In this document: positions 1-64,000 of the stretch, in pieces
Layout of the letters: every line of letters starts with the position of its first letter
Position numbering within the stretch: the first letter of the stretch is position 1
Origin: Kaustia mangrovi
GTDB lineage: Bacteria > Pseudomonadota > Alphaproteobacteria > Rhizobiales > Im1
NCBI RefSeq assembly: GCF_015482775.1
Contig: NZ_CP058214.1
Coordinates: 3,028,501-3,092,500, forward strand
Direction of reading: 5' to 3'
DNA: 64,000 bases
The notes under the pieces: model-generated
The model's input: the letters and a program-made list of their open reading frames with translations, nothing else
Databases searched by the model: none
Told to the model about the DNA's origin: nothing
Made by a program: the position numbers and the translations under genes

Positions 1-1
1 G

Positions 2-235
2 GAGCATGACGGGGAGGCGGAGGCGCTCGCACGGCGCCTGACCGGAGACAATGGCGAGCACGTCGTCTCCTACGGCACCGAGGCGGGCCTGTTCCAGAAT
101 GCCGGCTATTCCGTCGTGGTTTGCGGGCCGGGCTCCATCGAGCAGGCGCATCAGCCGGACGAGTATATCGATAGTTCCCAGATCGCCGCGGGCGAGGGGT
201 TCGTGCGGAGCGTGTTCGACCAGCTCGCGCGATGA
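2..235 (+). CDS. Acetylornithine deacetylase (ArgE-like), C-terminal part
   Basis: This is the last 77 codons of a gene that begins outside the window. The frame ends in a run with the conserved elements FQNAGY, CGPGSIEQAHQPDE and a terminal helix, which is the usual C-terminus of M20-family acetylornithine deacetylase, a zinc enzyme that removes the N-acetyl group from acetylornithine or related N-acyl amino acids. It is followed after about 27 bases by another M20 enzyme and a peptide-type ABC importer, so it probably belongs to an N-acyl amino acid or peptide scavenging operon rather than to arginine synthesis. The substrate cannot be told from the tail alone. Confidence 0.75.
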   Translation, partial: EHDGEAEALARRLTGDNGEHVVSYGTEAGLFQNAGYSVVVCGPGSIEQAHQPDEYIDSSQIAAGEGFVRSVFDQLAR

Positions 236-262
236 GCGCACAGGACAGGAGAGTGAGCCGCC

Positions 263-1450
263 ATGCCGATCATCAACCGTTTTCACGAATTGTTCGACGA
301 GGTTGCGGAATGGCGCCGCGACATCCATGCCCATCCCGAGCTGATGTTCGACGTGCACCGCACCGCCGGGCTCGTGGAGGAGAAGCTCAAGGATTTCGGC
401 TGCGACGAGGTGGTGACGGGGCTCGGGCGCACCGGCGTGGTCGGCGTGATCCGCGGGCGCGACACGGCGAGCGGCCGCGTGATCGGGCTTCGTGCGGACA
501 TGGACGCCCTGCCCATCGTGGAGGAGACGGGCGCGCCTTACGCCTCCAAGAACCAGGGCGCCATGCATGCCTGCGGTCATGACGGCCATACCGCCATGCT
601 GCTCGGGGCGGCGAAATATCTCGCCGAGACGCGCAATTTCGACGGCACGGCCGTGGTCGTCTTCCAGCCGGCGGAGGAGGGCGGCGCCGGCGGCAAGGTC
701 ATGGTCGACGACGGGCTGATGGAGCGCTTCGGCATCCAGGAGGTCTACGGGATGCACAATTTCCCGGGCCTTCCCGTCGGCCAGTTCGCGATCCGCCCCG
801 GCCCCATGCTGGCGGCGACCGACGTCTTCGTCATCGATATCGAGGGCCTCGGCGGACATGCCTCCAGGCCCCACAAATGCGTCGATCCGACGCTCGTCGC
901 GGCAAGCCTGACGCAGTCGCTCCAGACGATCGTCTCGCGCAGCGTCGACCCGCTCGACGCCGCCGTCGTCTCCGTCACCGCGTTCCGCTCCGGCGACACC
1001 TTCAACGTCATCCCGCAGACCGCGCAGCTCAAGGGTACGGTGCGCTCGCTGACGCCGGAGGTTCGCGACCTGGTGGAGGAGCGCATGGGCGTGCTGGTCG
1101 AGCACCAGGCCGCAGCCTTCGGCGCGCGGGCCACGCTGAACTATCACCGCAACTATCCGGTGACGGCCAATCACGAGCGGGAGACGGGGTTCGCCGTGGA
1201 GGTCGCGAGGGACATTGCCGGCGAGGCCGGCGTCGATGCCGATGCGCCGCCCGTCATGGGCGGGGAGGATTTCTCCTTCATGCTGGAGGCCCGGCCCGGC
1301 GCCTTCATCTTCATCGGCAATGGCGACACCTACGGCCTGCATCATCCAAAATTCGACTTCAATGACGAGGCCATTCCGGCCGGCTGTTCCTACTGGGTGC
1401 GGCTGGTGGAGAAGGCCATGCCCGCGAAGGATGCCGCAGCGGCCGCGTGA
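263..1450 (+). CDS. M20 family amidohydrolase (hippurate hydrolase/aminoacylase type)
   Basis: A 395-residue cytoplasmic metal-dependent amidohydrolase expected to cleave N-acyl amino acids or similar amides. The IHAHPEL start motif (about residue 21) and the ACGHDGHT motif with ligands C104, H106 and H109 are the M20D signature. A QPAEEGG segment supplies the catalytic glutamate and GLHHPKFDF near the C-terminus carries the last metal histidine. Length is typical for the family. The ATG is preceded by GACAGGAGAG at a normal distance. It sits between an ArgE-like gene and a dipeptide-type ABC transporter, which suggests processing of an imported N-acyl amino acid or peptide. The exact substrate is unknown. 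Confidence 0.9.
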   Translation: MPIINRFHELFDEVAEWRRDIHAHPELMFDVHRTAGLVEEKLKDFGCDEVVTGLGRTGVVGVIRGRDTASGRVIGLRADMDALPIVEETGAPYASKNQGAMHACGHDGHTAMLLGAAKYLAETRNFDGTAVVVFQPAEEGGAGGKVMVDDGLMERFGIQEVYGMHNFPGLPVGQFAIRPGPMLAATDVFVIDIEGLGGHASRPHKCVDPTLVAASLTQSLQTIVSRSVDPLDAAVVSVTAFRSGDTFNVIPQTAQLKGTVRSLTPEVRDLVEERMGVLVEHQAAAFGARATLNYHRNYPVTANHERETGFAVEVARDIAGEAGVDADAPPVMGGEDFSFMLEARPGAFIFIGNGDTYGLHHPKFDFNDEAIPAGCSYWVRLVEKAMPAKDAAAAA

Positions 1451-1514
1451 GGGGCGGTCCTGCCGGTGTCCGGTTGCGGAAACCGACAAAGGCGTTGCAT
1501 TCGGGAGGTGAGAC

Positions 1515-3101
1515 ATGAAACTGCGAACACTGATGGCGGCCAGCCTGGCGGCCGTGCTCATAGCGTCGGGGCCGGTCGCGGCCAAGACGTTCAAATGGGC
1601 GTTCCAGGGCGACGTCCAGTCGCTCGATCCGCACGGGTTGAACGAGACCTTCACCCTCGGCTTCCTCGGCAATGTGTATGAGGGGCTGACGGCCTATGAC
1701 GAGAATCTGGAGATCGAGCCGGGGCTCGCCGTGTCCTGGGAGAACACCTCGCCCACCGTCTGGCGTTTCAAGCTGCGCGAGGGCGTGAAGTTCCACGACG
1801 GCGGCGACTTCACCGCCGACGATGTCATCTTCTCCTGGCAGCGGATGAAGACCGACGGTTCCGACATGAAGGGCTATGCGGCCCTCATCAAGGACATCAA
1901 GAAGATCGACGACTACACGATCGAGATCGAGACCCCGTCGCCCGATCCGATCCTGCCGCGCTCCTTGACCTTCGTCTACATCATGGACAAGGAGTGGGCC
2001 GAGGAGCACGACGCCACGGAGGCGACGAGCCCGAAGGCGGCGACGACGAGCTCCACCTACGCCGCCCAGAACGCCAATGGCACCGGGCCCTTCATGGTGT
2101 CGGAGCGCCAGCCGGACGTGAAGTCGGTGTTCAAGCGCTTCGACGGCTATTGGGGCGAGCCGAAGACCAATGTGACCGAGGTGATCTTCACGCCCATCGA
2201 GCAGGCGGCCACCCGGGTTGCGGCCCTGATCTCCGGCGAGCTCGACCTCGTCTATCCCGTGCCGGTGCAGGACTGGCCGCGCCTCGAGAGCGCGGACGGC
2301 GTGGAGCCGCTGACCGGGCCGGAGGCGCGCACCATCTTCCTCGGCATCGACCAGAGCCGCGACGAGCTGCTCTATTCGAACGTCAAGGGCAAGAACCCGG
2401 CCAAGGACATCAAGGTGCGCCAGGCCATCGCCCACGCCATCGACCTCGATGCCATCAAGCAGAAGATCATGCGTGGCGCCTCGACCCCGACCGGGCTCCT
2501 GATCGCGCCGCAGATCAACGGCTTCAACGACGCGCTCAACAAGCCCTACGAATACGATCCGGAGAAGTCGAAGGCCCTGCTCGCCGAGGCCGGCTATCCA
2601 GACGGCTTCGAGATCGGCATGGACTGCCCGAACAACCGCTACGTCAATGACGAGCGGATCTGCCAGGCGGTCGTGGCGATGCTCGCGCGCGTCGGCGTCA
2701 AGGTCGACCTGAACGCCCAGCCCAAATCGAAATACTTCGCCAAGGTGGCGACCCAGAACGACAACGACACGTCCTTCTACCTGCTCGGCTGGACGCCGAG
2801 CTCGATGGACGCCTACAACCCGCTCTTCAATCTGGTGCACTGCCAGACCACGGATGCGGGCCAGTTCAATTACGGGCGCTACTGCAACGAGGAGATCGAC
2901 GGGCTGACCGCGAAGATCGCCAGCGAGACCGACCAGGAGAAGCGCCAGTCCATGATCGACCAGGCGTTCACCATGCTGCGCGAGGATTACGGCTACTTCC
3001 CTCTGCACCAGCAGCCGCTCTCCTGGGGCGTGCGGTCGGGCGTGACGGCGGCCCAGCGCGCCGACAACGTGCTCGACTTCCGCAATGTCGTGATGCCGTG
3101 A
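1515..3101 (+). CDS. ABC transporter substrate-binding protein, family 5 (peptide/nickel type)
   Basis: A 528-residue periplasmic binding protein with a signal peptide (MKLRTLMAASLAAVL then a VAA/K cleavage region near residue 23). The body has family 5 hallmarks: SLDPHGLNET near the N-terminus, the GVKFHDGGDFTADDV segment at about residue 90, and a C-terminal LHQQPLSWGV stretch. These proteins deliver oligopeptides, opines or other small ligands to a DppBC-type membrane pair, here encoded directly downstream. The ATG follows GGGAGGTGAGAC. A GC-rich stem-loop lies between this gene and the permease genes, which would favour higher expression of the binding protein. Confidence 0.92.
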   Translation: MKLRTLMAASLAAVLIASGPVAAKTFKWAFQGDVQSLDPHGLNETFTLGFLGNVYEGLTAYDENLEIEPGLAVSWENTSPTVWRFKLREGVKFHDGGDFTADDVIFSWQRMKTDGSDMKGYAALIKDIKKIDDYTIEIETPSPDPILPRSLTFVYIMDKEWAEEHDATEATSPKAATTSSTYAAQNANGTGPFMVSERQPDVKSVFKRFDGYWGEPKTNVTEVIFTPIEQAATRVAALISGELDLVYPVPVQDWPRLESADGVEPLTGPEARTIFLGIDQSRDELLYSNVKGKNPAKDIKVRQAIAHAIDLDAIKQKIMRGASTPTGLLIAPQINGFNDALNKPYEYDPEKSKALLAEAGYPDGFEIGMDCPNNRYVNDERICQAVVAMLARVGVKVDLNAQPKSKYFAKVATQNDNDTSFYLLGWTPSSMDAYNPLFNLVHCQTTDAGQFNYGRYCNEEIDGLTAKIASETDQEKRQSMIDQAFTMLREDYGYFPLHQQPLSWGVRSGVTAAQRADNVLDFRNVVMP

Positions 3102-3107
3102 CGCAAG

Positions 3108-3133
3108 GCCCGGGCCGTTCCGGCGGCCCGGGC
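3108..3133 (+). promoter_or_regulatory. Intergenic stem-loop between binding-protein and permease genes
   Basis: GCCCGGGCC and GGCCCGGGC form a perfect 9-bp stem with an 8-base loop seven bases after the binding-protein stop. No T-tract follows, so it is not a classic terminator. Such elements in ABC operons commonly stabilise the upstream message or cause partial read-through. That role is inferred from position. Confidence 0.6.
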
Positions 3134-3240
3134 ATCGACCGTGCGTCGTTCCCGGACGATGCGGGACCCCGCATTGCTGCCGATGCGGTTTATGGCGGCC
3201 CGTGCCGGCGGGAATGGCGGAGAGAGGCAGGGGTAACCCC

Positions 3241-4212
3241 ATGATCCTGTTCATCCTGCGCCGGCTTGCCGAAAGCGTGTTCGTCATGCTGGCCGTGGCG
3301 CTGATCGCGTTCACGCTGTTCCGCTTCGTCGGCGACCCGATCAACAATCTGGTCGGCCAGGACACCTCGCTGGAGGAGCGCGAGCAGCTGAAGGAGGATC
3401 TGGGCCTCAACGATCCCGTCATCGTGCAGTTCGCCCGGTTCGTGGGCGACGCGGCGCGCGGCGATTTCGGCTATTCCTACCAGATGCGCCTGCCGGTGAA
3501 GCAGCTCATCGCGGAGCGGTTCCCGGCGACCATGGAGCTGTCCATGACGTCCGCGCTGATCGCGCTCTTCGTCGGCATACCCATGGGCGTCTACACCGCG
3601 CTTCGACGACGAAGCCTCATCGCGCGTTCCTTCATGACCGCCTCGCTCATGGGCGTGTCCCTGCCGACCTTCCTGATCGGCATCCTGCTTATCCTCATCT
3701 TCGGCGTGCAGCTCAGATGGCTACCGACATTCGGGCGCGGCCAGGTCGTCGATCTCGGCTGGTGGACGACGGGCTTCCTCACGCTGTCGGGTCTCAAGGC
3801 GCTGATCATGCCGGCGATCACGCTGGCCATCTTCCAGATGACGCTGATCGTGCGGCTCGTGCGCGCGGAGATGCTTGAGGTGATGCGCTCCGATTATGTG
3901 AAATTCGCCCGGGCGCGGGGCCTGAAGCCGCGCGTGATCAATTTCTCCATCGCGCTCAAGAACACGCTGGTGCCGGTGATCACCATCATCGGGCTGCAGG
4001 TCGGCTCGATCATCGCCTTCGCCATCATCACGGAGAGCGTGTTCCAGTGGCCGGGCCTCGGGCTCCTGTTCATCCAGGCGATCAGCGAGGTCGATATCCC
4101 GGTCATGGCGGCCTATCTGATGCTGATCTCCTTCATCTTCGTGCTGATCAACCTGGCGGTCGACCTGCTCTATCTGGTGATCGACCCGCGGCTGAGGGGA
4201 GAGACGGCATGA
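3241..4212 (+). CDS. ABC transporter permease, DppB-like
   Basis: A 323-residue inner-membrane permease with about six membrane segments, starting MILFILRRLAESVFVMLAVALI. The inner-loop EAA-type region (RAEMLEVMRSDYVKFARARGL) contacts the ATPase. The start is placed at the ATG preceded by GAGAGGCAGGGG; an upstream in-frame start would add 13 residues with no better ribosome site. Its stop overlaps the next start (ATGA), showing translational coupling to the second permease. Together with the binding protein and the fused ATPase it forms a peptide-type importer. Confidence 0.92.
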   Translation: MILFILRRLAESVFVMLAVALIAFTLFRFVGDPINNLVGQDTSLEEREQLKEDLGLNDPVIVQFARFVGDAARGDFGYSYQMRLPVKQLIAERFPATMELSMTSALIALFVGIPMGVYTALRRRSLIARSFMTASLMGVSLPTFLIGILLILIFGVQLRWLPTFGRGQVVDLGWWTTGFLTLSGLKALIMPAITLAIFQMTLIVRLVRAEMLEVMRSDYVKFARARGLKPRVINFSIALKNTLVPVITIIGLQVGSIIAFAIITESVFQWPGLGLLFIQAISEVDIPVMAAYLMLISFIFVLINLAVDLLYLVIDPRLRGETA

Positions 4213-5146
4213 CGGACTCAGACCGGACGGAGCGGCCGGCGGGCCTCCTCGCCCGCCTCGACGAGAGCGACCTGTGGTGGAGCTTCCGCCATTCGCCCAC
4301 CGTGATCGTCGCCGCGTTGACGACGCTCGTCATGTTCGCCGCGGCGATCTTCGCGCCCTGGATCGCGCCCCACGACCCCTTCGACCTCTCCCAGGTGAAC
4401 CTGCTCGACGCGCTCCTGCCGCCCATGTGGGAGGAGGGCGGCATGGCCGCCTTCCCGCTCGGCACCGACGATCAGGGCCGCGACATGCTCTCCACCATCA
4501 TCTACGGGGCGCGCATCTCGCTGTTCGTCGGCTTTGCGAGCGTCGCGCTCGCCATGGTGATCGGCGTCGCCGTCGGCCTCGTCTCCGGCTATGTGGGGGG
4601 CTGGGTCGATACCGTGCTGATGCGCATCGCCGACGTCCAGCTCTCCTTCCCGGCGATCCTGATCGCGCTGCTGATCGACGGGGTGGCGCGCGGGCTCCTG
4701 CCGCGCGGCAGCCACGACGCGCTGGCCTTCTACGTGCTCGTCATTGCCATCGGCCTGTCCTTCTGGGTGCAGTATGCGCGCACCGTGCGCGGCTCCGTGC
4801 TCGTGGAGCGGCGCAAGGAATATGTGCTCGCCGCCCAGGTGACCGGCCTGCCGAGCCTCACCATCCTGGTGCGCCACATCCTGCCGAACGTCACCGGCCC
4901 GGTACTGGTGATCGCGACCATCCAGCTCGCGCTCGCCATCATCACGGAGGCGACGCTGTCCTTCCTCGGCGTCGGCATCCCGCCGACCTCGCCCTCGCTC
5001 GGCACGCTGATCCGCATCGGCAACGACTTCCTGTTCTCCGGCGAGTGGTGGATCACGATCTTTCCCGGCGCCGCCCTCGTCATCCTGGTGCTCGCGGTCA
5101 ACATTCTCGGCGACTGGCTGCGCGACGCCCTCAACCCGAAGCTCAG

Positions 5147-5150
<4 letters not shown>
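4209..5150 (+). CDS. ABC transporter permease, DppC-like
   Basis: A 313-residue inner-membrane permease of the OppC/DppC group. The N-terminus contains the typical cytoplasmic lead and first membrane span (SPTVIVAALTTLVMFAAAIF), followed by a large periplasmic loop with PLGTDDQGRD, a strongly conserved family motif. The coupling helix region RRKEYVLAAQVTGLPS is present. The start ATG overlaps the preceding stop by four bases and its own stop overlaps the ATPase start in the same way, so all three genes are translationally coupled. Confidence 0.93.
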
Positions 5151-6886
<1,736 letters not shown>

Positions 6887-7037
6887 GACGTCACGTCGCC
6901 GGCGGGCGCCACGCGACGACGCCTTCCGTTCGCGCCCGGACCTCGGGCGGGGCAAGGCAGGTCGCTACGGCCTCATGGCTGCGTCCCCAGGGGCCGGGTC
7001 AACGGGTATTGCCGCGACGTGTCTCCGGATCTGCCCT

Positions 7038-8627
7038 TCACCGGTCCAGCTCCGCGGCAATGCCGTCCGGGTCGGCCATGTAGCGGTCGAACCGGGCTTG
7101 AGGCAGGCGGCACCGGAAGGCATGGGCGAAGACGGCGAGCGCGAAGACGGCGATCGCCGCCATGTCCCAGCCGAAGGGCAGGAGGCCCGTGCCGCCGAAC
7201 GTGCCGAGAGAGGAGATTGCGCCGACCCCGACCAGATAGGGGATGAGCCAGACGGCCTGTCGGTAGTCGAGCGTGCCGCGACCGCGTGTGCGCGCGCGGA
7301 CCAGGAACAGGACGAGGCCGGCGAGAAGGCACAGGCCGAGCCGCCACAGCGTGTCCCATCCGCTCCAGTAGATGACGAGGGTCGCCACCACGAAGGCGGG
7401 CGCGGCGATCCATGTCACCGCAGGCAGGCGCAGCGGGCGGGGCCGGTCCGGCAGGAGGCGGCGAAGCGCCACGACCGCGATCGGTCCGACGATGAAGGAC
7501 AGGACGATCGCGGAGCCGTTGAGCTTGACGATCTCCGCGAAGGGGACCGTCACGAAGACCGCCGAGGCGAAGACGAAGTTGAGCAGGAGCGCGGCGAGCG
7601 GCACGCCGCGCCCGGACAGCTGCGTGAAGAGCTTCGGGAAGAATCCGTTCTCCGCGAGCGCATAGGCGAGGCGCGCATTGGAACCCGTGGCCACCAGCCC
7701 GCCGCCGAACGGGCTGATGACGGCGCCGACATTGAGCAGGCTCACCAGCCACAGGAATCCGAGCGAGGTGGCGATCGCCTCGAGCGGTCCCAGATCGGCG
7801 GAGATCATGAGCCCGCTCCAGCCCTTCGCCAGCATGTCGTGCGACAGGGCGCCGGTGAAGGCGATCTGCATGCCACCATAGACGAGCAGGCAGATCAGCA
7901 CCGACAGGACCAGTGCGACCGGAACGGTCACGCCCGGACGGTGCACCTCGCCGGCCATGTCGATGACATGGCGGAAGCCGATATAGGAGAAGATCACGCC
8001 GCCGGTCGACACGGCTGCGAGGATGCCGTGCAGCCCGTTCGGGGAGAAGCCGCCCGCCGCGGTGAAGTTCGCCGTATCGAAGCGCGCCCAGACGAGGGTC
8101 GCCATGACGACGAGCGGAATGGCGATCTTCGCCCATGTGAGCGTCGAGTTGACATAGGAGAAGAAACGCACGCCGGCGGCGTTGATGACGGTGAAGAGCG
8201 CGATCAGGCCGCAGGCGGCCGCGAGACCCGCCCCGGTGAGCGTGCTGCGGTCGGGGCCGGTATGCAGCCAGTCGATATAGGGGGCCACATAGCGCAGCAT
8301 CGCCTCCACCTCGATCGGCGCGGTGGTGTTGTAGCCGATCCAGGCGCTCCACCCCATGGCCATGGCGACCACATTGCCATGGCTGAACTGGGGCACGCGG
8401 GCAATGCCGCCGGCAACGGGCAGCATGGCGGTGATCTCGGCGAAGGTGAGCGCGATCATGAGCATGGCGACGCCGCCAATGGCCCAGGAGATGATGGCCG
8501 CCGGCCCCGCATGCTCGCTCGCCAGAAGCGGCGCGAACAGCCAGCCTGAGCCGATCACACCGCTCACCGCCACGAATGTCAGGCCGATCAGCCCGACATC
8601 GCGCCGCATCGTTCCCCTGCCCGCCAT
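7038..8627 (-). CDS. APC family amino acid permease
   Basis: A 529-residue inner-membrane transporter of the amino acid-polyamine-organocation superfamily with about 12 membrane segments. The first helix contains VSGVIGSGWLFAP, matching the GSGIF/W substrate-binding break of APC transporters. The start is set at the ATG preceded by GAAGGGAGCAG; the frame stays open far upstream but without a ribosome site and with low-complexity residues. It is transcribed alone, convergent with the ABC importer operon and divergent from the HisC-like aminotransferase. The substrate is not evident; amino acid or polyamine uptake is the default for the family. Confidence 0.88.
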   Translation of the reverse strand: MAGRGTMRRDVGLIGLTFVAVSGVIGSGWLFAPLLASEHAGPAAIISWAIGGVAMLMIALTFAEITAMLPVAGGIARVPQFSHGNVVAMAMGWSAWIGYNTTAPIEVEAMLRYVAPYIDWLHTGPDRSTLTGAGLAAACGLIALFTVINAAGVRFFSYVNSTLTWAKIAIPLVVMATLVWARFDTANFTAAGGFSPNGLHGILAAVSTGGVIFSYIGFRHVIDMAGEVHRPGVTVPVALVLSVLICLLVYGGMQIAFTGALSHDMLAKGWSGLMISADLGPLEAIATSLGFLWLVSLLNVGAVISPFGGGLVATGSNARLAYALAENGFFPKLFTQLSGRGVPLAALLLNFVFASAVFVTVPFAEIVKLNGSAIVLSFIVGPIAVVALRRLLPDRPRPLRLPAVTWIAAPAFVVATLVIYWSGWDTLWRLGLCLLAGLVLFLVRARTRGRGTLDYRQAVWLIPYLVGVGAISSLGTFGGTGLLPFGWDMAAIAVFALAVFAHAFRCRLPQARFDRYMADPDGIAAELDR

Positions 8628-8838
8628 TTCTGCTCCCTTCACGCGCGATTCGCGGCGTTTTTCCCGAGTGGCCGGCTCAGGGTGGGAAACTGGGGGGTGG
8701 GTGTCAATCGACGGTTCGAGGGGCCGGGCGGTTCGGCAGGTCGCCTCGTGCGACGACCGGCATGCGCGAGGGGCGACCCGGTTGACCCGGCCTGTGAATT
8801 GGTGATCAATCGTCGCCGTTCGCCGCCAGAGGAAGACC

Positions 8839-9945
8839 ATGACGACACCACGCCTGACCGCCCTTGTGGACACCCTGCCCTCCACCGTGCCCTTTGTCGG
8901 GCCGGAGACGCAGGAGCGCGCGCGGGGCAAGCCCTTCCGCGCCCGCATCGGCGCCAACGAGAATGTCTTCGGCCCGTCGCCCGCCGCCATCGAGGCGATG
9001 GGCGAGGCGGCGGCCGGGGTCTGGAAATATTGCGATCCGGAGAATTTCGACCTGAAGCAGGCGCTCGCCCGCCATCACGGCGTCGCGCCGGAGAATGTCG
9101 CGGTGGGCGAGGGGATCGACGGCCTGCTCGGCTACACGGTCAGGCTCGTCACCGAGCCGGGCGTGGCCATCGTCACGTCGAAGGGCGCCTATCCCACCTT
9201 CAACTTCCATGTGGCCGGGTTCGGCGGCCGGCTCGCGACGGTGCCCTATCGCGACGACCGCGAGGACCCGGACGCGCTCGCCGATCTCGCCCGGCGCGAG
9301 GAGGCCCGCCTCCTCTATTTCGCCAATCCGGACAATCCGATGGGCACATGGTGGCCGCGCGAGACCGTCTCCGATCTCATCGACGCGGTGCCCGACGGCA
9401 CGCTCCTGTGCCTCGACGAGGCCTATTGCGAGTTCGCGCCCGACGGCGCGCTGGCGCCCATCGATGTGGACAATCCGAAGGTTCTGCGCTTCCGCACCTT
9501 CTCCAAGGCCTATGGCATGGCGGGCGCGCGCATCGGCTATGCCATCGGCGAGGCCTCGGTCGTCGCGAATTTCGACAAGATCCGCAACCATTTCGGCGTG
9601 AACCGCATCGCCCAGGCCGGGGCGCTCGCCGCGCTCGCCGACCGGGGCTGGCTCGCCCATGTGATCGCGGAGGTCGCCGCCGCGCGCAGGCGCATCGCGG
9701 CCATTGCGGAGGCGAACGGGCTGGACGCCCTGCCGTCGGCGGCGAATTTCGTCGCCATCGATTGCGGCCGCGACGGCGATTTCGCCCGCCGCGTCCTCGC
9801 CGAGCTCGTCGCGCGCGACATCTTCGTGCGCATGCCGGGCGTCGCGCCGCTCGACCGCTGCATCCGGATCAGCGCCGGCACCCCGGCCGATCTCGATCTC
9901 CTGGAGGAGACGCTCCCCGCCGCGCTCGCCGCGGCGTCGGGCTAG
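8839..9945 (+). CDS. HisC-like PLP-dependent aminotransferase
   Basis: A 368-residue class I/II aminotransferase related to histidinol-phosphate aminotransferase. The N-terminal IGANENVFGPSP is the HisC-type LxxNENPxGPSP motif. The PLP-binding residues are FANPDNPMG (about residue 161), LDEAYCEF (about 192) and the Schiff-base lysine K223 in FSKAYGMAGARIGY. It is not in a histidine operon and ends just before a large palindrome, so a role in amino acid or aromatic amino acid transamination is as likely as histidine synthesis. The ATG follows AGAGGAAGACC. Confidence 0.85.
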   Translation: MTTPRLTALVDTLPSTVPFVGPETQERARGKPFRARIGANENVFGPSPAAIEAMGEAAAGVWKYCDPENFDLKQALARHHGVAPENVAVGEGIDGLLGYTVRLVTEPGVAIVTSKGAYPTFNFHVAGFGGRLATVPYRDDREDPDALADLARREEARLLYFANPDNPMGTWWPRETVSDLIDAVPDGTLLCLDEAYCEFAPDGALAPIDVDNPKVLRFRTFSKAYGMAGARIGYAIGEASVVANFDKIRNHFGVNRIAQAGALAALADRGWLAHVIAEVAAARRRIAAIAEANGLDALPSAANFVAIDCGRDGDFARRVLAELVARDIFVRMPGVAPLDRCIRISAGTPADLDLLEETLPAALAAASG

Positions 9946-9972
9946 GAGATGGGGGACCATATCCCGACGGCG

Positions 9973-10044
9973 CCGGCCCGCTCCCCCACCCGGCCACCCA
10001 TGAGATCATAATTCCGTGGGTGGCCGGGTGGGGGAGCGGGCCGG
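9973..10044. repeat. 72-bp palindromic element, copy A
   Basis: Two 28-base arms (9973-10000 and 10017-10044) are perfect reverse complements around a 16-base centre. The same arms, with a single position changed, recur at 13997-14068, so this is a dispersed palindromic element of REP/RPE type rather than a gene-specific terminator. It would also fold as a very stable RNA hairpin after the HisC-like gene. No T-tract follows on either strand. Confidence 0.85.
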
Positions 10045-10127
10045 GGCAGGATCGAAAAAGCAAGAAGACACCGGGGCGCTCGCCCTGCAAGGTGCGTGAA
10101 CCGGACAGGGCAGACGGGGAGGAGAGG

Positions 10128-11723
10128 ATGCCTCACGGGGAGGAAACGGCGCTCGGCGCCTTGGTCGATGCCGCCGACGGGCACGCCGCCGCGCTCGTCC
10201 ATGACGGCCGGACAATCACCTATGGCGAGATATCCGAGGCGAGCCGGCGCGTGGCGGGCGGGCTCGCCCGCCTCGGCATCGCGCGCGGCGACCGGGTGGC
10301 GATCTGGCTGCCCAACACGCCCGACTGGCTGGTGGCCTTCCTCGCGCTGGCCCGCCTCGGCGCCGTCGCGGTGTCCGTCAATACGCGCTTCCGCAGCGCC
10401 GAGGTGGAGGACATTGTCGGGCGGTCCGGCTGCCGCGCGCTCATCCTGTGGCCGGGCTTCAGGAATATCGATTTCGCAGGCATCCTCGCCGGCGTCGCGC
10501 CCGCCGCGCTCGCCTTGCTCGACCATGTGGTGACCGTCGGGGACGCGCCGCGCGCACCCCTCGTTGCGGGCGCGCAGACCACCGCCTTCGCCGACCTCCT
10601 GAAGGCTGAGCCGCTCGAGGCCGACGAGGGCGGCCCGGACCATCCCTGCCTGATCTTCACCACGTCGGGCACGACCTCGAAACCGAAATTCGTCCTCCAC
10701 CGCCAGGGCGCGCTCGCAGCCCATGCCCGCCATGCCGCGACGGGGCTCGGCTATCGCGAGGCGGGCACGGTGCTTCTCCAGCTCCTGCCCTTCTGCGGCA
10801 CCTTCGGCCTCACCCAGGCGCTTGCGGGGTTCGCGGCGGGCCGGCCTGCCGTGCTGCAGACCGTGTTCGACGCGCAAGAAGCGGTGCGGCTGATCGCGGC
10901 CCACGGCGTCACCCAGTTCAATGCGAGCGACGAGATGATCGCCCGGCTCGTCGCGGCGGCGGAGGATGCGCGCGCCTTCCAGACGGTGCGCTTCTGCGGC
11001 TTTGCCCGGTTCTCCGGCGAGCCCGGCATCGTGGAGGCGGCGGATGCGAAGGGGCTCGCCATGGTCGGCCTGTTCGGCATGAGCGAGACCCATGCCCTGT
11101 TCGCCGTCCAGCCGCGCGACGATCCCGAACGCCGAACGCTCGCCGGCGGCGTGCCCGTGGTGCCGGGCGCACGCGTGCGCGCCGTCGATCCGGAGACGGG
11201 CGAAACGCTCGCCGACGGGGAGACGGGCATGCTGGAAATCCTCTCGCCAACGCGCATGGTCGGCTATTTCGGGAACGCGGAGGCGACGCGCGAGGCGATC
11301 GCGGCGGACGGCTATTTCCGCACCGGCGATCTCGGCTATACGACGGGCGATGGCGGTTTCGTCTTCGTCGGGCGCGGCGGCGACGCGCTGAGGCTCGGGG
11401 GCTTCCTGGTCTCGCCCGCCGAGATCGAGGCGCATCTGGAGACCCACCCGGCCGTGAAGGCCTGCGCCGTCGTGGCGGGCTCCGGCGCGCTCGCCGGCAA
11501 GGCGGTCGCCTTCGTGGAAACGGCGCAGGCGCCGGCGGACGAGGAGGCGCTGCGCGCGTTCTGCGCCAAGCGCCTCGCCCGCTTCAAGGTGCCCGCCCGC
11601 CTGTTCGCCGTCGACGAATTGCCGCGCGTCCACAGCGCCAATGGTGCGAAGATTCTGCGCAACGTGCTGCGCGACTGGGCTGCGGAGCGGACACGGACAA
11701 CGCCTGAGGAGGACCGCCCCTGA
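10128..11723 (+). CDS. AMP-forming acyl-CoA ligase/synthetase
   Basis: A 531-residue adenylate-forming enzyme that would activate a carboxylic acid to its CoA thioester through an acyl-AMP. The phosphate loop is IFTTSGTTSKPK (about residue 178), the A5-type GMSETHALF and the A7-type motif YFRTGDLGY are present, and the A10 region reads LPRVHSANGAKILR near the end; the lysine there, K520 or so, is the expected adenylation lysine. The start ATG follows GACGGGGAGGAGAGG. It is coupled to the acyl-CoA dehydrogenase gene by an overlapping TGATG. The acid substrate is unknown, but the neighbours point to catabolism of a small branched or cyclic acid. Confidence 0.9.
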   Translation: MPHGEETALGALVDAADGHAAALVHDGRTITYGEISEASRRVAGGLARLGIARGDRVAIWLPNTPDWLVAFLALARLGAVAVSVNTRFRSAEVEDIVGRSGCRALILWPGFRNIDFAGILAGVAPAALALLDHVVTVGDAPRAPLVAGAQTTAFADLLKAEPLEADEGGPDHPCLIFTTSGTTSKPKFVLHRQGALAAHARHAATGLGYREAGTVLLQLLPFCGTFGLTQALAGFAAGRPAVLQTVFDAQEAVRLIAAHGVTQFNASDEMIARLVAAAEDARAFQTVRFCGFARFSGEPGIVEAADAKGLAMVGLFGMSETHALFAVQPRDDPERRTLAGGVPVVPGARVRAVDPETGETLADGETGMLEILSPTRMVGYFGNAEATREAIAADGYFRTGDLGYTTGDGGFVFVGRGGDALRLGGFLVSPAEIEAHLETHPAVKACAVVAGSGALAGKAVAFVETAQAPADEEALRAFCAKRLARFKVPARLFAVDELPRVHSANGAKILRNVLRDWAAERTRTTPEEDRP

Positions 11724-12889
11724 TGTTCGACGAGATGCTGCACTGGCCGTTTTTCGACGAGCGCCACCGCGCGCTCCGGGCGCTCGGGGACTGGGCGGAC
11801 AGCGCGCTCGACGACCTTGTCGCGCAGGAGCATGCGGGCGGCGATGTCTATGCGCTCACGCCGCAATTCGTCGCGCGGCTCGGTGAGGCGGGGTGGCTGA
11901 GGCTGGCGGCGTCGCTCGACGGGCGGCTCGATGCGCGCAGCATCTGTCTCGCCCGCGACATGCTGGCAAGGCGCTCCGGCCTCGGCGAATTCGCCTTCGC
12001 CATGCAGGGGCTCGGCAGCGCGGCGATCACGCTGTTCGGCACGCCCGACCAGCGCGAGCGCTATCTCCGGGGCGTCATGGACGGCACGCGCATCGCCGCC
12101 TTCGCCCTGTCGGAGGAGGGCGCGGGCTCCAATCCGGGCGAGATGGAGATGGCCGCGCGGCGCGACGGCGACGCCTATGTGCTCAACGGCGAGAAGACCT
12201 GGATCTCCAACGCCGATCTCGCCCACCAGTACGTCGTCTTCGCGCGCACCGGCGAGGCGGACGGGGCGCGCGGCCTCTCCGCCTTCGTGGTGGAGGCGGA
12301 TGCGCCCGGCCTCTCCGTCATCGAGCGCATTCCCGTCATCGCGCCGCATCCGCTGGGAACCCTGCGCTTCGACGAGTGCCGCGTCCCGGCCTCGGCCATG
12401 ATCGGCGCGCCGGGCGACGGCTTCAGGATCGCCATGAGCGTGCTGGACGTCTTCCGGTCCAGCGTCGGCGCCTCCGCCGTGGGCCTTGCCCGCCGCGCGC
12501 TGGACGAAGCGCTGAAGCGGGCCGCCGCCCGCAGGATCGGCGGGCGCGCGCTGGCCGACTACCAGATGACGCAGGACAAGATCGCCGACATGGCGACCGC
12601 CATCGAGGCCTCCGCCCTCCTCGTCTACCGCGCCGCCTGGGTGAAGGACACGACGGGCGCGCGCACCTCGCGCGAGGCGGCGATGGCGAAGCTCTTCGCC
12701 ACCGAGCAGGCCCAGGGCGTGATCGACCGCGCCGTCCAGCTCTTCGGCGGGCTCGGCGTGACGGTCGGCATGCCGGTGGAAAGCCTCTATCGCGAGATCC
12801 GGGCGTTGCGCATCTATGAGGGCACGACCGAGGTCCAGAAGCTCATCATCGCCAGCGGCCTTCTCGCGGCCGCATCGCACGGAAACTGA
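11723..12889 (+). CDS. Acyl-CoA dehydrogenase
   Basis: A 388-residue flavoprotein that introduces an alpha-beta double bond into acyl-CoA, passing electrons to ETF. Family motifs include [15 protein letters not shown] (FAD/substrate contact), [13 protein letters not shown], and the C-terminal [14 protein letters not shown] with the usual catalytic region. Length is standard. The ATG overlaps the stop of the ligase gene, and the following cyclase-family gene begins 15 bases after its stop, so the three are one operon that could activate, desaturate and hydrolyse an unknown acid. Confidence 0.93.
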
Positions 12890-12904
12890 AAAGGGGGAAG
12901 GCCC

Positions 12905-13930
12905 ATGAGGTGGACCAACAGGCCGGAGGGCTCCAACTGGGGCGAGTTCGGCGCCGACGACCAGATCGGCCGGCTCAATCTCCTCACGCCGCAAAAGGTG
13001 CTCGACGGCATTGCGGAGGTGCGCGACGGACGCTCCTTCTGCCTCAGCCTGCCGCTCGACTATCCGGGCGGCAACGTGCTCAACAGGCTGCGCAGGCCGC
13101 CGCGCCATTTCGCCGCCGAGCGGGGCGAGCAGGCCAATTTCAACTATCCGCTGGGAAAGGACGTGCCCGGCGCGACCGACCTCGTCAGCGACGACGCGGT
13201 CCTACTCTATACCCAGTATTCGACCCAGTGGGACGCGCTCGCCCATGTCGGCTCGCATTTCGACGCCGATGGCGACGGCGTCGCGGAGGGCGTCTACTAC
13301 AATGGCTACCGCGCGGGCGAGCATGTGGAGGGCGCGGCGCTCCATCACGGCCACGATGCGGTGGAGGGCGTGCGCGCGCATGCGCTCGGCATCGAGAACA
13401 TGGCCCGGACCGGCGTCCAGGGCCGCGCCGTCATGGTGGATCTGGAGAGGCATCTCGGCCGGGGCCGCACGCTCGTCGGCCGCGACACGCTGCTCGACAT
13501 CATGGCCGCGGACGGCGTGACGGTCGAGCCCGGCGACATGCTGGTGCTTTATACGGGCTTTGCCGGAGAGGTGCTGGCGATGGGCGGCGAGCCCGACGCG
13601 GAGCGGCTGCACGAGGCCTGCGCCGCGCTCGACGGGCGCGACGAGGGGCTCCATGACTGGATCCGCTCATCCGGCATCAGCGTGATCGCGGCGGACAATT
13701 ACGCCGTGGAGCACTATCCCGCCCGCACCGGCGAGGTCCCCTGCGCCGGCCTGCCGCTCCACGAGCTCTGCCTGTTCAAGCTCGGCATCCATCTGGGCGA
13801 GCTGTGGTATCTGGACGAGCTGGCCGCCAGTCTGCGCGAGGCCGGCCGCTCGCGCTTCCTGCTCACCGCGCCGCCGCTCAGGCTGCCCGGCTCCGTCGGC
13901 TCGCCGGTCACCCCCGTGGCGACAATATAG
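12905..13930 (+). CDS. Cyclase-family metal-dependent hydrolase
   Basis: A 341-residue protein of the cyclase/kynurenine formamidase-like superfamily, metal enzymes that hydrolyse cyclic or formyl amides and related bonds. The metal site is visible as WDALAHVGSHFDADGDG at about residue 111, a variant of the family HxGTHxD motif (here H-V-G-S-H-F-D). GVQGRAVMVDLERHLG and GDMLVLYTGF are also conserved in the family. The length is at the upper end, like the larger isatin-hydrolase or cyclase subgroup. It closes an operon with an acyl-CoA ligase and dehydrogenase, but its reaction cannot be assigned from sequence alone. Confidence 0.82.
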   Translation: MRWTNRPEGSNWGEFGADDQIGRLNLLTPQKVLDGIAEVRDGRSFCLSLPLDYPGGNVLNRLRRPPRHFAAERGEQANFNYPLGKDVPGATDLVSDDAVLLYTQYSTQWDALAHVGSHFDADGDGVAEGVYYNGYRAGEHVEGAALHHGHDAVEGVRAHALGIENMARTGVQGRAVMVDLERHLGRGRTLVGRDTLLDIMAADGVTVEPGDMLVLYTGFAGEVLAMGGEPDAERLHEACAALDGRDEGLHDWIRSSGISVIAADNYAVEHYPARTGEVPCAGLPLHELCLFKLGIHLGELWYLDELAASLREAGRSRFLLTAPPLRLPGSVGSPVTPVATI

Positions 13931-13996
13931 GGCAAGCGTCCGCTGCCGGCAGGGCGCGCGAAGGCTGCCCCATGAGTCCTAGCGTTTAGAACGGCA

Positions 13997-14068
13997 CCGG
14001 CCCTCTCCCCCACCCGGCCACCCACGGGATCGTGACGTCATGGGTGGCCGGGTGGGGGAGAGGGCCGG
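13997..14068. repeat. 72-bp palindromic element, copy B
   Basis: Arms 13997-14024 and 14041-14068 are perfect 28-base reverse complements around a 16-base centre. The arms match those of the copy at 9973-10044 apart from one position (CCCTC in place of CCGCTC-type context). The centre is more similar to that copy when reverse-complemented (11 of 16), so the two copies are probably in opposite orientation, one on each side of the ligase/dehydrogenase/cyclase operon. Confidence 0.85.
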
Positions 14069-14092
14069 CGCCGGTTCGATCGGACGGGCCCC

Positions 14093-14263
14093 CTACCAGC
14101 CGCGCAGGATGTTGCCGAGCGCGAGGAGCACATAGCCGCCGACGGCGAACCAGAAGGCGTGGCCCGCGACCAGCGGGATATGCGTATAGAGGCTCGCCAC
14201 GGCCAGCGCCGTCAGGACGAGCGAGATCAGGAAGACGGGAAAGGTCGGTGCGGAGAGCTTCAT
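14093..14263 (-). CDS. Small two-helix membrane protein
   Basis: A 56-residue protein with two hydrophobic segments (roughly residues 8-26 and 35-53) and a C-terminal RGW. No domain is recognised. The start is chosen at ATG 14263, where AAGGAG lies about 13 bases upstream; the open frame extends further but upstream residues are not membrane-like and overlap non-coding features. It is probably an inner-membrane peptide. Function unknown. Confidence 0.55.
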   Translation of the reverse strand: MKLSAPTFPVFLISLVLTALAVASLYTHIPLVAGHAFWFAVGGYVLLALGNILRGW

Positions 14264-14399
14264 GGGCGCAACGGGGCTCCTTGGCGACAGGGACGGGCGG
14301 ATGATTCGGCCCGAGGCCGATTGTGCCAAAGGTTCCGGCAAGGTCCAGCCCGTTCGCCAATAGTGGAGCACCCTCCAGGGAGGGGGGTCCATTTATGCA

Positions 14400-14593
14400 G
14401 CGCGGTGATGCAGGTTTGTGACTGGTCTCCGTCGTCATGGCTCTTCATAGTTGTAATCGACCGGGGGCGCCCTCTCTCCTTTCCCATTCTGAAAGAGAGG
14501 GGGCGCCGATTTCCCCGGAACCCAATTCGTCTTTGCGCCCGATAGAGTAGCTTCCACCGAGCGCAGATGGGGTCCTTCGGGACCCCTTTTTTT
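14400..14593 (+). ncRNA. Candidate small RNA ending in an intrinsic terminator
   Basis: This stretch lacks a credible gene on either strand, yet the plus strand carries a long hairpin (14466-14507, GGCGCC stem continued by CTCTCT/AGAGAG) and then a textbook terminator at 14569-14593. The nearest upstream plus-strand gene ends 640 bases away, beyond a minus-strand gene, so the terminator probably serves a local transcript. The 5' end given is approximate. I could not match it to 6S RNA, SRP RNA, tmRNA or RNase P. Confidence 0.4.
14569..14593 (+). terminator. Rho-independent terminator
   Basis: GGGGTCC, loop TTCG, GGACCCC, then seven T residues (14587-14593) form a canonical intrinsic terminator on the plus strand. 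Read on the minus strand the T-run precedes the hairpin, so it would not terminate the minus-strand gene whose stop lies at 14604. Confidence 0.85.
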
Positions 14594-14603
14594 GTCCGGG
14601 CCG

Positions 14604-15002
14604 CTATTCGCCGAGATGGCGCTCGGGCCTGTCCCCGGAAGCATCGTCCTCCTTGCGCCGGCCGGTGCCGGACTGGCGCCAGAAGACGCCGGTGAGCGCG
14701 GCGGCCACCCCGAACAGCGACAGCAGCATGGCGAAGGCGACGCGCGGATCGTCGCGCACCGCGAGCGCCTGGGCGCGCGCCTGCGACTGGCTGAGCATCT
14801 TGCGCGCCGCATCCGCCCTGTCCGTCTCGGCGGGCTGCGCGGCGGCCGCGGCATGGCTGCCGGCGACGGTGGCAGGGGACGTGTCCGCGGCAGCGGCGGG
14901 AAGCGCCGCCGCGGAGAGCCAGGCGCCGGCGAGAAGCAGAATGAGCGCGCGCCTGAGGCGCCGGGCGGGTGATCCTGTGTGTCCTCTTGCCGATCGTGTC
15001 AT
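14604..15002 (-). CDS. Hypothetical membrane-anchored protein with signal peptide
   Basis: A 132-residue protein with an N-terminal signal-like helix (ALILLLAGAWLSAAALPAAAA, about residues 19-39), an alanine-rich periplasmic stretch with a helix containing LSQSQARAQALAVRDD, a second hydrophobic segment (about residues 89-107) and a basic-acidic C-terminal tail. No family is recognised. The frame has normal codon bias for the window. It stands alone between a possible small RNA and the SAF-domain dehydrogenase gene. Function unknown. Confidence 0.55.
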   Translation of the reverse strand: MTRSARGHTGSPARRLRRALILLLAGAWLSAAALPAAAADTSPATVAGSHAAAAAQPAETDRADAARKMLSQSQARAQALAVRDDPRVAFAMLLSLFGVAAALTGVFWRQSGTGRRKEDDASGDRPERHLGE

Positions 15003-15137
15003 GGCAGCTCGTCCCGTGGCTGGAGATGGTTCCGTCGAACGCTTCCATGAAACAGGACAATCGAGGCCACAAATGAGTGGGATTGTGGGAACGGTCTGGA
15101 CTCTTTGGGGCCAGATTTTGACAGCGTAAACAGTAAG

Positions 15138-16457
15138 TTAAGAAAACCTCTGGACCATGGCCCGGCGAGTGTCCCACGCCTGGCCCGACGGGCTCTCGGC
15201 AAGGTCGCCCGCGGTGACGGTCCCGCCGGCGGGAATATCGCGGCCGAGCCGGACACCGTGGGCGAGGCCGATAGGCAGCGCATCGAGCCCGCGCGAGCGT
15301 TCCGACGGCACGAGCTTGCCCCAGACGGTGAAGCCGCCCTCCCCGTCGAGTGTCTCGCCTGCTGAGAGGTCGCGCTTGGCGACGGCCACCACGTCGCCCG
15401 TCCAGTCGCGCGTGGCCCCCGTCGCCGCGCCGTCGACCGCCGCGCGCACGACGGAGATGCCGAGCTCCAGCCCGATCAGGTGATACGGCCTGTAGAGCGC
15501 GGCGTAGCGCCCGGTCGGGTCGGTCTTCAGGCCATATTGCCGGAAGCAGGCGGCGGCATAGTCGTTCGGCGCCTCGAAGACGACATAGACGCCCCAGCGC
15601 AGGGCGCGCTCGACCTCGCGCCCGTCGCGCTCGAGCGAGGAGACGACCTCCACCATGCCCTTGCCCGCCAGCACGCCGCCTGCCTCGCGGGGCCTGAGCA
15701 CGGTCTGGAGATCCTCGGCGCCGCAGGGCGGGAAGCCGAGCCCGTTCCCGGGGCAGGCGAGCCCGCAGGCATTGGCGATGGCCGCCATCTCGATGGACGA
15801 CTTCGTGCCGTCGAGGAAGGAGTTGAACATTTGCGGGTTCATGCCGGCGCGCGCGGCCTGCTGAGCCGTCAGCCCGTAATGGTCCCACACCGTGTCGGGG
15901 GTGGAGGCATGGAAGGCCGGCAGGTACTTCGTGCCCTTGCCGGCGGCGACGACCTCGAAGCCCGTGAGCCTGGCCCAGTCGACGAGCTCGGCGACGAGCG
16001 CCGGCTGGTCGCCATAGGCCATGGAATAGACGACGCCGGCCTCCGCCGCCTCCGCGGCGAGCAGCGGCCCGGCCAGCACGTCGGCCTCCACATTCACCAT
16101 GACGATATGGCGCCCCGCGGCGATGGCCGCGCGCGCATGGGCGATGCCGGCGGCGGGATGCCCGGTCGCCTCGATCACCACCTCCACATCGTCGCGCGCG
16201 GCAAGCGCGGCGCCGTCCTCCAGGAACGCCGTCGCGGCGATGCGCTCCTCCTCCCAGCCCACCGCGCGGCAGGCCCCGCGCGCCCGCTCCACGTCGAGAT
16301 CGGCGATGGCGACGAGCCCGATATGGGGCGAGGACGGCACCTGCGACAGGAACATGGAGCCGAACTTGCCGGCCCCCACCAGCCCCACGCGGACCGGGCC
16401 GTCGCGGTCGAGGCGGGCCTGGAGGGACGGCGGAAAGGGCATGGAACGGGCGGTCAT
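15138..16457 (-). CDS. NAD(P)-binding homoserine dehydrogenase-like oxidoreductase with SAF domain
   Basis: A 439-residue cytoplasmic protein. Residues 20-40 form a Rossmann start (VRVGLVGAGKFGSMFL), followed by the VVIEATGHPAAG and VNVEADVLAGPLL segments typical of the predicted homoserine dehydrogenase-like group (COG4091 type). The C-terminal third ends with a SAF-like module, GRDIPAGGTVTAGDLAE, as in the AFP/flagellar P-ring chaperone family. Members act in sugar-acid or other carbon catabolism, but the substrate here is not known. The ATG follows GAGGATGCCCG. It is divergent from the DUF1127 gene. Confidence 0.8.
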   Translation of the reverse strand: MTARSMPFPPSLQARLDRDGPVRVGLVGAGKFGSMFLSQVPSSPHIGLVAIADLDVERARGACRAVGWEEERIAATAFLEDGAALAARDDVEVVIEATGHPAAGIAHARAAIAAGRHIVMVNVEADVLAGPLLAAEAAEAGVVYSMAYGDQPALVAELVDWARLTGFEVVAAGKGTKYLPAFHASTPDTVWDHYGLTAQQAARAGMNPQMFNSFLDGTKSSIEMAAIANACGLACPGNGLGFPPCGAEDLQTVLRPREAGGVLAGKGMVEVVSSLERDGREVERALRWGVYVVFEAPNDYAAACFRQYGLKTDPTGRYAALYRPYHLIGLELGISVVRAAVDGAATGATRDWTGDVVAVAKRDLSAGETLDGEGGFTVWGKLVPSERSRGLDALPIGLAHGVRLGRDIPAGGTVTAGDLAESPSGQAWDTRRAMVQRFS

Positions 16458-16650
16458 CGGGCATCCTCCGGTGTTCTCTGCGTGTGGCTATCGGAGCACC
16501 GGGCGGACCGTAAGACAACCATGGAAGCGATCCACGGTGAACGCGGCCCGCCTTGCGCCTAAGACTGGATTGGACAGCAAGGGACGGAGTGCGCGGACCC
16601 CGGCGATCCGGGAGGATGCAGCTCCTTTCCGAAACCCGATGGAGCGCAGG

Positions 16651-16884
16651 ATGACGGTGACAGCGACACAGACCCGCAAGCGGCATGGCAGGGTGGCGGC
16701 ATGGTATGGGCGTCTCGTCGCCGCCATTGTCGGGTACCGGCGCAGGCGGCGGACGCTCATCATGCTGGAGGCCTGCGACGAGCGCGTGCTGCGCGATATC
16801 GGCATCCGCCTCGACTGGCGCCGGCCCGGCCGCCGGGCCGCGGCGGACGAAAACTGGCTGCGCCATCTGGACACGATGAGGTGA
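16651..16884 (+). CDS. DUF1127 small basic protein
   Basis: A 77-residue protein whose C-terminal half, ending MLEACDERVLRDIGIRLDW, is the DUF1127 (YjiS-like) motif; the middle is strongly basic (GYRRRRRTL). Alphaproteobacterial DUF1127 proteins have been tied to small-RNA/RNA turnover and phosphate or carbon physiology. The start is the ATG with GGAG seven bases upstream; an in-frame ATG four codons earlier (16639) is less well placed. Confidence 0.8.
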   Translation: MTVTATQTRKRHGRVAAWYGRLVAAIVGYRRRRRTLIMLEACDERVLRDIGIRLDWRRPGRRAAADENWLRHLDTMR

Positions 16885-16950
16885 GCGCGGGAGGGCCGGG
16901 ACCGAGCGGCGTTCAGGGTGCTGCGGGCTCAATCGGGTTCATATCCCGTT

Positions 16951-16981
16951 CGTCATGCCCGGGACAAGCCCGGGCATGACG
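16951..16981. repeat. Short palindromic repeat (13-bp arms)
   Basis: CGTCATGCCCGGG, loop ACAAG, then its exact complement. The core ATGCCCGG/ACAAG/CCGGGCAT resembles the hairpins at 32085-32104 and 32143-32163, consistent with one dispersed family. It lies between a plus- and a minus-strand gene that converge, where it could also help stop transcription. Confidence 0.75.
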
Positions 16982-17034
16982 AGAGAAGGAGGGCTTCGGT
17001 CTGGACGCCCGATGCCGGACATGTCGGGAAGCGT

Positions 17035-17763
17035 CTAGCCCGCCTCGCGCCGTGCCGCGCTTTCGCCCGCGAGCGCGTCCGTGTCGATCTCGAAGACGGT
17101 CTTGAACAGCTGCTGCCCCTTCGCCGTGACCGCGAGGGCGCGCGTCCCGTCGCCGCGGCGGAGCCAGTTCTCCGCGAGGAAATGGCCGAGCAGCCCCTTG
17201 CCGAGGCTGCCGGCGAAATGGAAGCGCCGCTCGGTCCAGTCGAGGCAGTGCCGGATCATCGGCCGGCCCGGGCGGGCCAGCCCGTCGGGGTCGAGCCCGA
17301 TGTCGCGGGCGAGATGGAGGCCGCGCGGCGTCAGCGCGAAGTCCCGCCCATGGGAGAGGACGGCGCCCATATCGCTCATCCGCTCGGCGAGCGCCACGCC
17401 GAGCGCGCCGGCGAGATGGTCGTAGCAGGACCGCGCGAAGGCGATCTCGCAGCCCGCGCGCATTGGCTGGCGTTTCAGATGCTCGCGCGGGGCGATGGTC
17501 ATCATGGTCTCTATCGCCGCGGCGACATCCTCCCCGGCGAGGCGGTAATAGCGGTGCCGCCCCTGGGGATGGCACAGGATGAGGCCGGCATCGGAGAGCC
17601 TCTGGAGATGGAAGCTCGCCGTCTGGGGCGAGATGCCCGCGCGATAGGCGAGCTCCTTGGCCGTATAGGCGCGCCCGTCCATGAGCGCGGCGACGATCAG
17701 CATGCGCGACCGGTCGGCAAGCGCCGAGGCCGGGATATCGAGATGGGGGTCGAGGCTCGTCAT
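17035..17763 (-). CDS. ArsR family transcriptional regulator
   Basis: A 242-residue regulator with an N-terminal winged helix: ALADRSRMLIVAALMDGRAYTA leads into KELAYRAGISPQTASFHLQRLSDAGLI, the recognition helix being about residues 45-62, followed by the wing GRHRYYRLAG. The long C-terminal region (about 150 residues) is not metal-sensor-like; it contains the Cys-containing ARSCYDHLAGALGVALAERM segment seen in the larger ArsR proteins of alphaproteobacteria. Ligand and targets are unknown. It is a single gene; the next gene downstream is on the opposite strand. Confidence 0.85.
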   Translation of the reverse strand: MTSLDPHLDIPASALADRSRMLIVAALMDGRAYTAKELAYRAGISPQTASFHLQRLSDAGLILCHPQGRHRYYRLAGEDVAAAIETMMTIAPREHLKRQPMRAGCEIAFARSCYDHLAGALGVALAERMSDMGAVLSHGRDFALTPRGLHLARDIGLDPDGLARPGRPMIRHCLDWTERRFHFAGSLGKGLLGHFLAENWLRRGDGTRALAVTAKGQQLFKTVFEIDTDALAGESAARREAG

Positions 17764-17896
17764 GGGGCCGCTCCGCTGCCAGGGGCAAGGTGTGCATTAT
17801 CCCACGACGGCCCCCGGACGGGGAAGCGGCCACCGCCCGCAGACGCTTCGATGGATGTTTGAGCATCGCGGGGCGCCGATGTGTGCCGTGGACTCA

Positions 17897-18035
17897 CACC
17901 CCCTCACCCGGCGCGCTTCGCACGCCACCCTCTCCCGCAAGGGGAGAGGGGCCGCAAGCCGTGCCGCCTCATTTTCCCTCTCCCCTCGCGGGAGAGGGAG
18001 GGGCCCATTGCGTAAGCGATGGGAGGGTGAGGGGG
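17897..18035. repeat. Composite palindromic repeat with two internal hairpins
   Basis: An outer 12-bp inverted repeat (ACCCCCTCACCC at 17897-17908 and its complement at 18024-18035) encloses two hairpins built on the same CCCTCTCCC/GGGAGAGGG stem (17927-17949 and 17975-17997). It occupies most of the 313-base gap between the ArsR gene and the FAD monooxygenase gene. I see no gene in this gap. Confidence 0.75.
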
Positions 18036-18076
18036 TAACGACACAAACAGCCCTTCCCCGTGACCGGGGCGGCCCC

Positions 18077-19267
18077 TCAGGGCCAGCGATAGAGCCAGGT
18101 CATGCGGTCGAGGCCGCGCGCGCCGCCCATGCGCCGGACCACGAGGTCGCGGGCGATGCGGAGCGGGCCGGAGAGGTGGTAGGCGCGCCCGTGCCGCCGG
18201 CTTTCGCTGCGCAGCTTGGCGGTGCGCGCATGCCGGGCCGCCTCGTAGGCGGCGAAGGCGTCCGGCAGGTCCGCGCCGGCTTCGCCTGCCGCCTCGCCGA
18301 GCACGACCGCGTCCTCGAGCGCCATCGCCGCGCCCTGCGCCAGATAGGGCAGCACGGCATGGGCGGCGTCGCCGATGAGCGTGACGCGACCCCGGCTCCA
18401 GCGCTCCGCCGGCGCGCGGTCGGCCCCGGCCCATTTGAGCCAGCGGCGCGGCGCCTCGAGCACGGCGCGAAGGTCGGCATGCGCCCAGCGGAAGGCCTCC
18501 AGGAGGGCGCGCGGCGATCCCGGCGCGCTCCAGCCGCTCTCGTGCCAGTTGCCGTCGAAGGCGGCGACGATATTGAGCTTCCTGCCGGCGCTCACCGGAT
18601 AGTGCACCACATGGCCGCCGGGGCCGAGCCAGAGCGTGACGACCGTGCCGGACGCGGCCTCCGGCGCGTCCTTCATGGGGGCGAGCGCGCGGTAGAGAAT
18701 GTGGCCGGAGAAATCCGGCCCGCCATCGTCCAGGAGCTGCCGGCGCACCGCGGAGCGTATGCCGTCGGCCCCGACAAGCGCCCGGCCGGCTGCCGTCGAC
18801 CCGTCGGCGAATGAGGCCGTCACGCCCGCCGCGTCCTCGTCGAACCGGTCGAGCGCGGTGCCCGTCGACAGCGCGATTTCCGGCACCGCGCGGCAAGTCT
18901 CGACCAGGCCGTGCAGGAGATCGGCGCGATGGACGACACGGTAGGGCGCGCCGAACCGGGCCTCGAATTCGGGACCGAGCGGGATGCGCGCAAGGATTTG
19001 GCCATTGCGTCCGTCGCGGATGAGGATCGCCTCCGGCGCGACGGTCGCCGGCAGCACCCGGTCGAGCGCGCCCAGCCGGTCGAGCGCGCGCACCGCATTG
19101 GGGCCGAGCTGAAGGCCCGCCCCGACCTCCTCGAAGGCGGGTGCCGCCTCGAAGACATGGACGGGGCGGTCGCGGCGGGCGAGCGCGAGCGCTGCGGCGA
19201 GGCCGGCAATGCCGCCGCCGGCGACGAGGACGGGCGTGTCGGAGGATCCCTTGGGCGCGGTGGTCAT
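18077..19267 (-). CDS. FAD-dependent monooxygenase (salicylate hydroxylase type)
   Basis: A 396-residue group A flavoprotein hydroxylase. The N-terminal dinucleotide fold GGGIAG is at residues 17-22 and ends with the acidic residue in VFEAA; the DG motif is ALVGADGIRSAVR, and the GD motif is LIGDAAHAVLPYLAQGAAMALEDA. These enzymes use NAD(P)H and O2 to hydroxylate aromatic rings; salicylate, 3-hydroxybenzoate or 6-hydroxynicotinate are typical substrates but none is singled out here. ATG 19267 is preferred over an in-frame GTG three codons upstream. It is divergent from the aspartate aminotransferase gene. Confidence 0.88.
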   Translation of the reverse strand: MTTAPKGSSDTPVLVAGGGIAGLAAALALARRDRPVHVFEAAPAFEEVGAGLQLGPNAVRALDRLGALDRVLPATVAPEAILIRDGRNGQILARIPLGPEFEARFGAPYRVVHRADLLHGLVETCRAVPEIALSTGTALDRFDEDAAGVTASFADGSTAAGRALVGADGIRSAVRRQLLDDGGPDFSGHILYRALAPMKDAPEAASGTVVTLWLGPGGHVVHYPVSAGRKLNIVAAFDGNWHESGWSAPGSPRALLEAFRWAHADLRAVLEAPRRWLKWAGADRAPAERWSRGRVTLIGDAAHAVLPYLAQGAAMALEDAVVLGEAAGEAGADLPDAFAAYEAARHARTAKLRSESRRHGRAYHLSGPLRIARDLVVRRMGGARGLDRMTWLYRWP

Positions 19268-19328
19268 GGCGGCCACTGTCCCGCTTCGAGCGCCAAAGTC
19301 AATTGCGATTGTCCGGTCTCCGCGCTAG

Positions 19329-20576
<1,248 letters not shown>

Positions 20577-20637
20577 GGGCTTGAGAGCGGCGGCGGCCGT
20601 CCGCGTCCCCTTCTGGCGAGGACAAGGGAGGAAAGGC

Positions 20638-21525
20638 GTGACCGGGCCGGAGCTCATGACGACGAGGGAGGTGGCCGAGCTGCTCCGCATCAAGGAGCGC
20701 AAGGTCTACGACCTGGCCTCCTCCTCCGCCATCCCTTGCGTGCGGGTGACGGGCAAGCTGTTGTTCCCGCGCGCGCTCATCGATGCCTGGCTGATCCAGC
20801 ACAGCGAATATTCCGGCGGCGTGGACGCCCTGCGCGAGCGCCCGCCGGTCTGCGCGGGCAGCCACGACCCGCTGCTCGACTGGGCGCTGCGCGAGGCGGG
20901 GTCGGGCATCGCGGTCAATTTCGGCGGCAGTCTCGACGGCCTGCGCCGGCTCGCCCGCGGCGAGGCCATCGCGGCGGGCATCCACATCCGCGAGGACGGC
21001 GAGGACGCCTGGAACACGCGCCATCTCACCCGCATGATGCCCGGCCAGCCGGTGGTCGCCGTGGAATGGGCGCGCCGCAGCCAGGGGCTGATCGTGGCGC
21101 CGGGCAATCCGCTGGGCATCAGGACGCTCGCCGACCTCCGGGGCCACCGCTTCGCCGGCCGCCAGCAGGAGGCGGGCGCCGCGCTGCTGTTCAAGCGGCT
21201 CATCGCCGAGGCGGGTCTCGACCCCGCGACCGTCGCCCCCATCGAGACGCCGGCGCTCACCGAGATCGAGGTCGCCGCCGCCGTGGCGGAGGGCAAGGCG
21301 GATGCTGGTTTCGCCATCGCCGCGGCGGCCCGGCCCTTCCGGCTGGATTTCGTGCCTCTCGTGGAGGAGCGCTACGACCTCGCCATCTGGCGGTCCGCCT
21401 ATTTCGAGCCGCCCTTGCAGGCGCTCATGACATTCGCGCGCTCCGCCCGCTTCGCGGAACGTGCCGCCGAGCTCGGCGGCTACGACGTCTCGGGGCTCGG
21501 GACGGTGCGCTATAACGGCCCGTGA
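20638..21525 (+). CDS. Molybdate/tungstate-type regulator: excisionase-like HTH plus periplasmic-binding-protein domain
   Basis: A 295-residue protein in two parts. Residues 8-52 are an excisionase/MerR-like helix-turn-helix (MTTREVAELLRIKERKVYDL, ending with RALIDAWL). Residues 70-295 are a PBP-like domain related to molybdate-binding proteins (COG1910 type), with SGIAVNFGGSLDGLRRL and GKADAGFAIAAAAR. Such one-component regulators sense oxyanions in the cytoplasm and control their transporters. A convergent operon encodes ModA-, TupA-, TupC- and TupB-like proteins, which fits. The start is a GTG with GGGAGGAAAGGC directly upstream; the later ATG (20656) has a poorer site and would cut the first helix. 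Confidence 0.85.
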   Translation: MTGPELMTTREVAELLRIKERKVYDLASSSAIPCVRVTGKLLFPRALIDAWLIQHSEYSGGVDALRERPPVCAGSHDPLLDWALREAGSGIAVNFGGSLDGLRRLARGEAIAAGIHIREDGEDAWNTRHLTRMMPGQPVVAVEWARRSQGLIVAPGNPLGIRTLADLRGHRFAGRQQEAGAALLFKRLIAEAGLDPATVAPIETPALTEIEVAAAVAEGKADAGFAIAAAARPFRLDFVPLVEERYDLAIWRSAYFEPPLQALMTFARSARFAERAAELGGYDVSGLGTVRYNGP

Positions 21526-21531
21526 GCCGGC

Positions 21532-22365
21532 TCAGCCGCCCTTGGACATCGCATCGGCGGGGATCGCGCCGACGGAGAAGCCGAAGCCGTCCAGGATGCG
21601 CTGGCCTTCGGGCGAGAGGATGAACAGGGCGAGGCGGGAAGCGCCCGGCGGCGCGCCGTCGAGCACGATCAGCCCGTATTCCGCGCCGACCGCCAGCGCC
21701 TCCGCGATATCGACGATCCCGAGCGCCGGCACCTCGGCCTTGGCGAGGCGGGCATTGGTGCAATAGGTGAGGAAGACATCCGCCTTGCCCTCCTCCATGA
21801 CCCAGCCATAGGTGTTGCGGCCCTCCGGCGCGGCCGCGCTGTTGCGCCCTCCGGTGAGTTTCAGCGCCTTTGCCTTCAGCACGTCCGCGGCGCCGGGGAC
21901 GAGGGCTTCGGCCTTGTCGAACAGCGCCCAGGCATAGTCGCCGGAGGGGTCGGCCTTCGGCGTGGAGGTGCCGAGCCGGATCTCGGGATCGAGGAGCGTG
22001 TCGAGCAGCGTGTCCGTCGTGGTCTCCACCTCCGGCTGGACGATGGCGCACAGCCTGTTGCGGGCGAACAGCGCTACCGGCCCGCCGCGACCCGCCGCCC
22101 TGAGCGCCAGGGGATGCTTCATGCTGGCCGAGGCGAACAGGCCGGCCGCCTCGCCGCCCTCGATGCGCTCGCGCATCAGGCCGGACGGCCCGAAGCGCGC
22201 CTCGACGGGCGTGCCGTACTCATCCGCGAAGGCCTCCGCGACGGCGCCGAGCGCCGCCTTGAGGCTGCCGGCGGCGAACAGCACGACGGTGTCGTCCGAC
22301 GCCTGCGCCGGGGCGTTTGCCAGTCCTGCCAAGACGATCAGTGCTCCCAGTATCCGACCGGTCAT
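21532..22365 (-). CDS. Molybdate ABC transporter substrate-binding protein (ModA-like)
   Basis: A 277-residue periplasmic protein with a signal peptide (cleaved after about residue 22, NAPAQAS) and the ModA hallmark VLFAAGSLKAAL, where serine hydroxyls bind the oxyanion. SGLMRERIEGGEAAGLFASAS and YGWVMEEGKADVFLTYC are further family features. It is the last gene of the minus-strand operon whose transport genes are of the tungstate (Tup) type, and no modB/modC is present, so it may work with TupB/TupC or be an additional receptor. The ATG follows GGGAGGGCAGGCG. Confidence 0.88.
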   Translation of the reverse strand: MTGRILGALIVLAGLANAPAQASDDTVVLFAAGSLKAALGAVAEAFADEYGTPVEARFGPSGLMRERIEGGEAAGLFASASMKHPLALRAAGRGGPVALFARNRLCAIVQPEVETTTDTLLDTLLDPEIRLGTSTPKADPSGDYAWALFDKAEALVPGAADVLKAKALKLTGGRNSAAAPEGRNTYGWVMEEGKADVFLTYCTNARLAKAEVPALGIVDIAEALAVGAEYGLIVLDGAPPGASRLALFILSPEGQRILDGFGFSVGAIPADAMSKGG

Positions 22366-22459
22366 CGCCTGCCCTCCCGTGTCGTTCCGACCGGCGGAGA
22401 AAAATGGGGCGACCGAAATGGCGGTCGGCCGCCCCGGCCCGGTCGGGGGCAAAGGAAAC

Positions 22460-23305
22460 TCAGCTACCTTCCTTCTTGGCGTTGGGATAGAAGAGCTGCT
22501 GGCCGTCCACCGTGTAGGCGGCGATCTCCTTCTGGCCTTCCGGCCCGATCAGCCAGTCGATGAAGGTCTTGCCGAGCTTTGTCTTGACGTTCGGGCACTT
22601 CTCCGGATTGACCGGGATCACGCCGTACTGGTTGAAGAGATTGGGGTCGCCCTCGACAAGGATCTCCAGGTCCGCCTTGTTCTTGAAGGCGATCCAGGTC
22701 GCCCGGTCGCTCATCGTATAGGCGTTCATGCCGGCGGCCGTGTTGAGCGTGGCGCCCATGCCGGAGCCGGTCTCGCGATACCAGGAGCCGCTGGCCGCCT
22801 TGGGGTCGACATCGCTCTCCGTCCAGAGCGCCAGCTCCTTCTTGTTGGTTCCCGAATCGTCGCCGCGCGAGGCGAAGGGCGCCTTGGCCCCGGCGATCGT
22901 CGAGAGGGCCTTCGGCGCGTCCTTCATGCCCTTGATGCCTGCCGGATCGTCCTTCGGCCCGACGATCACGAAGTCGTTGTACATCACGTCGTCGCGCCCG
23001 GTGCCATAGCCCTCCTCGACGAATTTCATCTCCGCCGGCTTGGCGTGGACGAGCAGCACGTCGCCATCGCAATTGCGCGCATTCTTCAACGCCTGGCCCG
23101 TGCCGACGGCCACCACGCGCACCTCGATGCCTGAGGCGTCGGCGAATTTCGGCAGGATCGCGTCGAACAGGCCCGAATTCTGCGTCGATGTGGTGGACTG
23201 GACGATGATGAACGGCTTGTCCTCGGCGCGTGCCGGTCCGCCGGCGAGCGTGCCGGCGGCAAGCGCCGCGGCGACGATGCCTGTCAGCCAGAATTTGCGG
23301 ATCAT
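22460..23305 (-). CDS. tupA: Tungstate ABC transporter substrate-binding protein (TupA)
   Basis: A 281-residue periplasmic receptor with a signal peptide (about 27 residues, ending GGPARA). Directly after it lies IVQSTTSTQNSGLFDAILPKF, which contains the TTST..SGL motif that distinguishes TupA tungstate receptors. Other conserved parts are VAVGTGQALKNARNCDGDVLLVH, ASRGDDSGTNKKE and YRETGSGMGATLN. High-affinity tungstate uptake would supply W- or compete with Mo-enzymes. It is encoded after tupB and tupC. The ATG follows GAAGGGAGGGAC. Confidence 0.92.
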   Translation of the reverse strand: MIRKFWLTGIVAAALAAGTLAGGPARAEDKPFIIVQSTTSTQNSGLFDAILPKFADASGIEVRVVAVGTGQALKNARNCDGDVLLVHAKPAEMKFVEEGYGTGRDDVMYNDFVIVGPKDDPAGIKGMKDAPKALSTIAGAKAPFASRGDDSGTNKKELALWTESDVDPKAASGSWYRETGSGMGATLNTAAGMNAYTMSDRATWIAFKNKADLEILVEGDPNLFNQYGVIPVNPEKCPNVKTKLGKTFIDWLIGPEGQKEIAAYTVDGQQLFYPNAKKEGS

Positions 23306-23343
23306 GGGGGTCCCTCCCTTCGATATGGGCTCTTGCATGGCGG

Positions 23344-24123
23344 TTAGACGAGAAGCTCTCCGGCGAGATAGGCGCGCGCCTCGCGCGAGGCCGGCGCGGC
23401 GAAGACGCGGTCGGCGGGGCCTTCCTCCACGATCCGGCCGGAATGCATGACCACGACCTCGTCGGCCAGCCGGCGCGCCTGGGCCCGGTCGTGGGTGATG
23501 AGCACGATCTTCGTGCCGGCCTCGTGGGCGGCGGACACCATGGTCTCCACGATCTCGGTGGAGGCCGGGTCGAGATTGACCGTCGGCTCGTCGAGGAACA
23601 GCACGCGGGGCTCGAGCGCCAGCGCGCGCGCCACCGCCAGTCTCTGCTGCTCGCCGCCGGAGAGCACGCGCCCCGGCGTGTGGGCGCGGGCCTCCAGCCG
23701 CGCGGCGGCGAGCACCTCGCCCATGCGTGTCTTGAGCGCGGCGCCTGAAATGCCGCGCGTGCGCAGCGCGTGGCGGATATTGGCCGCGACCGAGCGGCGC
23801 AGGATGATCGGGCGCTGGAACACCATGGCCTGCGCCAGGCGGATCTGCCGGTCGGCCGGTCGCCCGGCCCAGGCGACCTCGCCGGCGCTCGGCGCGATCA
23901 GCCCGTGCAGGAGGCGCAGCAGCAGGCTCTTGCCGGCCCCGTTCGGGCCCATGATGACGGTCAGCGGGCCGCAGTCGAGCGCGAGGTCGACATGGTCGAT
24001 CAGCCGGTGGCCGTCGATATCGAGCACGAGCCCGCGCGCCTCGACGGGAAAGAGCGCAGGCTTGCGCGTGTCGAGGGCGGCGGGTGCGACGGGGCGGTCC
24101 AGGGCGAGGGCTGGCTCAGACAT
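23344..24123 (-). CDS. tupC: Tungstate ABC transporter ATPase (TupC)
   Basis: A 259-residue ABC ATPase: Walker A GPNGAGKS (about residue 59), Q-loop MVFQRP, signature LSGGEQQRLAVARAL, Walker B VLFLDEPTVNLD and H-loop LITHDRAQ. There is no C-terminal TOBE domain of the ModC kind, matching the Tup/phosphate-like group. It overlaps the end of tupB by eight bases, so the two are translationally coupled. The N-terminus has about 25 residues of variable leader before the nucleotide-binding domain. Confidence 0.9.
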   Translation of the reverse strand: MSEPALALDRPVAPAALDTRKPALFPVEARGLVLDIDGHRLIDHVDLALDCGPLTVIMGPNGAGKSLLLRLLHGLIAPSAGEVAWAGRPADRQIRLAQAMVFQRPIILRRSVAANIRHALRTRGISGAALKTRMGEVLAAARLEARAHTPGRVLSGGEQQRLAVARALALEPRVLFLDEPTVNLDPASTEIVETMVSAAHEAGTKIVLITHDRAQARRLADEVVVMHSGRIVEEGPADRVFAAPASREARAYLAGELLV

Positions 24124-24823
24124 AGGCGAGCCTCCCCGCCGTGCCGCGCAGGGCCATCAGGGCCGCGTTGATGGCGATGGCGATGGCGATCAGGATGATG
24201 CCGAGCGCCAGCGCGAGCGCCAGGTCGCCCTTGGAGGTCTCCAGCGCGATGGCCGTCGTCATCACCCGGGTCACGTGGTTGATGTTGCCGCCGACGATGA
24301 TGACGGCGCCGACCTCCGCGATCGCCCGGCCGACGCCCGCCAGCGCGGCGGTGATCAGGCTGTAGCGCGCATCCCACAGAAGCGTGGAGACGAGCCCCGC
24401 CCAGCCGATGCCCAGCGAGCGCAGGTGCTCGTCATATTCGCGCGCGAGATCCTCCACCACCTGCCGGGTGAGCGCGGTCACGATGGGCGCGACGAGTATA
24501 GTCTGCGCGATGATCATGGCCGCCGGCGTGTAGAGAAGCTGGAGCACGCCGAGCGGGCCGGAGTTGGAGATCGCGAGATAGACGCCGAGCCCGACCACGA
24601 CCGGAGGCAGGCTCATCAGCGCGTTGACAAGCGTGACGACGCCCATGCGGCCGGGAAAGCGCGACACGGCGAGCGCCGCGCCCAGCGGCAGGCCGATCGC
24701 GCAAGCAATCGCGACGGCGGTCAGGCTGACCCGGAGAGACAGAAGAACGATCTCCCACAGGTCCGGATCGCCGGAGACGAGCAGCGCGAACGCCAACCCG
24801 AAAGCTGCGGGAATATCGTGCAT
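24116..24823 (-). CDS. tupB: Tungstate ABC transporter permease (TupB)
   Basis: A 235-residue inner-membrane permease with about five membrane spans. The cytoplasmic EAA-type loop, EYDEHLRSLGIGWAGLVSTLLWDARYSLI, contacts the ATPase. Sequence flow (GRAIAEVGAVIIVGGNINHVTRVMTTAIALETSKGD) is characteristic of TupB permeases. It is the first gene of the operon tupB-tupC-tupA-modA and is preceded by a 222-base gap holding a candidate operator. Confidence 0.9.
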   Translation of the reverse strand: MHDIPAAFGLAFALLVSGDPDLWEIVLLSLRVSLTAVAIACAIGLPLGAALAVSRFPGRMGVVTLVNALMSLPPVVVGLGVYLAISNSGPLGVLQLLYTPAAMIIAQTILVAPIVTALTRQVVEDLAREYDEHLRSLGIGWAGLVSTLLWDARYSLITAALAGVGRAIAEVGAVIIVGGNINHVTRVMTTAIALETSKGDLALALALGIILIAIAIAINAALMALRGTAGRLAYV

Positions 24824-24915
24824 TGTCCCTGGCGCCTCCCGTCATGCCCCGCGGCACACGGCGATGATCTTCTGTATTGTTTCTGGAATCAATCGATCTC
24901 AGTAATTCTTGCAGG

Positions 24916-24930
24916 ATAACGTAACATTAT
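24916..24930. promoter_or_regulatory. Candidate operator upstream of tupB (imperfect 15-bp palindrome)
   Basis: ATAACGTAACATTAT matches its own complement at 12 of the 14 non-central positions' worth of pairing apart from one mismatched pair (ATAA/TTAT and GT/AC arms). It lies about 93-107 bases upstream of the tupB start in an AT-rich island within GC-rich DNA. Binding by the HTH/PBP regulator encoded across the locus is a reasonable guess from context only. Confidence 0.4.
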
Positions 24931-25045
24931 GCATGAACGGTTGAGCCGAAGCGTCAAAGACCGTCTATGCGCTCATGCCATCCGATGCCATCATCGGCGC
25001 TGATTCTGGCACGGCGCCAGGGACAATTTGGAGGTACGGATTCTC

Positions 25046-25531
25046 ATGAAGACGATCGCGACAGTCGGATTTGCAGCACTCGTCGCCGCCGGCGCGATGG
25101 CCATCGGCAGCGGGCAGGCCGCCGCGGAGGATGTGAAGATCGGGACGCTGACCTGCATGGTCGATGGCGGGTTCGGTTTTCTCGTGGGCTCCAGCAAGAA
25201 GATGACCTGCACCTTCAAGAAGGCGGGCTCGGATATGAGCGAGACCTATCACGGCAAGGTCAAGAAGTTCGGCGTCGATATCGGCGTGACGCAGGAGACG
25301 ACCATCGTCTGGGCCGTCTTCGCGCCATCGCGCGGTGTGGGGGCGGGCAGCCTCGCGGGAACCTATGCGGGCGTGAGCGCGGAAGCGACGGCCGGTGTCG
25401 GTGTCGGCGCCAATGTGATGGTGGGCGGCAACAACAAGACCATCCAGCTCCAGCCGGTCAGCGTGCAGGCCCAGACGGGGCTGGACATCGCCGCCGGCAT
25501 CGCGACCATGACGCTCAAATACAAGGAGTGA
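25046..25531 (+). CDS. DUF992 exported protein
   Basis: A 161-residue protein with a cleavable signal peptide (MKTIATVGFAALVAAGAMA, cleavage near GQAAAE) and a mature body matching the DUF992 family of Rhizobiales: VKIGTLTCMVDGGFGFLVGSSKKMTCTF at the start and a glycine-rich GVGVGANVMVGGNNKTIQLQPVS near the end. Probably periplasmic or outer-membrane associated; function unknown. The start is at the ATG giving an intact signal peptide; GGAGG lies about 12 bases upstream. It is transcribed away from the tup operon. Confidence 0.85.
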   Translation: MKTIATVGFAALVAAGAMAIGSGQAAAEDVKIGTLTCMVDGGFGFLVGSSKKMTCTFKKAGSDMSETYHGKVKKFGVDIGVTQETTIVWAVFAPSRGVGAGSLAGTYAGVSAEATAGVGVGANVMVGGNNKTIQLQPVSVQAQTGLDIAAGIATMTLKYKE

Positions 25532-25709
25532 CCGCGGGATCTCCGGATCCGGCGCGAGGGCCCGGCCTTCGGCGTCCATGACGGCCTCTTGCATCCATGC
25601 GGGAAGAGTCCGACCATGAGCTGGAGGCAAGATCCGCAATCGGGGCCATCCGGCAGGATGGCGGGGAGCAGGCGGACGGCCCGGACGCGCCAATGAAGGA
25701 GGATCCGCC

Positions 25710-27761
25710 ATGGCCCAAACGACCGGTAGACCGGCCGCGGGCCCGCGGTGCATCGCACTCGTGGGCCCTTATCTCTGCGGCAAGACCACCCTGCTCGATG
25801 CCATTCTCTACCGCACCGGCGCCATTGGCCGGCAGGGTCGCGTGGCGGACGGGTCGACCGTCGGGGACGCCTCCCCGGAGGCGCGCAGCCACGGCATGAG
25901 CGTGGAGGTCAATGCGGCCTCCACCGACTTCCTCGGCGACAGCTACACCTTTCTCGACTGCCCCGGATCGATCGAGTTCGCGCAGGAACAGGCCGCCGTG
26001 CTCGCGGGCTGCGACGCGGCGGTGGTCGTGTGCGAGCCGGACGACAAGAAGGTGCCGGCGATCCAGCTCATCCTGAAGCAGCTCGACGCGCTCGGCGTGC
26101 CGCGCCTGGTGTTCATCAACAAGGTGGACAAGGCCTCGGGCCGCATCCGCGACGTGCTCGAATATCTCCAGCCGGCGAGCGACGCGCCGCTCGTGCTGCG
26201 CCAGATCCCGATCTGGGAGAGCGGCATCGTGACGGGGTTCGTCGATCTCGCGCTGGAACGGGCCTTCCTCTATCGCGAGCACGCCCCCAGCGAGGTGATC
26301 GAGCTGCCGGGCGACCTGTCGGAGCGCAAGGAGGAGGCCCGCTTCTCCATGCTGGAGAAGCTCGCCGATTATGACGACGCGCTGATGGAGCAGCTCCTGG
26401 AGGATATCGAGCCGCCGCGCGACGCGGTGTTCGACGATCTCTCCGCCGAACTCGCGGAGGGGCAGATCACGCCGGTGCTCCTGGGCTCTGCGGAGAACGG
26501 CAACGGCATTGTCCGCCTCATGAAGGCCCTGCGCCATGAGGTCTGCGGCGTCGAGGGCGCAGCGGAGCGGCTGGGGCTCGATGGCGGCGCGGGCGGCGGC
26601 AGCGTCGCGCAGGTGCTGAAGACGATCCACACGCCCCACAGCGGCAAGCTCTCCCTGGTGCGCGTCCTCAAGGGCGAGATCGCCGACGGTGCCACGCTCT
26701 ATGGCCGCGCCGGCAAGGACGGGCGTGTCGGTGGGCTCTTCACCCTCATGGGGCAGGAGACGAGGAAGCGCGACAAGGCGCTCGCCGGGGACACGGTCGC
26801 CCTCGGGCGCCTGGAGGACGTGGCGACGGGCGATACGCTCACGGACACGAAGGGCGCCGCCCCCCAGCTCCACCCCGTCGTGCCGATGGCGCCGGTCTAC
26901 GGCCTCGCCCTAGACGTGAACGACCGCAAGGACGAGGTGAAGCTCACCACGGCGCTCGCCCGCATCGTGGAGGAGGATCCCTCGCTCGTCGTGGAGCAGA
27001 ACACCGATACCCAGGAGCTCGTGCTCTGGGGGCAGGGCGAGATGCATCTGCGCGTCGCGCTGGAGCGGCTCGCGGAGAAATACGGCGTCAGCGCGCAGAG
27101 CCATCCGCGCCGGATCGCCTACAAGGAGACCATCCGCAAATCCGTGACCGAGCGCGGCCGCCACAAGAAGCAGACCGGCGGCCACGGCCAGTTCGGCGAC
27201 GTGGTGCTGGAGATCCGCCCGCTGCCGCGCGGCGAGGGCTTCGCCTTCTCCGACACGATCTCCGGCGGCGTCGTGCCCAAGCAGTATATCCCCGCGGTCG
27301 AGGCCGGTGTGCGCGAATACATGCAGCGGGGGCCGCTGGGCTTCCCCGTGGTCGATATCGCGGTCACCCTGACGGACGGCTCCTACCACACCGTCGATTC
27401 CTCCGAGCAGGCCTTCAAGGCGGCCGCCCGGCTCGCCATGTCGGAGGGCATGGCGAAGTGCTCGCCGGTTCTGCTGGAGCCCGTCGTGGCGGTCGAGATC
27501 CACGTGCCGCAGGAGGCGACCTCCAAGGTCAACCAGATCGTCTCCGGCCGGCGTGGCCAGATCCTGGGCTTCGATGCCCGCGAGGGCTGGTCCGGCTGGG
27601 ACACGGTGCGCGCCAACATGTCGGAAGGCGAGATCCAGAACCTGATCGTGGAGATCCGCTCGGCGACCGCCGGGGTGGGCACCTTCACCTTCGCCCACGA
27701 CCACATGGCCGAGCTCACCGGCAAGATGGCCGAGGAGGTGCTGGCCGCCAAGGCGGCGTGA
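25710..27761 (+). CDS. Elongation factor G-like GTPase (EF-G paralogue)
   Basis: A 683-residue protein with all five EF-G domains in order: GTPase, beta-barrel domain II (about 290-370), domains III-V ending GKMAEEVLAAK. G1 is GPYLCGKTT (19-27), G4 NKVD (137-140). G3 reads DCPGS at 83-87, where translational EF-G has DTPGH; the histidine that activates water for GTP hydrolysis is thus a serine. The G2 region reads HGMSV in place of RGITI. It is not in a str operon. It belongs to the EF-G-like paralogues found alongside the canonical factor in many alphaproteobacteria, whose role is not settled. The ATG follows GAAGGAGGATCCGCC. Confidence 0.88.
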   Translation: MAQTTGRPAAGPRCIALVGPYLCGKTTLLDAILYRTGAIGRQGRVADGSTVGDASPEARSHGMSVEVNAASTDFLGDSYTFLDCPGSIEFAQEQAAVLAGCDAAVVVCEPDDKKVPAIQLILKQLDALGVPRLVFINKVDKASGRIRDVLEYLQPASDAPLVLRQIPIWESGIVTGFVDLALERAFLYREHAPSEVIELPGDLSERKEEARFSMLEKLADYDDALMEQLLEDIEPPRDAVFDDLSAELAEGQITPVLLGSAENGNGIVRLMKALRHEVCGVEGAAERLGLDGGAGGGSVAQVLKTIHTPHSGKLSLVRVLKGEIADGATLYGRAGKDGRVGGLFTLMGQETRKRDKALAGDTVALGRLEDVATGDTLTDTKGAAPQLHPVVPMAPVYGLALDVNDRKDEVKLTTALARIVEEDPSLVVEQNTDTQELVLWGQGEMHLRVALERLAEKYGVSAQSHPRRIAYKETIRKSVTERGRHKKQTGGHGQFGDVVLEIRPLPRGEGFAFSDTISGGVVPKQYIPAVEAGVREYMQRGPLGFPVVDIAVTLTDGSYHTVDSSEQAFKAAARLAMSEGMAKCSPVLLEPVVAVEIHVPQEATSKVNQIVSGRRGQILGFDAREGWSGWDTVRANMSEGEIQNLIVEIRSATAGVGTFTFAHDHMAELTGKMAEEVLAAKAA

Positions 27762-27887
27762 GGCCGGCATGGTTCCCGAGCTGCATGAGCGCCCGGTCGC
27801 GCAGGCGTGATTTGGTGTGAGGCGGCGGGCGAGACTAGTCTTGCCCGCATGACGCCGCGCCGGTCGTCATGCGGAAAGTGAGGAGCC

Positions 27888-28871
27888 ATGCTGATCAAGA
27901 TCGCCAGGGGCTGGGAGATACCCGAACGCCTGGCCACGCCGGAACCCGTCTTCATGAACCGCCGCCAGCTCATGGCCGCAGCCGGGGCGGGCACCATCGC
28001 CATGGCGCTGCCGGGCATGGGCGGCCGGGCCCGCGCGGCCGAAGGCGATCCCTCCGCCGGGCTCTACCCGGCCGGGCGCAATCCGCAATACACCGTGGAG
28101 CGCGCGATCACGCCGGAGGAGATCAACACCCACTACAACAATTTCTACGAGTTCGGCTCCACCAAGCAGGTCGCCGAGGCCGCCCAGCAGCTCAAGACGC
28201 GGCCCTGGGAGATCGAGATCGACGGTGAGGTGGAAAAGCCGTTCACCATCGGGATCGACGAGCTTCTGGCGAAGGTGACGCTGGAGGAGCGGGTCTATCG
28301 CCATCGCTGCGTGGAGGCATGGTCGATGGTCGTGCCCTGGACGGGCTTTCCCATGGCGAAGCTCGTCGCGCTCGCCAAGCCGCTGTCGGCGGCCAAATAT
28401 GTCCGCATGGAAACCTTCCTCGACCCCGACATCGCGCCGGGCCAGCGGCCCTCCGTCTTCCCCTGGGCGAACAAGCTGCCCTGGCCCTATGTGGAGGGGC
28501 TGACCATCGAGGAGGCGGCAAACGAGCTGACCTTCCTCGTCACCGGCGCCTATGGCAAGCCGGTCGCCCGGCAGATGGGCGCGCCGATCAGGCTGCACAC
28601 GCCGTGGAAATACGGCTTCAAGTCGCTGAAGTCGATTGTGCGCTTCTCCTTCGTGCGCGAGCGCCCCGTCGGCTTCTGGGAGGATATCCAGGCGCGCGAA
28701 TACGGCTTCTGGGCCAATGTGAACCCGGAGGTGCCCCATCCGCGCTGGAGCCAGGCCACCGAACGCGTGCTCGGCACGGGCGACCGCGTGCCGACCCGCA
28801 TCTTCAACGGTTATGGCGAGTATGTGGCCGATCTCTACAAGGACAAGACCGGCGAGAAGCTGTTCATGTAG
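27888..28871 (+). CDS. msrP: Protein-methionine-sulfoxide reductase, molybdopterin catalytic subunit MsrP
   Basis: A 327-residue periplasmic Mo-enzyme that reduces methionine sulfoxide in envelope proteins. A twin-arginine signal is visible as NRRQLMAAAGAG (RR at 25-26) with cleavage near residue 50. The mature part has the sulfite-oxidase-fold motif VYRHRCVEAWSMVVPW, C141 being the molybdenum ligand, and PIRLHTPWKYGFKS for pterin binding. The heme subunit MsrQ is not encoded next to it in this window. Its need for molybdopterin fits the nearby oxyanion uptake locus, though the two are separate transcription units. The start with GTGAGGAGCC is well placed. Confidence 0.93.
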   Translation: MLIKIARGWEIPERLATPEPVFMNRRQLMAAAGAGTIAMALPGMGGRARAAEGDPSAGLYPAGRNPQYTVERAITPEEINTHYNNFYEFGSTKQVAEAAQQLKTRPWEIEIDGEVEKPFTIGIDELLAKVTLEERVYRHRCVEAWSMVVPWTGFPMAKLVALAKPLSAAKYVRMETFLDPDIAPGQRPSVFPWANKLPWPYVEGLTIEEAANELTFLVTGAYGKPVARQMGAPIRLHTPWKYGFKSLKSIVRFSFVRERPVGFWEDIQAREYGFWANVNPEVPHPRWSQATERVLGTGDRVPTRIFNGYGEYVADLYKDKTGEKLFM

Positions 28872-28921
28872 CAGGCCGTCGCGGCCCGTCCGGCCGCGGG
28901 CAATCCGTCGCGCACCACCCG

Positions 28922-28955
28922 AAAAAGAAAAAGCCGGGCCTTTGTGGGGCCCGGC
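28922..28955 (-). terminator. Intrinsic terminator on the minus strand
   Basis: GCCGGGCC (28933-28940) pairs with GGCCCGGC (28948-28955). Read on the minus strand the hairpin is followed at once by TTTTTCTTTTTC (28922-28932 complement), a good intrinsic terminator. On the plus strand it is preceded, not followed, by the homopolymer tract, so it does not obviously serve msrP. Confidence 0.8.
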
Positions 28956-29200
28956 AAGTCAATGCCCTTACGGGCGTTGCGGGGTCAACCTGGGGTGAGG
29001 GGAACGGTTGACCAAAACAGCGGAAAACAAGGGGAGGGAGTAATTCCGCTGAAACGCTATCAATGTGATCGCGCAAGACACAATGTGGCCGAACGGTCTC
29101 TTTTGGGCAACCACCTGCACGGCATAGTAGGCATGCGGATCGTGCATGCCTGCGCGAAAAAACCTCAATGTGTCATAAGATTTTGATATTTAACGCGGAA
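28922..29200 (-). ncRNA. Candidate structured RNA or long 3' region, minus strand
   Basis: The 482-base gap between msrP and the LysR gene has no credible gene. The minus strand carries a chain of hairpins: GGCATGC/GCATGCC (29130-29150), GGTCAACC/GGTTGACC (28983-29013), GCCC/GGGC (28964-28975) and then the terminator at 28922-28955. This could be an independent small RNA or a structured 3' tail of the LysR mRNA, whose stop is 154-400 bases upstream. The region is clearly less GC-rich than its surroundings. The 5' end is a guess; no convincing promoter was found. Confidence 0.35.
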
Positions 29201-29353
29201 TCATTGGGCGCGGAGGTGCCGCCGGCTCAATTTTGATGCAGTGCAAATCTGAAGCGGGACGCTGCAATACGGTCGGATAACAGAGGAAGCCCGGCATGGC
29301 GCCGCCGCCGGCCGGGGCGACTCAGGAGGCCGCCGGTTCCCCGGTCCGGCCCG

Positions 29354-30241
29354 TCAGAACGACCATTCCTTGGCCTTGGAGATGACGAAGTCGCGGAACA
29401 CCGCGACCCGCTTGGAGGTCTTCAGTTCCTCCGGATAGACCAGATAGGTGTCGAATTCCGGCACCTCCGCCTCGCGCAGGAGCTGGACGAGGTTGGAATC
29501 GCGCCCGACGATGTAGTCGGGCAGCGAGGCGATGCCGATCCCCGATTCCACCGCGCGGCGCAGCCCGTAGACATTGTTGATCCTGAGCGCCGGCCGGCGC
29601 GGATTGCCGGGCTCGCGGCCGGCCATCTCCAGCCAGTTGACATCCGCCAGATAGCTCGGCGCCGTGCCGAAGGCGAGCACGACGTGATTGTCGAGGTCCT
29701 CCAGCGTGCGCGGCATGCCGTGCCGGCGGATATAGTCGGGCGAGGCGTAGATATGGTGGTGCACCGTGAACAGCCGGCGCTGGATGAGATCCGGCTGGAC
29801 GGGCCGGCGCAGCCGGATCGCGATGTCGGCCTCGCGCATGCCGAGATCGAGCTCGCGGTCGTCGAGCAGCAGCTCGACATTGATCTCCGGATAGAGCTCG
29901 ATGAACTCGTTGAGCCGCGGCGTCACCCAGATCGTGCCGAGCCCGACCGTGGTGGTCAGGCGCAGATTGCCGGACGGCTTGTCCTTGGAATCCATCAGCC
30001 GGGTCTGGGCCGAGGCGAGCCTGGTGAACACGTCGTGGGCGGTGCGGTAGAGCAGCTCGCCCTGCTCGGTGAGGATCAGGCCGCGCGCATGGCGGTGGAA
30101 CAGCGGCACCCTGAGCTCATGCTCGAGCGCGCTGATCTGCCGGCTCACCGCCGATTGCGAAAGGCCGAGCTCGTGGCCGGCATGCGTGAAGCTGCCGGCG
30201 TCGGCCACCGCGTGGAATATTCGCAGCTTGTCCCAATCCAT
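29354..30241 (-). CDS. LysR family transcriptional regulator
   Basis: A 295-residue regulator. The N-terminal winged helix starts MDWDKLRIFHAVADAGSFTHAGHELGLSQSAVSRQISALEHEL, with the recognition helix around residues 29-47; the rest is the two-lobed ligand-binding domain (LRLTTTVGLGTIWVTPRLNEF at about 95). The MDWDKLRIF start is typical of a Rhizobiales LysR group. Targets and ligand unknown. It is transcribed in the same direction as trxB downstream-in-coordinate neighbours but with its own unit, converging on msrP. Confidence 0.9.
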   Translation of the reverse strand: MDWDKLRIFHAVADAGSFTHAGHELGLSQSAVSRQISALEHELRVPLFHRHARGLILTEQGELLYRTAHDVFTRLASAQTRLMDSKDKPSGNLRLTTTVGLGTIWVTPRLNEFIELYPEINVELLLDDRELDLGMREADIAIRLRRPVQPDLIQRRLFTVHHHIYASPDYIRRHGMPRTLEDLDNHVVLAFGTAPSYLADVNWLEMAGREPGNPRRPALRINNVYGLRRAVESGIGIASLPDYIVGRDSNLVQLLREAEVPEFDTYLVYPEELKTSKRVAVFRDFVISKAKEWSF

Positions 30242-30312
30242 GACCCGGTTCCCCCAGGCCGGCGCGTCACCGCATTTGTCCCATGCGGACGCTGACGGGC
30301 CGGCACGGCGGT

Positions 30313-31449
<1,137 letters not shown>

Positions 31450-31517
31450 TTAAACGGGAGGTCACCGTGCCATATAATCGCAGTCTCGTTTGAACGAATC
31501 GAAGCCCTCGGCATTTT

Positions 31518-32015
31518 ATGGCGCGCTCGGGAAAGCTCGACAAAGTCGACTGGCGCATCCTGCAGGAGCTGCAGAATGACGCCCGCATCACCAATGTGGA
31601 ACTGGCGCGCCGGGCGGGCATCTCGCCGCCGCCCTGCCTCAGGCGCGTGCGCGCGCTGGAGGAGGCCGGCCTGATCGAGGGCTATCGCGCCGTGCTGTCG
31701 TCGGACAAGCTCGGCTTCGAGGTCACCATGTTCGCCATGATCGGGCTGCACAGCCAGGCGGAGAGCGACCTGGTGGCCTTCGACGAGTATGTCAGCGCCG
31801 CGCCCATCGTGCGCGAGGTCTACATGCTCTCCGGCGAGATCGATTTCCTGCTCAAATGCGTCGCCCACGACATCCATGCGGTGCAGGACTTCGTCGGCCA
31901 GCTCACCGCGCTCCCCAATGTCGCCAACGTCAAGACCCGCCTCATGCTGCGCGCCACGAAATACGAGCCGGGCGTGCCCGTGGAGCTCGTGGACCCGGAG
32001 ATGGACGGGGGCTGA
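31518..32015 (+). CDS. Lrp/AsnC family transcriptional regulator
   Basis: A 165-residue regulator: DNA-binding residues 10-55 (VDWRILQELQNDARITNVELARRAGISPPPCLRRVRALEEAGLIEGY) and a C-terminal RAM ligand-binding domain with FAMIGLHSQAESDLVAF and MLSGEIDFLLKCVAHDI. Closest in style to the small Lrp proteins that sense amino acids and control amino acid metabolism. The ATG lacks a clear ribosome site. A TATAAT sequence lies at 31473-31478, 40 bases upstream, but without a good -35 element. Confidence 0.9.
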   Translation: MARSGKLDKVDWRILQELQNDARITNVELARRAGISPPPCLRRVRALEEAGLIEGYRAVLSSDKLGFEVTMFAMIGLHSQAESDLVAFDEYVSAAPIVREVYMLSGEIDFLLKCVAHDIHAVQDFVGQLTALPNVANVKTRLMLRATKYEPGVPVELVDPEMDGG

Positions 32016-32024
32016 GGCGCTGGG

Positions 32025-32189
32025 CTCCCGCCTTCGCGGGAGAGAGCGGAGGACATCGGGGAGACCCTTTGCCCCTTGCCGCTCATGCCCGCGGAGGCGG
32101 GCATCCATGAGGCCTTGCCACGTGTCGCGGACGCCCGATGGATTGCCGGGACAAGCCCGGCAAACGGGAAAGCGGTCTCCACCTTTCCC
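32025..32189. repeat. Cluster of four short palindromic repeats
   Basis: Four hairpins in a row fill the gap between two convergent genes: CTCCCGC/GCGGGAG (32025-32042), ATGCCCGC/GCGGGCAT (32085-32104), TTGCCGGG/CCCGGCAA around ACAAG (32143-32163), and GGGAAAG/CTTTCCC around CGGTCTCCAC (32166-32189). The third resembles 16951-16981, and the fourth resembles part of the element at 58059-58103 (shared GGTCTCCAC and TTTCC). Confidence 0.7.
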
Positions 32190-32199
32190 GAAAGTGCAT

Positions 32200-33573
32200 C
32201 TAGCGGTGCATAATCGCGACCGGCACGCCGGCCTCCGCACCGGGAATGTCGGTGGTGGCGATCTCCGGCTCGCGCGGCGGCACATAGCCCTGCGTGCGGG
32301 CGAGCTCATAGGCGTCGAGGGTGGCCAGCGCGCGCGTGCGGAGCGCCTTGTTGTGCTTTTCCAGCTTCGCCGACAGGTTCACCGCCGGGCCGATCACGGT
32401 GTATTCGAGCCGCTTCTCGTCGCCGACGGCGCCGAAGACGATCTCGCCGGCGGCGACCGCGGCGTTGACGGCAAGCGCCGGCAGCCGGTCGCCGGGCGCG
32501 CCCCAGCGGGCCGCCTCCTCCATGACCGCATCCATCGCGGCCAGGGCGTCCGCGGCGAAGCGATCGGCCTCGGCCGTCGCCCCGAAGGTCGCCATGATGC
32601 CGTCGCCCAGGAACTTGTCGATGGTGCCGCCATGGGCCTGGATGATCGGGATCAGGCGGCGCTGATACTCCGCGAGCATGGTCATGACCCGGTCGGCGTC
32701 CTCGCTGGCGGCGAGCGCGGTGAAGCCGCGAATGTCGATATTGAGGACCGCCGCCTGGCGCTTCACGCCCTCGCCGGCCGCGATGGGCCGGTCGGCGCCG
32801 CGAATGCGCGCGGCCACGCCCGCATCGAAGAAGCGGGACAGGTCCTCCGCCGCCGCGCCCTCGCTCACCGCGCGCACCAGCAGCCCGTGGGCGCGCTTCA
32901 GGGCGAGTGCGAGGATGGCCGTGACCATGAGGATGGAGATGATCTTGTCGAACTCCGCCCCGATCAGGATGGCGTTGGAGGTGAGATACTCCACATAGTC
33001 GCGGGTGATCATCATGTCCGCCGGGTCGGCGGTGATGACATAGGCGACGAGGCCGAGCCAGCCGAGCGCGGCGATCAGCCCCGCCGCGACCACGAAGCGC
33101 GCCTGGAAGCGCAGCGTCCTGAGCGCGATGAAGATGAAGATATAGAGGACCGTCGGCGCCTTGAGGTAGAAGGAGGCCGGCTGCTCGTACTGGATGTGGA
33201 AGCTCCAGATCAGCACCATGAGCAGCGCGATATCGACGACGATGGAGGCATAGACCGCCCAGTTCGGCAGGCCCCGGCGGACCGCCCAGGCAAGCCCCGC
33301 GAGATTGACCGCGAGATAGCCGGCGAGCGCGTAGGGAACGGGCGAGAAGGCGGTGCCGGCATCGGTCTTCGGCGAGATCGCGTAGAGCGTGCCGAACACG
33401 ATCACCACGGCGAGCTGGATCAGCTTGACCAGCACCTCGCTGGAATTGTCCTGCCGGGCGATGGTCGCCAGTACGCGCGCGGGCAGCCTGTCCGTCTCCC
33501 GGCGCATGGCAAGGCTTGCGAGCGCATCGCGAAGCGGGCTGCGCTCGCCGGGCCCGGTCACAATGCGATGCAC
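32200..33573 (-). CDS. Membrane-bound class III nucleotide (adenylate/guanylate) cyclase
   Basis: A 457-residue protein with about six membrane spans between residues 48 and 230, followed by a cyclase catalytic domain at about 274-410. The metal-binding aspartates are D280 (AVLNIDIRGF) and D324 (GTIDKFLGDGIMATFG). EKRLEYTVIGPAVNLSAKLE is the family substrate loop, with proline where the IGD/T position usually carries an adenine-contacting aspartate or threonine. The GTG start overlaps the MBL gene by 16 bases; ATG 33507 is an alternative without overlap. The product, cAMP or cGMP, cannot be fixed from sequence. Confidence 0.88.
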   Translation of the reverse strand: MHRIVTGPGERSPLRDALASLAMRRETDRLPARVLATIARQDNSSEVLVKLIQLAVVIVFGTLYAISPKTDAGTAFSPVPYALAGYLAVNLAGLAWAVRRGLPNWAVYASIVVDIALLMVLIWSFHIQYEQPASFYLKAPTVLYIFIFIALRTLRFQARFVVAAGLIAALGWLGLVAYVITADPADMMITRDYVEYLTSNAILIGAEFDKIISILMVTAILALALKRAHGLLVRAVSEGAAAEDLSRFFDAGVAARIRGADRPIAAGEGVKRQAAVLNIDIRGFTALAASEDADRVMTMLAEYQRRLIPIIQAHGGTIDKFLGDGIMATFGATAEADRFAADALAAMDAVMEEAARWGAPGDRLPALAVNAAVAAGEIVFGAVGDEKRLEYTVIGPAVNLSAKLEKHNKALRTRALATLDAYELARTQGYVPPREPEIATTDIPGAEAGVPVAIMHR

Positions 33574-34388
33574 AAGCCCTCGCGCGCGGCGATAGTGCTG
33601 GCGCGTGCGGCCTGTGCCTCCTTCTCGATGGCGGCGAGACGGTCGTCGTCATGGTCGGGATTGTGGTGGAACATCACAAGCTGCTTGGCGCCGGCGAGTT
33701 CGCACAGCGCCGTTCCCTCCCGCCAGGTGGAATGGCCGTAGCCCTTGCAGCAGGCGAACTCGTTGTCGGTGAAGGTCGTGTCGTAGATGACCAGATCGGC
33801 CCCCTCGATGAGCGCGAGCACCGCCTCGTCGTGCCGGCCGGGCGTGTGTTCGGTATCGGTCACGTAGCAGGCGGTGCGCCCGCCCCAGGTGACGCGATAG
33901 CCGGCCGAGCCGTTGCAATGGGTCAGCCGCGCGGTATCGATCCGGAGGCCCTCATGGGGAGCGAGCGTGTCGCCGGCTGTGAAGTCCTCGTAGAGGAGAC
34001 GGGCCTTGAACATGTCGGGCGCGATCGGGAAATAGGGCGCGTGCATGTAGCCCTCGAGCATCTCCTTCGTGGTGACGCCGTCGAGATGGTGGCCCGACCA
34101 CAGCCGGACCGTCGTTTTCGAATGGTAGAAAGGCGCGAAGAAGGGCAGGCCCTCTATGTGGTCGTAGTGGCAATGGCTGAAGAAGAGGTCGATCCGGTCG
34201 ACACCGTCCTCCACGAGCCGGTTGCCGAGGTCACGCAGGCCGGTGCCGCCGTCGAAGACGAGCACATGGTCGCCGCAGCGCATTTCGACACACGGCGTGT
34301 TGCCGCCATAACGGCTGTAGCGTTCGCCGCCGCAGGCCAGGCTTCCGCGCACGCCCCAGAAGCGGACAAGGAACTGATCGCTCACCAT
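33558..34388 (-). CDS. MBL-fold metallohydrolase
   Basis: A 276-residue metallo-beta-lactamase-fold hydrolase. It starts with FLVRFWGVRGSLACGG, typical of the phosphodiesterase-like branch, and has the HxHxDH zinc motif FSHCHYDHIEG at about residue 92, a later TDTEHTPG and C-terminal FHHNPDHDD. These features recall cyclic-nucleotide phosphodiesterase-like MBL proteins. It is directly upstream of, and overlaps, the membrane cyclase gene, so degradation of that enzyme's product is a natural hypothesis. Substrate otherwise unknown. Confidence 0.85.
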   Translation of the reverse strand: MVSDQFLVRFWGVRGSLACGGERYSRYGGNTPCVEMRCGDHVLVFDGGTGLRDLGNRLVEDGVDRIDLFFSHCHYDHIEGLPFFAPFYHSKTTVRLWSGHHLDGVTTKEMLEGYMHAPYFPIAPDMFKARLLYEDFTAGDTLAPHEGLRIDTARLTHCNGSAGYRVTWGGRTACYVTDTEHTPGRHDEAVLALIEGADLVIYDTTFTDNEFACCKGYGHSTWREGTALCELAGAKQLVMFHHNPDHDDDRLAAIEKEAQAARASTIAAREGLCIAL

Positions 34389-34541
34389 GGTCGCCCAGGT
34401 TGCTCCTTACATGATTGTAGCGGCCCGTAGCGAGCCAGCCCCCGTCTCCGCTCCAAGGTTAAGGACGAGACGGTGCCGTTTGCAACGGGGATCGAACTTT
34501 CGTAAACGAGAGGGCAGTCGCGAACCGGTTGTCTGAAGGTC

Positions 34542-35168
34542 ATGCCCGAGCTTTCCACACCGCTCCATCTGGACAAGCTGCGCAAGGCGCGCGAGCGCGG
34601 CCTGATCGACCGGCACGGCCTCTACGGGCTGCAATGGGGCGACCCGGACGAGCGTCCGGATCTGCGCGGCGTGCGCGACCGCTTCGTGTGGCCCTTCGTC
34701 CATCCCGACCGGGTGGCGGTCGAGATCGGGCCCGGCGGCGGGCGCTGGACGCGCTATCTCCTGCCCTGCCGGATGGTCTATGTGGTCGACTACCACCAGG
34801 AGCTGCTCGACCTGCTCGCCCAGAGCTTCCGCGCGCCCAACCTGGCGTTCGTGAAGAATGGCGGCACCGACTTTCCGGGCATTCCGGCAGGCGGCGTCGA
34901 TTTCGTCTTCTCCTACGGGACCTTCGTGCATTTCGAGCTGGACCTGATCGCGCGCTATCTCGACGAGATCGCCGGGATCGTGCGGCCGGGCGGGGATGTG
35001 GTGATCCAGTATGCCGACAAGACGAAGCCGGTGGGCGAGGCGACGCCGAGCTTCGGCGATTGCGATCCCGAGCGCATGGCCGCGCTCTGCCGGGATCGCG
35101 GCTACACCATCCTCGAACAGGATGACGCTTTGTTGAACAATAGCGGGATTGTGAGGCTCACCCGCTAG
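34542..35168 (+). CDS. Class I SAM-dependent methyltransferase
   Basis: A 208-residue protein with motif I VAVEIGPGGGRWTRYLLP (about residues 63-80), acidic residue in VVDYHQELLDLL and motif IV-like VDFVFSYGTFVHFELD. It is a small Rossmann methyltransferase with no recognition domain, so substrate is not predictable. The ATG follows GAAGGTC. It is followed by a second, differently built methyltransferase-like gene 69 bases later; the pair is divergent from the MBL/cyclase operon. Confidence 0.85.
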   Translation: MPELSTPLHLDKLRKARERGLIDRHGLYGLQWGDPDERPDLRGVRDRFVWPFVHPDRVAVEIGPGGGRWTRYLLPCRMVYVVDYHQELLDLLAQSFRAPNLAFVKNGGTDFPGIPAGGVDFVFSYGTFVHFELDLIARYLDEIAGIVRPGGDVVIQYADKTKPVGEATPSFGDCDPERMAALCRDRGYTILEQDDALLNNSGIVRLTR

Positions 35169-35237
35169 ACGGACTTGCGTCCGGGCCTGTCCGGGCGCAC
35201 ACAGCCCGCTTCAGGGGCGAAGGGACACAGAGGCGAC

Positions 35238-35759
35238 ATGTCGAGACTGGACTCGTTCATCAGGCGGATCACGGCACAGCGGGAATGCCTGAACGAGGCG
35301 GCCCGCGCAATCGAGGGGCTCGACGGCGTCGTCTTCGAGCTCGGCCTCGGCAATGGCCGCACCTATCATCACCTCAGGGAGCGGCTGCCGGACCGCGAGA
35401 TCTTCGTCTTCGAGCGCTCCCCGGCCGCCCATCCCGACTGCATGCCCGACGCGGAGCACCTGTTCGTCGGCGACGTCCACGACACGCTGCCGGCCGCCGT
35501 CGAGCGCTTCCGGGGGCAGGTGGCGCTGCTCCATTGCGACCTCGGCACGGGCGACCTCGCGGGCAACAGGCGCCTCGCCGACTTCATCTCCGAAACCATT
35601 CCGCCGCTCATGGCGCCGGGGGCGCTGGTGCTCACCGATCCGGCCTTCGACCTGCCGCAGGCGGAGCGCCAGGCCCTGCCGGACGGGGTGGAGCCTGACC
35701 GCTACTATGTCTATCGCTGGCCGGGCCGGACGGCGGAGACGGCGCGCGCCGCCGGCTGA
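35238..35759 (+). CDS. SAM-dependent methyltransferase-like protein (small family)
   Basis: A 173-residue protein resembling the small bacterial family Methyltransf_17. The putative cofactor motif is VVFELGLGNGRTYHHLRERLP (about residues 29-49), followed by an acidic ERSPAAHPDC and ALLHCDLGTGDLAGN. The C-terminal YYVYRW is also typical of that family. The start ATG gives the family's usual N-terminus MSRLDSFIRRITAQRECL; the upstream extension would be proline/glycine-rich and lacks a ribosome site. Substrate unknown. Confidence 0.75.
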   Translation: MSRLDSFIRRITAQRECLNEAARAIEGLDGVVFELGLGNGRTYHHLRERLPDREIFVFERSPAAHPDCMPDAEHLFVGDVHDTLPAAVERFRGQVALLHCDLGTGDLAGNRRLADFISETIPPLMAPGALVLTDPAFDLPQAERQALPDGVEPDRYYVYRWPGRTAETARAAG

Positions 35760-35777
35760 GCCGCCCCCGGACCTCCG

Positions 35778-36557
35778 TCAGTTGCGCAGGACGGTCCGAC
35801 CGTTCAGGGGCTGCAGCGGCCGCGCATTGTTGGGATAGAATGTCCGGAACGCCTCGATCTGGTCGCTGGAGAAGGCGACCGGATGCTCGAGGATGTACCA
35901 GGCCACGCCTTCCGTGCAGGGCGGCGTCGTCAGCGAGCCGATCAGCGTATAGTGGCCGGTGACCTTCGGCAGGAGGCCGGAAGCGTCGATGGTCGCGCCG
36001 TTGCGGGCCACGCGCACCTCGCCCTTGCCGGGCGCATCGTCGAGGATCCGGGCGAAGGTCGGGTTGGCCTCGCCCCGTTCCACGAGGACGGCGAGGACCG
36101 CGAGCGTGCCGTCGGCGGCGCGGTTCACGAAATGCACCTCCATCGGATAGCGCTCCCCCGCGATCTCGTGCTCGCTCGGGCTGTGGAAATGGACCTGCAG
36201 CAGGTGGAAGGTCCGGCCGGCGACGGAGAGCGTGCTGCCCGGCGCATAGTCGAGCTGGATCGTGTGCCCGTTATTGACGATGCGCTGCGGCGTCGGCTTG
36301 TAGTCGATCTCGAGCGGCGTTCCGCCCCTCGTGACCCTGTCGGCAATATCGACCGGGGACTGGGTGCGGCCGCGGCCGCAGGTCTCGAAGGCGGGGTCGA
36401 GCTCGCTCCAGCGGGTCGGTCCGTTCTGGCCGGCATAGTCCCAGGACGTCTTGCCGGAGGCCGGCATGGACAGGCCCGGCGCGGCGGTGGCCGCAACGGA
36501 CAGGACAAGGGCTGCGAGGGCGGACAGGCGGCGCTTTGCGGGGGCGGGTGTCGTCAT
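35778..36557 (-). CDS. Alpha-type carbonic anhydrase, periplasmic
   Basis: A 259-residue enzyme converting CO2 and bicarbonate. A signal peptide covers about residues 1-31 (LSALAALVLSVAATAAPGLS). Zinc ligands are H123 and H125 (QVHFHSPSEH) and H142 (MEVHFVN); H98 in NNGHTIQL fits the proton-shuttle position. TTPPCTEGVAW near the C-terminus holds the conserved threonine and the second cysteine of the disulfide with C60. The start is at the ATG after CAGGGAGTTCCGACG. A single gene, separated from the exporter operon by about 110 bases. Confidence 0.93.
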   Translation of the reverse strand: MTTPAPAKRRLSALAALVLSVAATAAPGLSMPASGKTSWDYAGQNGPTRWSELDPAFETCGRGRTQSPVDIADRVTRGGTPLEIDYKPTPQRIVNNGHTIQLDYAPGSTLSVAGRTFHLLQVHFHSPSEHEIAGERYPMEVHFVNRAADGTLAVLAVLVERGEANPTFARILDDAPGKGEVRVARNGATIDASGLLPKVTGHYTLIGSLTTPPCTEGVAWYILEHPVAFSSDQIEAFRTFYPNNARPLQPLNGRTVLRN

Positions 36558-36670
36558 CGTCGGAACTCCCTGCTTCAGTTGGTGAACTGCGCAGGCAGTG
36601 GTTCCATGGGGCGAACCTATAGGAAAATCGCTTTTGGGAATAATCCCCGCGTCTTGCGCGAAAGGACGCC

Positions 36671-37810
36671 TCAGTCGAGCGTGCGCCGGTAGCGCAGGAG
36701 GGCGACCGTGGCGACGATGGCGAGGATCGCCACGATGGGCCACAGGCTGGCTGCGATGTCGGGCAGCGTGTTGCCCTTCAGAAGCACGCCGCGCACGATG
36801 CGCAGGAAATGGGTGAGCGGCAGCGCGGTGCCGATCCATTGCGCCCATTCCGGCATGCCGCGGAAGGGGAACATGAAGCCCGACAGGAGGATCGAGGGCA
36901 GGAAGAAGAAGAAGGTCATCTGCATCGCCTGCATCTGGCTCTTGGCGATGGTGGAGAAGGTGTAGCCGAGCGTCAGGTTGGTCGCGATGAAGACGACGAG
37001 GCCGACGAAGAGCGCGGTCAGCGAGCCGAGCATCGGCACGCCGAAGACGAATTTCGCCGCGCCGAGAATGATCGCCACCTGGATGAAGCCAATGCCGATA
37101 TAGGGCGTGATCTTGCCGACCATCACCTGGAGCGGGCCGACCGGCATGGCGAGCAGGTTCTCCATCGTGCCGCGCTCCACCTCGCGGGTGAGCGAGATGG
37201 CGGTCATGAGCGTGAGCGTCATGGTGAGGATGACGCCGAGCAGTCCCGGCACGATGTTGTAGCGGGTGATGCCTTCCGGGTTGTAGAGCCGGTGGAGCAC
37301 CACATCGACCGGCGGCGGCTGATAGGCGAGCGCGGAGGAGGGCCCCTTCAGGTCGTCGCGCAGGGCGTTCTGCACGATCTGGCCGAAGGCGCCGACCGCA
37401 TTGGACGCCGCCGCCGGGTCGGTGGCGTCCGCCTGGAGCAGGATCTCCGGCCTCAGCCCGCGGATCGTGTCGCGCCGGAAGTCGGGCGGCAGGGACACGA
37501 TGAAGGAGACCTCGCCGCGCGCGATGAGGCGGCGCGCCTCCGCCTCGCTCGCCACCGTGTCGCGAATGTCGAAATAGTCCGAATTGGTCATCGCCGCGGA
37601 GATCGAGCGGGCGAACGGCCCCTCGTCGGCGATGACGAGCGCGGTCGGCAGGTGCTTGGGGTCGGTGTTGATGGCGAAGCCGAACAGGATGAGCTGCATG
37701 ATCGGGATGCCGATCATCATGGCGAAGGTCAGCCGGTCGCGCTTGAGCTGGATCAGCTCCTTGATCAGGATCGCCGCGGTCCTGCGCCAGAACGGGCCGA
37801 TGCGCGTCAT
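36671..37810 (-). CDS. ABC-2 type transporter permease (YbhR/YhhJ-like)
   Basis: A 379-residue membrane protein with one N-terminal span, a large periplasmic domain (about residues 45-175) and five C-terminal spans, the layout of YbhS/YbhR/YhhJ permeases. EVERGTMENLLAMPVGPLQVMVGKI is the coupling-helix region. It is the last gene of a four-gene exporter operon (TetR, HlyD-like, ATPase, permease) and its ATG overlaps the ATPase stop (ATGA). Only one permease gene is present, so it may act as a homodimer. Such pumps expel drugs or other toxic compounds; the substrate is unknown. Confidence 0.92.
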   Translation of the reverse strand: MTRIGPFWRRTAAILIKELIQLKRDRLTFAMMIGIPIMQLILFGFAINTDPKHLPTALVIADEGPFARSISAAMTNSDYFDIRDTVASEAEARRLIARGEVSFIVSLPPDFRRDTIRGLRPEILLQADATDPAAASNAVGAFGQIVQNALRDDLKGPSSALAYQPPPVDVVLHRLYNPEGITRYNIVPGLLGVILTMTLTLMTAISLTREVERGTMENLLAMPVGPLQVMVGKITPYIGIGFIQVAIILGAAKFVFGVPMLGSLTALFVGLVVFIATNLTLGYTFSTIAKSQMQAMQMTFFFFLPSILLSGFMFPFRGMPEWAQWIGTALPLTHFLRIVRGVLLKGNTLPDIAASLWPIVAILAIVATVALLRYRRTLD

Positions 37811-38727
37811 CGCCTGTCGTCCCCGTGCTCGCTCATGAGGCGGATGAAGACGTCCTCCAGGCTCGTCTCGCCGCGGCTGATCGTGATGCCGTTGGTTGCC
37901 GCCAGCGCGTCGAGGCTCGCCTGCAGGCGGGCCGGATCGCTGCCGACCACATGGAGCTCCGCCCCGAAGGGGGCGACCTGCTCCACGCCGTCGAGCGTGC
38001 GGATGCGGTCGGCGAGCGTGGCGGTCTGCTTGCCGCGCACGACGAAGGTCGACAGCCCGGAGCCGGCGATGACCTCCTCCGCCGTGCCGCGCGCGACGAC
38101 GGTGCCGTAGGAGATATAGACGATGCGGTGGCAGCGCTCCGCCTCGTCCATGTAATGGGTGGAGACGAGCACGGTCAGCCCGTCGGCCGCCAGATGGTGG
38201 ATCTGGTCCCAGAACTCGCGGCGCGCCTTGGGGTCGACGCCGGCGGTCGGCTCATCGAGCAGCAGGAGCTTCGGCCCGTGCATGACGCTCGCCGCCAGCG
38301 CCAGGCGCTGCTTCCAGCCGCCCGACAATGTGCCGGCGAGCTGGTCGTTGCGGCCCGAGAGCCCGAGCTCATCCAGCGTCCGGTCGACATGCTCGCGGCG
38401 CGGCGTGAGCCCGTAGAGCCTGGCCACGAAGTCGAGGTTCTCGCGGATCGTCAGGTCCTCGTAGAAGCTGAAGCGCTGCGTCATGTAGCCGATATTCAGC
38501 TTGATGCGGTCGCTCTCGCGCACGATGTCGTAGCCCAGGCACCGCCCGGAGCCCTCGTCCGGCGTCAGGAGGCCGGTGAGCATGCGGATCGTGGTGGTCT
38601 TGCCGGAACCGTTGGGGCCGAGGAAGCCGACGATCTCGCCCTCCGCCACGTCGAGCGAGATGTGGTCGACCACCGTATGGTCGCCGAACCGCTTGGTGAG
38701 CCCCTCCGCCTCGATCGCATTGGCCAT
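37807..38727 (-). CDS. ABC exporter ATPase subunit
   Basis: A 306-residue ATPase: Walker A GPNGSGKTT (about residue 37), signature LSGGWKQRLALAA, Walker B LLLLDEPTAGVD, H-loop STHYMDEAERC. After the nucleotide-binding domain comes the about 80-residue extension common in ABC-2 exporters of the DrrA/YbhF group. Unlike E. coli YbhF it has only one ABC domain, so it would dimerise. It directly abuts the HlyD-like gene (start and stop adjacent) and overlaps the permease gene. Confidence 0.93.
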   Translation of the reverse strand: MANAIEAEGLTKRFGDHTVVDHISLDVAEGEIVGFLGPNGSGKTTTIRMLTGLLTPDEGSGRCLGYDIVRESDRIKLNIGYMTQRFSFYEDLTIRENLDFVARLYGLTPRREHVDRTLDELGLSGRNDQLAGTLSGGWKQRLALAASVMHGPKLLLLDEPTAGVDPKARREFWDQIHHLAADGLTVLVSTHYMDEAERCHRIVYISYGTVVARGTAEEVIAGSGLSTFVVRGKQTATLADRIRTLDGVEQVAPFGAELHVVGSDPARLQASLDALAATNGITISRGETSLEDVFIRLMSEHGDDRR

Positions 38728-39696
38728 TCACGGGCCTCCGGGCGAGAGCGCGACGTCGACGGGCTGGCCGGGCTTGAGGGCGGCCGCCGGTCCCGTCGGC
38801 ACCGCCTCCACCTTGTAGACGAGCTTCTTGCGGCTCTCCACGGAGAAGATGACCGGCGGGGTGTATTCGGCCTCGTCCGACACGAAGCTGATCCGTGCGC
38901 GCAGGGGTTGCGGGCAGCCGTCGCAGCTCACCGTCACCTCCTCGCCGAGCGAGACGGCGGACAGCCCCGCCTCCGGCACGAAGAAGCGGATCTTGCGGTT
39001 GTCCGGCGGCAGGAGGGAGACGACGGGCCGGCCCGCGGGGACGATCTCGCCCTCGCGGTAGAAGATCTCCTGCACCTGGCCGGCGCGCGGCGCGGACTGG
39101 GTGAGGTCGTCGAGCTCGGTGGCGACCGCGTCGAGGGTGGCGCGGGCGGCGTTCACATTGCGCCGCGACGCCTCGATCTCGTCCTCGCGCGCGGGCAGGC
39201 GGGCGGTCTCCAGCTCGCGCTTGAGCCGTTCCAGCTCGGCCTTGGCGACGTCGCGGCTCATGCGGGCATCGTCGAGCTGGCTCTGGGAGGCGACATGCTC
39301 GCCGGTGAGCCGGTCGATGCGCTTGTACTGGGCGTCGGCGAGCGCGAGCCGGGCGCGGGCCTCGTCGACCTGCGCCTCGATCACCGCGATCTCCAGGGGG
39401 CGCTTGCCCTTGAGGAGGTTCTGGAGCTCGGCCTCGGCCTGCTTGAGCCGCGCGGCGGCCTCCGTCCGGCGCGCCTCCGCCTGCTTCGGGTCGAGCCCGA
39501 ACAGCCGGTCGCCGGCCTCCACCGCGTCGCCGGCGGCGACGTTCAGCGTGGCGAGCTGGCCGGTCACCTTGGCGCCGACGAGCAGGAACTCGCCCTCCAC
39601 ATAGCCCTGATAGGGGCGCGAGGCCGGGTCCTCGCCGCAGGCGGCAAGCGCGAGGGACAGGGCAAGGCCGAGCGCGATGGCGGCGATGCGGGTCAT
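38728..39696 (-). CDS. HlyD/YbhG-like membrane fusion lipoprotein
   Basis: A 322-residue periplasmic adaptor. The signal peptide ends LALSLALAACGED, a lipobox with the acylated cysteine near residue 20. It is followed by the biotinyl-lipoyl half (GYVEGEFLLVGAKVTGQLATLNVAAGDAVEAGDRLF), a coiled-coil hairpin (about residues 75-200, rich in EAEL/ARA heptads) and the barrel part. It links the inner-membrane ABC pump to the outer membrane. Its ATG overlaps the TetR stop by four bases. Confidence 0.9.
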   Translation of the reverse strand: MTRIAAIALGLALSLALAACGEDPASRPYQGYVEGEFLLVGAKVTGQLATLNVAAGDAVEAGDRLFGLDPKQAEARRTEAAARLKQAEAELQNLLKGKRPLEIAVIEAQVDEARARLALADAQYKRIDRLTGEHVASQSQLDDARMSRDVAKAELERLKRELETARLPAREDEIEASRRNVNAARATLDAVATELDDLTQSAPRAGQVQEIFYREGEIVPAGRPVVSLLPPDNRKIRFFVPEAGLSAVSLGEEVTVSCDGCPQPLRARISFVSDEAEYTPPVIFSVESRKKLVYKVEAVPTGPAAALKPGQPVDVALSPGGP

Positions 39697-40400
39697 GGCC
39701 GAGCGCTCCCGTCGGAGAAGATCGCGGTGATATGCGCGTTGACCGCGGCCTTCGTCGCCGCCAGCCGCTCCGGCGTGATCTCCTCCCAGCCGAGCCGGCG
39801 CAGCACGCCCGCATGCGCGACGCGGAAGACGAGCACCTGGCCGATGAGGGCGAAGGCGCGGATCTTCGTCTCCTCCGCGTCCGCCGGCAGGCCCGCGAGC
39901 CGTCCGACGAGCCGGCAGAGCGCGGAATGCCCGATACGCATGACGCCCTCGTAGAAGATGTCGAAGGCGGGCGAGGGGTCCATCTGTTCGCGGATGATGA
40001 AGCGCGCCCACGGGGCCGCCTGCGTGCCGCCGACCAGAAGGTCGCAGAACCGGTCCATGAGCGCGTGGAGCTGGGCGAGCACCGCCGCGCGCGGGGCCTT
40101 GGGGTCGGCGAGGACGGTCTCGACCTCGGCGAAGGCCGGCAGCATGCGCTGGCCGATCTCGTCGGCGACATGCTTGGCGACCGCGACATAGAGGCCTTCC
40201 TTGCCGCCGAAATGATAGGGGATCGAGGCGAGGTTCACCCCCGCCGCGGTGGCGATGGCACGCGTGGTCGCGCCCTCATAGCCCTGCCGCCCGAACAGGT
40301 CGAGCCCCGCCGCCACCAGCCGCGCCCGCGTCGCCTCGCGGTCGGCCTCTCCCGGCCCGCCGGCCCTCCGCCGCGATGTCGATGTGCGATCGTCCGTCAT
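39693..40400 (-). CDS. TetR family regulator with CerR-type C-terminal domain
   Basis: A 235-residue repressor. The helix-turn-helix is TRARLVAAGLDLFGRQGYEGATTRAIATAAGVNLASIPYHFGGKEGLY (residues 24-71), with the SIPYHF recognition helix of the CecR/CerR (DUF1956) group. In E. coli the homologous CecR controls the ybhGFSR exporter, and here the gene heads the equivalent operon, so autoregulation and repression of the pump are likely. Two inverted repeats lie just upstream of its start. Confidence 0.92.
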   Translation of the reverse strand: MTDDRTSTSRRRAGGPGEADREATRARLVAAGLDLFGRQGYEGATTRAIATAAGVNLASIPYHFGGKEGLYVAVAKHVADEIGQRMLPAFAEVETVLADPKAPRAAVLAQLHALMDRFCDLLVGGTQAAPWARFIIREQMDPSPAFDIFYEGVMRIGHSALCRLVGRLAGLPADAEETKIRAFALIGQVLVFRVAHAGVLRRLGWEEITPERLAATKAAVNAHITAIFSDGSARP

Positions 40401-40410
40401 CCCGATACGG

Positions 40411-40444
40411 ATAAATCAATCGAACGATTAAGTCAATCGATTGA
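40411..40444. promoter_or_regulatory. Tandem operators upstream of the TetR/exporter operon
   Basis: Two related inverted repeats: AATCG-AA-CGATT (about 40417-40429) and the perfect 12-mer TCAATCGATTGA (40433-40444). Both share the half site TCAATCGA/AATCGA and lie 15-45 bases upstream of the TetR start codon in an AT-rich patch, the expected place for an autoregulatory TetR operator. Confidence 0.65.
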
Positions 40445-40475
40445 ATTAGGGCATGGCGAGACTCGCGTTACCCTG

Positions 40476-40549
40476 CCGCTCATCCCGGCGAAAGCCGGGA
40501 TCTCGGGTGCCCCCGTGCAGGAGATCCCGGCTTTCGCCGGGATGAGCGG
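40476..40549. repeat. 74-bp palindromic repeat (29-bp arms)
   Basis: Arms 40476-40504 and 40521-40549 are perfect complements around a 16-base centre; each arm also contains an internal CCCGGC/GCCGGG inverted pair, so each can fold alone (CCCGGCGAAAGCCGGG). The 16-base centre and total length are close to the 72-bp elements at 9973 and 13997, although the sequence differs. It lies downstream of the LysR gene at 40617. Confidence 0.8.
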
Positions 40550-40616
40550 AATGAGGAGACGGGCCGACCACCCCCTTGCCGCTCGATGCTCCCGAGCGGC
40601 CTTCCTCACACCCTCC

Positions 40617-41543
40617 TCACGCCCGCCGCTGCGCGGCCATGCAGGCGGCGTCTGGCGGGGTGTCGCGGAACCAGTCGGCGAGGAAGTCGATGAAGAGGCG
40701 CACCTTCGCTGTCAGGAACCGGTTCGGCGGGTAGATCGCATAGGCGGCGATCTCGGTGGGGGCGTAGTCGTCGAGCACGGTGACGAGGCGGCCCGCATTG
40801 AGGTCCTCGCCCACGGTGAAGCTCGGCAGCATGGCGATGCCGAGCCCCTCGAGCGCGGCCACCCGCAGGGCCTCGCCGCTATTGGAGGACAGGACGTCGT
40901 TGACCTGCACGCGCTCCTCGCCGCCGGGGCCGCGCACGACCCACTGGGTGCCGGTGGAGAGATAGCCGTAATGCAGGCAGCGATGGTCCCTGAGCGCGCG
41001 CGGGCAGGCCGGACGCCCATGGCGCGCAATATAGGCCGGCGCGGCGCAGAACACCCGCCGGACCGGGGCGAGCCGGCGCGCCATCAGGTCGGAATCGGGC
41101 AGCGCGCCGATCCGCACCGTCAGGTCGAAGCCCTCCTCGTAGGGGTCGACGAAGCGGTCGTTGAGCGTGAGCTGCACGCGCAGCGCGGCGTGGCGCGCCA
41201 TGAAGGCGGCCACGGGGCGCGCCAGATGCGTGATGCCGAAGGACATGGGCGCGTTGATGCGCAGGGCGCCCGTCGGCTCCGCCTGGAGGCGCGCCACCGT
41301 CCGGTCGGCCTCGTCGATATCGCTCAGGATCGCCCGGCAGCGCTCCAGATAAACGAGGCCGTTCTCCGTCAGGCTGACCCGGCGCGTCGAGCGGTTGAGA
41401 AGCTGGACGCCGAGATCCTCCTCCAGCGCGATGACCTGCCGGTTGACCGCCGAGCGCGACATGGACAGGCGCCGGCCCGCCGCTGAAAAGCCGCCTTCCT
41501 CGGCGACCGTCGCGAAGGTCTTCATCGCATCGAGCTTGTTCAT
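40617..41543 (-). CDS. LysR family transcriptional regulator (pirin-linked)
   Basis: A 308-residue regulator. The helix-turn-helix is MNKLDAMKTFATVAEEGGFSAAGRRLSMSRSAVNRQVIALEEDLGV (residues 1-46). The remaining part is the usual ligand domain (LRINAPMSFGITHLARPVAAF). ATG 41543 is used because the DNA-binding domain starts directly after it as in other LysR proteins; a GTG at 41609 would add 22 residues and run over the presumed operator. It is divergent from the pirin gene, and pirin plus quinone reductase genes are commonly controlled by such a neighbour. Confidence 0.9.
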   Translation of the reverse strand: MNKLDAMKTFATVAEEGGFSAAGRRLSMSRSAVNRQVIALEEDLGVQLLNRSTRRVSLTENGLVYLERCRAILSDIDEADRTVARLQAEPTGALRINAPMSFGITHLARPVAAFMARHAALRVQLTLNDRFVDPYEEGFDLTVRIGALPDSDLMARRLAPVRRVFCAAPAYIARHGRPACPRALRDHRCLHYGYLSTGTQWVVRGPGGEERVQVNDVLSSNSGEALRVAALEGLGIAMLPSFTVGEDLNAGRLVTVLDDYAPTEIAAYAIYPPNRFLTAKVRLFIDFLADWFRDTPPDAACMAAQRRA

Positions 41544-41600
41544 CGGGCGGGCGGGCTCCATTTGTCGCGTTTTTCGCAACAGTCTGTCGATATCTGTCCA

Positions 41601-41622
41601 TGTTGCCACATTCGCCGCAACA
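41601..41622. promoter_or_regulatory. LysR-type dyad between the LysR and pirin genes
   Basis: TGTTGC (41601-41606) and GCAACA (41617-41622) form a perfect 6-bp dyad spaced by 10 bases, with the T-N-A form of LysR recognition sites. A further CGCAACA occurs at 41576-41582. The site lies 58-79 bases from the regulator start and 68-89 bases from the pirin start. Confidence 0.5.
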
Positions 41623-41689
41623 ATTACATCTGGTCCCGAACAGCGCGCCGCACCGATGGCCGGTTGGCGGCGCGAAGGAGGACAGGACG

Positions 41690-42397
41690 ATGATCACCAT
41701 TCGCAAGAGCGCAGAGCGCGGCCAGGCCGATTTCGGCTGGCTCCGGACGAGCCATTCCTTCTCCTTCGGCTCCTATCACGATCGCGACCATATGGGCTTC
41801 GGCCCCTTGCGGGTCATCAACGAGGACCATGTCGCGCCCGGCTCGGGCTTCGACATGCACGGCCACAAGGACATGGAGATCGTGACCTACGTGCTGTCGG
41901 GCGCGCTGGAGCACAAGGATTCGCTCGGCTCCGGCTCCGTCATCCGCCATGGCGACGTGCAGCGCATGACGGCCGGGCGCGGCATCCGGCACGCGGAGTT
42001 CAATCCCTCGCTGGACGAGCCCGTCCACCTGCTCCAGATCTGGATCCTGCCGGAGCGGGTCGGGCTGGAGCCGTCCTATGAGGAGAAGCGCTTCTTCGCC
42101 GACGACGGTGAGGCGGGCGTGAGGCTCGTCGCCGCGCCCGACGGCCGCGACGGCGCGCTCGCCATCCACCGCGACGCCGAGATCGGCGCCGCCCGCCTGA
42201 AGGCCGGGGAGACGCTCGACCATGCCTTCGCGCCCGGACGCATCGGCTGGCTTCAGGTCGCGCGCGGCAGAGTGGATCTCGACGGCACGCCGCTTCGCGC
42301 CGGCGACGGCGCGGGCATCTCCGGGCAGGACCGTATCGCGGTCCGCGCGCTGGAGGATACGGAGTTCCTGCTTTTCGACATGGCCGGCCAGACCTGA
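41690..42397 (+). CDS. Pirin family protein
   Basis: A 235-residue bicupin. The N-terminal cupin contains the conserved RTSHSFSFGSYHDRDHMGFGPLRV and GSGFDMHGHKDMEIVTYVLSGALEHKDSLG metal-ligand histidines, then GDVQRMTAGRGIRHAEFNP. Bacterial pirins bind iron or other metals and some have quercetinase activity. The ATG follows GCGAAGGAGGACAGG. It is 57 bases upstream of the FMN reductase gene and probably co-transcribed with it, a frequent pairing in oxidative-stress responses to quinone-like compounds. Confidence 0.93.
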   Translation: MITIRKSAERGQADFGWLRTSHSFSFGSYHDRDHMGFGPLRVINEDHVAPGSGFDMHGHKDMEIVTYVLSGALEHKDSLGSGSVIRHGDVQRMTAGRGIRHAEFNPSLDEPVHLLQIWILPERVGLEPSYEEKRFFADDGEAGVRLVAAPDGRDGALAIHRDAEIGAARLKAGETLDHAFAPGRIGWLQVARGRVDLDGTPLRAGDGAGISGQDRIAVRALEDTEFLLFDMAGQT

Positions 42398-42454
42398 GAC
42401 GGTGGACCCGGCCGCCTTGACCACCCGACAGCGAACCAGACGGGAGACAGTCCA

Positions 42455-43027
42455 ATGAGCACCCAGACCCCTTTCAAGATCATCGCCCTGTCCGGCAGCC
42501 TTCGCGCGGGCTCCTACAACACGGCATTGCTTCATGCCGCGCTGGAGCTCGCGCCGGCGGGCCTCGACATCGAGATCGCCGATATCTCCGACATTCCCTT
42601 CTACAATGGCGATGTGCAGGCCAGGGGCTTCCCGGCGCCCTTGGAGGCGCTCGGCGCGAAGATCGCTGACGCCGACGCTGTGCTGTTCGCGACGCCGGAA
42701 TACAACTACTCCGTCCCCGGCGTGCTCAAGAACGCCATCGACTGGCTGTCCCGCCTCAACCCGCAGCCGCTGGAGAACAAGCCCATCGGCATGGTCGGCG
42801 CCTCCATGGGCAATATGGGGACATCGCGGGCGCAGTATCATCTGCGCCAGATCCTCGTCTTCCTCAATGCGCCGGCGATGAACCGGCCGGAGGTCTTCGT
42901 CGGCGCGGCGCACACGAAGTTCGACGAGGCGGGCAAGCTCGTGGACGGGGATACGAGGAAGTTCTTCGCCGACTATCTCTCCGCCTTCGAGGCATGGGTC
43001 GGCAAGGCCAAGGCGCTCGCGGCCTGA
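42455..43027 (+). CDS. NADPH-dependent FMN reductase/quinone reductase (ChrR-like)
   Basis: A 190-residue flavodoxin-fold enzyme. It has the phosphate-binding loop ALSGSLRAGSYNTALL (residues 10-25), the FMN-contact segment FATPEYNYSVPGVLKNAIDWLSR at about 84, and GASMGNMGTSRAQYHLRQIL. Members reduce quinones, chromate or azo compounds by two-electron transfer. Co-directional with pirin and likely in the same LysR regulon. Confidence 0.92.
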   Translation: MSTQTPFKIIALSGSLRAGSYNTALLHAALELAPAGLDIEIADISDIPFYNGDVQARGFPAPLEALGAKIADADAVLFATPEYNYSVPGVLKNAIDWLSRLNPQPLENKPIGMVGASMGNMGTSRAQYHLRQILVFLNAPAMNRPEVFVGAAHTKFDEAGKLVDGDTRKFFADYLSAFEAWVGKAKALAA

Positions 43028-43043
43028 CCGGAGCGCCCGCCAT

Positions 43044-43096
43044 GGACGCACGGGGGACGGGCCCGGCCGCTTGCGCCGGGCCCCATGCGTGCGTCC
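43044..43096. terminator. Long hairpin between convergent genes
   Basis: GGACGCACG (43044-43052) pairs with CGTGCGTCC (43088-43096), and inside it GGGCCCGGC pairs with GCCGGGCCC (43059-43067 with 43075-43083). It lies between the convergent FMN reductase and porin genes and could act as a bidirectional stop even though no T-tract is present. Confidence 0.55.
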
Positions 43097-43115
43097 GGTC
43101 GGCGGGCCGGCCCGC

Positions 43116-43880
43116 TCAGAAGCCGGAGAAGTGGTAGGTCACGCCGGCCACGATATTGTGCGAGTAGAAGTCGTCCTTCACCTTCGCGGAGGCGGAGTTC
43201 GGGCCGAAGGAGGTGTCGTCGGACGCCTTGACGTCGAGCACGCCGCGGAACCGGTAGCTCAGATCGAGGTCGACGGTGTTCGTCACGGCATATTTCATGC
43301 CCGCGCCGAGCTGGAAGCCGAAGCCGACATTGCTGTCGTCGACCAGCTTCATGTCGTCGGCCTTGACGCTCACATCGGTGAAGCCGAGGCCCGCGCCGCC
43401 GCCGATATAGGGGCGCAGCGCGCCGGTGTGGTTGAAGTCGTACCACAGATTGGCGAGCACCATGACCGTGCCGCTGTCGCCGCCCACGCTGTCGGAGATG
43501 TGCTCGGAGCCGCCGGGATCGGTGTACTTGCCCTTGGCCTTGTCGAAGTCGTTCTCGCTGTAGGAGAGCTCCACCTCGCCGCGCATGGCGCCGAAGCTGC
43601 GCCCGACCGCGCCGCCGACGATGAAGCCCATATCGCTGGTGAGCTTGCCGTCGAAGGCGTAGTCCTCCGCGTCGATCTCCGCGGAGCCCTTGGCGTCGAC
43701 ATCCTCCATGAAGCTCGCGCCGCCGAAGGCCGCTACATACCAGGGATTGAAGGGCTCGGGCGCGGGCGGGGCCGGAGGAGCCGGCGGGGCCGGAGCATAC
43801 ATGTCGGCGGCGAAGGCCACCTGCGCACCGGCCAGAAGCAGTGCGATCACGGACGCGCCGGCAATGAGGGTGTTACGCAT
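43116..43880 (-). CDS. Outer-membrane beta-barrel protein (Omp31/Opa-like)
   Basis: A 254-residue protein with a signal peptide (MRNTLIAGASVIALLLAGAQVAFA, cleavage before ADMYAP), a proline-rich linker (APAPPAPPAPPAPEP) and an eight-strand-type barrel with alternating residues, beginning WYVAAFGGASFMEDV and ending in the aromatic signature YHFSGF. It resembles the small Omp25/Omp31-like porins of Rhizobiales. Likely structural or weakly permeable. Single gene, convergent with the FMN reductase. Confidence 0.88.
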   Translation of the reverse strand: MRNTLIAGASVIALLLAGAQVAFAADMYAPAPPAPPAPPAPEPFNPWYVAAFGGASFMEDVDAKGSAEIDAEDYAFDGKLTSDMGFIVGGAVGRSFGAMRGEVELSYSENDFDKAKGKYTDPGGSEHISDSVGGDSGTVMVLANLWYDFNHTGALRPYIGGGAGLGFTDVSVKADDMKLVDDSNVGFGFQLGAGMKYAVTNTVDLDLSYRFRGVLDVKASDDTSFGPNSASAKVKDDFYSHNIVAGVTYHFSGF

Positions 43881-44058
43881 TGGATACTGTCCCCTACTCG
43901 GACGATTGTGTTCGGTCCGGGGCCTCGGCGGCCCCCGGGGCGGAGCGTGCCGCCATCCTTGAGGGCGATCTTTCGCGGGGACTCTTTAACGGACCCTTTC
44001 CGTGCGCCCGCCAGGCCGGCGACAGGCCCGGCGGGCGCGCGGATTCATGGTCCCATGT

Positions 44059-44745
44059 TTAACAAAGGCTTATGCGCGGCGGGTCGATCCGGCCGCCCTG
44101 CATCTGGTTGACGCGCCACCAGCCGGCGACCGACAGGCGCTGGCGCCCGGCGGGGCGGACCTCGTGCGGGATCTCCTCCGACAGCATCGCGACCACCGTG
44201 CCCGCGCGCGGCAGGACCTCCGCAACGGGGGCCGCGGCGGCATCCCCGCCGGTGCCCGCCGGCCAGATGGCGAGCGTGCCGCCATCGCCGGCCTGCCAGT
44301 CCGCATTGAGGTAGGCGACGAGCGAGACGACGCGGTTGCGCCGGCCGCGGAAGGAATCCAGGTGGCGCGCATAGAACCCGCCCGCATCGTAGACGGCGAA
44401 CTGGGCCTCGAACTCGAAGACGCCGAGGAACAGGCGCCGGTTGATCTCCTGGCGCAGGCGCTCCGCCTCCTCCAGGAACTGCCCCTGCGCCGGGCTCGAC
44501 CCGTCGAACCAGCAGATGCGCGCGCGCCGCACCGTGCGGTCGACCGCATAGTCGCGCTTGCGGCCCACGCCGCCCGTATCGGTCTGGCGCGCCCGGTCGC
44601 GCTCCAGCGCCTCGCGGGCGAGCGCGGAGACGAGATCGGCGTCGAGGAAATCGGGGGCGACCGCGAAGCCCTGCTCGGCCAGCGTCTCCACGAGGGCGGC
44701 GACCCTGTTCGCGCCCGGCCCGGCCGGGCCGGGGCCGGTCGTCAC
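44059..44745 (-). CDS. Prolyl-4-hydroxylase-like 2OG-Fe(II) dioxygenase
   Basis: A 228-residue enzyme with the double-stranded helix core. Iron ligands are H128 and D130 (YARHLDSF) and H194 (EEIPHEVRP), and R203 fits the 2-oxoglutarate arginine. Enzymes of this branch hydroxylate protein side chains or small molecules. The GTG start overlaps the msrA stop (GTGA), so translation is coupled to MsrA; an in-frame start 20 codons upstream would lie deep in msrA. The coupling suggests a joint role in protein damage or modification, but the substrate is unknown. Confidence 0.87.
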
Positions 44746-45407
44746 TGGGCGGCCCTCACGCCGGTGCCCACGGGGCAGGCGACGCCGGTGCCGGCGAGGC
44801 CGCAATAGCCCGACGGGTTCTTGGCGAGATATTGCTGATGGTAGTCCTCGGCGAAATAGAACGGCCCGGCGGCGGCGATCTCGGTGGTGATGGGCCCGAG
44901 GCCGCGCGCCTTCAGCGCCGCGCCATAGGCCGCGCTGGAGGCCTCCGCCTCCTGCCTCTGGGCCTCGCTCGTCCAGTAGATGGCGGAGCGGTACTGGGTG
45001 CCCACATCGTTGCCCTGGCGCATGCCCTGCGTCGGGTCGTGGGCCTCCCAGAAGGTCTTCAGGAGCGTGTCGTAGGAGATGCGGGCCGGATCGTAGACCA
45101 CGAGCACGACCTCCGCATGGCCGGTGAGGCCGGTGCAGGTCTCCTCATAGGTCGGGTTGGGTGTTATCCCGCCCGCATAGCCGGCGGCCGTGACCCAGAC
45201 GCCGTCGAGCTCCCAGAACAGCCGTTCCGCGCCCCAGAAGCACCCCAGCCCGAAGACCGCCGTCTCTGAGCCATCCGGATAGGGGCCCTTGAGGGGGTGG
45301 CCGGACACGTAATGGCGCTCCGCCGTCGCAATCGGCGTGTCGCGCCCCGGCAGGGCATCCTCCCTGGCCGGAAGTCCGGCGGGTTTGCTGCGAAAGAACG
45401 AAGCCAT
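44742..45407 (-). CDS. msrA: Peptide-methionine (S)-S-oxide reductase MsrA
   Basis: A 221-residue cytoplasmic repair enzyme. The catalytic C56 is in [20 protein letters not shown] and [11 protein letters not shown] are conserved, as is [10 protein letters not shown], and resolving cysteines are expected at C202 and C211 in the C-terminal tail. ATG 45407 gives the family's normal N-terminus; the open frame beyond it runs into the tRNA-Ser gene on the other strand and is not coding. First gene of a two-gene unit with the dioxygenase. Confidence 0.94.
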
Positions 45408-45520
45408 GGCGACCCTGTCCCGCTTGTTGGAAACCGCCTCCTGATATGGCGATTGCGGCCATCGCGTACAAGCCGGCCGCCGGCCTTGGCCCGCGTTTGT
45501 GCAATGCCGTCCGATCGCCC

Positions 45521-45548
45521 TTGCATGGCGGTTGGCGATGAGTATAGT
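45521..45548 (+). promoter_or_regulatory. Promoter of the tRNA-Ser gene
   Basis: TTGCAT (45521-45526) and TATAGT (45543-45548) are separated by 16 bases and lie 22 bases upstream of the mature tRNA, a good vegetative sigma-factor promoter for this window. Confidence 0.6.
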
Positions 45549-45569
45549 GCCCCGCACATTCCGCGAGCC

Positions 45570-45660
45570 GGAGGGATGGCCGAGCGGTCGAAGGCGCACG
45601 CCTGGAACGCGTGTATACGGTAACCCCGTATCGTGGGTTCGAATCCCACTCCCTCCGCCA
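45570..45660 (+). tRNA. tRNA-Ser (anticodon GGA)
   Basis: A 91-base class II tRNA with encoded CCA. The acceptor stem is GGAGGGA with TCCCTCC, discriminator G; the anticodon loop CTGGAAC places GGA at 45604-45606; a long variable arm (GTATACGGTAACCCCGTATC region) and the T-arm GTGGGTTCGAATCCCAC are intact. It reads UCC and UCU codons. The DNA after it is visibly less GC-rich; I found no direct repeat of the 3' end within the next 2.2 kb that would mark an integrated element. Confidence 0.96.
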
Positions 45661-45889
45661 CTTTCTTCCTGAAAATTACCCACTATAGTGCAATATTCCT
45701 GCCGATCACCACACTTGCACCAAGCGAGGCTGAGAGCCGTCGTTTCTACGCTGCAGTCTGATAATGTTGAAGATTAGCAAAGACAGCCTACGACCTCATC
45801 TCGACCGTTCCGCTTCCCACTGTCGCTGCCAAAACCTGCCGCCCGTCCCGCTGTAGACGGGCGCGAACCACCAAGCGTCTGTCAATGGA

Positions 45890-45918
45890 ATGACCTAGCG
45901 GCACGACTCTGCCATAAT
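45890..45918 (+). promoter_or_regulatory. Possible promoter giving a leaderless mRNA
   Basis: ATGACC (45890-45895) and CATAAT (45913-45918) are 17 bases apart. The ATG of the SEC-C gene starts eight bases after the -10 box, so transcription would begin at or next to the start codon. No ribosome-binding site is present between, which supports a leaderless message. Confidence 0.45.
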
Positions 45919-45925
45919 CACGAAA

Positions 45926-47620
45926 ATGAAGACTGGACGGAATGAGCTGTGCCCGTGCGGGAGCGGCAAGAAGTTCAAGAAGTGCTGTTTGAATGCCACC
46001 AAACCGGGCGCGCGGCGCGCGCCTACGCCTGAACGCGATCCCGCCGTCTTAGCGCGGGCGCGAGCCATACTGCGACAGCATCAGGCCGCGGAGAACGTGC
46101 GCCAGCAGCAGCAAGGCCACGGCAACCCCATCGTGTCGTGGATGGATGAGGCGAACGGCTTCCGATTCGTGGCGGTGAAGCAGACGGTTTACTGGGGAAG
46201 GAACTGGTTCATCTTCCCCAACTTCCTCGACTACTTCATGAAGAAAACGCTCGACCATGAATGGGGCGAGCGCGAGCGCAGCAAGGGTCAGCATCCGCTT
46301 TTCCGCTGGCTGCAAAAGACTCAAGCATACAGCAACCAGAAGCCCGGCGAGCCGAAGGTGAAGACCATTGTGATGATGGGCTTCATCGCGTGCTGGCTGC
46401 ACCTGGCCTATACGCTCTACCTGATCGCCCACCACGACGAAATTCCCGAGCCGCTGCTCAAGCGGCTGCGCGATCCCGTCAGCTTCATGCCCGCCTATTA
46501 CGAGGCTATCGTGGGTGCGGCCTTGGCCGTCGCGGGCATGGAGATTTCCTGCGCGGAGACTAAGGCCGGATCGATGCCGACGCCGGAGTTCAGGGCGAAG
46601 TCCAAGGCGTCGGGAAAGACCTATGAGATCGAAGCCAAGCGCAAGAACGGCTGGAAAGCGCCCACGGGGGATGTGACGAACGCGGAGTTTCTGCGCGAAT
46701 TGGAAGTCTATGTGCGCAACCAGATTTACAACGCGTCGAAGAAGAAGCTCACGAATCCGGTCTATTGGTTTGAGCTGAGCATCCCCACCATGATGGCCGA
46801 GGCCGACTGGCGCGCCGTCGCCGAAAAGGCCGAAGCTGCGATCCGCGATGCGGAGAACAGCATGACGGTGGACGGCCAGCCGATCGCGCCCGCCTATGTC
46901 GTCATCACCAACCACACGTTCCTCGCCGACGAAGACGTGACGGGCCACCCGTGCTTCGGCTTCCTGCAAACCATCAAGATTGACGACTACCCTTTCGGGC
47001 GGCCATTGGAGATCGAAGCCGCGCTTGAGGGCTACGATAAGCACCGCGACATTTTCTGGCTCATGGAAGCGTGGAAGAAGGCCAGCACCGTGCCGACCAC
47101 CTTCGACGGCTCGCCGCCTGAGTTGCTCGACAGCGACGGCAAACCGCAGCGCACGGTCAAGCTCGGCGACATGATCGAGGTGCCCGACATAGACGGCAAG
47201 ACCGTCCGCGCGACGGTGGAAGAAATCAGTTCATGGGGCGAAGACAAGGCTATGCTTGCTGTCGGCGCGAATGGTCGCCACTGGCTCGTGGAAATGCCGC
47301 TGACAGCAGGTGAAGCGCAGGCCGCGCGCCGCTACACGGATGCAGTGTTCGGCAAAGATAACGCCTCGCACGGACTGCGCGATGACGATCCCTTCGATCT
47401 CTACGACTGGCTGCTGCAGGCGCACGCCAACATGACGCAGCAACAGGTGGACAAGTTCTTCGAGAAAAATCCCACCCTCGGTCACTATCAGGGCCTCCCC
47501 CTGAAAGAAGCGCGCGTTCGCGTCGCCCGCGAATACACGAAGTGGACATGGGTGCGCAGCCAGCAGGACAAGGCTGCCAAGTCGCAGCAGGCCACCGCCC
47601 CAAATGAAACGGTGTCGTGA
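45926..47620 (+). CDS. SEC-C zinc-motif protein with probable PD-(D/E)XK nuclease-like core
   Basis: A 564-residue protein I cannot assign to a named family. Residues 1-25 hold a SEC-C zinc motif (NELCPCGSGKKFKKCC; Cys 9, 11, 20, 21). Residues 190-240 look like a PD-(D/E)XK nuclease core: helix glutamate E193 (YYEAIVGAAL), strand PEF at 220-222, then E236-A-K238 within YEIEAKRK. Residues 250-330 are a long helix-strand region ending VVITNH, and residues 410-460 resemble a small barrel (VKLGDMIEVPDIDGKTVRATVEEI). Base composition and codon use are less GC-rich than neighbours, and it is isolated behind a tRNA. A role in DNA processing or phage defence is inference only. Confidence 0.6.
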   Translation: MKTGRNELCPCGSGKKFKKCCLNATKPGARRAPTPERDPAVLARARAILRQHQAAENVRQQQQGHGNPIVSWMDEANGFRFVAVKQTVYWGRNWFIFPNFLDYFMKKTLDHEWGERERSKGQHPLFRWLQKTQAYSNQKPGEPKVKTIVMMGFIACWLHLAYTLYLIAHHDEIPEPLLKRLRDPVSFMPAYYEAIVGAALAVAGMEISCAETKAGSMPTPEFRAKSKASGKTYEIEAKRKNGWKAPTGDVTNAEFLRELEVYVRNQIYNASKKKLTNPVYWFELSIPTMMAEADWRAVAEKAEAAIRDAENSMTVDGQPIAPAYVVITNHTFLADEDVTGHPCFGFLQTIKIDDYPFGRPLEIEAALEGYDKHRDIFWLMEAWKKASTVPTTFDGSPPELLDSDGKPQRTVKLGDMIEVPDIDGKTVRATVEEISSWGEDKAMLAVGANGRHWLVEMPLTAGEAQAARRYTDAVFGKDNASHGLRDDDPFDLYDWLLQAHANMTQQQVDKFFEKNPTLGHYQGLPLKEARVRVAREYTKWTWVRSQQDKAAKSQQATAPNETVS

Positions 47621-47830
47621 ATGGCAGCTATCCCAGCCTCATCACCTGAAAGCCGCCTGTCCCCTTCCCACCCATGGAAGCCATTCGCTCTTGCCTCAAT
47701 TTTGGAGGACTATAGCGTAGATGTAGTTCTCCGTTTCTTCGTCTTAGACTTGCCATAAATATTTGTTTTCATTCGTCTTTCGAAAGGTGTCCGAGCTCTC
47801 GGTACGGGCCGGGCGCGTTACGCGAAGGCT

Positions 47831-48970
47831 TCAGAAGAGCTTTCCACGGGCGGTCACCGGCCAGATCGCTTCCACCCGCTCGCCCCGCACGGCGACATAC
47901 GAGTCGTACAGGTTGCAGGTGGGATCGCAGTGCCCCGGCACGAGCCTCACTTGATCGCCGAGGTCGAGCATGCGGTCCGGATCGTCCAGGACGCCATGTT
48001 CGTCCGAGGCCTGCAGGTAGCTCACCCCCGGCCTCTCGACACGCGGCAGTCCGCTGTCGACGGCAAGCGCCTTCAGGCCGGCATCGCAGACCGGCCTGCC
48101 GGCAATCGCGGCGCTCATCACTCCGGCCAGGACAAACAGGGAATTCTCCATTCCGCCCAGCCGTCCGCCGTCCTCTTCTTCCACGCGATCGTAGTGGGCA
48201 TCCATGAAGATGAACGATCCGCACTGGAGCTCGTTGATGACCCCGAGGGAGGCGTCCAGAACAAACGACCCCGTCCCGGCGCCGCCTATCGTGCGGCATT
48301 CGATACCGGCGGCTGCGAGCATTTCGACGGTGGTGCGGGTCGCCCGGGCGGCAGCGTCGGCCGACTGGCGTCGTTCGACAGGGTTCTCGATGTGCTGAAG
48401 ACTGCCCTGATAGGCTTGCAGGCCCTCGAACCGGAGCGCCGGCGCCTGTTCCACTGCGCGCGCGAGATCTGCCGCGGCAGCGCCGGGCGCCACGCCGCAC
48501 CGATGCGCTCCGCAATCGATCTCGACCAGGATCTCCAGCGTACTGCCATGGCGCCGAGCGGCGTGGGACAGGTCGCGGACGGACCGAATGTCGTCGACAC
48601 AGACGACGATCCGTGCCTTTGCGGCCAGCCGGGCGAGACGGTCGACACGCGCCTCGCCCCAGACCTCGTTGGAGACGAGGATGTCGGTGATCCCGGCCCG
48701 GACAAAGGCCTCCGCCTCGGAAACCTTCTGGCAGCAGATGCCGCATGCGCCGCCCTCGGCAATCTGCATCCGGGCGATATCGGCCGATTTGTGCGTCTTT
48801 GCGTGAGCGCGCAGCCGCAAGCCCGTGCGCGCGATGAAATCGCGCATGCGCCGCAGGTTGCGCTCGAACCGGTCGAGGTCGACGATCAGCGCCGGGGTCA
48901 ATACCTCGTCGATCCGCTGGCCGGGGCGCGCCGGGATGTCGTAGCCGACGTCGAGTGTGTCAAAGTCCAT
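47831..48970 (-). CDS. 3-hydroxy-D-aspartate aldolase-like fold-type III PLP enzyme
   Basis: A 379-residue enzyme of the D-threonine aldolase/D-serine dehydratase group. The PLP lysine is K58 in RAHAKTHKS. The C-terminal metal site is H347-C-D349 (PGHCDPTCNLYD); H-x-D is the aldolase pattern, whereas D-serine dehydratases have H-x-C. Long stretches such as CCQKVSEAEAF, VEIDCGAHRCGV and DAGLKALAVDSGLP resemble, from memory, the Paracoccus enzyme splitting 3-hydroxyaspartate into glycine and glyoxylate (BhcC). None of the other beta-hydroxyaspartate pathway genes is adjacent, so substrate is tentative. An HxlR regulator gene lies 201 bases upstream in the same direction. Confidence 0.8.
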   Translation of the reverse strand: MDFDTLDVGYDIPARPGQRIDEVLTPALIVDLDRFERNLRRMRDFIARTGLRLRAHAKTHKSADIARMQIAEGGACGICCQKVSEAEAFVRAGITDILVSNEVWGEARVDRLARLAAKARIVVCVDDIRSVRDLSHAARRHGSTLEILVEIDCGAHRCGVAPGAAAADLARAVEQAPALRFEGLQAYQGSLQHIENPVERRQSADAAARATRTTVEMLAAAGIECRTIGGAGTGSFVLDASLGVINELQCGSFIFMDAHYDRVEEEDGGRLGGMENSLFVLAGVMSAAIAGRPVCDAGLKALAVDSGLPRVERPGVSYLQASDEHGVLDDPDRMLDLGDQVRLVPGHCDPTCNLYDSYVAVRGERVEAIWPVTARGKLF

Positions 48971-49171
48971 CGTTTGCCTGCTTTCGGTCGGAGTTGGCGG
49001 CAGTGGCCGGAGACATGCGGGCGCATCGCGCGGTCTTGTCGGTCACGCGAGCATGCGGTGAAGCCGGTGCGCGCTCAAGCCCTTCTTCGAGGCGGACAAT
49101 ATCGCCATACGGTTTCGGCCGGGAACGTCGGTTCTCCCGGCACTTTCGCTGTTTGCCCGGCGGCGCGGCGT

Positions 49172-49870
49172 TCAGCTTGCCAGCTTGTCCTGTTTGGCAA
49201 AGGGGCTGAGCCCCAGCCACGACTGCATGGTGCTTGCCAGCTCGGCGTGGCCCGTCATGCGCAGCATGCCGTCGTCAACCGCGCGGGCCACGGTCTTCAG
49301 GCCCATCCAGATCTCGGTCATGGTGCGCAGATCGACATGGACGAACAGGTCCACGTCGAAACCCGGATCGACGTGGCAGAGATCGACCGTGCGGTCGGGA
49401 TCGACGATCAGCCACCATTTGCGTTGCGACGGAGGCAGCTCCGGATAGAGGAACTCGATCACGGTGCGCCGGGACGGCACCGGCTCGGTGTCGAGGTTTC
49501 GTCGCATGTCCCACATGAGGAGTTCCGGGTCGAGGTTGTCCAGCGACGGTTCGGCCTCCACCCATTTCTGGCCCCACATGCCGATCGCCTCGATCACCGG
49601 CTGCAGATCGCGGCCGGCCTTCGTCAGGCGATAGGCGTCGATTTCGGGCATCTCCGACAGCGTCTCGCGCTTCACGATCCCTGCCGCCTCCAGCTCGGAG
49701 AGGCGTTTCGACAGCAGCGCCGGCGACATGCGCGGCACGCCGCGCCGCAACTCGTTGAACCGCGTGGAGCCGGCGACAAGCTCGCGCAGAAGCACAACCG
49801 TCCAGCGGGTGCAGAGGATTTCGGCCGCCATGGCGACGGGGCAGAACTGCCTGTAGCTCGCATTGGTCAT
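49172..49870 (-). CDS. HxlR family transcriptional regulator
   Basis: A 232-residue regulator. Residues 8-105 are the HxlR winged helix (CPVAMAAEILCTRWTVVLLRELVAGSTRFNELRRGVPRMSPALLSKRLSELEAAGIV), including the N-terminal cysteine typical of the family; residues 120-232 form an extra domain resembling the SCP2-like extension (VDPDRTVDLCHVDPGFDVDLFVHVDLRTMTEIWMG). ATG 49870 with GGAGG is chosen over an upstream frame extension. It is divergent from the tautomerase/globin/cupin operon and probably controls it or the aldolase downstream. Confidence 0.9.
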   Translation of the reverse strand: MTNASYRQFCPVAMAAEILCTRWTVVLLRELVAGSTRFNELRRGVPRMSPALLSKRLSELEAAGIVKRETLSEMPEIDAYRLTKAGRDLQPVIEAIGMWGQKWVEAEPSLDNLDPELLMWDMRRNLDTEPVPSRRTVIEFLYPELPPSQRKWWLIVDPDRTVDLCHVDPGFDVDLFVHVDLRTMTEIWMGLKTVARAVDDGMLRMTGHAELASTMQSWLGLSPFAKQDKLAS

Positions 49871-50056
49871 CTTGGCCTCCCGTCTTGAAGGTCGGCCCAC
49901 GCTAGCAATCCCATGCCGGTCCGCTCCAGTTCAGAAACTGTATCGGGCGGGATTCAGTTCCAGTACTGGCGAGCCGCCGGCCGGGGACGGCAGTCTGCCC
50001 CGCGTCGGATCGTACCGACGATGACGTGAAGACGGTCGAACCCAAGGGAGGACGAC

Positions 50057-50278
50057 ATGCCGCTGGTGGATATTCAGGTGATCGAGGGCGTCTTTGACGC
50101 CGACCAGAAACGCCGGATGATCGAGGAGGTGACCGAGACGATGGTTGGCATCGAGGGCGAGGCGATGCGCGGCGTGACCTGGGTCCGCCTCCAGGAGATC
50201 GCGAGCGGAGAATGGGCAATCGGCGGCAAGCCGATGACCGCCGCGGATGTGAAGGGTGCGCAGAAGCGGCCGGCCTGA
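50057..50278 (+). CDS. 4-oxalocrotonate tautomerase-family protein
   Basis: A 73-residue tautomerase with the catalytic proline at position 2 (MPLVDIQVIEGVF) and the conserved helix DADQKRRMIEEVTETMVGI. It would need processing of the initiator Met to free Pro1. Substrates are small enol/keto acids or halogenated acids. The ATG follows GGGAGGACGAC. It is the first gene of a short operon with a truncated globin and a cupin. Confidence 0.85.
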   Translation: MPLVDIQVIEGVFDADQKRRMIEEVTETMVGIEGEAMRGVTWVRLQEIASGEWAIGGKPMTAADVKGAQKRPA

Positions 50279-50317
50279 GCCTCGCCCACGGTCCCGATCA
50301 CATCGGTAAGGAACCCC

Positions 50318-50719
50318 ATGACGACCACAATCGCCGAACAGTTGAGTACCGTGTCGCTCTACGAGAGGCTGGGCGCGTCCGCCGGGATCCGGCGGATCGT
50401 CGACGGGATGGTCGATGCGCATCTGGAGAACCCGGTCATCCGGGCGCGCTTCCAGCCCTATCTGAACGATCCCGAGCGCGTCGAAGAAATCAAGCGGCAC
50501 ATCTGTGCGTTCTTCGAGATGCGTGCGGGCGGTCCCGGACCCTACCGGGGCCGATGCATGGTCGAGGCTCACCGGGGCATGAACATCGCCGAGGCGGAGT
50601 ACGTGGCCGCGGTCGACGACATCCTCGGCACCATGCGGGCGCTCGGACACCGCGAGGAGGAGAGGGCGGAGGTTCTCGCGATGCTCTACGGGCTCAAGGA
50701 CGAGATCATCCGGGTCTGA
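50318..50719 (+). CDS. Group I truncated haemoglobin
   Basis: A 133-residue globin with the short A helix and TVSLYERLGASAGIRRIVDGMVDAHLENPVIRARF start typical of trHbN. The proximal histidine is probably in MVEAHRGMNIAEAEY (about residue 88), and YxGRCM precedes it. Such proteins bind O2 or NO and can detoxify NO. The gene follows the tautomerase after 39 bases and precedes the cupin, in a unit divergent from an HxlR regulator. Confidence 0.87.
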   Translation: MTTTIAEQLSTVSLYERLGASAGIRRIVDGMVDAHLENPVIRARFQPYLNDPERVEEIKRHICAFFEMRAGGPGPYRGRCMVEAHRGMNIAEAEYVAAVDDILGTMRALGHREEERAEVLAMLYGLKDEIIRV

Positions 50720-50768
50720 GCGGCGCGGCCGCTGGGACTGCCAAATCGATATCCGAAAGGAGGCAAGT

Positions 50769-51137
50769 ATGACGGACGCTGCGATCGAGACACGGCGTTT
50801 CGAGAGCGCCGACGACAGGCTCGACATGAAGGAGAATGGCGGCATCGACATCGTCAGGATGAGGGACGGGACGACCGGCATGTACGCGGTGTTCGAGCCG
50901 GGCTGGACATGGGAGAAGGACGAAAAGCCGCTGCTCGGGTCGCCCGGCTCCTGCCCGATGCGCCACAAGGGTTACTGCATCGCCGGCAGGCTGGTCGTCC
51001 GCATGGTCGAGACGGGTGTCGAAACCCCGATCTCGGCTGGCGACTTCTTCGAGATCCCGCCTGGACACGACGCCTATGTGGATGGTCCCGACCGGGTCGA
51101 GATGGTCTTGTTCGAGGCTCCGCAGGAAGAGCAGTAG
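50769..51137 (+). CDS. Cupin domain protein
   Basis: A 122-residue single-cupin protein. The second cupin motif is visible as GDFFEIPPGHDAYVDGPDRVEMV, but the usual first motif with HxH is replaced by MRHKGYCIAGRLVVRM, leaving few obvious metal ligands. Length and hydrophobic pattern fit a small beta-barrel. The ATG follows AAGGAGGCAAGT. Function unknown; it closes the operon with the tautomerase and the truncated globin. Confidence 0.8.
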   Translation: MTDAAIETRRFESADDRLDMKENGGIDIVRMRDGTTGMYAVFEPGWTWEKDEKPLLGSPGSCPMRHKGYCIAGRLVVRMVETGVETPISAGDFFEIPPGHDAYVDGPDRVEMVLFEAPQEEQ

Positions 51138-51656
51138 GGACCGGGCCGGGTGGCGGGCGGCACGCAGAAGAGCCGCCAGGGCGGAGCGTTGAGCGGTCCG
51201 CCACCCCCCGATAGCGGCCCTGCGCAAAACCGGTATTCGCCGTGATCCACGCGGCGCGCCTTGTGTGCTTCACAGGGCCCCCAGCCTTTTCTACCAGTAT
51301 CCGCGCGCCGGCCGATGGCCAGGGACGGCCTCTGCGCCGTTATCCCGTCCTGGAACGCGCGGCTCTCCCTCCCGCCGTTCGGATGGCGGCTCTCCCGGAT
51401 TGCAGCGATATCGAGACCCTGATGGCGTTCGGATCCTGGCAAGGCCCGGGGGCTGCATTCCGAGCCATGCACAGCCGTTCAAGAAGCCCCGTTTTTCCCG
51501 GACTAGGTTGCCTCGTTGAAGTCCTTGGGGGCGTCCATGGATGATGAGCCGCAAACGGTCTGATGCAGACCTGGCTGCAAGGGGGGCAAGGCCTTCGGAT
51601 GCGGTCGTGCGGACGCATAGGCACGCCTGGTTCAACGATAAAAAGGGAAGGGCAAT
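51138..51656. other. Non-coding gap, 519 bases
   Basis: I see no gene with a good ribosome site, no repeat and no structured RNA here. Open frames in this stretch are short and have atypical codon use. A weak stem GGATTGCAGCGATATCG is not convincing. It may hold the leader and promoter of the NSS transporter gene, which starts with AAGGGAAGGG. Confidence 0.4.
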
Positions 51657-52991
51657 ATGGCATCGGAACGTGAACACTGGTCATCGAGACTTGGCTTTAT
51701 CCTCGCGGCGGCGGGCTCGGCCGTCGGGCTCGGGAATATCTGGCGCTTTCCCTATGTTACGGGGGAAAACGGCGGTGCCGCATTCCTGATCATCTATCTG
51801 TCGATCGTGTTCTCGATCGGCTTTTCGGTCGTCATCGCCGAACTGATCATCGGGCGCGCGACCCAGCTCAATCCCGTCGGAGCGTTCAAGAGACTGGCTG
51901 GCGGCGTGTGGCCCGTTGCGGGCTATGTCGGCATAGCGACCGCATTCGTGATCCTGTCCTTTTATTGCGTGATCGCGGGCTGGACGCTCGCCTACATGGT
52001 CAAGTCGATAACCGGCACCGTGCTGTCGAGCGACATCGACCAGGTGGGCGCCACGTTCAGCACCTTCATTTCGGATCCGTTCGAGCCGGTGATCTACACG
52101 GCAATCTTCGCCGCGCTCAGCGTCCTCGTTGTCCTGCGCGGCGTCACCCATGGCATTGAACGTGCGGCGCGCTACCTGATGCCCGCGCTCCTGGTGATTC
52201 TGCTCGTCCTGGTTGGCCGCTCCGTCACGCTGGAGGGAGCCTCGGCCGGAATCGCCTTCTTTCTGCAACCCGATTTCTCGAAGGTCACATGGGGGACGCT
52301 GTTTGCCGCACTGGGCCAGGCGTTCTTCTCCCTGTCGCTCGGCATGGGGGCGATGATCACATACGGGTCATATCTGCGTCCGCATGACGGTATATTCGGA
52401 TCGGCCCTGTGGGTGACCGTGATCGACACCTCGGTGGCCGTCCTCGCCGGCCTCGTTATCCTGCCGGCCGTGTTCGCATTCGGCGCCGAGCCGTCAGCGG
52501 GGCCCGGGCTGACCTTCATCACGCTGCCATCCATTTTCGCCCAAATGCCTTTGGGCGAGGTCTTTGCCATATTGTTCTTCTTTCTGCTCGTGATCGCGGC
52601 GTTGACGAGTGCCGTCTCGCTGCTCGAGGTCGTTGTGGCCTATTTCGTCGACGAGTTCTCGGCAAACCGGATCAATACCACCATGATCGTCGGTGCGTTC
52701 ACCTTCGTGGTCGCCGTGCCGTCGTCGCTCAGCCTGGGAGTATGGTCGGGCTATACGATCGCGGGAAAGGGCGTTCTCGATGCGCTCGATTTTCTGACCA
52801 ACAACATCACCATGCCGGTCGGCGGATTGTTGATTGCACTGTTCGTGGGGTGGGTGATCAAGCCCGAGATTGTGCGGGATCTGGTGGAGGACTCGAAGAT
52901 TCCGCCAATCGTGGTGGCCGCGTGGCGGATCGTGATCCGCTTCGTGGCGCCGGTCGCTATCGCGACGATTCTGGTCAATGGCCTGGTCTGA
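51657..52991 (+). CDS. Sodium-dependent NSS family transporter
   Basis: A 444-residue neurotransmitter:sodium symporter homologue with about 11-12 membrane spans. The N-terminus has the family signature SRLGFILAAAGSAVGLGNIWRFPYVTGENGGAAFLIIYL, whose unwound TM1 binds Na+ and substrate. The TM6 region reads FFSLSLGMGAMITYGSYL, as in LeuT/MhsT-type amino acid transporters. It likely imports an amino acid or amine together with Na+. Its neighbours are amino acid enzymes (aminotransferase, aldolase), consistent with that. Confidence 0.92.
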   Translation: MASEREHWSSRLGFILAAAGSAVGLGNIWRFPYVTGENGGAAFLIIYLSIVFSIGFSVVIAELIIGRATQLNPVGAFKRLAGGVWPVAGYVGIATAFVILSFYCVIAGWTLAYMVKSITGTVLSSDIDQVGATFSTFISDPFEPVIYTAIFAALSVLVVLRGVTHGIERAARYLMPALLVILLVLVGRSVTLEGASAGIAFFLQPDFSKVTWGTLFAALGQAFFSLSLGMGAMITYGSYLRPHDGIFGSALWVTVIDTSVAVLAGLVILPAVFAFGAEPSAGPGLTFITLPSIFAQMPLGEVFAILFFFLLVIAALTSAVSLLEVVVAYFVDEFSANRINTTMIVGAFTFVVAVPSSLSLGVWSGYTIAGKGVLDALDFLTNNITMPVGGLLIALFVGWVIKPEIVRDLVEDSKIPPIVVAAWRIVIRFVAPVAIATILVNGLV

Positions 52992-53202
52992 GCGTCGACG
53001 TCGGGCGACAAGCTTGAGGAGCGTCGATCAGGTTTACGGAAGTCTATCCGGCGTTGACGATGTCGCTGCTGCATGCGCCGGGTCGGATCGAGGAGACGGG
53101 GCCGCACATCTGTCGCCGTGTCTCCTCGATGCTTCTACGGGCGTGCCGGAGGCCGATGAAGAGCCGCCCGTCGCGGCAGTCGCCCCCGAGCCGGGCGCGC
53201 CA

Positions 53203-54072
53203 TCACATGGTCGCGGCGGTGGATCTGGCGAAATCCCAATAGAGCGACCGGGCCCGGGTCGTCACCGGGCCGGTGTCCAGTGCGCGGTCCTGATAGCGAT
53301 TGACGGGCATCACCTTGGCGATGTTGCCGGTCAGGAAAATCTCGTCGGCATTGTCGAAATCGGCGAGGGACATCGTCGTCTCGACCACCTCGACGCCATC
53401 GGCGCGAAGCAGCTTTATGACCCGCTGCCTGGTCAGTCCGTTCAGGAAGCAGCCATTGGGAACCGGCGTGAAGACGACACCGTCCGTGACGGCGAATGCG
53501 TTCATGCTGGCGGTCTCCGCGACGTTGCCATCCGCGTCCAGCGACAGCGCGTTGGAAAAGCCGCGCGCGCGTGCGTCGGTCAGGATCCGGCCGTTATTGG
53601 GATAGAGCGACCCCGTCTTGGCGCCGGTGACCGCCATGTCCTGGCGCGGCCGCCGATAGGGCGACACGGTCAGGGAATAGGCGCCGGTTTGCGGCATGGG
53701 CATGTCCTCGATGCAGATCGCGAAGCCGGTGGACTCCGGGTCGAGATCGAGCACGCCGGCGCCGCCATCGCACGACCACATCATCGGCCGGATGTAGAGC
53801 GTGGCATCGCGCGCGAAGCGGTCGAGCCCCTTGCGCACCTGCGCTTCGATCTCCTCGGCCGAGACGGGCGAGACCATGCCCATGACCTCGGCCGAGTGGA
53901 CCAGCCGCGCGCAATGGAGATCGAGATCGGGGGTCGTGCCTTCGAATTGCCGTGCCCCGTCGAAGATCTGGGTCCCGAGCCAGGCGGCATGGTCCGCCGC
54001 CCGCATGATCGGGACATTGCCATCGATCCAGCGCCCGTCGAAATAGGTTGCTATTGTCTTGCCAATGGCCAT
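53203..54072 (-). CDS. Class IV (BCAT-like) aminotransferase
   Basis: A 289-residue fold-type IV PLP enzyme. The N-terminal TYFDGRWIDGNVPIMRAADHAAWLGTQIFDGARQF and the PLP lysine in AVTGAKTGSLYPNNGRILTDARARGF (about residue 150) are family features, as is NVAETASMNAFAVTDG. It could be a branched-chain, D-amino acid or (R)-amine transaminase; the AKTGSLYPN variant differs from the GGNY form of IlvE, so housekeeping valine/leucine synthesis is unlikely. A copy of the 19-nt AraC-associated site lies 63-81 bases upstream of the start. Divergent from the AraC gene. Confidence 0.85.
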   Translation of the reverse strand: MAIGKTIATYFDGRWIDGNVPIMRAADHAAWLGTQIFDGARQFEGTTPDLDLHCARLVHSAEVMGMVSPVSAEEIEAQVRKGLDRFARDATLYIRPMMWSCDGGAGVLDLDPESTGFAICIEDMPMPQTGAYSLTVSPYRRPRQDMAVTGAKTGSLYPNNGRILTDARARGFSNALSLDADGNVAETASMNAFAVTDGVVFTPVPNGCFLNGLTRQRVIKLLRADGVEVVETTMSLADFDNADEIFLTGNIAKVMPVNRYQDRALDTGPVTTRARSLYWDFARSTAATM

Positions 54073-54134
54073 GCGAAGCTCCGCTCGTCTCTGTTCGTCG
54101 GTGTGCTTGCTGGATACGCGCCGGGACCTCCGGG

Positions 54135-54153
54135 GGTCTTGAACGATTGTGCG
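54135..54153 (-). promoter_or_regulatory. Candidate AraC-regulator site, copy 1
   Basis: GGTCTTGAACGATTGTGCG on the plus strand, i.e. CGCACAATCGTTCAAGACC reading toward the aminotransferase gene. The identical 19-mer recurs at 55274-55292 in the same orientation with respect to its own downstream gene. A possible -10 (TATCCA) lies 18 bases after the site. Confidence 0.7.
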
Positions 54154-54408
54154 CCATGTCCGGCGCGCGGCGGCCGGTGTGCATCGCTCTGCGGCGGTCG
54201 TGCCGGCAGACGCGACGCTTCAAACCGAATGAACATTGCACTATCCTTTCCCGCAGAAGCCTTGGCGTTCCCTGGAACAGGGGAGCGGGCATTGCGGAAA
54301 CACGGCCACTTCCGTCCCGACGACATCGACGATTGCCGTTTGCGGGGGGCTGCTTGATGCCTCGATGCATTCGCTGGAGATGATTGGAACAACCGGAACC
54401 GCGATGAG

Positions 54409-55236
54409 ATGCGCGCAGAATTCGACAGGCATCCCGGCGACAGGGTCCACACGCTCGATGACGGCAAGGCCGGTATCCGGCGGATGGAGGTGTTTCTCCA
54501 TGGCGCGCCCTACTCGCTGCACCGCCATGACAGCTATGCGATCGGGGTGACGCTTGCCGGGCTTCAGTGCTTTTCCTATCGGGGGCGCCGGCACAGGGCC
54601 CGGCCCGGGCAGATCCACGTCCTTTTTCCCGACGAGCTGCACGACGGCGCGGCGGGAACCGAAACGGGCTTCGGCTATCGCATTGCCTATATCGATCCCG
54701 GTTTCCTGCAGCAGGCGCTGGGCGGGCGCGCATTGCCGTTCGTCCGCAACCCGGTGCTGACGGCGAATGCGGCCTGGGCCTCCATGCTTGACAAGCTTTG
54801 GGACCCGGAGCTTTGCAGCGACGAGGTCATGCGGACGGAATTTGCGGTCGAGGCGACAGACTGCCTCGAAGCCGCCGCCGGAAGCCGGTCGCCGGACCGC
54901 CCCGGTACCATTGCATTCGACCGCCTGCTTGAGGTGCGCGAGGCCATCGCGCAGGATCCGGTCCGGCGTCTCGACATGGCCGAACTCGAACGCCTTGCCG
55001 ACATGGACCGTTGGAGCCTGGCGCGCGGCTTTCGCGCGGCATTCGGGACCAGCCCGAGCCGGTTCCGCATGATGCGGCAACTGGAACATGCGCGCGATCG
55101 CCTCGAGGCCGGCATGCCCCTGGCCGAGGCCGCGCTGGATGCCGGCTTTGCCGATCAAAGCCACATGACCAGACGGTTCCGCGACGCCTTCGGCATGTCG
55201 CCGCGCCAGTGGAGGCTGGCCAGCCGGACCGCCTGA
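54409..55236 (+). CDS. AraC family transcriptional regulator
   Basis: A 275-residue regulator with an N-terminal AraC-type cupin (HGAPYSLHRHDSYAIGVTLAGLQCFSYRGRRHRARPGQIHVLFPDELHDG, residues 30-80) and a C-terminal double helix-turn-helix, residues 190-275, whose second part FADQSHMTRRFRDAFGMSPRQWR is the family signature. The ATG has only a weak ribosome site. It stands between a divergent aminotransferase gene and a co-directional FAH-hydrolase operon, each preceded by the same 19-nt sequence, so it probably activates both. Confidence 0.9.
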   Translation: MRAEFDRHPGDRVHTLDDGKAGIRRMEVFLHGAPYSLHRHDSYAIGVTLAGLQCFSYRGRRHRARPGQIHVLFPDELHDGAAGTETGFGYRIAYIDPGFLQQALGGRALPFVRNPVLTANAAWASMLDKLWDPELCSDEVMRTEFAVEATDCLEAAAGSRSPDRPGTIAFDRLLEVREAIAQDPVRRLDMAELERLADMDRWSLARGFRAAFGTSPSRFRMMRQLEHARDRLEAGMPLAEAALDAGFADQSHMTRRFRDAFGMSPRQWRLASRTA

Positions 55237-55273
55237 TCCCGGCGGGGCCGCGCCTCCCCCCAGAGACTCTTCA

Positions 55274-55292
55274 CGCACAATCGTTCAAGACC
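55274..55292 (+). promoter_or_regulatory. Candidate AraC-regulator site, copy 2
   Basis: CGCACAATCGTTCAAGACC, identical to the sequence at 54135-54153, lies 79-97 bases upstream of the FAH-family gene. A possible -10 (TAGCCT) follows 17 bases later, so the site end overlaps the -35 position, the common arrangement for AraC-type activators. Confidence 0.7.
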
Positions 55293-55370
55293 GTCTGCAA
55301 CGCCTTTCCTAGCCTTCGCGATCATTGCCGGATCGTCCGGCACAACCGATGTCGAAGGAAGGCTGAAGAC

Positions 55371-56183
55371 ATGGCGTCACAGACCGAAATCCAGAAATAT
55401 GTCCGGTTCGAAACCGGCGGCCGCACCGCCTATGGCCGTTGGAAGGATGGCGTGATCGAGGAGCTCGAAGGCTCGATCTACGAGGGTGCCGCTCCTACGG
55501 GCGCGACCTTCCGCTTGGAGGATGTGCATCTGCTGGTTCCCTGCGAGCCGTCCAAGGTCATCGCGGTCGGCCTGAACTATGCCAGCCACCAACAATTCGT
55601 GACGTCGGCGGAAGGCGGCTTCACCGCTCCGGGCGGCAAGCCGCTCGACATGTCCAAACCGGTGATTTTCGCGAAGTTTCCCACCAGCCTGATCCCCGAC
55701 GGCGCGGATATCGTCTTTCCGGACGGCGCGACCAATGTCCATTTCGAGGGTGAGCTGGCGCTTGTGATCGGAAAGAAGGCGAGCCGTGTCGGCGAAGCCG
55801 AGGCCAGGGACTACGTCTTCGGCGTTTCCATCTGCAACGATCTCGTCGACCGCGAATGGCTGTTGAACGACCTGCAATGGTTCCGTGCCAAGGGGTCCGA
55901 CAATTTCGGTCCGATGGGGCCGGCCATCGTCACGGGGCTCGACTATTCCGATCTGCGTCTGCGCACGTGGGTCAATGGCGATCTGCGCCAGGATTCGTCC
56001 ACCAGCGAACTGGTCTATTCGCCCGACAAGCTGCTCAGCTATGTCTCGCAGTTCGTGACACTGATGCCCGGCGACGTGATTTTCACCGGAACGCCGGGCC
56101 AGACGCAGGCGGTAACCCAGGGCGATACGATCGAAATCGAGATCGAGGGCGTTGGCCGCCTCTGCAATTCGATTGCCGCATGA
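55371..56183 (+). CDS. Fumarylacetoacetate hydrolase-family protein
   Basis: A 270-residue enzyme. The catalytic domain begins KVIAVGLNYASHQQF and includes the metal-binding acidic residues of ATNVHFEGELALVIGKKA (E-x-E) with the later aspartate in FGVSICNDLVDRE; the C-terminus has FTGTPGQTQAVTQGD. FAH-fold members hydrolyse or decarboxylate beta-dicarbonyls or hydrate dienoates at the end of aromatic and sugar-acid catabolism. The ATG follows GAAGGAAGGC. It is followed 34 bases later by the YbaK gene. Confidence 0.9.
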   Translation: MASQTEIQKYVRFETGGRTAYGRWKDGVIEELEGSIYEGAAPTGATFRLEDVHLLVPCEPSKVIAVGLNYASHQQFVTSAEGGFTAPGGKPLDMSKPVIFAKFPTSLIPDGADIVFPDGATNVHFEGELALVIGKKASRVGEAEARDYVFGVSICNDLVDREWLLNDLQWFRAKGSDNFGPMGPAIVTGLDYSDLRLRTWVNGDLRQDSSTSELVYSPDKLLSYVSQFVTLMPGDVIFTGTPGQTQAVTQGDTIEIEIEGVGRLCNSIAA

Positions 56184-56217
56184 CCGCAGGACCTCGGAAC
56201 ATGACAGGAGGACAGCC

Positions 56218-56679
56218 GTGACACCCGAAGCAGTGCGGAAATATCTGGCCGAGCACGCGCCGGACCTTGAGCTCGTCGAACTGCCCGAAGCGCATACGAC
56301 CGACTACATCTCGCGCGAATGGAAGGTTCTGCCTGCCCAGGTCGCCAAGACGCTGACGCTGCGGGTCGGCGGCGATGCGAAGATTGTCGTGACCTGCGGC
56401 GACTCGCGGCTCGACAACCGCAAGGTCAAGGATGTGCTCGGCGGCAAGGGCCGGATGATGCCGGGGCCGGAGGCCTCCGAGATCACCGGTCATCCGGTGG
56501 GCGGCATCACTCCGCTTTGCCTCGCCAGGCCTTTGCCGGTGTTTTTCGACGTTCAGCTGAAACGCTTCGACGAGGTGGTGACGGCAGCGTGCTCGACCCA
56601 TGCGGCCATCCGCATCCCGCCCGAACGCTTTGCCGAGCTTGTCGACGCCACCTGGGTGGATATCTGCAGCGATCCATGA
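56218..56679 (+). CDS. YbaK/EbsC family aminoacyl-tRNA deacylase-like protein
   Basis: A 153-residue single-domain protein with YbaK-fold features: AHTTDYISREWKVLPAQVAKTLTLRVGGDAKIVVTCGDSRLDNRKVKDVLG (lysine K45-region for catalysis) and EITGHPVGGITPLCLARPLPVFFD, the GxxxGG.xP motif. Such proteins deacylate mischarged tRNAs, often for Cys, Ala or Pro. Start is a GTG with ACAGGAGG at proper spacing. Operonic with the FAH-family gene, which is unusual and may mean a metabolic rather than a translation role. Confidence 0.88.
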   Translation: MTPEAVRKYLAEHAPDLELVELPEAHTTDYISREWKVLPAQVAKTLTLRVGGDAKIVVTCGDSRLDNRKVKDVLGGKGRMMPGPEASEITGHPVGGITPLCLARPLPVFFDVQLKRFDEVVTAACSTHAAIRIPPERFAELVDATWVDICSDP

Positions 56680-56782
56680 CGCCTTGCGAGGCGTGCGGCA
56701 GGCAGCGCCGCGAGGCAGGAGGCGCGGCGGTCCGCAAGCGATGGCGTCGGTTATGGCGTGACCTTCGAGCGTCCGTCCGCCG

Positions 56783-58044
56783 TCAGCGTCCGCAGGCCAT
56801 CGCGCGCTGAAGAAGGAAGGCCTTCTCTCGTGCGTTGCGCGTGAGGGCCGCGGCGCGCTCGAACGCGTCTCTGGCTTCGGCGAGCCGGCCGGCCCGGAAG
56901 AGGAAGTCCCCCTCGCGGCGGGAAGCGGCGCATAGCCGTCAAGCGCCGGGGCCCGTTCGATCTCGCCGAGCAGCGCCAGGCCGGCCTCCGGGCCGAAGGC
57001 CATGCTGTGGGCCACGGCCCGGTTGAGATCGACCACCGGCGAGGGCATGACCTCGCGCAGCGTGTCGTAGAGCGCCGCGATCCTCCTCCAGTCGGTGTCT
57101 TCCGCCGTGCGGGCCCTGGCATGGCAGGCGGCGAGCGCGGCCTGGAGGGTATAGGGTCCGGCGGCGCCGCCCAGCGCCTCGGCACGGTCGAGGGCGGCGA
57201 GGCCCCTGCCGATCAGCAACCGGTCCCAGTGGGCGCGGTTCTGTTCGGTCAGCGGGACGAGCGCGCCGTCCGGGCCCGTGCGCGCGGCAAGGCGCGACGC
57301 CTGGATCTCCATGAGCGAGAGAAGGCCGAAGACTTCCGGCTCGTCGGGGAGCGCGGCGGCCAGGATGCGGCCCAGGCGTTGGGCTTCCGCGCACAGGGCG
57401 GGCCGGATCAGGTCCTCGCCGGCGGTCGCCGCATAGCCCTCGTTGAAGATCAGATAGATCACCTCCAGCACGGAGGCGAGACGCTCCCTGCGATCCTCGC
57501 CGCGCGGCACCGCGAAGGTCAGGCCGGCAGTGCGGAGCGTCTTCTTGGCCCGGACGATGCGCTGCGCGATGGTCGCCTCCTTCGACAGGAAGGCGCGGGC
57601 GATCTCGTCCGTGGTCAGCCCGCCGATCAGGCGCAGCGTGATCGCCGCGCGGGCCTCCGGCGACACGATCGGGTGGCAGGCGGCGAAGATCAGGCCCAGG
57701 AGCTCGTCGCCGAGGTCGTCGTCGAGCGCCGTCTCGATGGCGTCGGCGGTCTCGCCGGTCCGCTCCTCGAGGTCGCGGCCGAGCTCGGCATGCTTGCGCG
57801 CGAGCATCCGGTCGCGGCGGAAGCCGTCGATGGCCCGGCGCCTGGCCGTGGCCATCAGCCAGGCGCCGGGATTGTCCGGGATACCGGTTTTCGGCCAGGC
57901 GTCGAGCGCCGTCACCAGCGCGTCCTGCGCCAGCTCCTCCGCCTGGTCGATGTCGCGCACCAGCCGGGCGAGCCCCGCAACGAGCCTTGCCCGCTCGATC
58001 CGGAAGACCGTCTCGATTGCCTTGTGCGTCTCGCTCGCCGCCAT
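56783..58044 (-). pseudogene. ECF-like sigma factor (SigJ/DUF6596 type) with C-terminal frameshift
   Basis: Residues 1-375 are an intact sigma factor: region 2 VRDIDQAEELAQDALVTALDAWP..PGAWLMATARRRAIDGFRR, region 4 LRLIGGLTTDEIARAFLSKEATIAQRIVRAKKTLR, then the TPR-like C-domain. After ALDGYAPLPAA, near 56920-56926, homology moves to another frame: EGDFLFRAGRLAEARDAFERAAAL continues to a stop at 56783-56785. One missing base restores a 420-residue protein of normal family length. As given, the first frame runs on as nonfamily sequence into the YbaK gene. It may be a sequencing error, a phase-variable site or true decay; the sigma domains are intact either way. It pairs with the YCII gene downstream in coordinates. 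Confidence 0.75.
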
Positions 58045-58058
58045 GGGCCCGGATTATA

Positions 58059-58103
58059 GCGCTTTCAGGAAAAGTGGAGACCACTTTTCCGGTTCGAAAG
58101 CGC
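58059..58103. repeat. Double-stem palindromic repeat
   Basis: Outer arms GCGCTTTC/GAAAGCGC (58059-58066 with 58096-58103) enclose inner arms GGAAAAGTGG/CCACTTTTCC (58068-58077 with 58081-58090). It lies just upstream of the sigma-factor start. Its GGAAAAGTGGAGACC core is related to part of the cluster at 32166-32189. Similar elements are abundant in Rhizobiales genomes. Confidence 0.75.
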
Positions 58104-58197
58104 GGCATTTCAGGGGCCGTGCCCATTGCGGGGCAAGCCGCGGCCGGCTTGCCGGGGGCGCTGGAGCGGGCCCGCCGGGCGCGAGGCCCGCATGGGC

Positions 58198-58620
58198 TCA
58201 CCTGTTCTTGGTCTTGTCTTGGACCCGGCCGTGGATCGCCTCGGCGTCCGGCGTCATGATCTCCTCGAAGTCGGAGAGCTCGTACACCGGGCGGATCTCG
58301 ATCTCGCTCGGGCCCGGCATCGGATTGGGGCAGCGCTTGACCCACTCCACGGCCTCCGCCATGTCCTTCACCTCCCACAGCCAGTAGCCGGCGACCAGCT
58401 CGCGGGTCTCCGCGAACGGCCCGTCGATGACGGCACGCCCGGGCCCGTCGAAGGCCACGCGCTTGCCTTGCGAGGACGGCTTCAGACCGTCGCCGGCCAG
58501 CATGATGCCGGCATTCACCAGCTCCTCGTTGTACTTGCCCATCTCCTCCAGCAGCGCCGACGATGGCATGATGCCTTCTTCGGAGTCTTTCGTCGCCTTC
58601 ACGAAAACCATGACACGCAT
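58198..58620 (-). CDS. YCII-domain (YciI/DGPF) protein
   Basis: A 140-residue protein: MRVMVFVKATKDSEEG start, GDGLKPSSQGKRVAFDGPGRAVIDGPFAETRELVAGYWLWEVKDMAEAVEWVKRCP, with the DGPF motif of this branch. These ferredoxin-like-fold proteins are very often encoded next to ECF sigma factors of the type found directly downstream here, and probably act with them, though the mechanism is not established. A single C-terminal basic tail (KTKNR) ends it. The two genes are 153 bases apart with a palindrome between. Confidence 0.9.
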   Translation of the reverse strand: MRVMVFVKATKDSEEGIMPSSALLEEMGKYNEELVNAGIMLAGDGLKPSSQGKRVAFDGPGRAVIDGPFAETRELVAGYWLWEVKDMAEAVEWVKRCPNPMPGPSEIEIRPVYELSDFEEIMTPDAEAIHGRVQDKTKNR

Positions 58621-58779
58621 TGTCTTTCTCCCATGAATGATGAGTGAGGGAGGCCACCCTTGGTCCTCCTGCCCATACGACGAACGAGCGCCGGCGAGAT
58701 CGACAGCTCGCGGAAATTTTTCTCGGAGGAGGCACGGTCGGCAGCCTGCTCCTCCTGCCGTGAGGCCTGGCGGCGGCGG

Positions 58780-59445
58780 TCAGCCGCGGTCTGCCTCGCT
58801 CGCATGCAGCCCGACCAGGCGCGACAGCAGGAGGACGGTGTAGAGAACGCCGAGGATCGCCTCGAAGGCGGCGAAGGCCTGGGCATAGAAGCCGGTCGGC
58901 GTGATGTCGCCATATCCCACCGTGGTCAGCGTGACATAGCTGTAATAGATCATCTGCTGCCAGGTGATCGCGGCCCCCGACGAGGTGGCGAACGATCCCG
59001 GCGCCAGCCATTCGATGGTCGCGAAGACCGCGGAGAAGGCGGAGCCGAGGACGAGATAGAGCGACGTCGCCGCCAGCACGACATCCGTCATCACGGTCCG
59101 CGCCTGGAAGGTGTAGCGCGCGAGCACGGCGATCATGACGCCGTGATAGGCCATGGAGGTCAGATAGACCGCGAGCGCCGCCGCCGGGCCCGGCGCGTAG
59201 GAATTGGCCAGCCCGGCGATGAAGACCGCGAGGCCGGACAGGGCCGCGCCCGTGCGGTACGCCCGGCTGGCGCTCAGCGCCCAGGTCCCGGCCACGAAGA
59301 TCGTGGCATAGAAGAGATAGAACAGGGCCGGCCACGCGCCCCCGGCAGCCGACAGCGGATAGGTCAGATTGTGGATCAGGATCGCCGCCAGCAGCGCGCC
59401 GGTGGTGGCGACGCCGCGTGTGCGGGAACGGGCCGCGCGGTCCAT
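58780..59445 (-). CDS. Two-pore-domain-style potassium ion channel (Ion_trans_2)
   Basis: A 221-residue membrane protein with about six spans. The C-terminal pair brackets a pore loop with selectivity filter TTVGYGDITP (T175-G179), the K+-channel signature. The N-terminal four spans lack the charged S4 of voltage-gated channels. There is no RCK domain. The ATG 59445 follows GAGTAGAGAG and is used because the preceding in-frame residues are not membrane-like and overlap the LtrA gene. Four bases separate it from the LtrA stop. Confidence 0.85.
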   Translation of the reverse strand: MDRAARSRTRGVATTGALLAAILIHNLTYPLSAAGGAWPALFYLFYATIFVAGTWALSASRAYRTGAALSGLAVFIAGLANSYAPGPAAALAVYLTSMAYHGVMIAVLARYTFQARTVMTDVVLAATSLYLVLGSAFSAVFATIEWLAPGSFATSSGAAITWQQMIYYSYVTLTTVGYGDITPTGFYAQAFAAFEAILGVLYTVLLLSRLVGLHASEADRG

Positions 59446-59449
59446 CTCT

Positions 59450-60631
59450 CTACTCTTCGTGCCAGGGCTGGCGGGCGCCGGCGGCCAGCGCCAGCAGGAC
59501 CAGGAGCACGCCCAGCCCCAGCGACAATCCGGACAGGTGCAGCGAGAAGACGGCCGCGCACCAGGCCGCAATCGCCGCCGCCGCGAGGAGATAGGGCAGC
59601 GGCACCCGCTTCGCCATCGTCCGGTGGAAGAGCGCGCTGCCTGCCAGGAACAGGACCGGGCCGGCCCCGGCGACGAGGACGGTCGGGAGGCGGGCCGCCT
59701 CGGCGGGGTGGGCCACGATCTGCTCGATCATGACCGCGACGACGATCGCGCCGCACACCATGATGCCATGCGCATAGGCAAGCCCCGCGCGGGCCATACG
59801 CGTATGGTCGGAGGCCTGGACGAAGGCGTGCTCGCCGGTCTCCGTTGTGTGGATGAAATAGAGCCACCAGAAGGCGACGATGATGAGAAAGCCGGTCGCC
59901 GCGGCCAGGATCACCGGCGCACCGAGCGGCTGGCTGACCAGCATGGCCCCCAGAAGCAGGATAGATTCGCCGAGCGCGATGATGAAGACCTGCTGGTTGC
60001 GCTCCAGGAGATGGGCGCCGCGAAGCGGCCAGGACTCCATCGGCGTAGAGCCGGCGCCCGGCAGCCAGAAGCCGGCATAGGGCGCCGCATAGTCGACCAG
60101 GACGGCGGCGAGCCACAGGCCGACCCGGGCCTCGGGCCAGACCACGCCGGCAATCCACAACAGGCCGGACAGGCCGCTCCACGCCCCGAGCTGGGCATAG
60201 TTGCGCCCCATCCGCCGGCCGCGGAACGCCAGCGCCATGTAGCCGGCGCGCAGCAGGCCCATGACGACATAGGCGCCGACGAACAGCGCCGCCCGGTCGG
60301 AATAGGCCGACGGCATCGCGATCGCCATGAGAAGCGCGCAGGCCATGAGCGCCACCATGAGCAGCCGGCCATTACGGTGATCGGGGTCGATCCAGTTGGT
60401 CGCCCAGGCCGTGTAGTTCCAGCCCCACCAGACCGCGGCGAACAGCGTCGCGGCCTCCAGCGCTCCGAGCCAGCTCTGGTGCGCCAGCAGGAAGTGCGAG
60501 AGCTGGATGATCGAGAAGACGTAAACGAGGTCGAAGAACAGCTCCATATTGGTGACGCGGGGCGTCTCGCCCTCGGGCAGGTCACGCAGGGCGTCCGTCG
60601 GAACGAGGCGGGCAAGAAGGGTCTGGCTCAT
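59450..60631 (-). CDS. Low temperature requirement protein A (LtrA) family membrane protein
   Basis: A 393-residue protein with about 12 spans. The N-terminal NMELFFDLVYVFSIIQLSHFLLAH followed by WWGWNYTAWATNWIDPDHRNGRLLM is the LtrA signature, and LGESILLLGAMLVSQPL is conserved in the family. LtrA was first linked to low-temperature growth in Listeria; biochemical function is unknown. It is in an operon-like arrangement with the K+ channel gene downstream, four bases away. Confidence 0.92.
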   Translation of the reverse strand: MSQTLLARLVPTDALRDLPEGETPRVTNMELFFDLVYVFSIIQLSHFLLAHQSWLGALEAATLFAAVWWGWNYTAWATNWIDPDHRNGRLLMVALMACALLMAIAMPSAYSDRAALFVGAYVVMGLLRAGYMALAFRGRRMGRNYAQLGAWSGLSGLLWIAGVVWPEARVGLWLAAVLVDYAAPYAGFWLPGAGSTPMESWPLRGAHLLERNQQVFIIALGESILLLGAMLVSQPLGAPVILAAATGFLIIVAFWWLYFIHTTETGEHAFVQASDHTRMARAGLAYAHGIMVCGAIVVAVMIEQIVAHPAEAARLPTVLVAGAGPVLFLAGSALFHRTMAKRVPLPYLLAAAAIAAWCAAVFSLHLSGLSLGLGVLLVLLALAAGARQPWHEE

Positions 60632-60746
60632 GGTGCGATGCCGGTCCGGTGTGTCGTCCTTGGCCGTCAGCCTAACCCCGAAGGCCGTGTTCGCCGAAAC
60701 GGCACGGTCCCGGGGCGCGGCGGGGTGTTCATGGGGGCGTGCCGTA

Positions 60747-60998
60747 TCATCGTTTGCGGGCCAGAAACAGCGCGACCGCCACCGGCACGACGAAGATCAC
60801 CGCGAAGATCGGCAGTTCCTCCATGAAGGAGTAGCCGGCCCGGGCAATGCCGATCCACATATTGATCGCGGCGCAGACGAACCAGACCGCGACGAAGGCC
60901 GGCAGCAGGCTGCGGACCGGGCGACCCGTCAGGCGGGCGAGAAGGACGGTGAGGGCCAGCAGCACCAGACCGCCCAGAATGACAAGAACCGTATGCAT
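60747..60998 (-). CDS. Small three-helix membrane protein
   Basis: An 83-residue protein with three hydrophobic segments (about residues 3-22, 32-49 and 60-79) ending in ARKR, so the C-terminus is probably cytoplasmic. No family is recognised with certainty. The start is the ATG preceded by GGAGAGGAGAGTG; the frame continues upstream without membrane character. It lies between LtrA and the SDR gene, on the same strand. Function unknown. Confidence 0.65.
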   Translation of the reverse strand: MHTVLVILGGLVLLALTVLLARLTGRPVRSLLPAFVAVWFVCAAINMWIGIARAGYSFMEELPIFAVIFVVPVAVALFLARKR

Positions 60999-61078
60999 TG
61001 CGCACTCTCCTCTCCAGGAGCCGGGGAATGGGGGCGGCCATGGCGCAACGGGGGTCGCCGCCGCCATGGCCGTCCGTG

Positions 61079-61858
61079 TCACTTCGTCGTGTAGCCGCCA
61101 TTGACGAGAATGGTCTGCCCGGTCATCCACCAGCCATCGGACACGAGGAAGCGGATCCAGGGCACGATATCCGCGATATCCGTCAACCCCGTCTTCGAAT
61201 AGGGCGAAAGCGCCGCCGCCGTCTTGTGATAGGCCACCGCGTCCTCGCCCTCGGCGGGATAGAAGAATGGGGTGTCCATCGGCCCCGGCCCGATCGCCGT
61301 CACGGAAATGCCGCGCTCGCCGAATTCCCTGGAGGCGGCGCGGGTGAAGTGCTCGACCGGCGCCTTCAGTCCGGCATAGGCCGCATAGAACGGCGTATAG
61401 GCGCCGAGCAGCGAGGTCACGAGCGTGCAGATCCTGCCGCCGTCATTGACGTGCCGGCCGGCCTCCTTGAGGAAGAAGAAGGCCGATTTGGCATTCACCG
61501 CGCTCATCGTGTCGAACTCGTCCTCGGTGATCTCCGCCATGGGCTTCTTGAGCACCATGCCGACCGTGTTGACGGCGATATCCGGCCGGCCGACCGCGGC
61601 GACCGTGTCGGCGAAGAGCCTCTCCACCGCGCCCGCCGTCGTCAGATCGGCCTGGAAGGCGACGGCCTCCGCGCCGGCGGCCTTCACGGCGGCGACGGTC
61701 TCTTCGGCCGCCGGCCGGGTGGCGTCGCTGTTGTAGTGGATCGCCACAGCCTTCGCGCCGTGGTCGGCAAGATCGCGGGCGAGAAGGCCGCCCAGATTCT
61801 TCGCGCCCCCGGCAATGAGGACGACCTTTCCCTGAAGACTGTTCGTGTTCGCCGACAT
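61079..61858 (-). CDS. Short-chain dehydrogenase/reductase (SDR)
   Basis: A 259-residue Rossmann enzyme. Cofactor motif VVLIAGGAKNLGGLLARDLA (residues 12-31) is a variant of TGxxxGxG; NTVGMV replaces NNAG; the catalytic YAAYAGLKAPVEHF has Y and K in the YxxxK arrangement, with a serine (SLLGAYTPF) 10-15 residues before. It therefore looks catalytically competent. Substrate unknown. It is divergent from a LysR gene, with a palindrome in the shared upstream region, and is most likely its target. Confidence 0.88.
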   Translation of the reverse strand: MSANTNSLQGKVVLIAGGAKNLGGLLARDLADHGAKAVAIHYNSDATRPAAEETVAAVKAAGAEAVAFQADLTTAGAVERLFADTVAAVGRPDIAVNTVGMVLKKPMAEITEDEFDTMSAVNAKSAFFFLKEAGRHVNDGGRICTLVTSLLGAYTPFYAAYAGLKAPVEHFTRAASREFGERGISVTAIGPGPMDTPFFYPAEGEDAVAYHKTAAALSPYSKTGLTDIADIVPWIRFLVSDGWWMTGQTILVNGGYTTK

Positions 61859-61967
61859 GTTCGGGTCCTTTCCGTGATGGTGCTGGGCCAGCAGAGGAGT
61901 GTTTGTGAGCAGGGACAGGATATTGATGGCTGAAACTGGATAAACCGGGCGTGCTTGACATCACCTG

Positions 61968-61980
61968 TCGAAAAATTCGA
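61968..61980. promoter_or_regulatory. Palindrome between SDR and LysR genes
   Basis: TCGAA-AAA-TTCGA is a perfect 5-bp dyad with a 3-base centre, ending 12 bases before the LysR start and about 110 bases from the SDR start. TTGACA occurs at 61955-61960. The position suits LysR autoregulation and control of the divergent SDR gene. Confidence 0.5.
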
Positions 61981-61992
61981 ACAATTAAGCCC

Positions 61993-62925
61993 ATGGACAA
62001 GGTTCGCCAGATGCAGGTCTTCATCCATGTGATGGAGAGCGGAAACTTCTCCAGGGCGGCGGAAGCGATGAACATGCCGCGCTCGACCGTATCCACGGTC
62101 ATCCAGGCGCTGGAGGACCGGCTGGGAACGCAACTGATCCACCGCACCACCCGCCGGGTGACGCCGACCCATGACGGCCTGCGGTTTCTCGAGACGGCGC
62201 GGGAGCTCGTGGAGGCGGTCGAGGCCAGCGAGCGGATGTTCCGCCCGCGCCCTGCCCAGGCGACGGGCCGCCTGCGTGTCGACATGCCGAGCCGGATCGG
62301 GCGCCGGATCGTGATCCCGGCCTTGCCCGGATTCTTGGCCGCGCATCCGCGTCTCGATCTGGAGCTGAGCACGACCGACCGGATGGTCGACATGGTCGGG
62401 GAGGGCGTGGACTGCGTCGTCCGGGTCGGCGAGCTGGCCGATTCCGCCCTGGTGTGCCGCAAGCTGGGCGACATCGCGCTGATCAACTGCGCGAGCCCGG
62501 ACTATCTCGCCCGCTACGGCACGCCCGAAGGGCTCGACGACCTGCCGCGCCACCATATGGTGAACTACGCCGTGCGCGCACCGTTTCCGGGGGCGGAATG
62601 GGAGTATGCCGACGGACGGGCGGTCCGCGCCGTGCCGATGGGAAGCCTGGTCACGGTGGACAATGCGGAGGCCTATATCGCCGCGGCCCGCGCCGGGCTG
62701 GGGCTGATCCAGATCCCTGAATTCGACGTTCGCGATCTGTTGGCGGAAGGGGCGCTTGTCGATGTCCTGGCGCGATACCGCCCGCCGGCCATGCCGCTGT
62801 CCTTCCTTTACGCGAGGCGCCGCAATCTGCCCGCGCGCATCAGGGTGTTCCAGAGCTGGATCGGCGACCTGCTGGTCGCGCGCGGCGTGTTGCCAGCGTC
62901 CGGCGGGGCGCGCGGCGGTCCGTGA
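61993..62925 (+). CDS. LysR family transcriptional regulator (SDR-linked)
   Basis: A 310-residue regulator with the helix-turn-helix MDKVRQMQVFIHVMESGNFSRAAEAMNMPRSTVSTVIQALEDRLG (residues 1-45) and ligand domain (GRLRVDMPSRIGRRIVIPALPGFLAAHP). The start is at ATG 61993, directly before the DNA-binding domain as in its family; upstream in-frame residues would overlap the candidate operator. In this LysR branch, control of a divergent SDR or quinone-reductase gene is usual. Confidence 0.9.
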   Translation: MDKVRQMQVFIHVMESGNFSRAAEAMNMPRSTVSTVIQALEDRLGTQLIHRTTRRVTPTHDGLRFLETARELVEAVEASERMFRPRPAQATGRLRVDMPSRIGRRIVIPALPGFLAAHPRLDLELSTTDRMVDMVGEGVDCVVRVGELADSALVCRKLGDIALINCASPDYLARYGTPEGLDDLPRHHMVNYAVRAPFPGAEWEYADGRAVRAVPMGSLVTVDNAEAYIAAARAGLGLIQIPEFDVRDLLAEGALVDVLARYRPPAMPLSFLYARRRNLPARIRVFQSWIGDLLVARGVLPASGGARGGP

Positions 62926-63082
62926 CGGCCACATGCCCCGATCTCTCCGGGACCGCTGGGGCCCGGACGGCGGTCGTATCCGGGGCGTGGGCGGATATCG
63001 CGTCGACATCGCCCAGCGCCCCTCTTGAAGGTCTCTGCCGTCTCTCACGGGGCAGTGTGCGGCGGCCTTGGCAGGCCCCGGA

Positions 63083-63529
63083 TCACTCCCCGCTCTCGGC
63101 GGACTTGCAGGTGCCGTAGGCGGTCAGGACCGTATGATCGGATGCGGTGACGAAGGTCGTCTTGCCGCTGCTCATCGAGCTCTGAATCGTCCAGCCCACG
63201 GGACCGCTGACACCCTGCATGACGAGGCTGTCGCCCGCCTGGGCCAGGGCGCGGACCGTCGTGATATGCGGCAGTCCGCCCGGACCGGTGGCGGCGATGA
63301 TGCGCTTCTCGAAATGGAAGAGGAAGCGGGCCGGCAGCGGCAGGTCGCCAAGATTGTCCGTCGGCTCGCAGGTCGACGCGTCCTTGCAGAGAACGGCCTT
63401 GTCGAAGGTGCAGGTGGCCGGGTGCGGGGCTGCCGCGCCCTCGGCTTCCTGGATCGCGTCCTCGGCCTGTGCGAGGCCGGCGGAGCCGATCAGGGCAGCC
63501 GCCGCGAGAAGAGGTGAAAGCTTGTGCAT
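63083..63529 (-). CDS. Hypothetical exported protein
   Basis: A 148-residue protein with a clear signal peptide (MHKLSPLLAAAALIGSAGLAQA, cleavage before EDA). The mature part has three or four cysteines (CTFDKAVLCKDASTCEPTDN and a C-terminal YGTC), suggesting disulfides, and an interior of beta-strand character (RFLFHFEKRIIAATG, SLVMQGVSGPVGWTIQ). No family is recognised with confidence. Probably periplasmic. Single gene. Confidence 0.7.
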   Translation of the reverse strand: MHKLSPLLAAAALIGSAGLAQAEDAIQEAEGAAAPHPATCTFDKAVLCKDASTCEPTDNLGDLPLPARFLFHFEKRIIAATGPGGLPHITTVRALAQAGDSLVMQGVSGPVGWTIQSSMSSGKTTFVTASDHTVLTAYGTCKSAESGE

Positions 63530-63625
63530 ACTTCGGTTCCCCAAAAATACGGCGCGGTCCAGGCGAGAGACGTCGCACTTGCCGCGGGTGGGTTCGTCAG
63601 GCAGTCGATTGCCGATAGCGCGCGC

Positions 63626-63928
63626 TCAGCGCCGGCAGGGCGGATAGGGCGCATAGCCACAGGGCTGCGGTGCCGGATAGGCCGGATAGGCCGGGTAGTA
63701 GACAGGCGGCGGGGGCGGGGGATAGGCGCCGTAATAGTAATACTTGGCCCTGGGGTGGCTCTTCTTCGTGGAGCTGAGCGCCGCGCCCAGCACGGCACCG
63801 CCGACCAGCGCGCCCACGACGGATCCTGTGTGGCTGTGATGCGCCCTGGCCTGTGTCGGGGCGAGCGCGACGGCAGACGAGGCCAGCACGCCTGCCACCG
63901 CGAAAACACCGATCATCTTCCGACTCAT
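63626..63928 (-). CDS. Small exported Tyr/Pro-rich protein
   Basis: A 100-residue protein: signal peptide (MIGVFAVAGVLASSAVALAPTQARA), a glycine-rich membrane-like stretch (GSVVGALVGGAVLGAALSS) and a low-complexity C-terminus rich in Tyr and Pro (YYYYGAYPPPPPP, then PAYPAYPAP) with two cysteines. Proteins of this build are common in Rhizobiales and probably stay in the envelope; no function is known. The ATG follows GGGGAACC. Confidence 0.65.
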   Translation of the reverse strand: MSRKMIGVFAVAGVLASSAVALAPTQARAHHSHTGSVVGALVGGAVLGAALSSTKKSHPRAKYYYYGAYPPPPPPVYYPAYPAYPAPQPCGYAPYPPCRR

Positions 63929-64000
63929 TGATAGGTTCCCCTTCTTCACGTCATATCGGATGGGCAAGACGGGGGCGGGCGCCCCTCATACAGAGCTTTC

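Follow-up and report, generated by a model that had tools for sequence, protein, structure and literature searches.

Closest described systems

AraC-family activators are common, and the target site and signal of most of them are unknown. The closest described counterparts of the locus presented here are the class II activators of the AraC/XylS family (MarA/SoxS, RhaS, and XylS types). Two direct-repeat sites are typical of AraC, RhaS, and XylS and are not required of the MarA/SoxS types, and sites of the MarA type serve as basis of comparison for a single two-part site with a GCAC left box. AraC-family proteins with a single site at −35 are mostly activators. Like these systems, the regulator described below carries an HTH_18 domain and is accompanied by a site that lies over −35 at a preferred distance from the −10 box and consists of two parts one helical turn apart, with GCAC as left box; it differs in having one site per promoter without a visible second direct repeat.

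E. coli YbaK and T. thermophilus TTHA1699, trans-editing deacylases of the YbaK/ProX type, are sequence-related to another protein of the locus, which shares the tRNA_edit domain and the conserved lysine in an AKT(L) segment. However, this protein scores far under the cut-off of the YbaK/EbsC equivalog (TIGR00011; 52.8 vs. 153.25 bits) and is recognized by the general tRNA_edit domain model, which cautions against ascribing Cys-tRNA(Pro) specificity to it. A more remote counterpart is araC1-lysE, named as a gene pair on Acinetobacter blaOXA-58 plasmids (e. g., PMC3882262, PMC5790767). Here, a 40.5 % identical AraC relative lies next to a LysE-family transporter gene, which makes the pair a distant relative of our arrangement, with a different target gene and without a site above threshold (best match with 6 mismatches). 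No characterized member of the AraC clade in question was found in the searchable literature, and searches for the motif with AraC, for DUF2000 with LysE, and for YbaK with AraC or LysE returned nothing relevant; in the open-access literature (subscription papers lay outside the search), no published description of a motif of the CGCACAATCGTTCAAGACC or YGCACRATCGTTCAAGAC type was found. NimR (E. coli YeaM) was considered as a possible published case of this box in a related regulator; as the open paper gives its target and no box sequence, this link is not claimed.

In the window (the whole 64-kb stretch of DNA that was analyzed), we infer with a probability of roughly 0.85 that the 19-mer CGCACAATCGTTCAAGACC is the operator of the AraC protein encoded at 54409–55236, which would act as an activator. 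AraC-family activation is a known kind of regulation, of which this locus is a well-delimited new case.

A 19-mer on either side of an AraC gene

The features of the locus are given below with their positions in the window; "operator" denotes a predicted site.

51468–51486, plus strand: operator 3, TGCACAGCCGTTCAAGAAG, weaker (18.8 bits), upstream of the SNF-family transporter gene
51504–51509, plus strand: −10-like box TAGGTT, starting 36 bp past the start of operator 3
51657–52991, plus strand: SNF-family sodium-dependent transporter (recognized by NF037979), probable third target
53203–54072, minus strand: class IV aminotransferase (PRK13356/NF009896, above cut-off)
54111–54116, minus strand: −10-like box TATCCA, starting 37 bp past the start of operator 1
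54135–54153, minus strand: operator 1, CGCACAATCGTTCAAGACC, exact copy, 33.3 bits under the matrix, facing the aminotransferase gene
54409–55236, plus strand: AraC-family regulator of 275 aa with AraC_binding cupin and HTH_18 (Pfam), proposed binder and activator
55274–55292, plus strand: operator 2, CGCACAATCGTTCAAGACC, exact copy, 34.2 bits, facing the FAH-YbaK operon
55310–55315, plus strand: −10-like box TAGCCT, starting 36 bp past the start of operator 2, a family-like spacing
55371–56183, plus strand: FAH-family enzyme with Rv2993c-like N-terminus (family profiles)
56218–56679, plus strand: YbaK/ProX-type aminoacyl-tRNA editing domain protein with GTG start (family profiles)

An earlier note on this DNA had reported the exact 19-mer at 54135–54153 and 55274–55292, and both copies were verified. 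They lie about 1.1 kb apart on opposite strands, i. e., mutually inverted on the chromosome, and share one orientation relative to the aminotransferase and FAH genes, as had been claimed. The distances to the start codons are 62 (aminotransferase) and 78 bases (FAH), each one less than the 63 and 79 given before, while the weak −10 boxes were indeed placed correctly at 17–18 bases downstream (TATCCA, a poor −10 box, 18 and TAGCCT 17 bases after the sites). A whole-genome scan with patterns and mismatches, the check that the note had proposed, found just two exact copies in 4,630,536 bases, one facing each neighbor of the AraC gene, rather than many unrelated ones. Within the 64-kb window, no further copy with up to 3 mismatches was found, and shuffled window sequence contained on average 0.01 such copies, which bears out that the match is improbable by chance. 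Comparison of the sequences flanking the two copies revealed no match, which argues for the identity of a binding site and excludes a duplicated segment.

The AraC protein is recognized by the HTH_18 and HTH_AraC models (77.6 bits vs. a cut-off of 33.6 and 47.2 vs. 26.6, respectively) and, in its N-terminal part, by the AraC-like cupin model PF02311 (66.8 vs. 21.1 bits). For the aminotransferase, PRK13356 (NF009896) gave 414.9 bits against a cut-off of 262; its nearest solved relatives, 4jxu and 4tvi, are labeled merely as putative aminotransferases. The FAH enzyme stays below the equivalog-domain cut-off of HpaG/4-hydroxyphenylacetate isomerase-decarboxylase (185.5 vs. 276.4 bits), and no family model names its reaction, with every equivalog score under its cut-off and assignment limited to the FAH family. 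Further downstream (56751–58620), a sigma-factor-like ORF (start near 58044, minus strand) lies by a small DGPF/YCII-like ORF (58198–58620, minus strand). Judged by eye, this pair resembles an ECF42 arrangement, and the sigma-like ORF seems frame-broken in its 3' part near 56900.

A third operator is predicted by the matrix described below. Among the near-matches listed by a genome scan allowing 3 mismatches, it is, besides operators 1 and 2, the only one with a correctly spaced TANNNT. The others lie in or across coding sequence (e. g., a hemN-like ORF, L179/L201) or lack a −10 box, and in both genomes scanned, the near-matches listed elsewhere have no TANNNT at the right spacing. In simulation, about 1.7 scores like that of operator 3 (18.8 bits) are expected per genome by chance, and it was accepted because it lies close to operator 1 (2.7 kb), is intergenic and correctly oriented, and precedes a correctly spaced −10 box. 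The SNF-family transporter gene at 51657–52991, which had not been linked to the repeat before, is thus probably the third target. Relatives of this transporter in other genomes carry no site, so that, of the genomes seen, this one alone has operator 3. A truncated-haemoglobin gene upstream of the transporter gene precedes a small ORF that weakly matches a cupin domain (50318–51137).

Conservation among the closest relatives

The AraC proteins of the window, of a genome from the same family (G003), of Pararhizobium, and of Flavimaribacter form one group with top support in the tree, which sits inside a set partnered by LysE exporters and hydroxyisobutyrate-dehydrogenase-like enzymes. In G003, the aminotransferase-AraC-FAH-YbaK order is kept (identities of 82, 79, 89, and 85 %, respectively). 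Its FAH-side site is degenerate and conserved in position (CGCACAACCATTCAAGATT, 22.1 bits, with TAGGGT at offset 37); upstream of its aminotransferase gene, no site was found (best match 1.5 bits), G003 being the only close relative that has this gene. In Pararhizobium and Flavimaribacter (AraC 71–72 % identical), the YbaK gene is the only one of these partners downstream of AraC, and the sites between the two genes are weak (14.5 and 14.1 bits). A YbaK-like gene is hence present at the AraC locus in 4/4 of the closest orthologues, which identifies it as the steady partner, while the aminotransferase and FAH genes are missing in 2/4 and were seen at the AraC locus only in the window's family. 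FAH relatives from other orders (49–51 % identity) have no site nearby. Elsewhere in the same AraC clade, locus L103 contains a YbaK-type gene with a site directly upstream, and L129, L134, and L137 contain a more distant YbaK-type gene beside a DUF2000 target. The conservation beside AraC orthologues that the earlier note had made its test is therefore split, holding for the FAH-side site and failing for the aminotransferase side in the one comparable close relative.

These data also bear on the interpretation proposed in that note, a regulon for an amino acid or amine catabolic route. Such a route, dedicated to one standard amino acid or amine, with the aminotransferase and the FAH enzyme catalyzing consecutive steps, would account for the site that both genes and probably the SNF transporter gene have in common, and for retention of the four-gene block in G003. 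However, G003 has no counterpart of the site at the aminotransferase gene, the AraC gene of Pararhizobium and Flavimaribacter stays with YbaK only, the tRNA-editing protein would have no obvious role, and the FAH reaction goes unnamed by the family models. We consider this route doubtful and as one option only, whereas the core idea, one AraC operator shared between promoters, has good support. In outline, the candidate regulon is real. That the repeat is a regulatory site, with the AraC protein as best candidate for its binder, is supported by a motif that tracks the AraC clade across phyla, faces the neighboring gene, and keeps a preferred −10 spacing (see below); the catabolic assignment is the part that is not supported. 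Against the operator-activator reading itself weigh the degenerate FAH-side site and absent aminotransferase-side site in G003 despite a 79 % identical AraC, the weak sites of about 14 bits in the 71–72 % identical orthologues, the poor −10 box at operator 1, and the siteless members of the clade.

Promoter geometry

Throughout the collection, the sites face the neighbor of the AraC gene, whether this is divergent or downstream. A TANNNT box occurs at an offset of 36 or 37 bp from the site start in 64/112 distinct sites, and at every other offset between 20 and 60 in at most 4 of the 112. With this spacing, the −35 position coincides with the operator's right half, the layout expected of a class II activator of the AraC family, for which an operator that overlaps −35 at constant distance to −10 is characteristic; both features are present here. 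The best-offset match to TTGACA averages only 2.8/6, the bases there being supplied by the operator itself. The site consists of GCAC and, about one helical turn on, CGTTCAAGAC. Up to 80 bp upstream of the sites, no second matrix peak was found, which does not match the dimer layout of two direct repeats and fits one site per promoter in a MarA-like layout.

Mechanistically, one AraC subunit would probably contact GCAC and CGTTCAAGAC via its two helix-turn-helix motifs, with the operator replacing the missing −35 element. Once bound to its ligand, the protein would recruit RNA polymerase to the −10 box that starts 36–37 bp after the site start (class II activation), and would do so at the aminotransferase gene, the FAH-YbaK operon, and probably the SNF transporter gene. 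As the site covers the −35 position, it would be workable for a repressor too, with the AraC protein blocking polymerase there until released by its ligand. This alternative is improbable given that promoters without a good −35 hexamer should need an activator and that single −35 sites in the AraC family mostly belong to activators. We therefore retain the operator-activator reading, for which site identity, orientation, conservation with the AraC clade, −10 spacing, and the lack of a good −35 box are established at the level of sequence.

The motif across the AraC clade

A total of 136 AraC loci was collected (80 from named bacterial genomes, the others from the window's order, with 4 plasmid loci), and a position matrix was built from 86 sites that accompany AraC genes other than the window's, with the window left out. 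Its consensus reads C/T-G-C-A-C-A/G-A-T-C-G-T-T-C-A-A-G-A-C, with CA, CGTTCAAG, and A being near-invariant. Under this matrix, the window operators score 34.2 bits (FAH side) and 33.3 bits (aminotransferase side), while 40 Mb of simulated sequence contained no match of at least 30 bits. The 136 loci yielded 110 matches of at least 22 bits compared to 0 with the reversed matrix. Because the matrix was partly derived from the loci it describes, 26 loci fetched later and kept out of matrix building were used as a check, which answers this concern only partly; the site is present in 24 of them. Within the clade to which the AraC protein of the window belongs, a near-exact site of the YGCACRATCGTTCAAGAC type (at least 14 bits) was found in 112/118 loci, the exceptions without a site above threshold being L035, L043, L079, L111, L125, and L186. 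The hosts comprise Alpha-, Beta-, and Gammaproteobacteria, Actinomycetota, Chloroflexota, and Dormibacterota, and the motif word beside AraC relatives spans at least 4 phyla, usually by genes for amino-acid export or handling.

In a sister clade, sites such as TGCAATTTCGTTCAAGAC retain the right part CGTTCAAGA and differ in the left part; correspondingly, the C-terminal recognition helix (FADQSHMTRxF) is retained and the N-terminal helix differs. This covariation of helix and box is what would be expected if each of the two HTH motifs contacts one box, and it favors the AraC protein as the molecule that binds. That another, more global regulator reads the 19-mer next to an incidental AraC gene is very improbable, given that in this genome the site hardly occurs outside the AraC neighborhood and that it tracks AraC relatives across phyla. 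Least of all do we credit a dispersed repeat, recombination scar, or chance match, which the two identical inverted copies might evoke and which is contradicted by the unlike flanks, the lack of further genomic copies, the chance expectation of 0.01 in the window, and the comparative conservation with preferred −10 spacing.

The window's genome also encodes a member of the sister clade, an AraC paralogue with 30 % identity (G000:C1 768918–769717; L030, L182; 768980), beside which a variant site, AGCAATTTCGTTCAAGATC (15.5 bits), faces the adjacent AzlC-family gene. A related word, TCAGTTTCGTTCAAGAC (14.9 bits), occurs close to the 3' end of another AraC-type ORF (L180 624–2363, about G000:C1 1903024–1904763) and faces an ORF that resembles a VOC/glyoxalase protein. 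The right box CGTTCAAGAC may be common to several AraC groups.

As targets read from the sites, the small cupin (37 cases), LysE (24), and hydroxyisobutyrate-dehydrogenase-like proteins (8) are joined by DUF2000, a family of unknown function to which the site points in 33 loci of this AraC clade. AzlC and YbaK (3 each), FAH-YbaK, a second LysE type, and RidA (2 each) as well as EamA, MFS, and tautomerase (one case each) complete the list. The partners elsewhere are mostly non-catabolic, namely LysE exporters, cupins, and DUF2000. Four Chloroflexota loci (L044, L050, L051, and L082) have two sites, before LysE and before RidA, cupin, or tautomerase, and the two-promoter arrangement thus exists beyond the window locus. 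On the tree, the 16 partner labels require at least 33 changes compared to 84 with shuffled labels, which indicates that partners are inherited yet also swapped while the operator stays.

The signal and what it would mean

The regulator probably responds to an amino acid or to a compound derived from one. As the class of the ligand itself we tentatively propose amino acids, and among them probably those outside the proteinogenic set, at somewhat less than even odds. This proposal draws on the clade's partners, which include LysE, AzlC (sister group), tRNA-editing proteins, aminotransferase, RidA, and the SNF transporter; that the constant partner is a tRNA-editing protein points to a non-proteinogenic amino acid with which tRNAs can be mischarged. 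We read the locus as a local activator system that would respond to an amino acid, probably a non-standard one, and serve its uptake, its transamination, and its proofreading on tRNA, with ligand and pathway judged from the gene content. In its broadest form, a single regulator would sense a non-proteinogenic amino acid, and one operator word would drive uptake (SNF), breakdown (aminotransferase, FAH), and tRNA editing, while across phyla the operator and the clade would re-wire protective partners (LysE, RidA, cupin, and DUF2000; AzlC in the sister group). We regard this scenario as conceivable and, taken as a whole, rather unlikely. If true, the motif would provide a genome-wide handle on genes for the handling of toxic amino acids.

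For the locus itself, the analysis turns a loose neighborhood into a defined regulon of three promoters, the third being probable. Beyond it, YGCACRATCGTTCAAGAC with a spaced −10 box can be read across several phyla, so that the targets of an uncharacterized AraC clade can be listed by sequence, and the motif links DUF2000, the small cupin, and YbaK-like proteins of the stand-alone type with a single, testable sort of signal.
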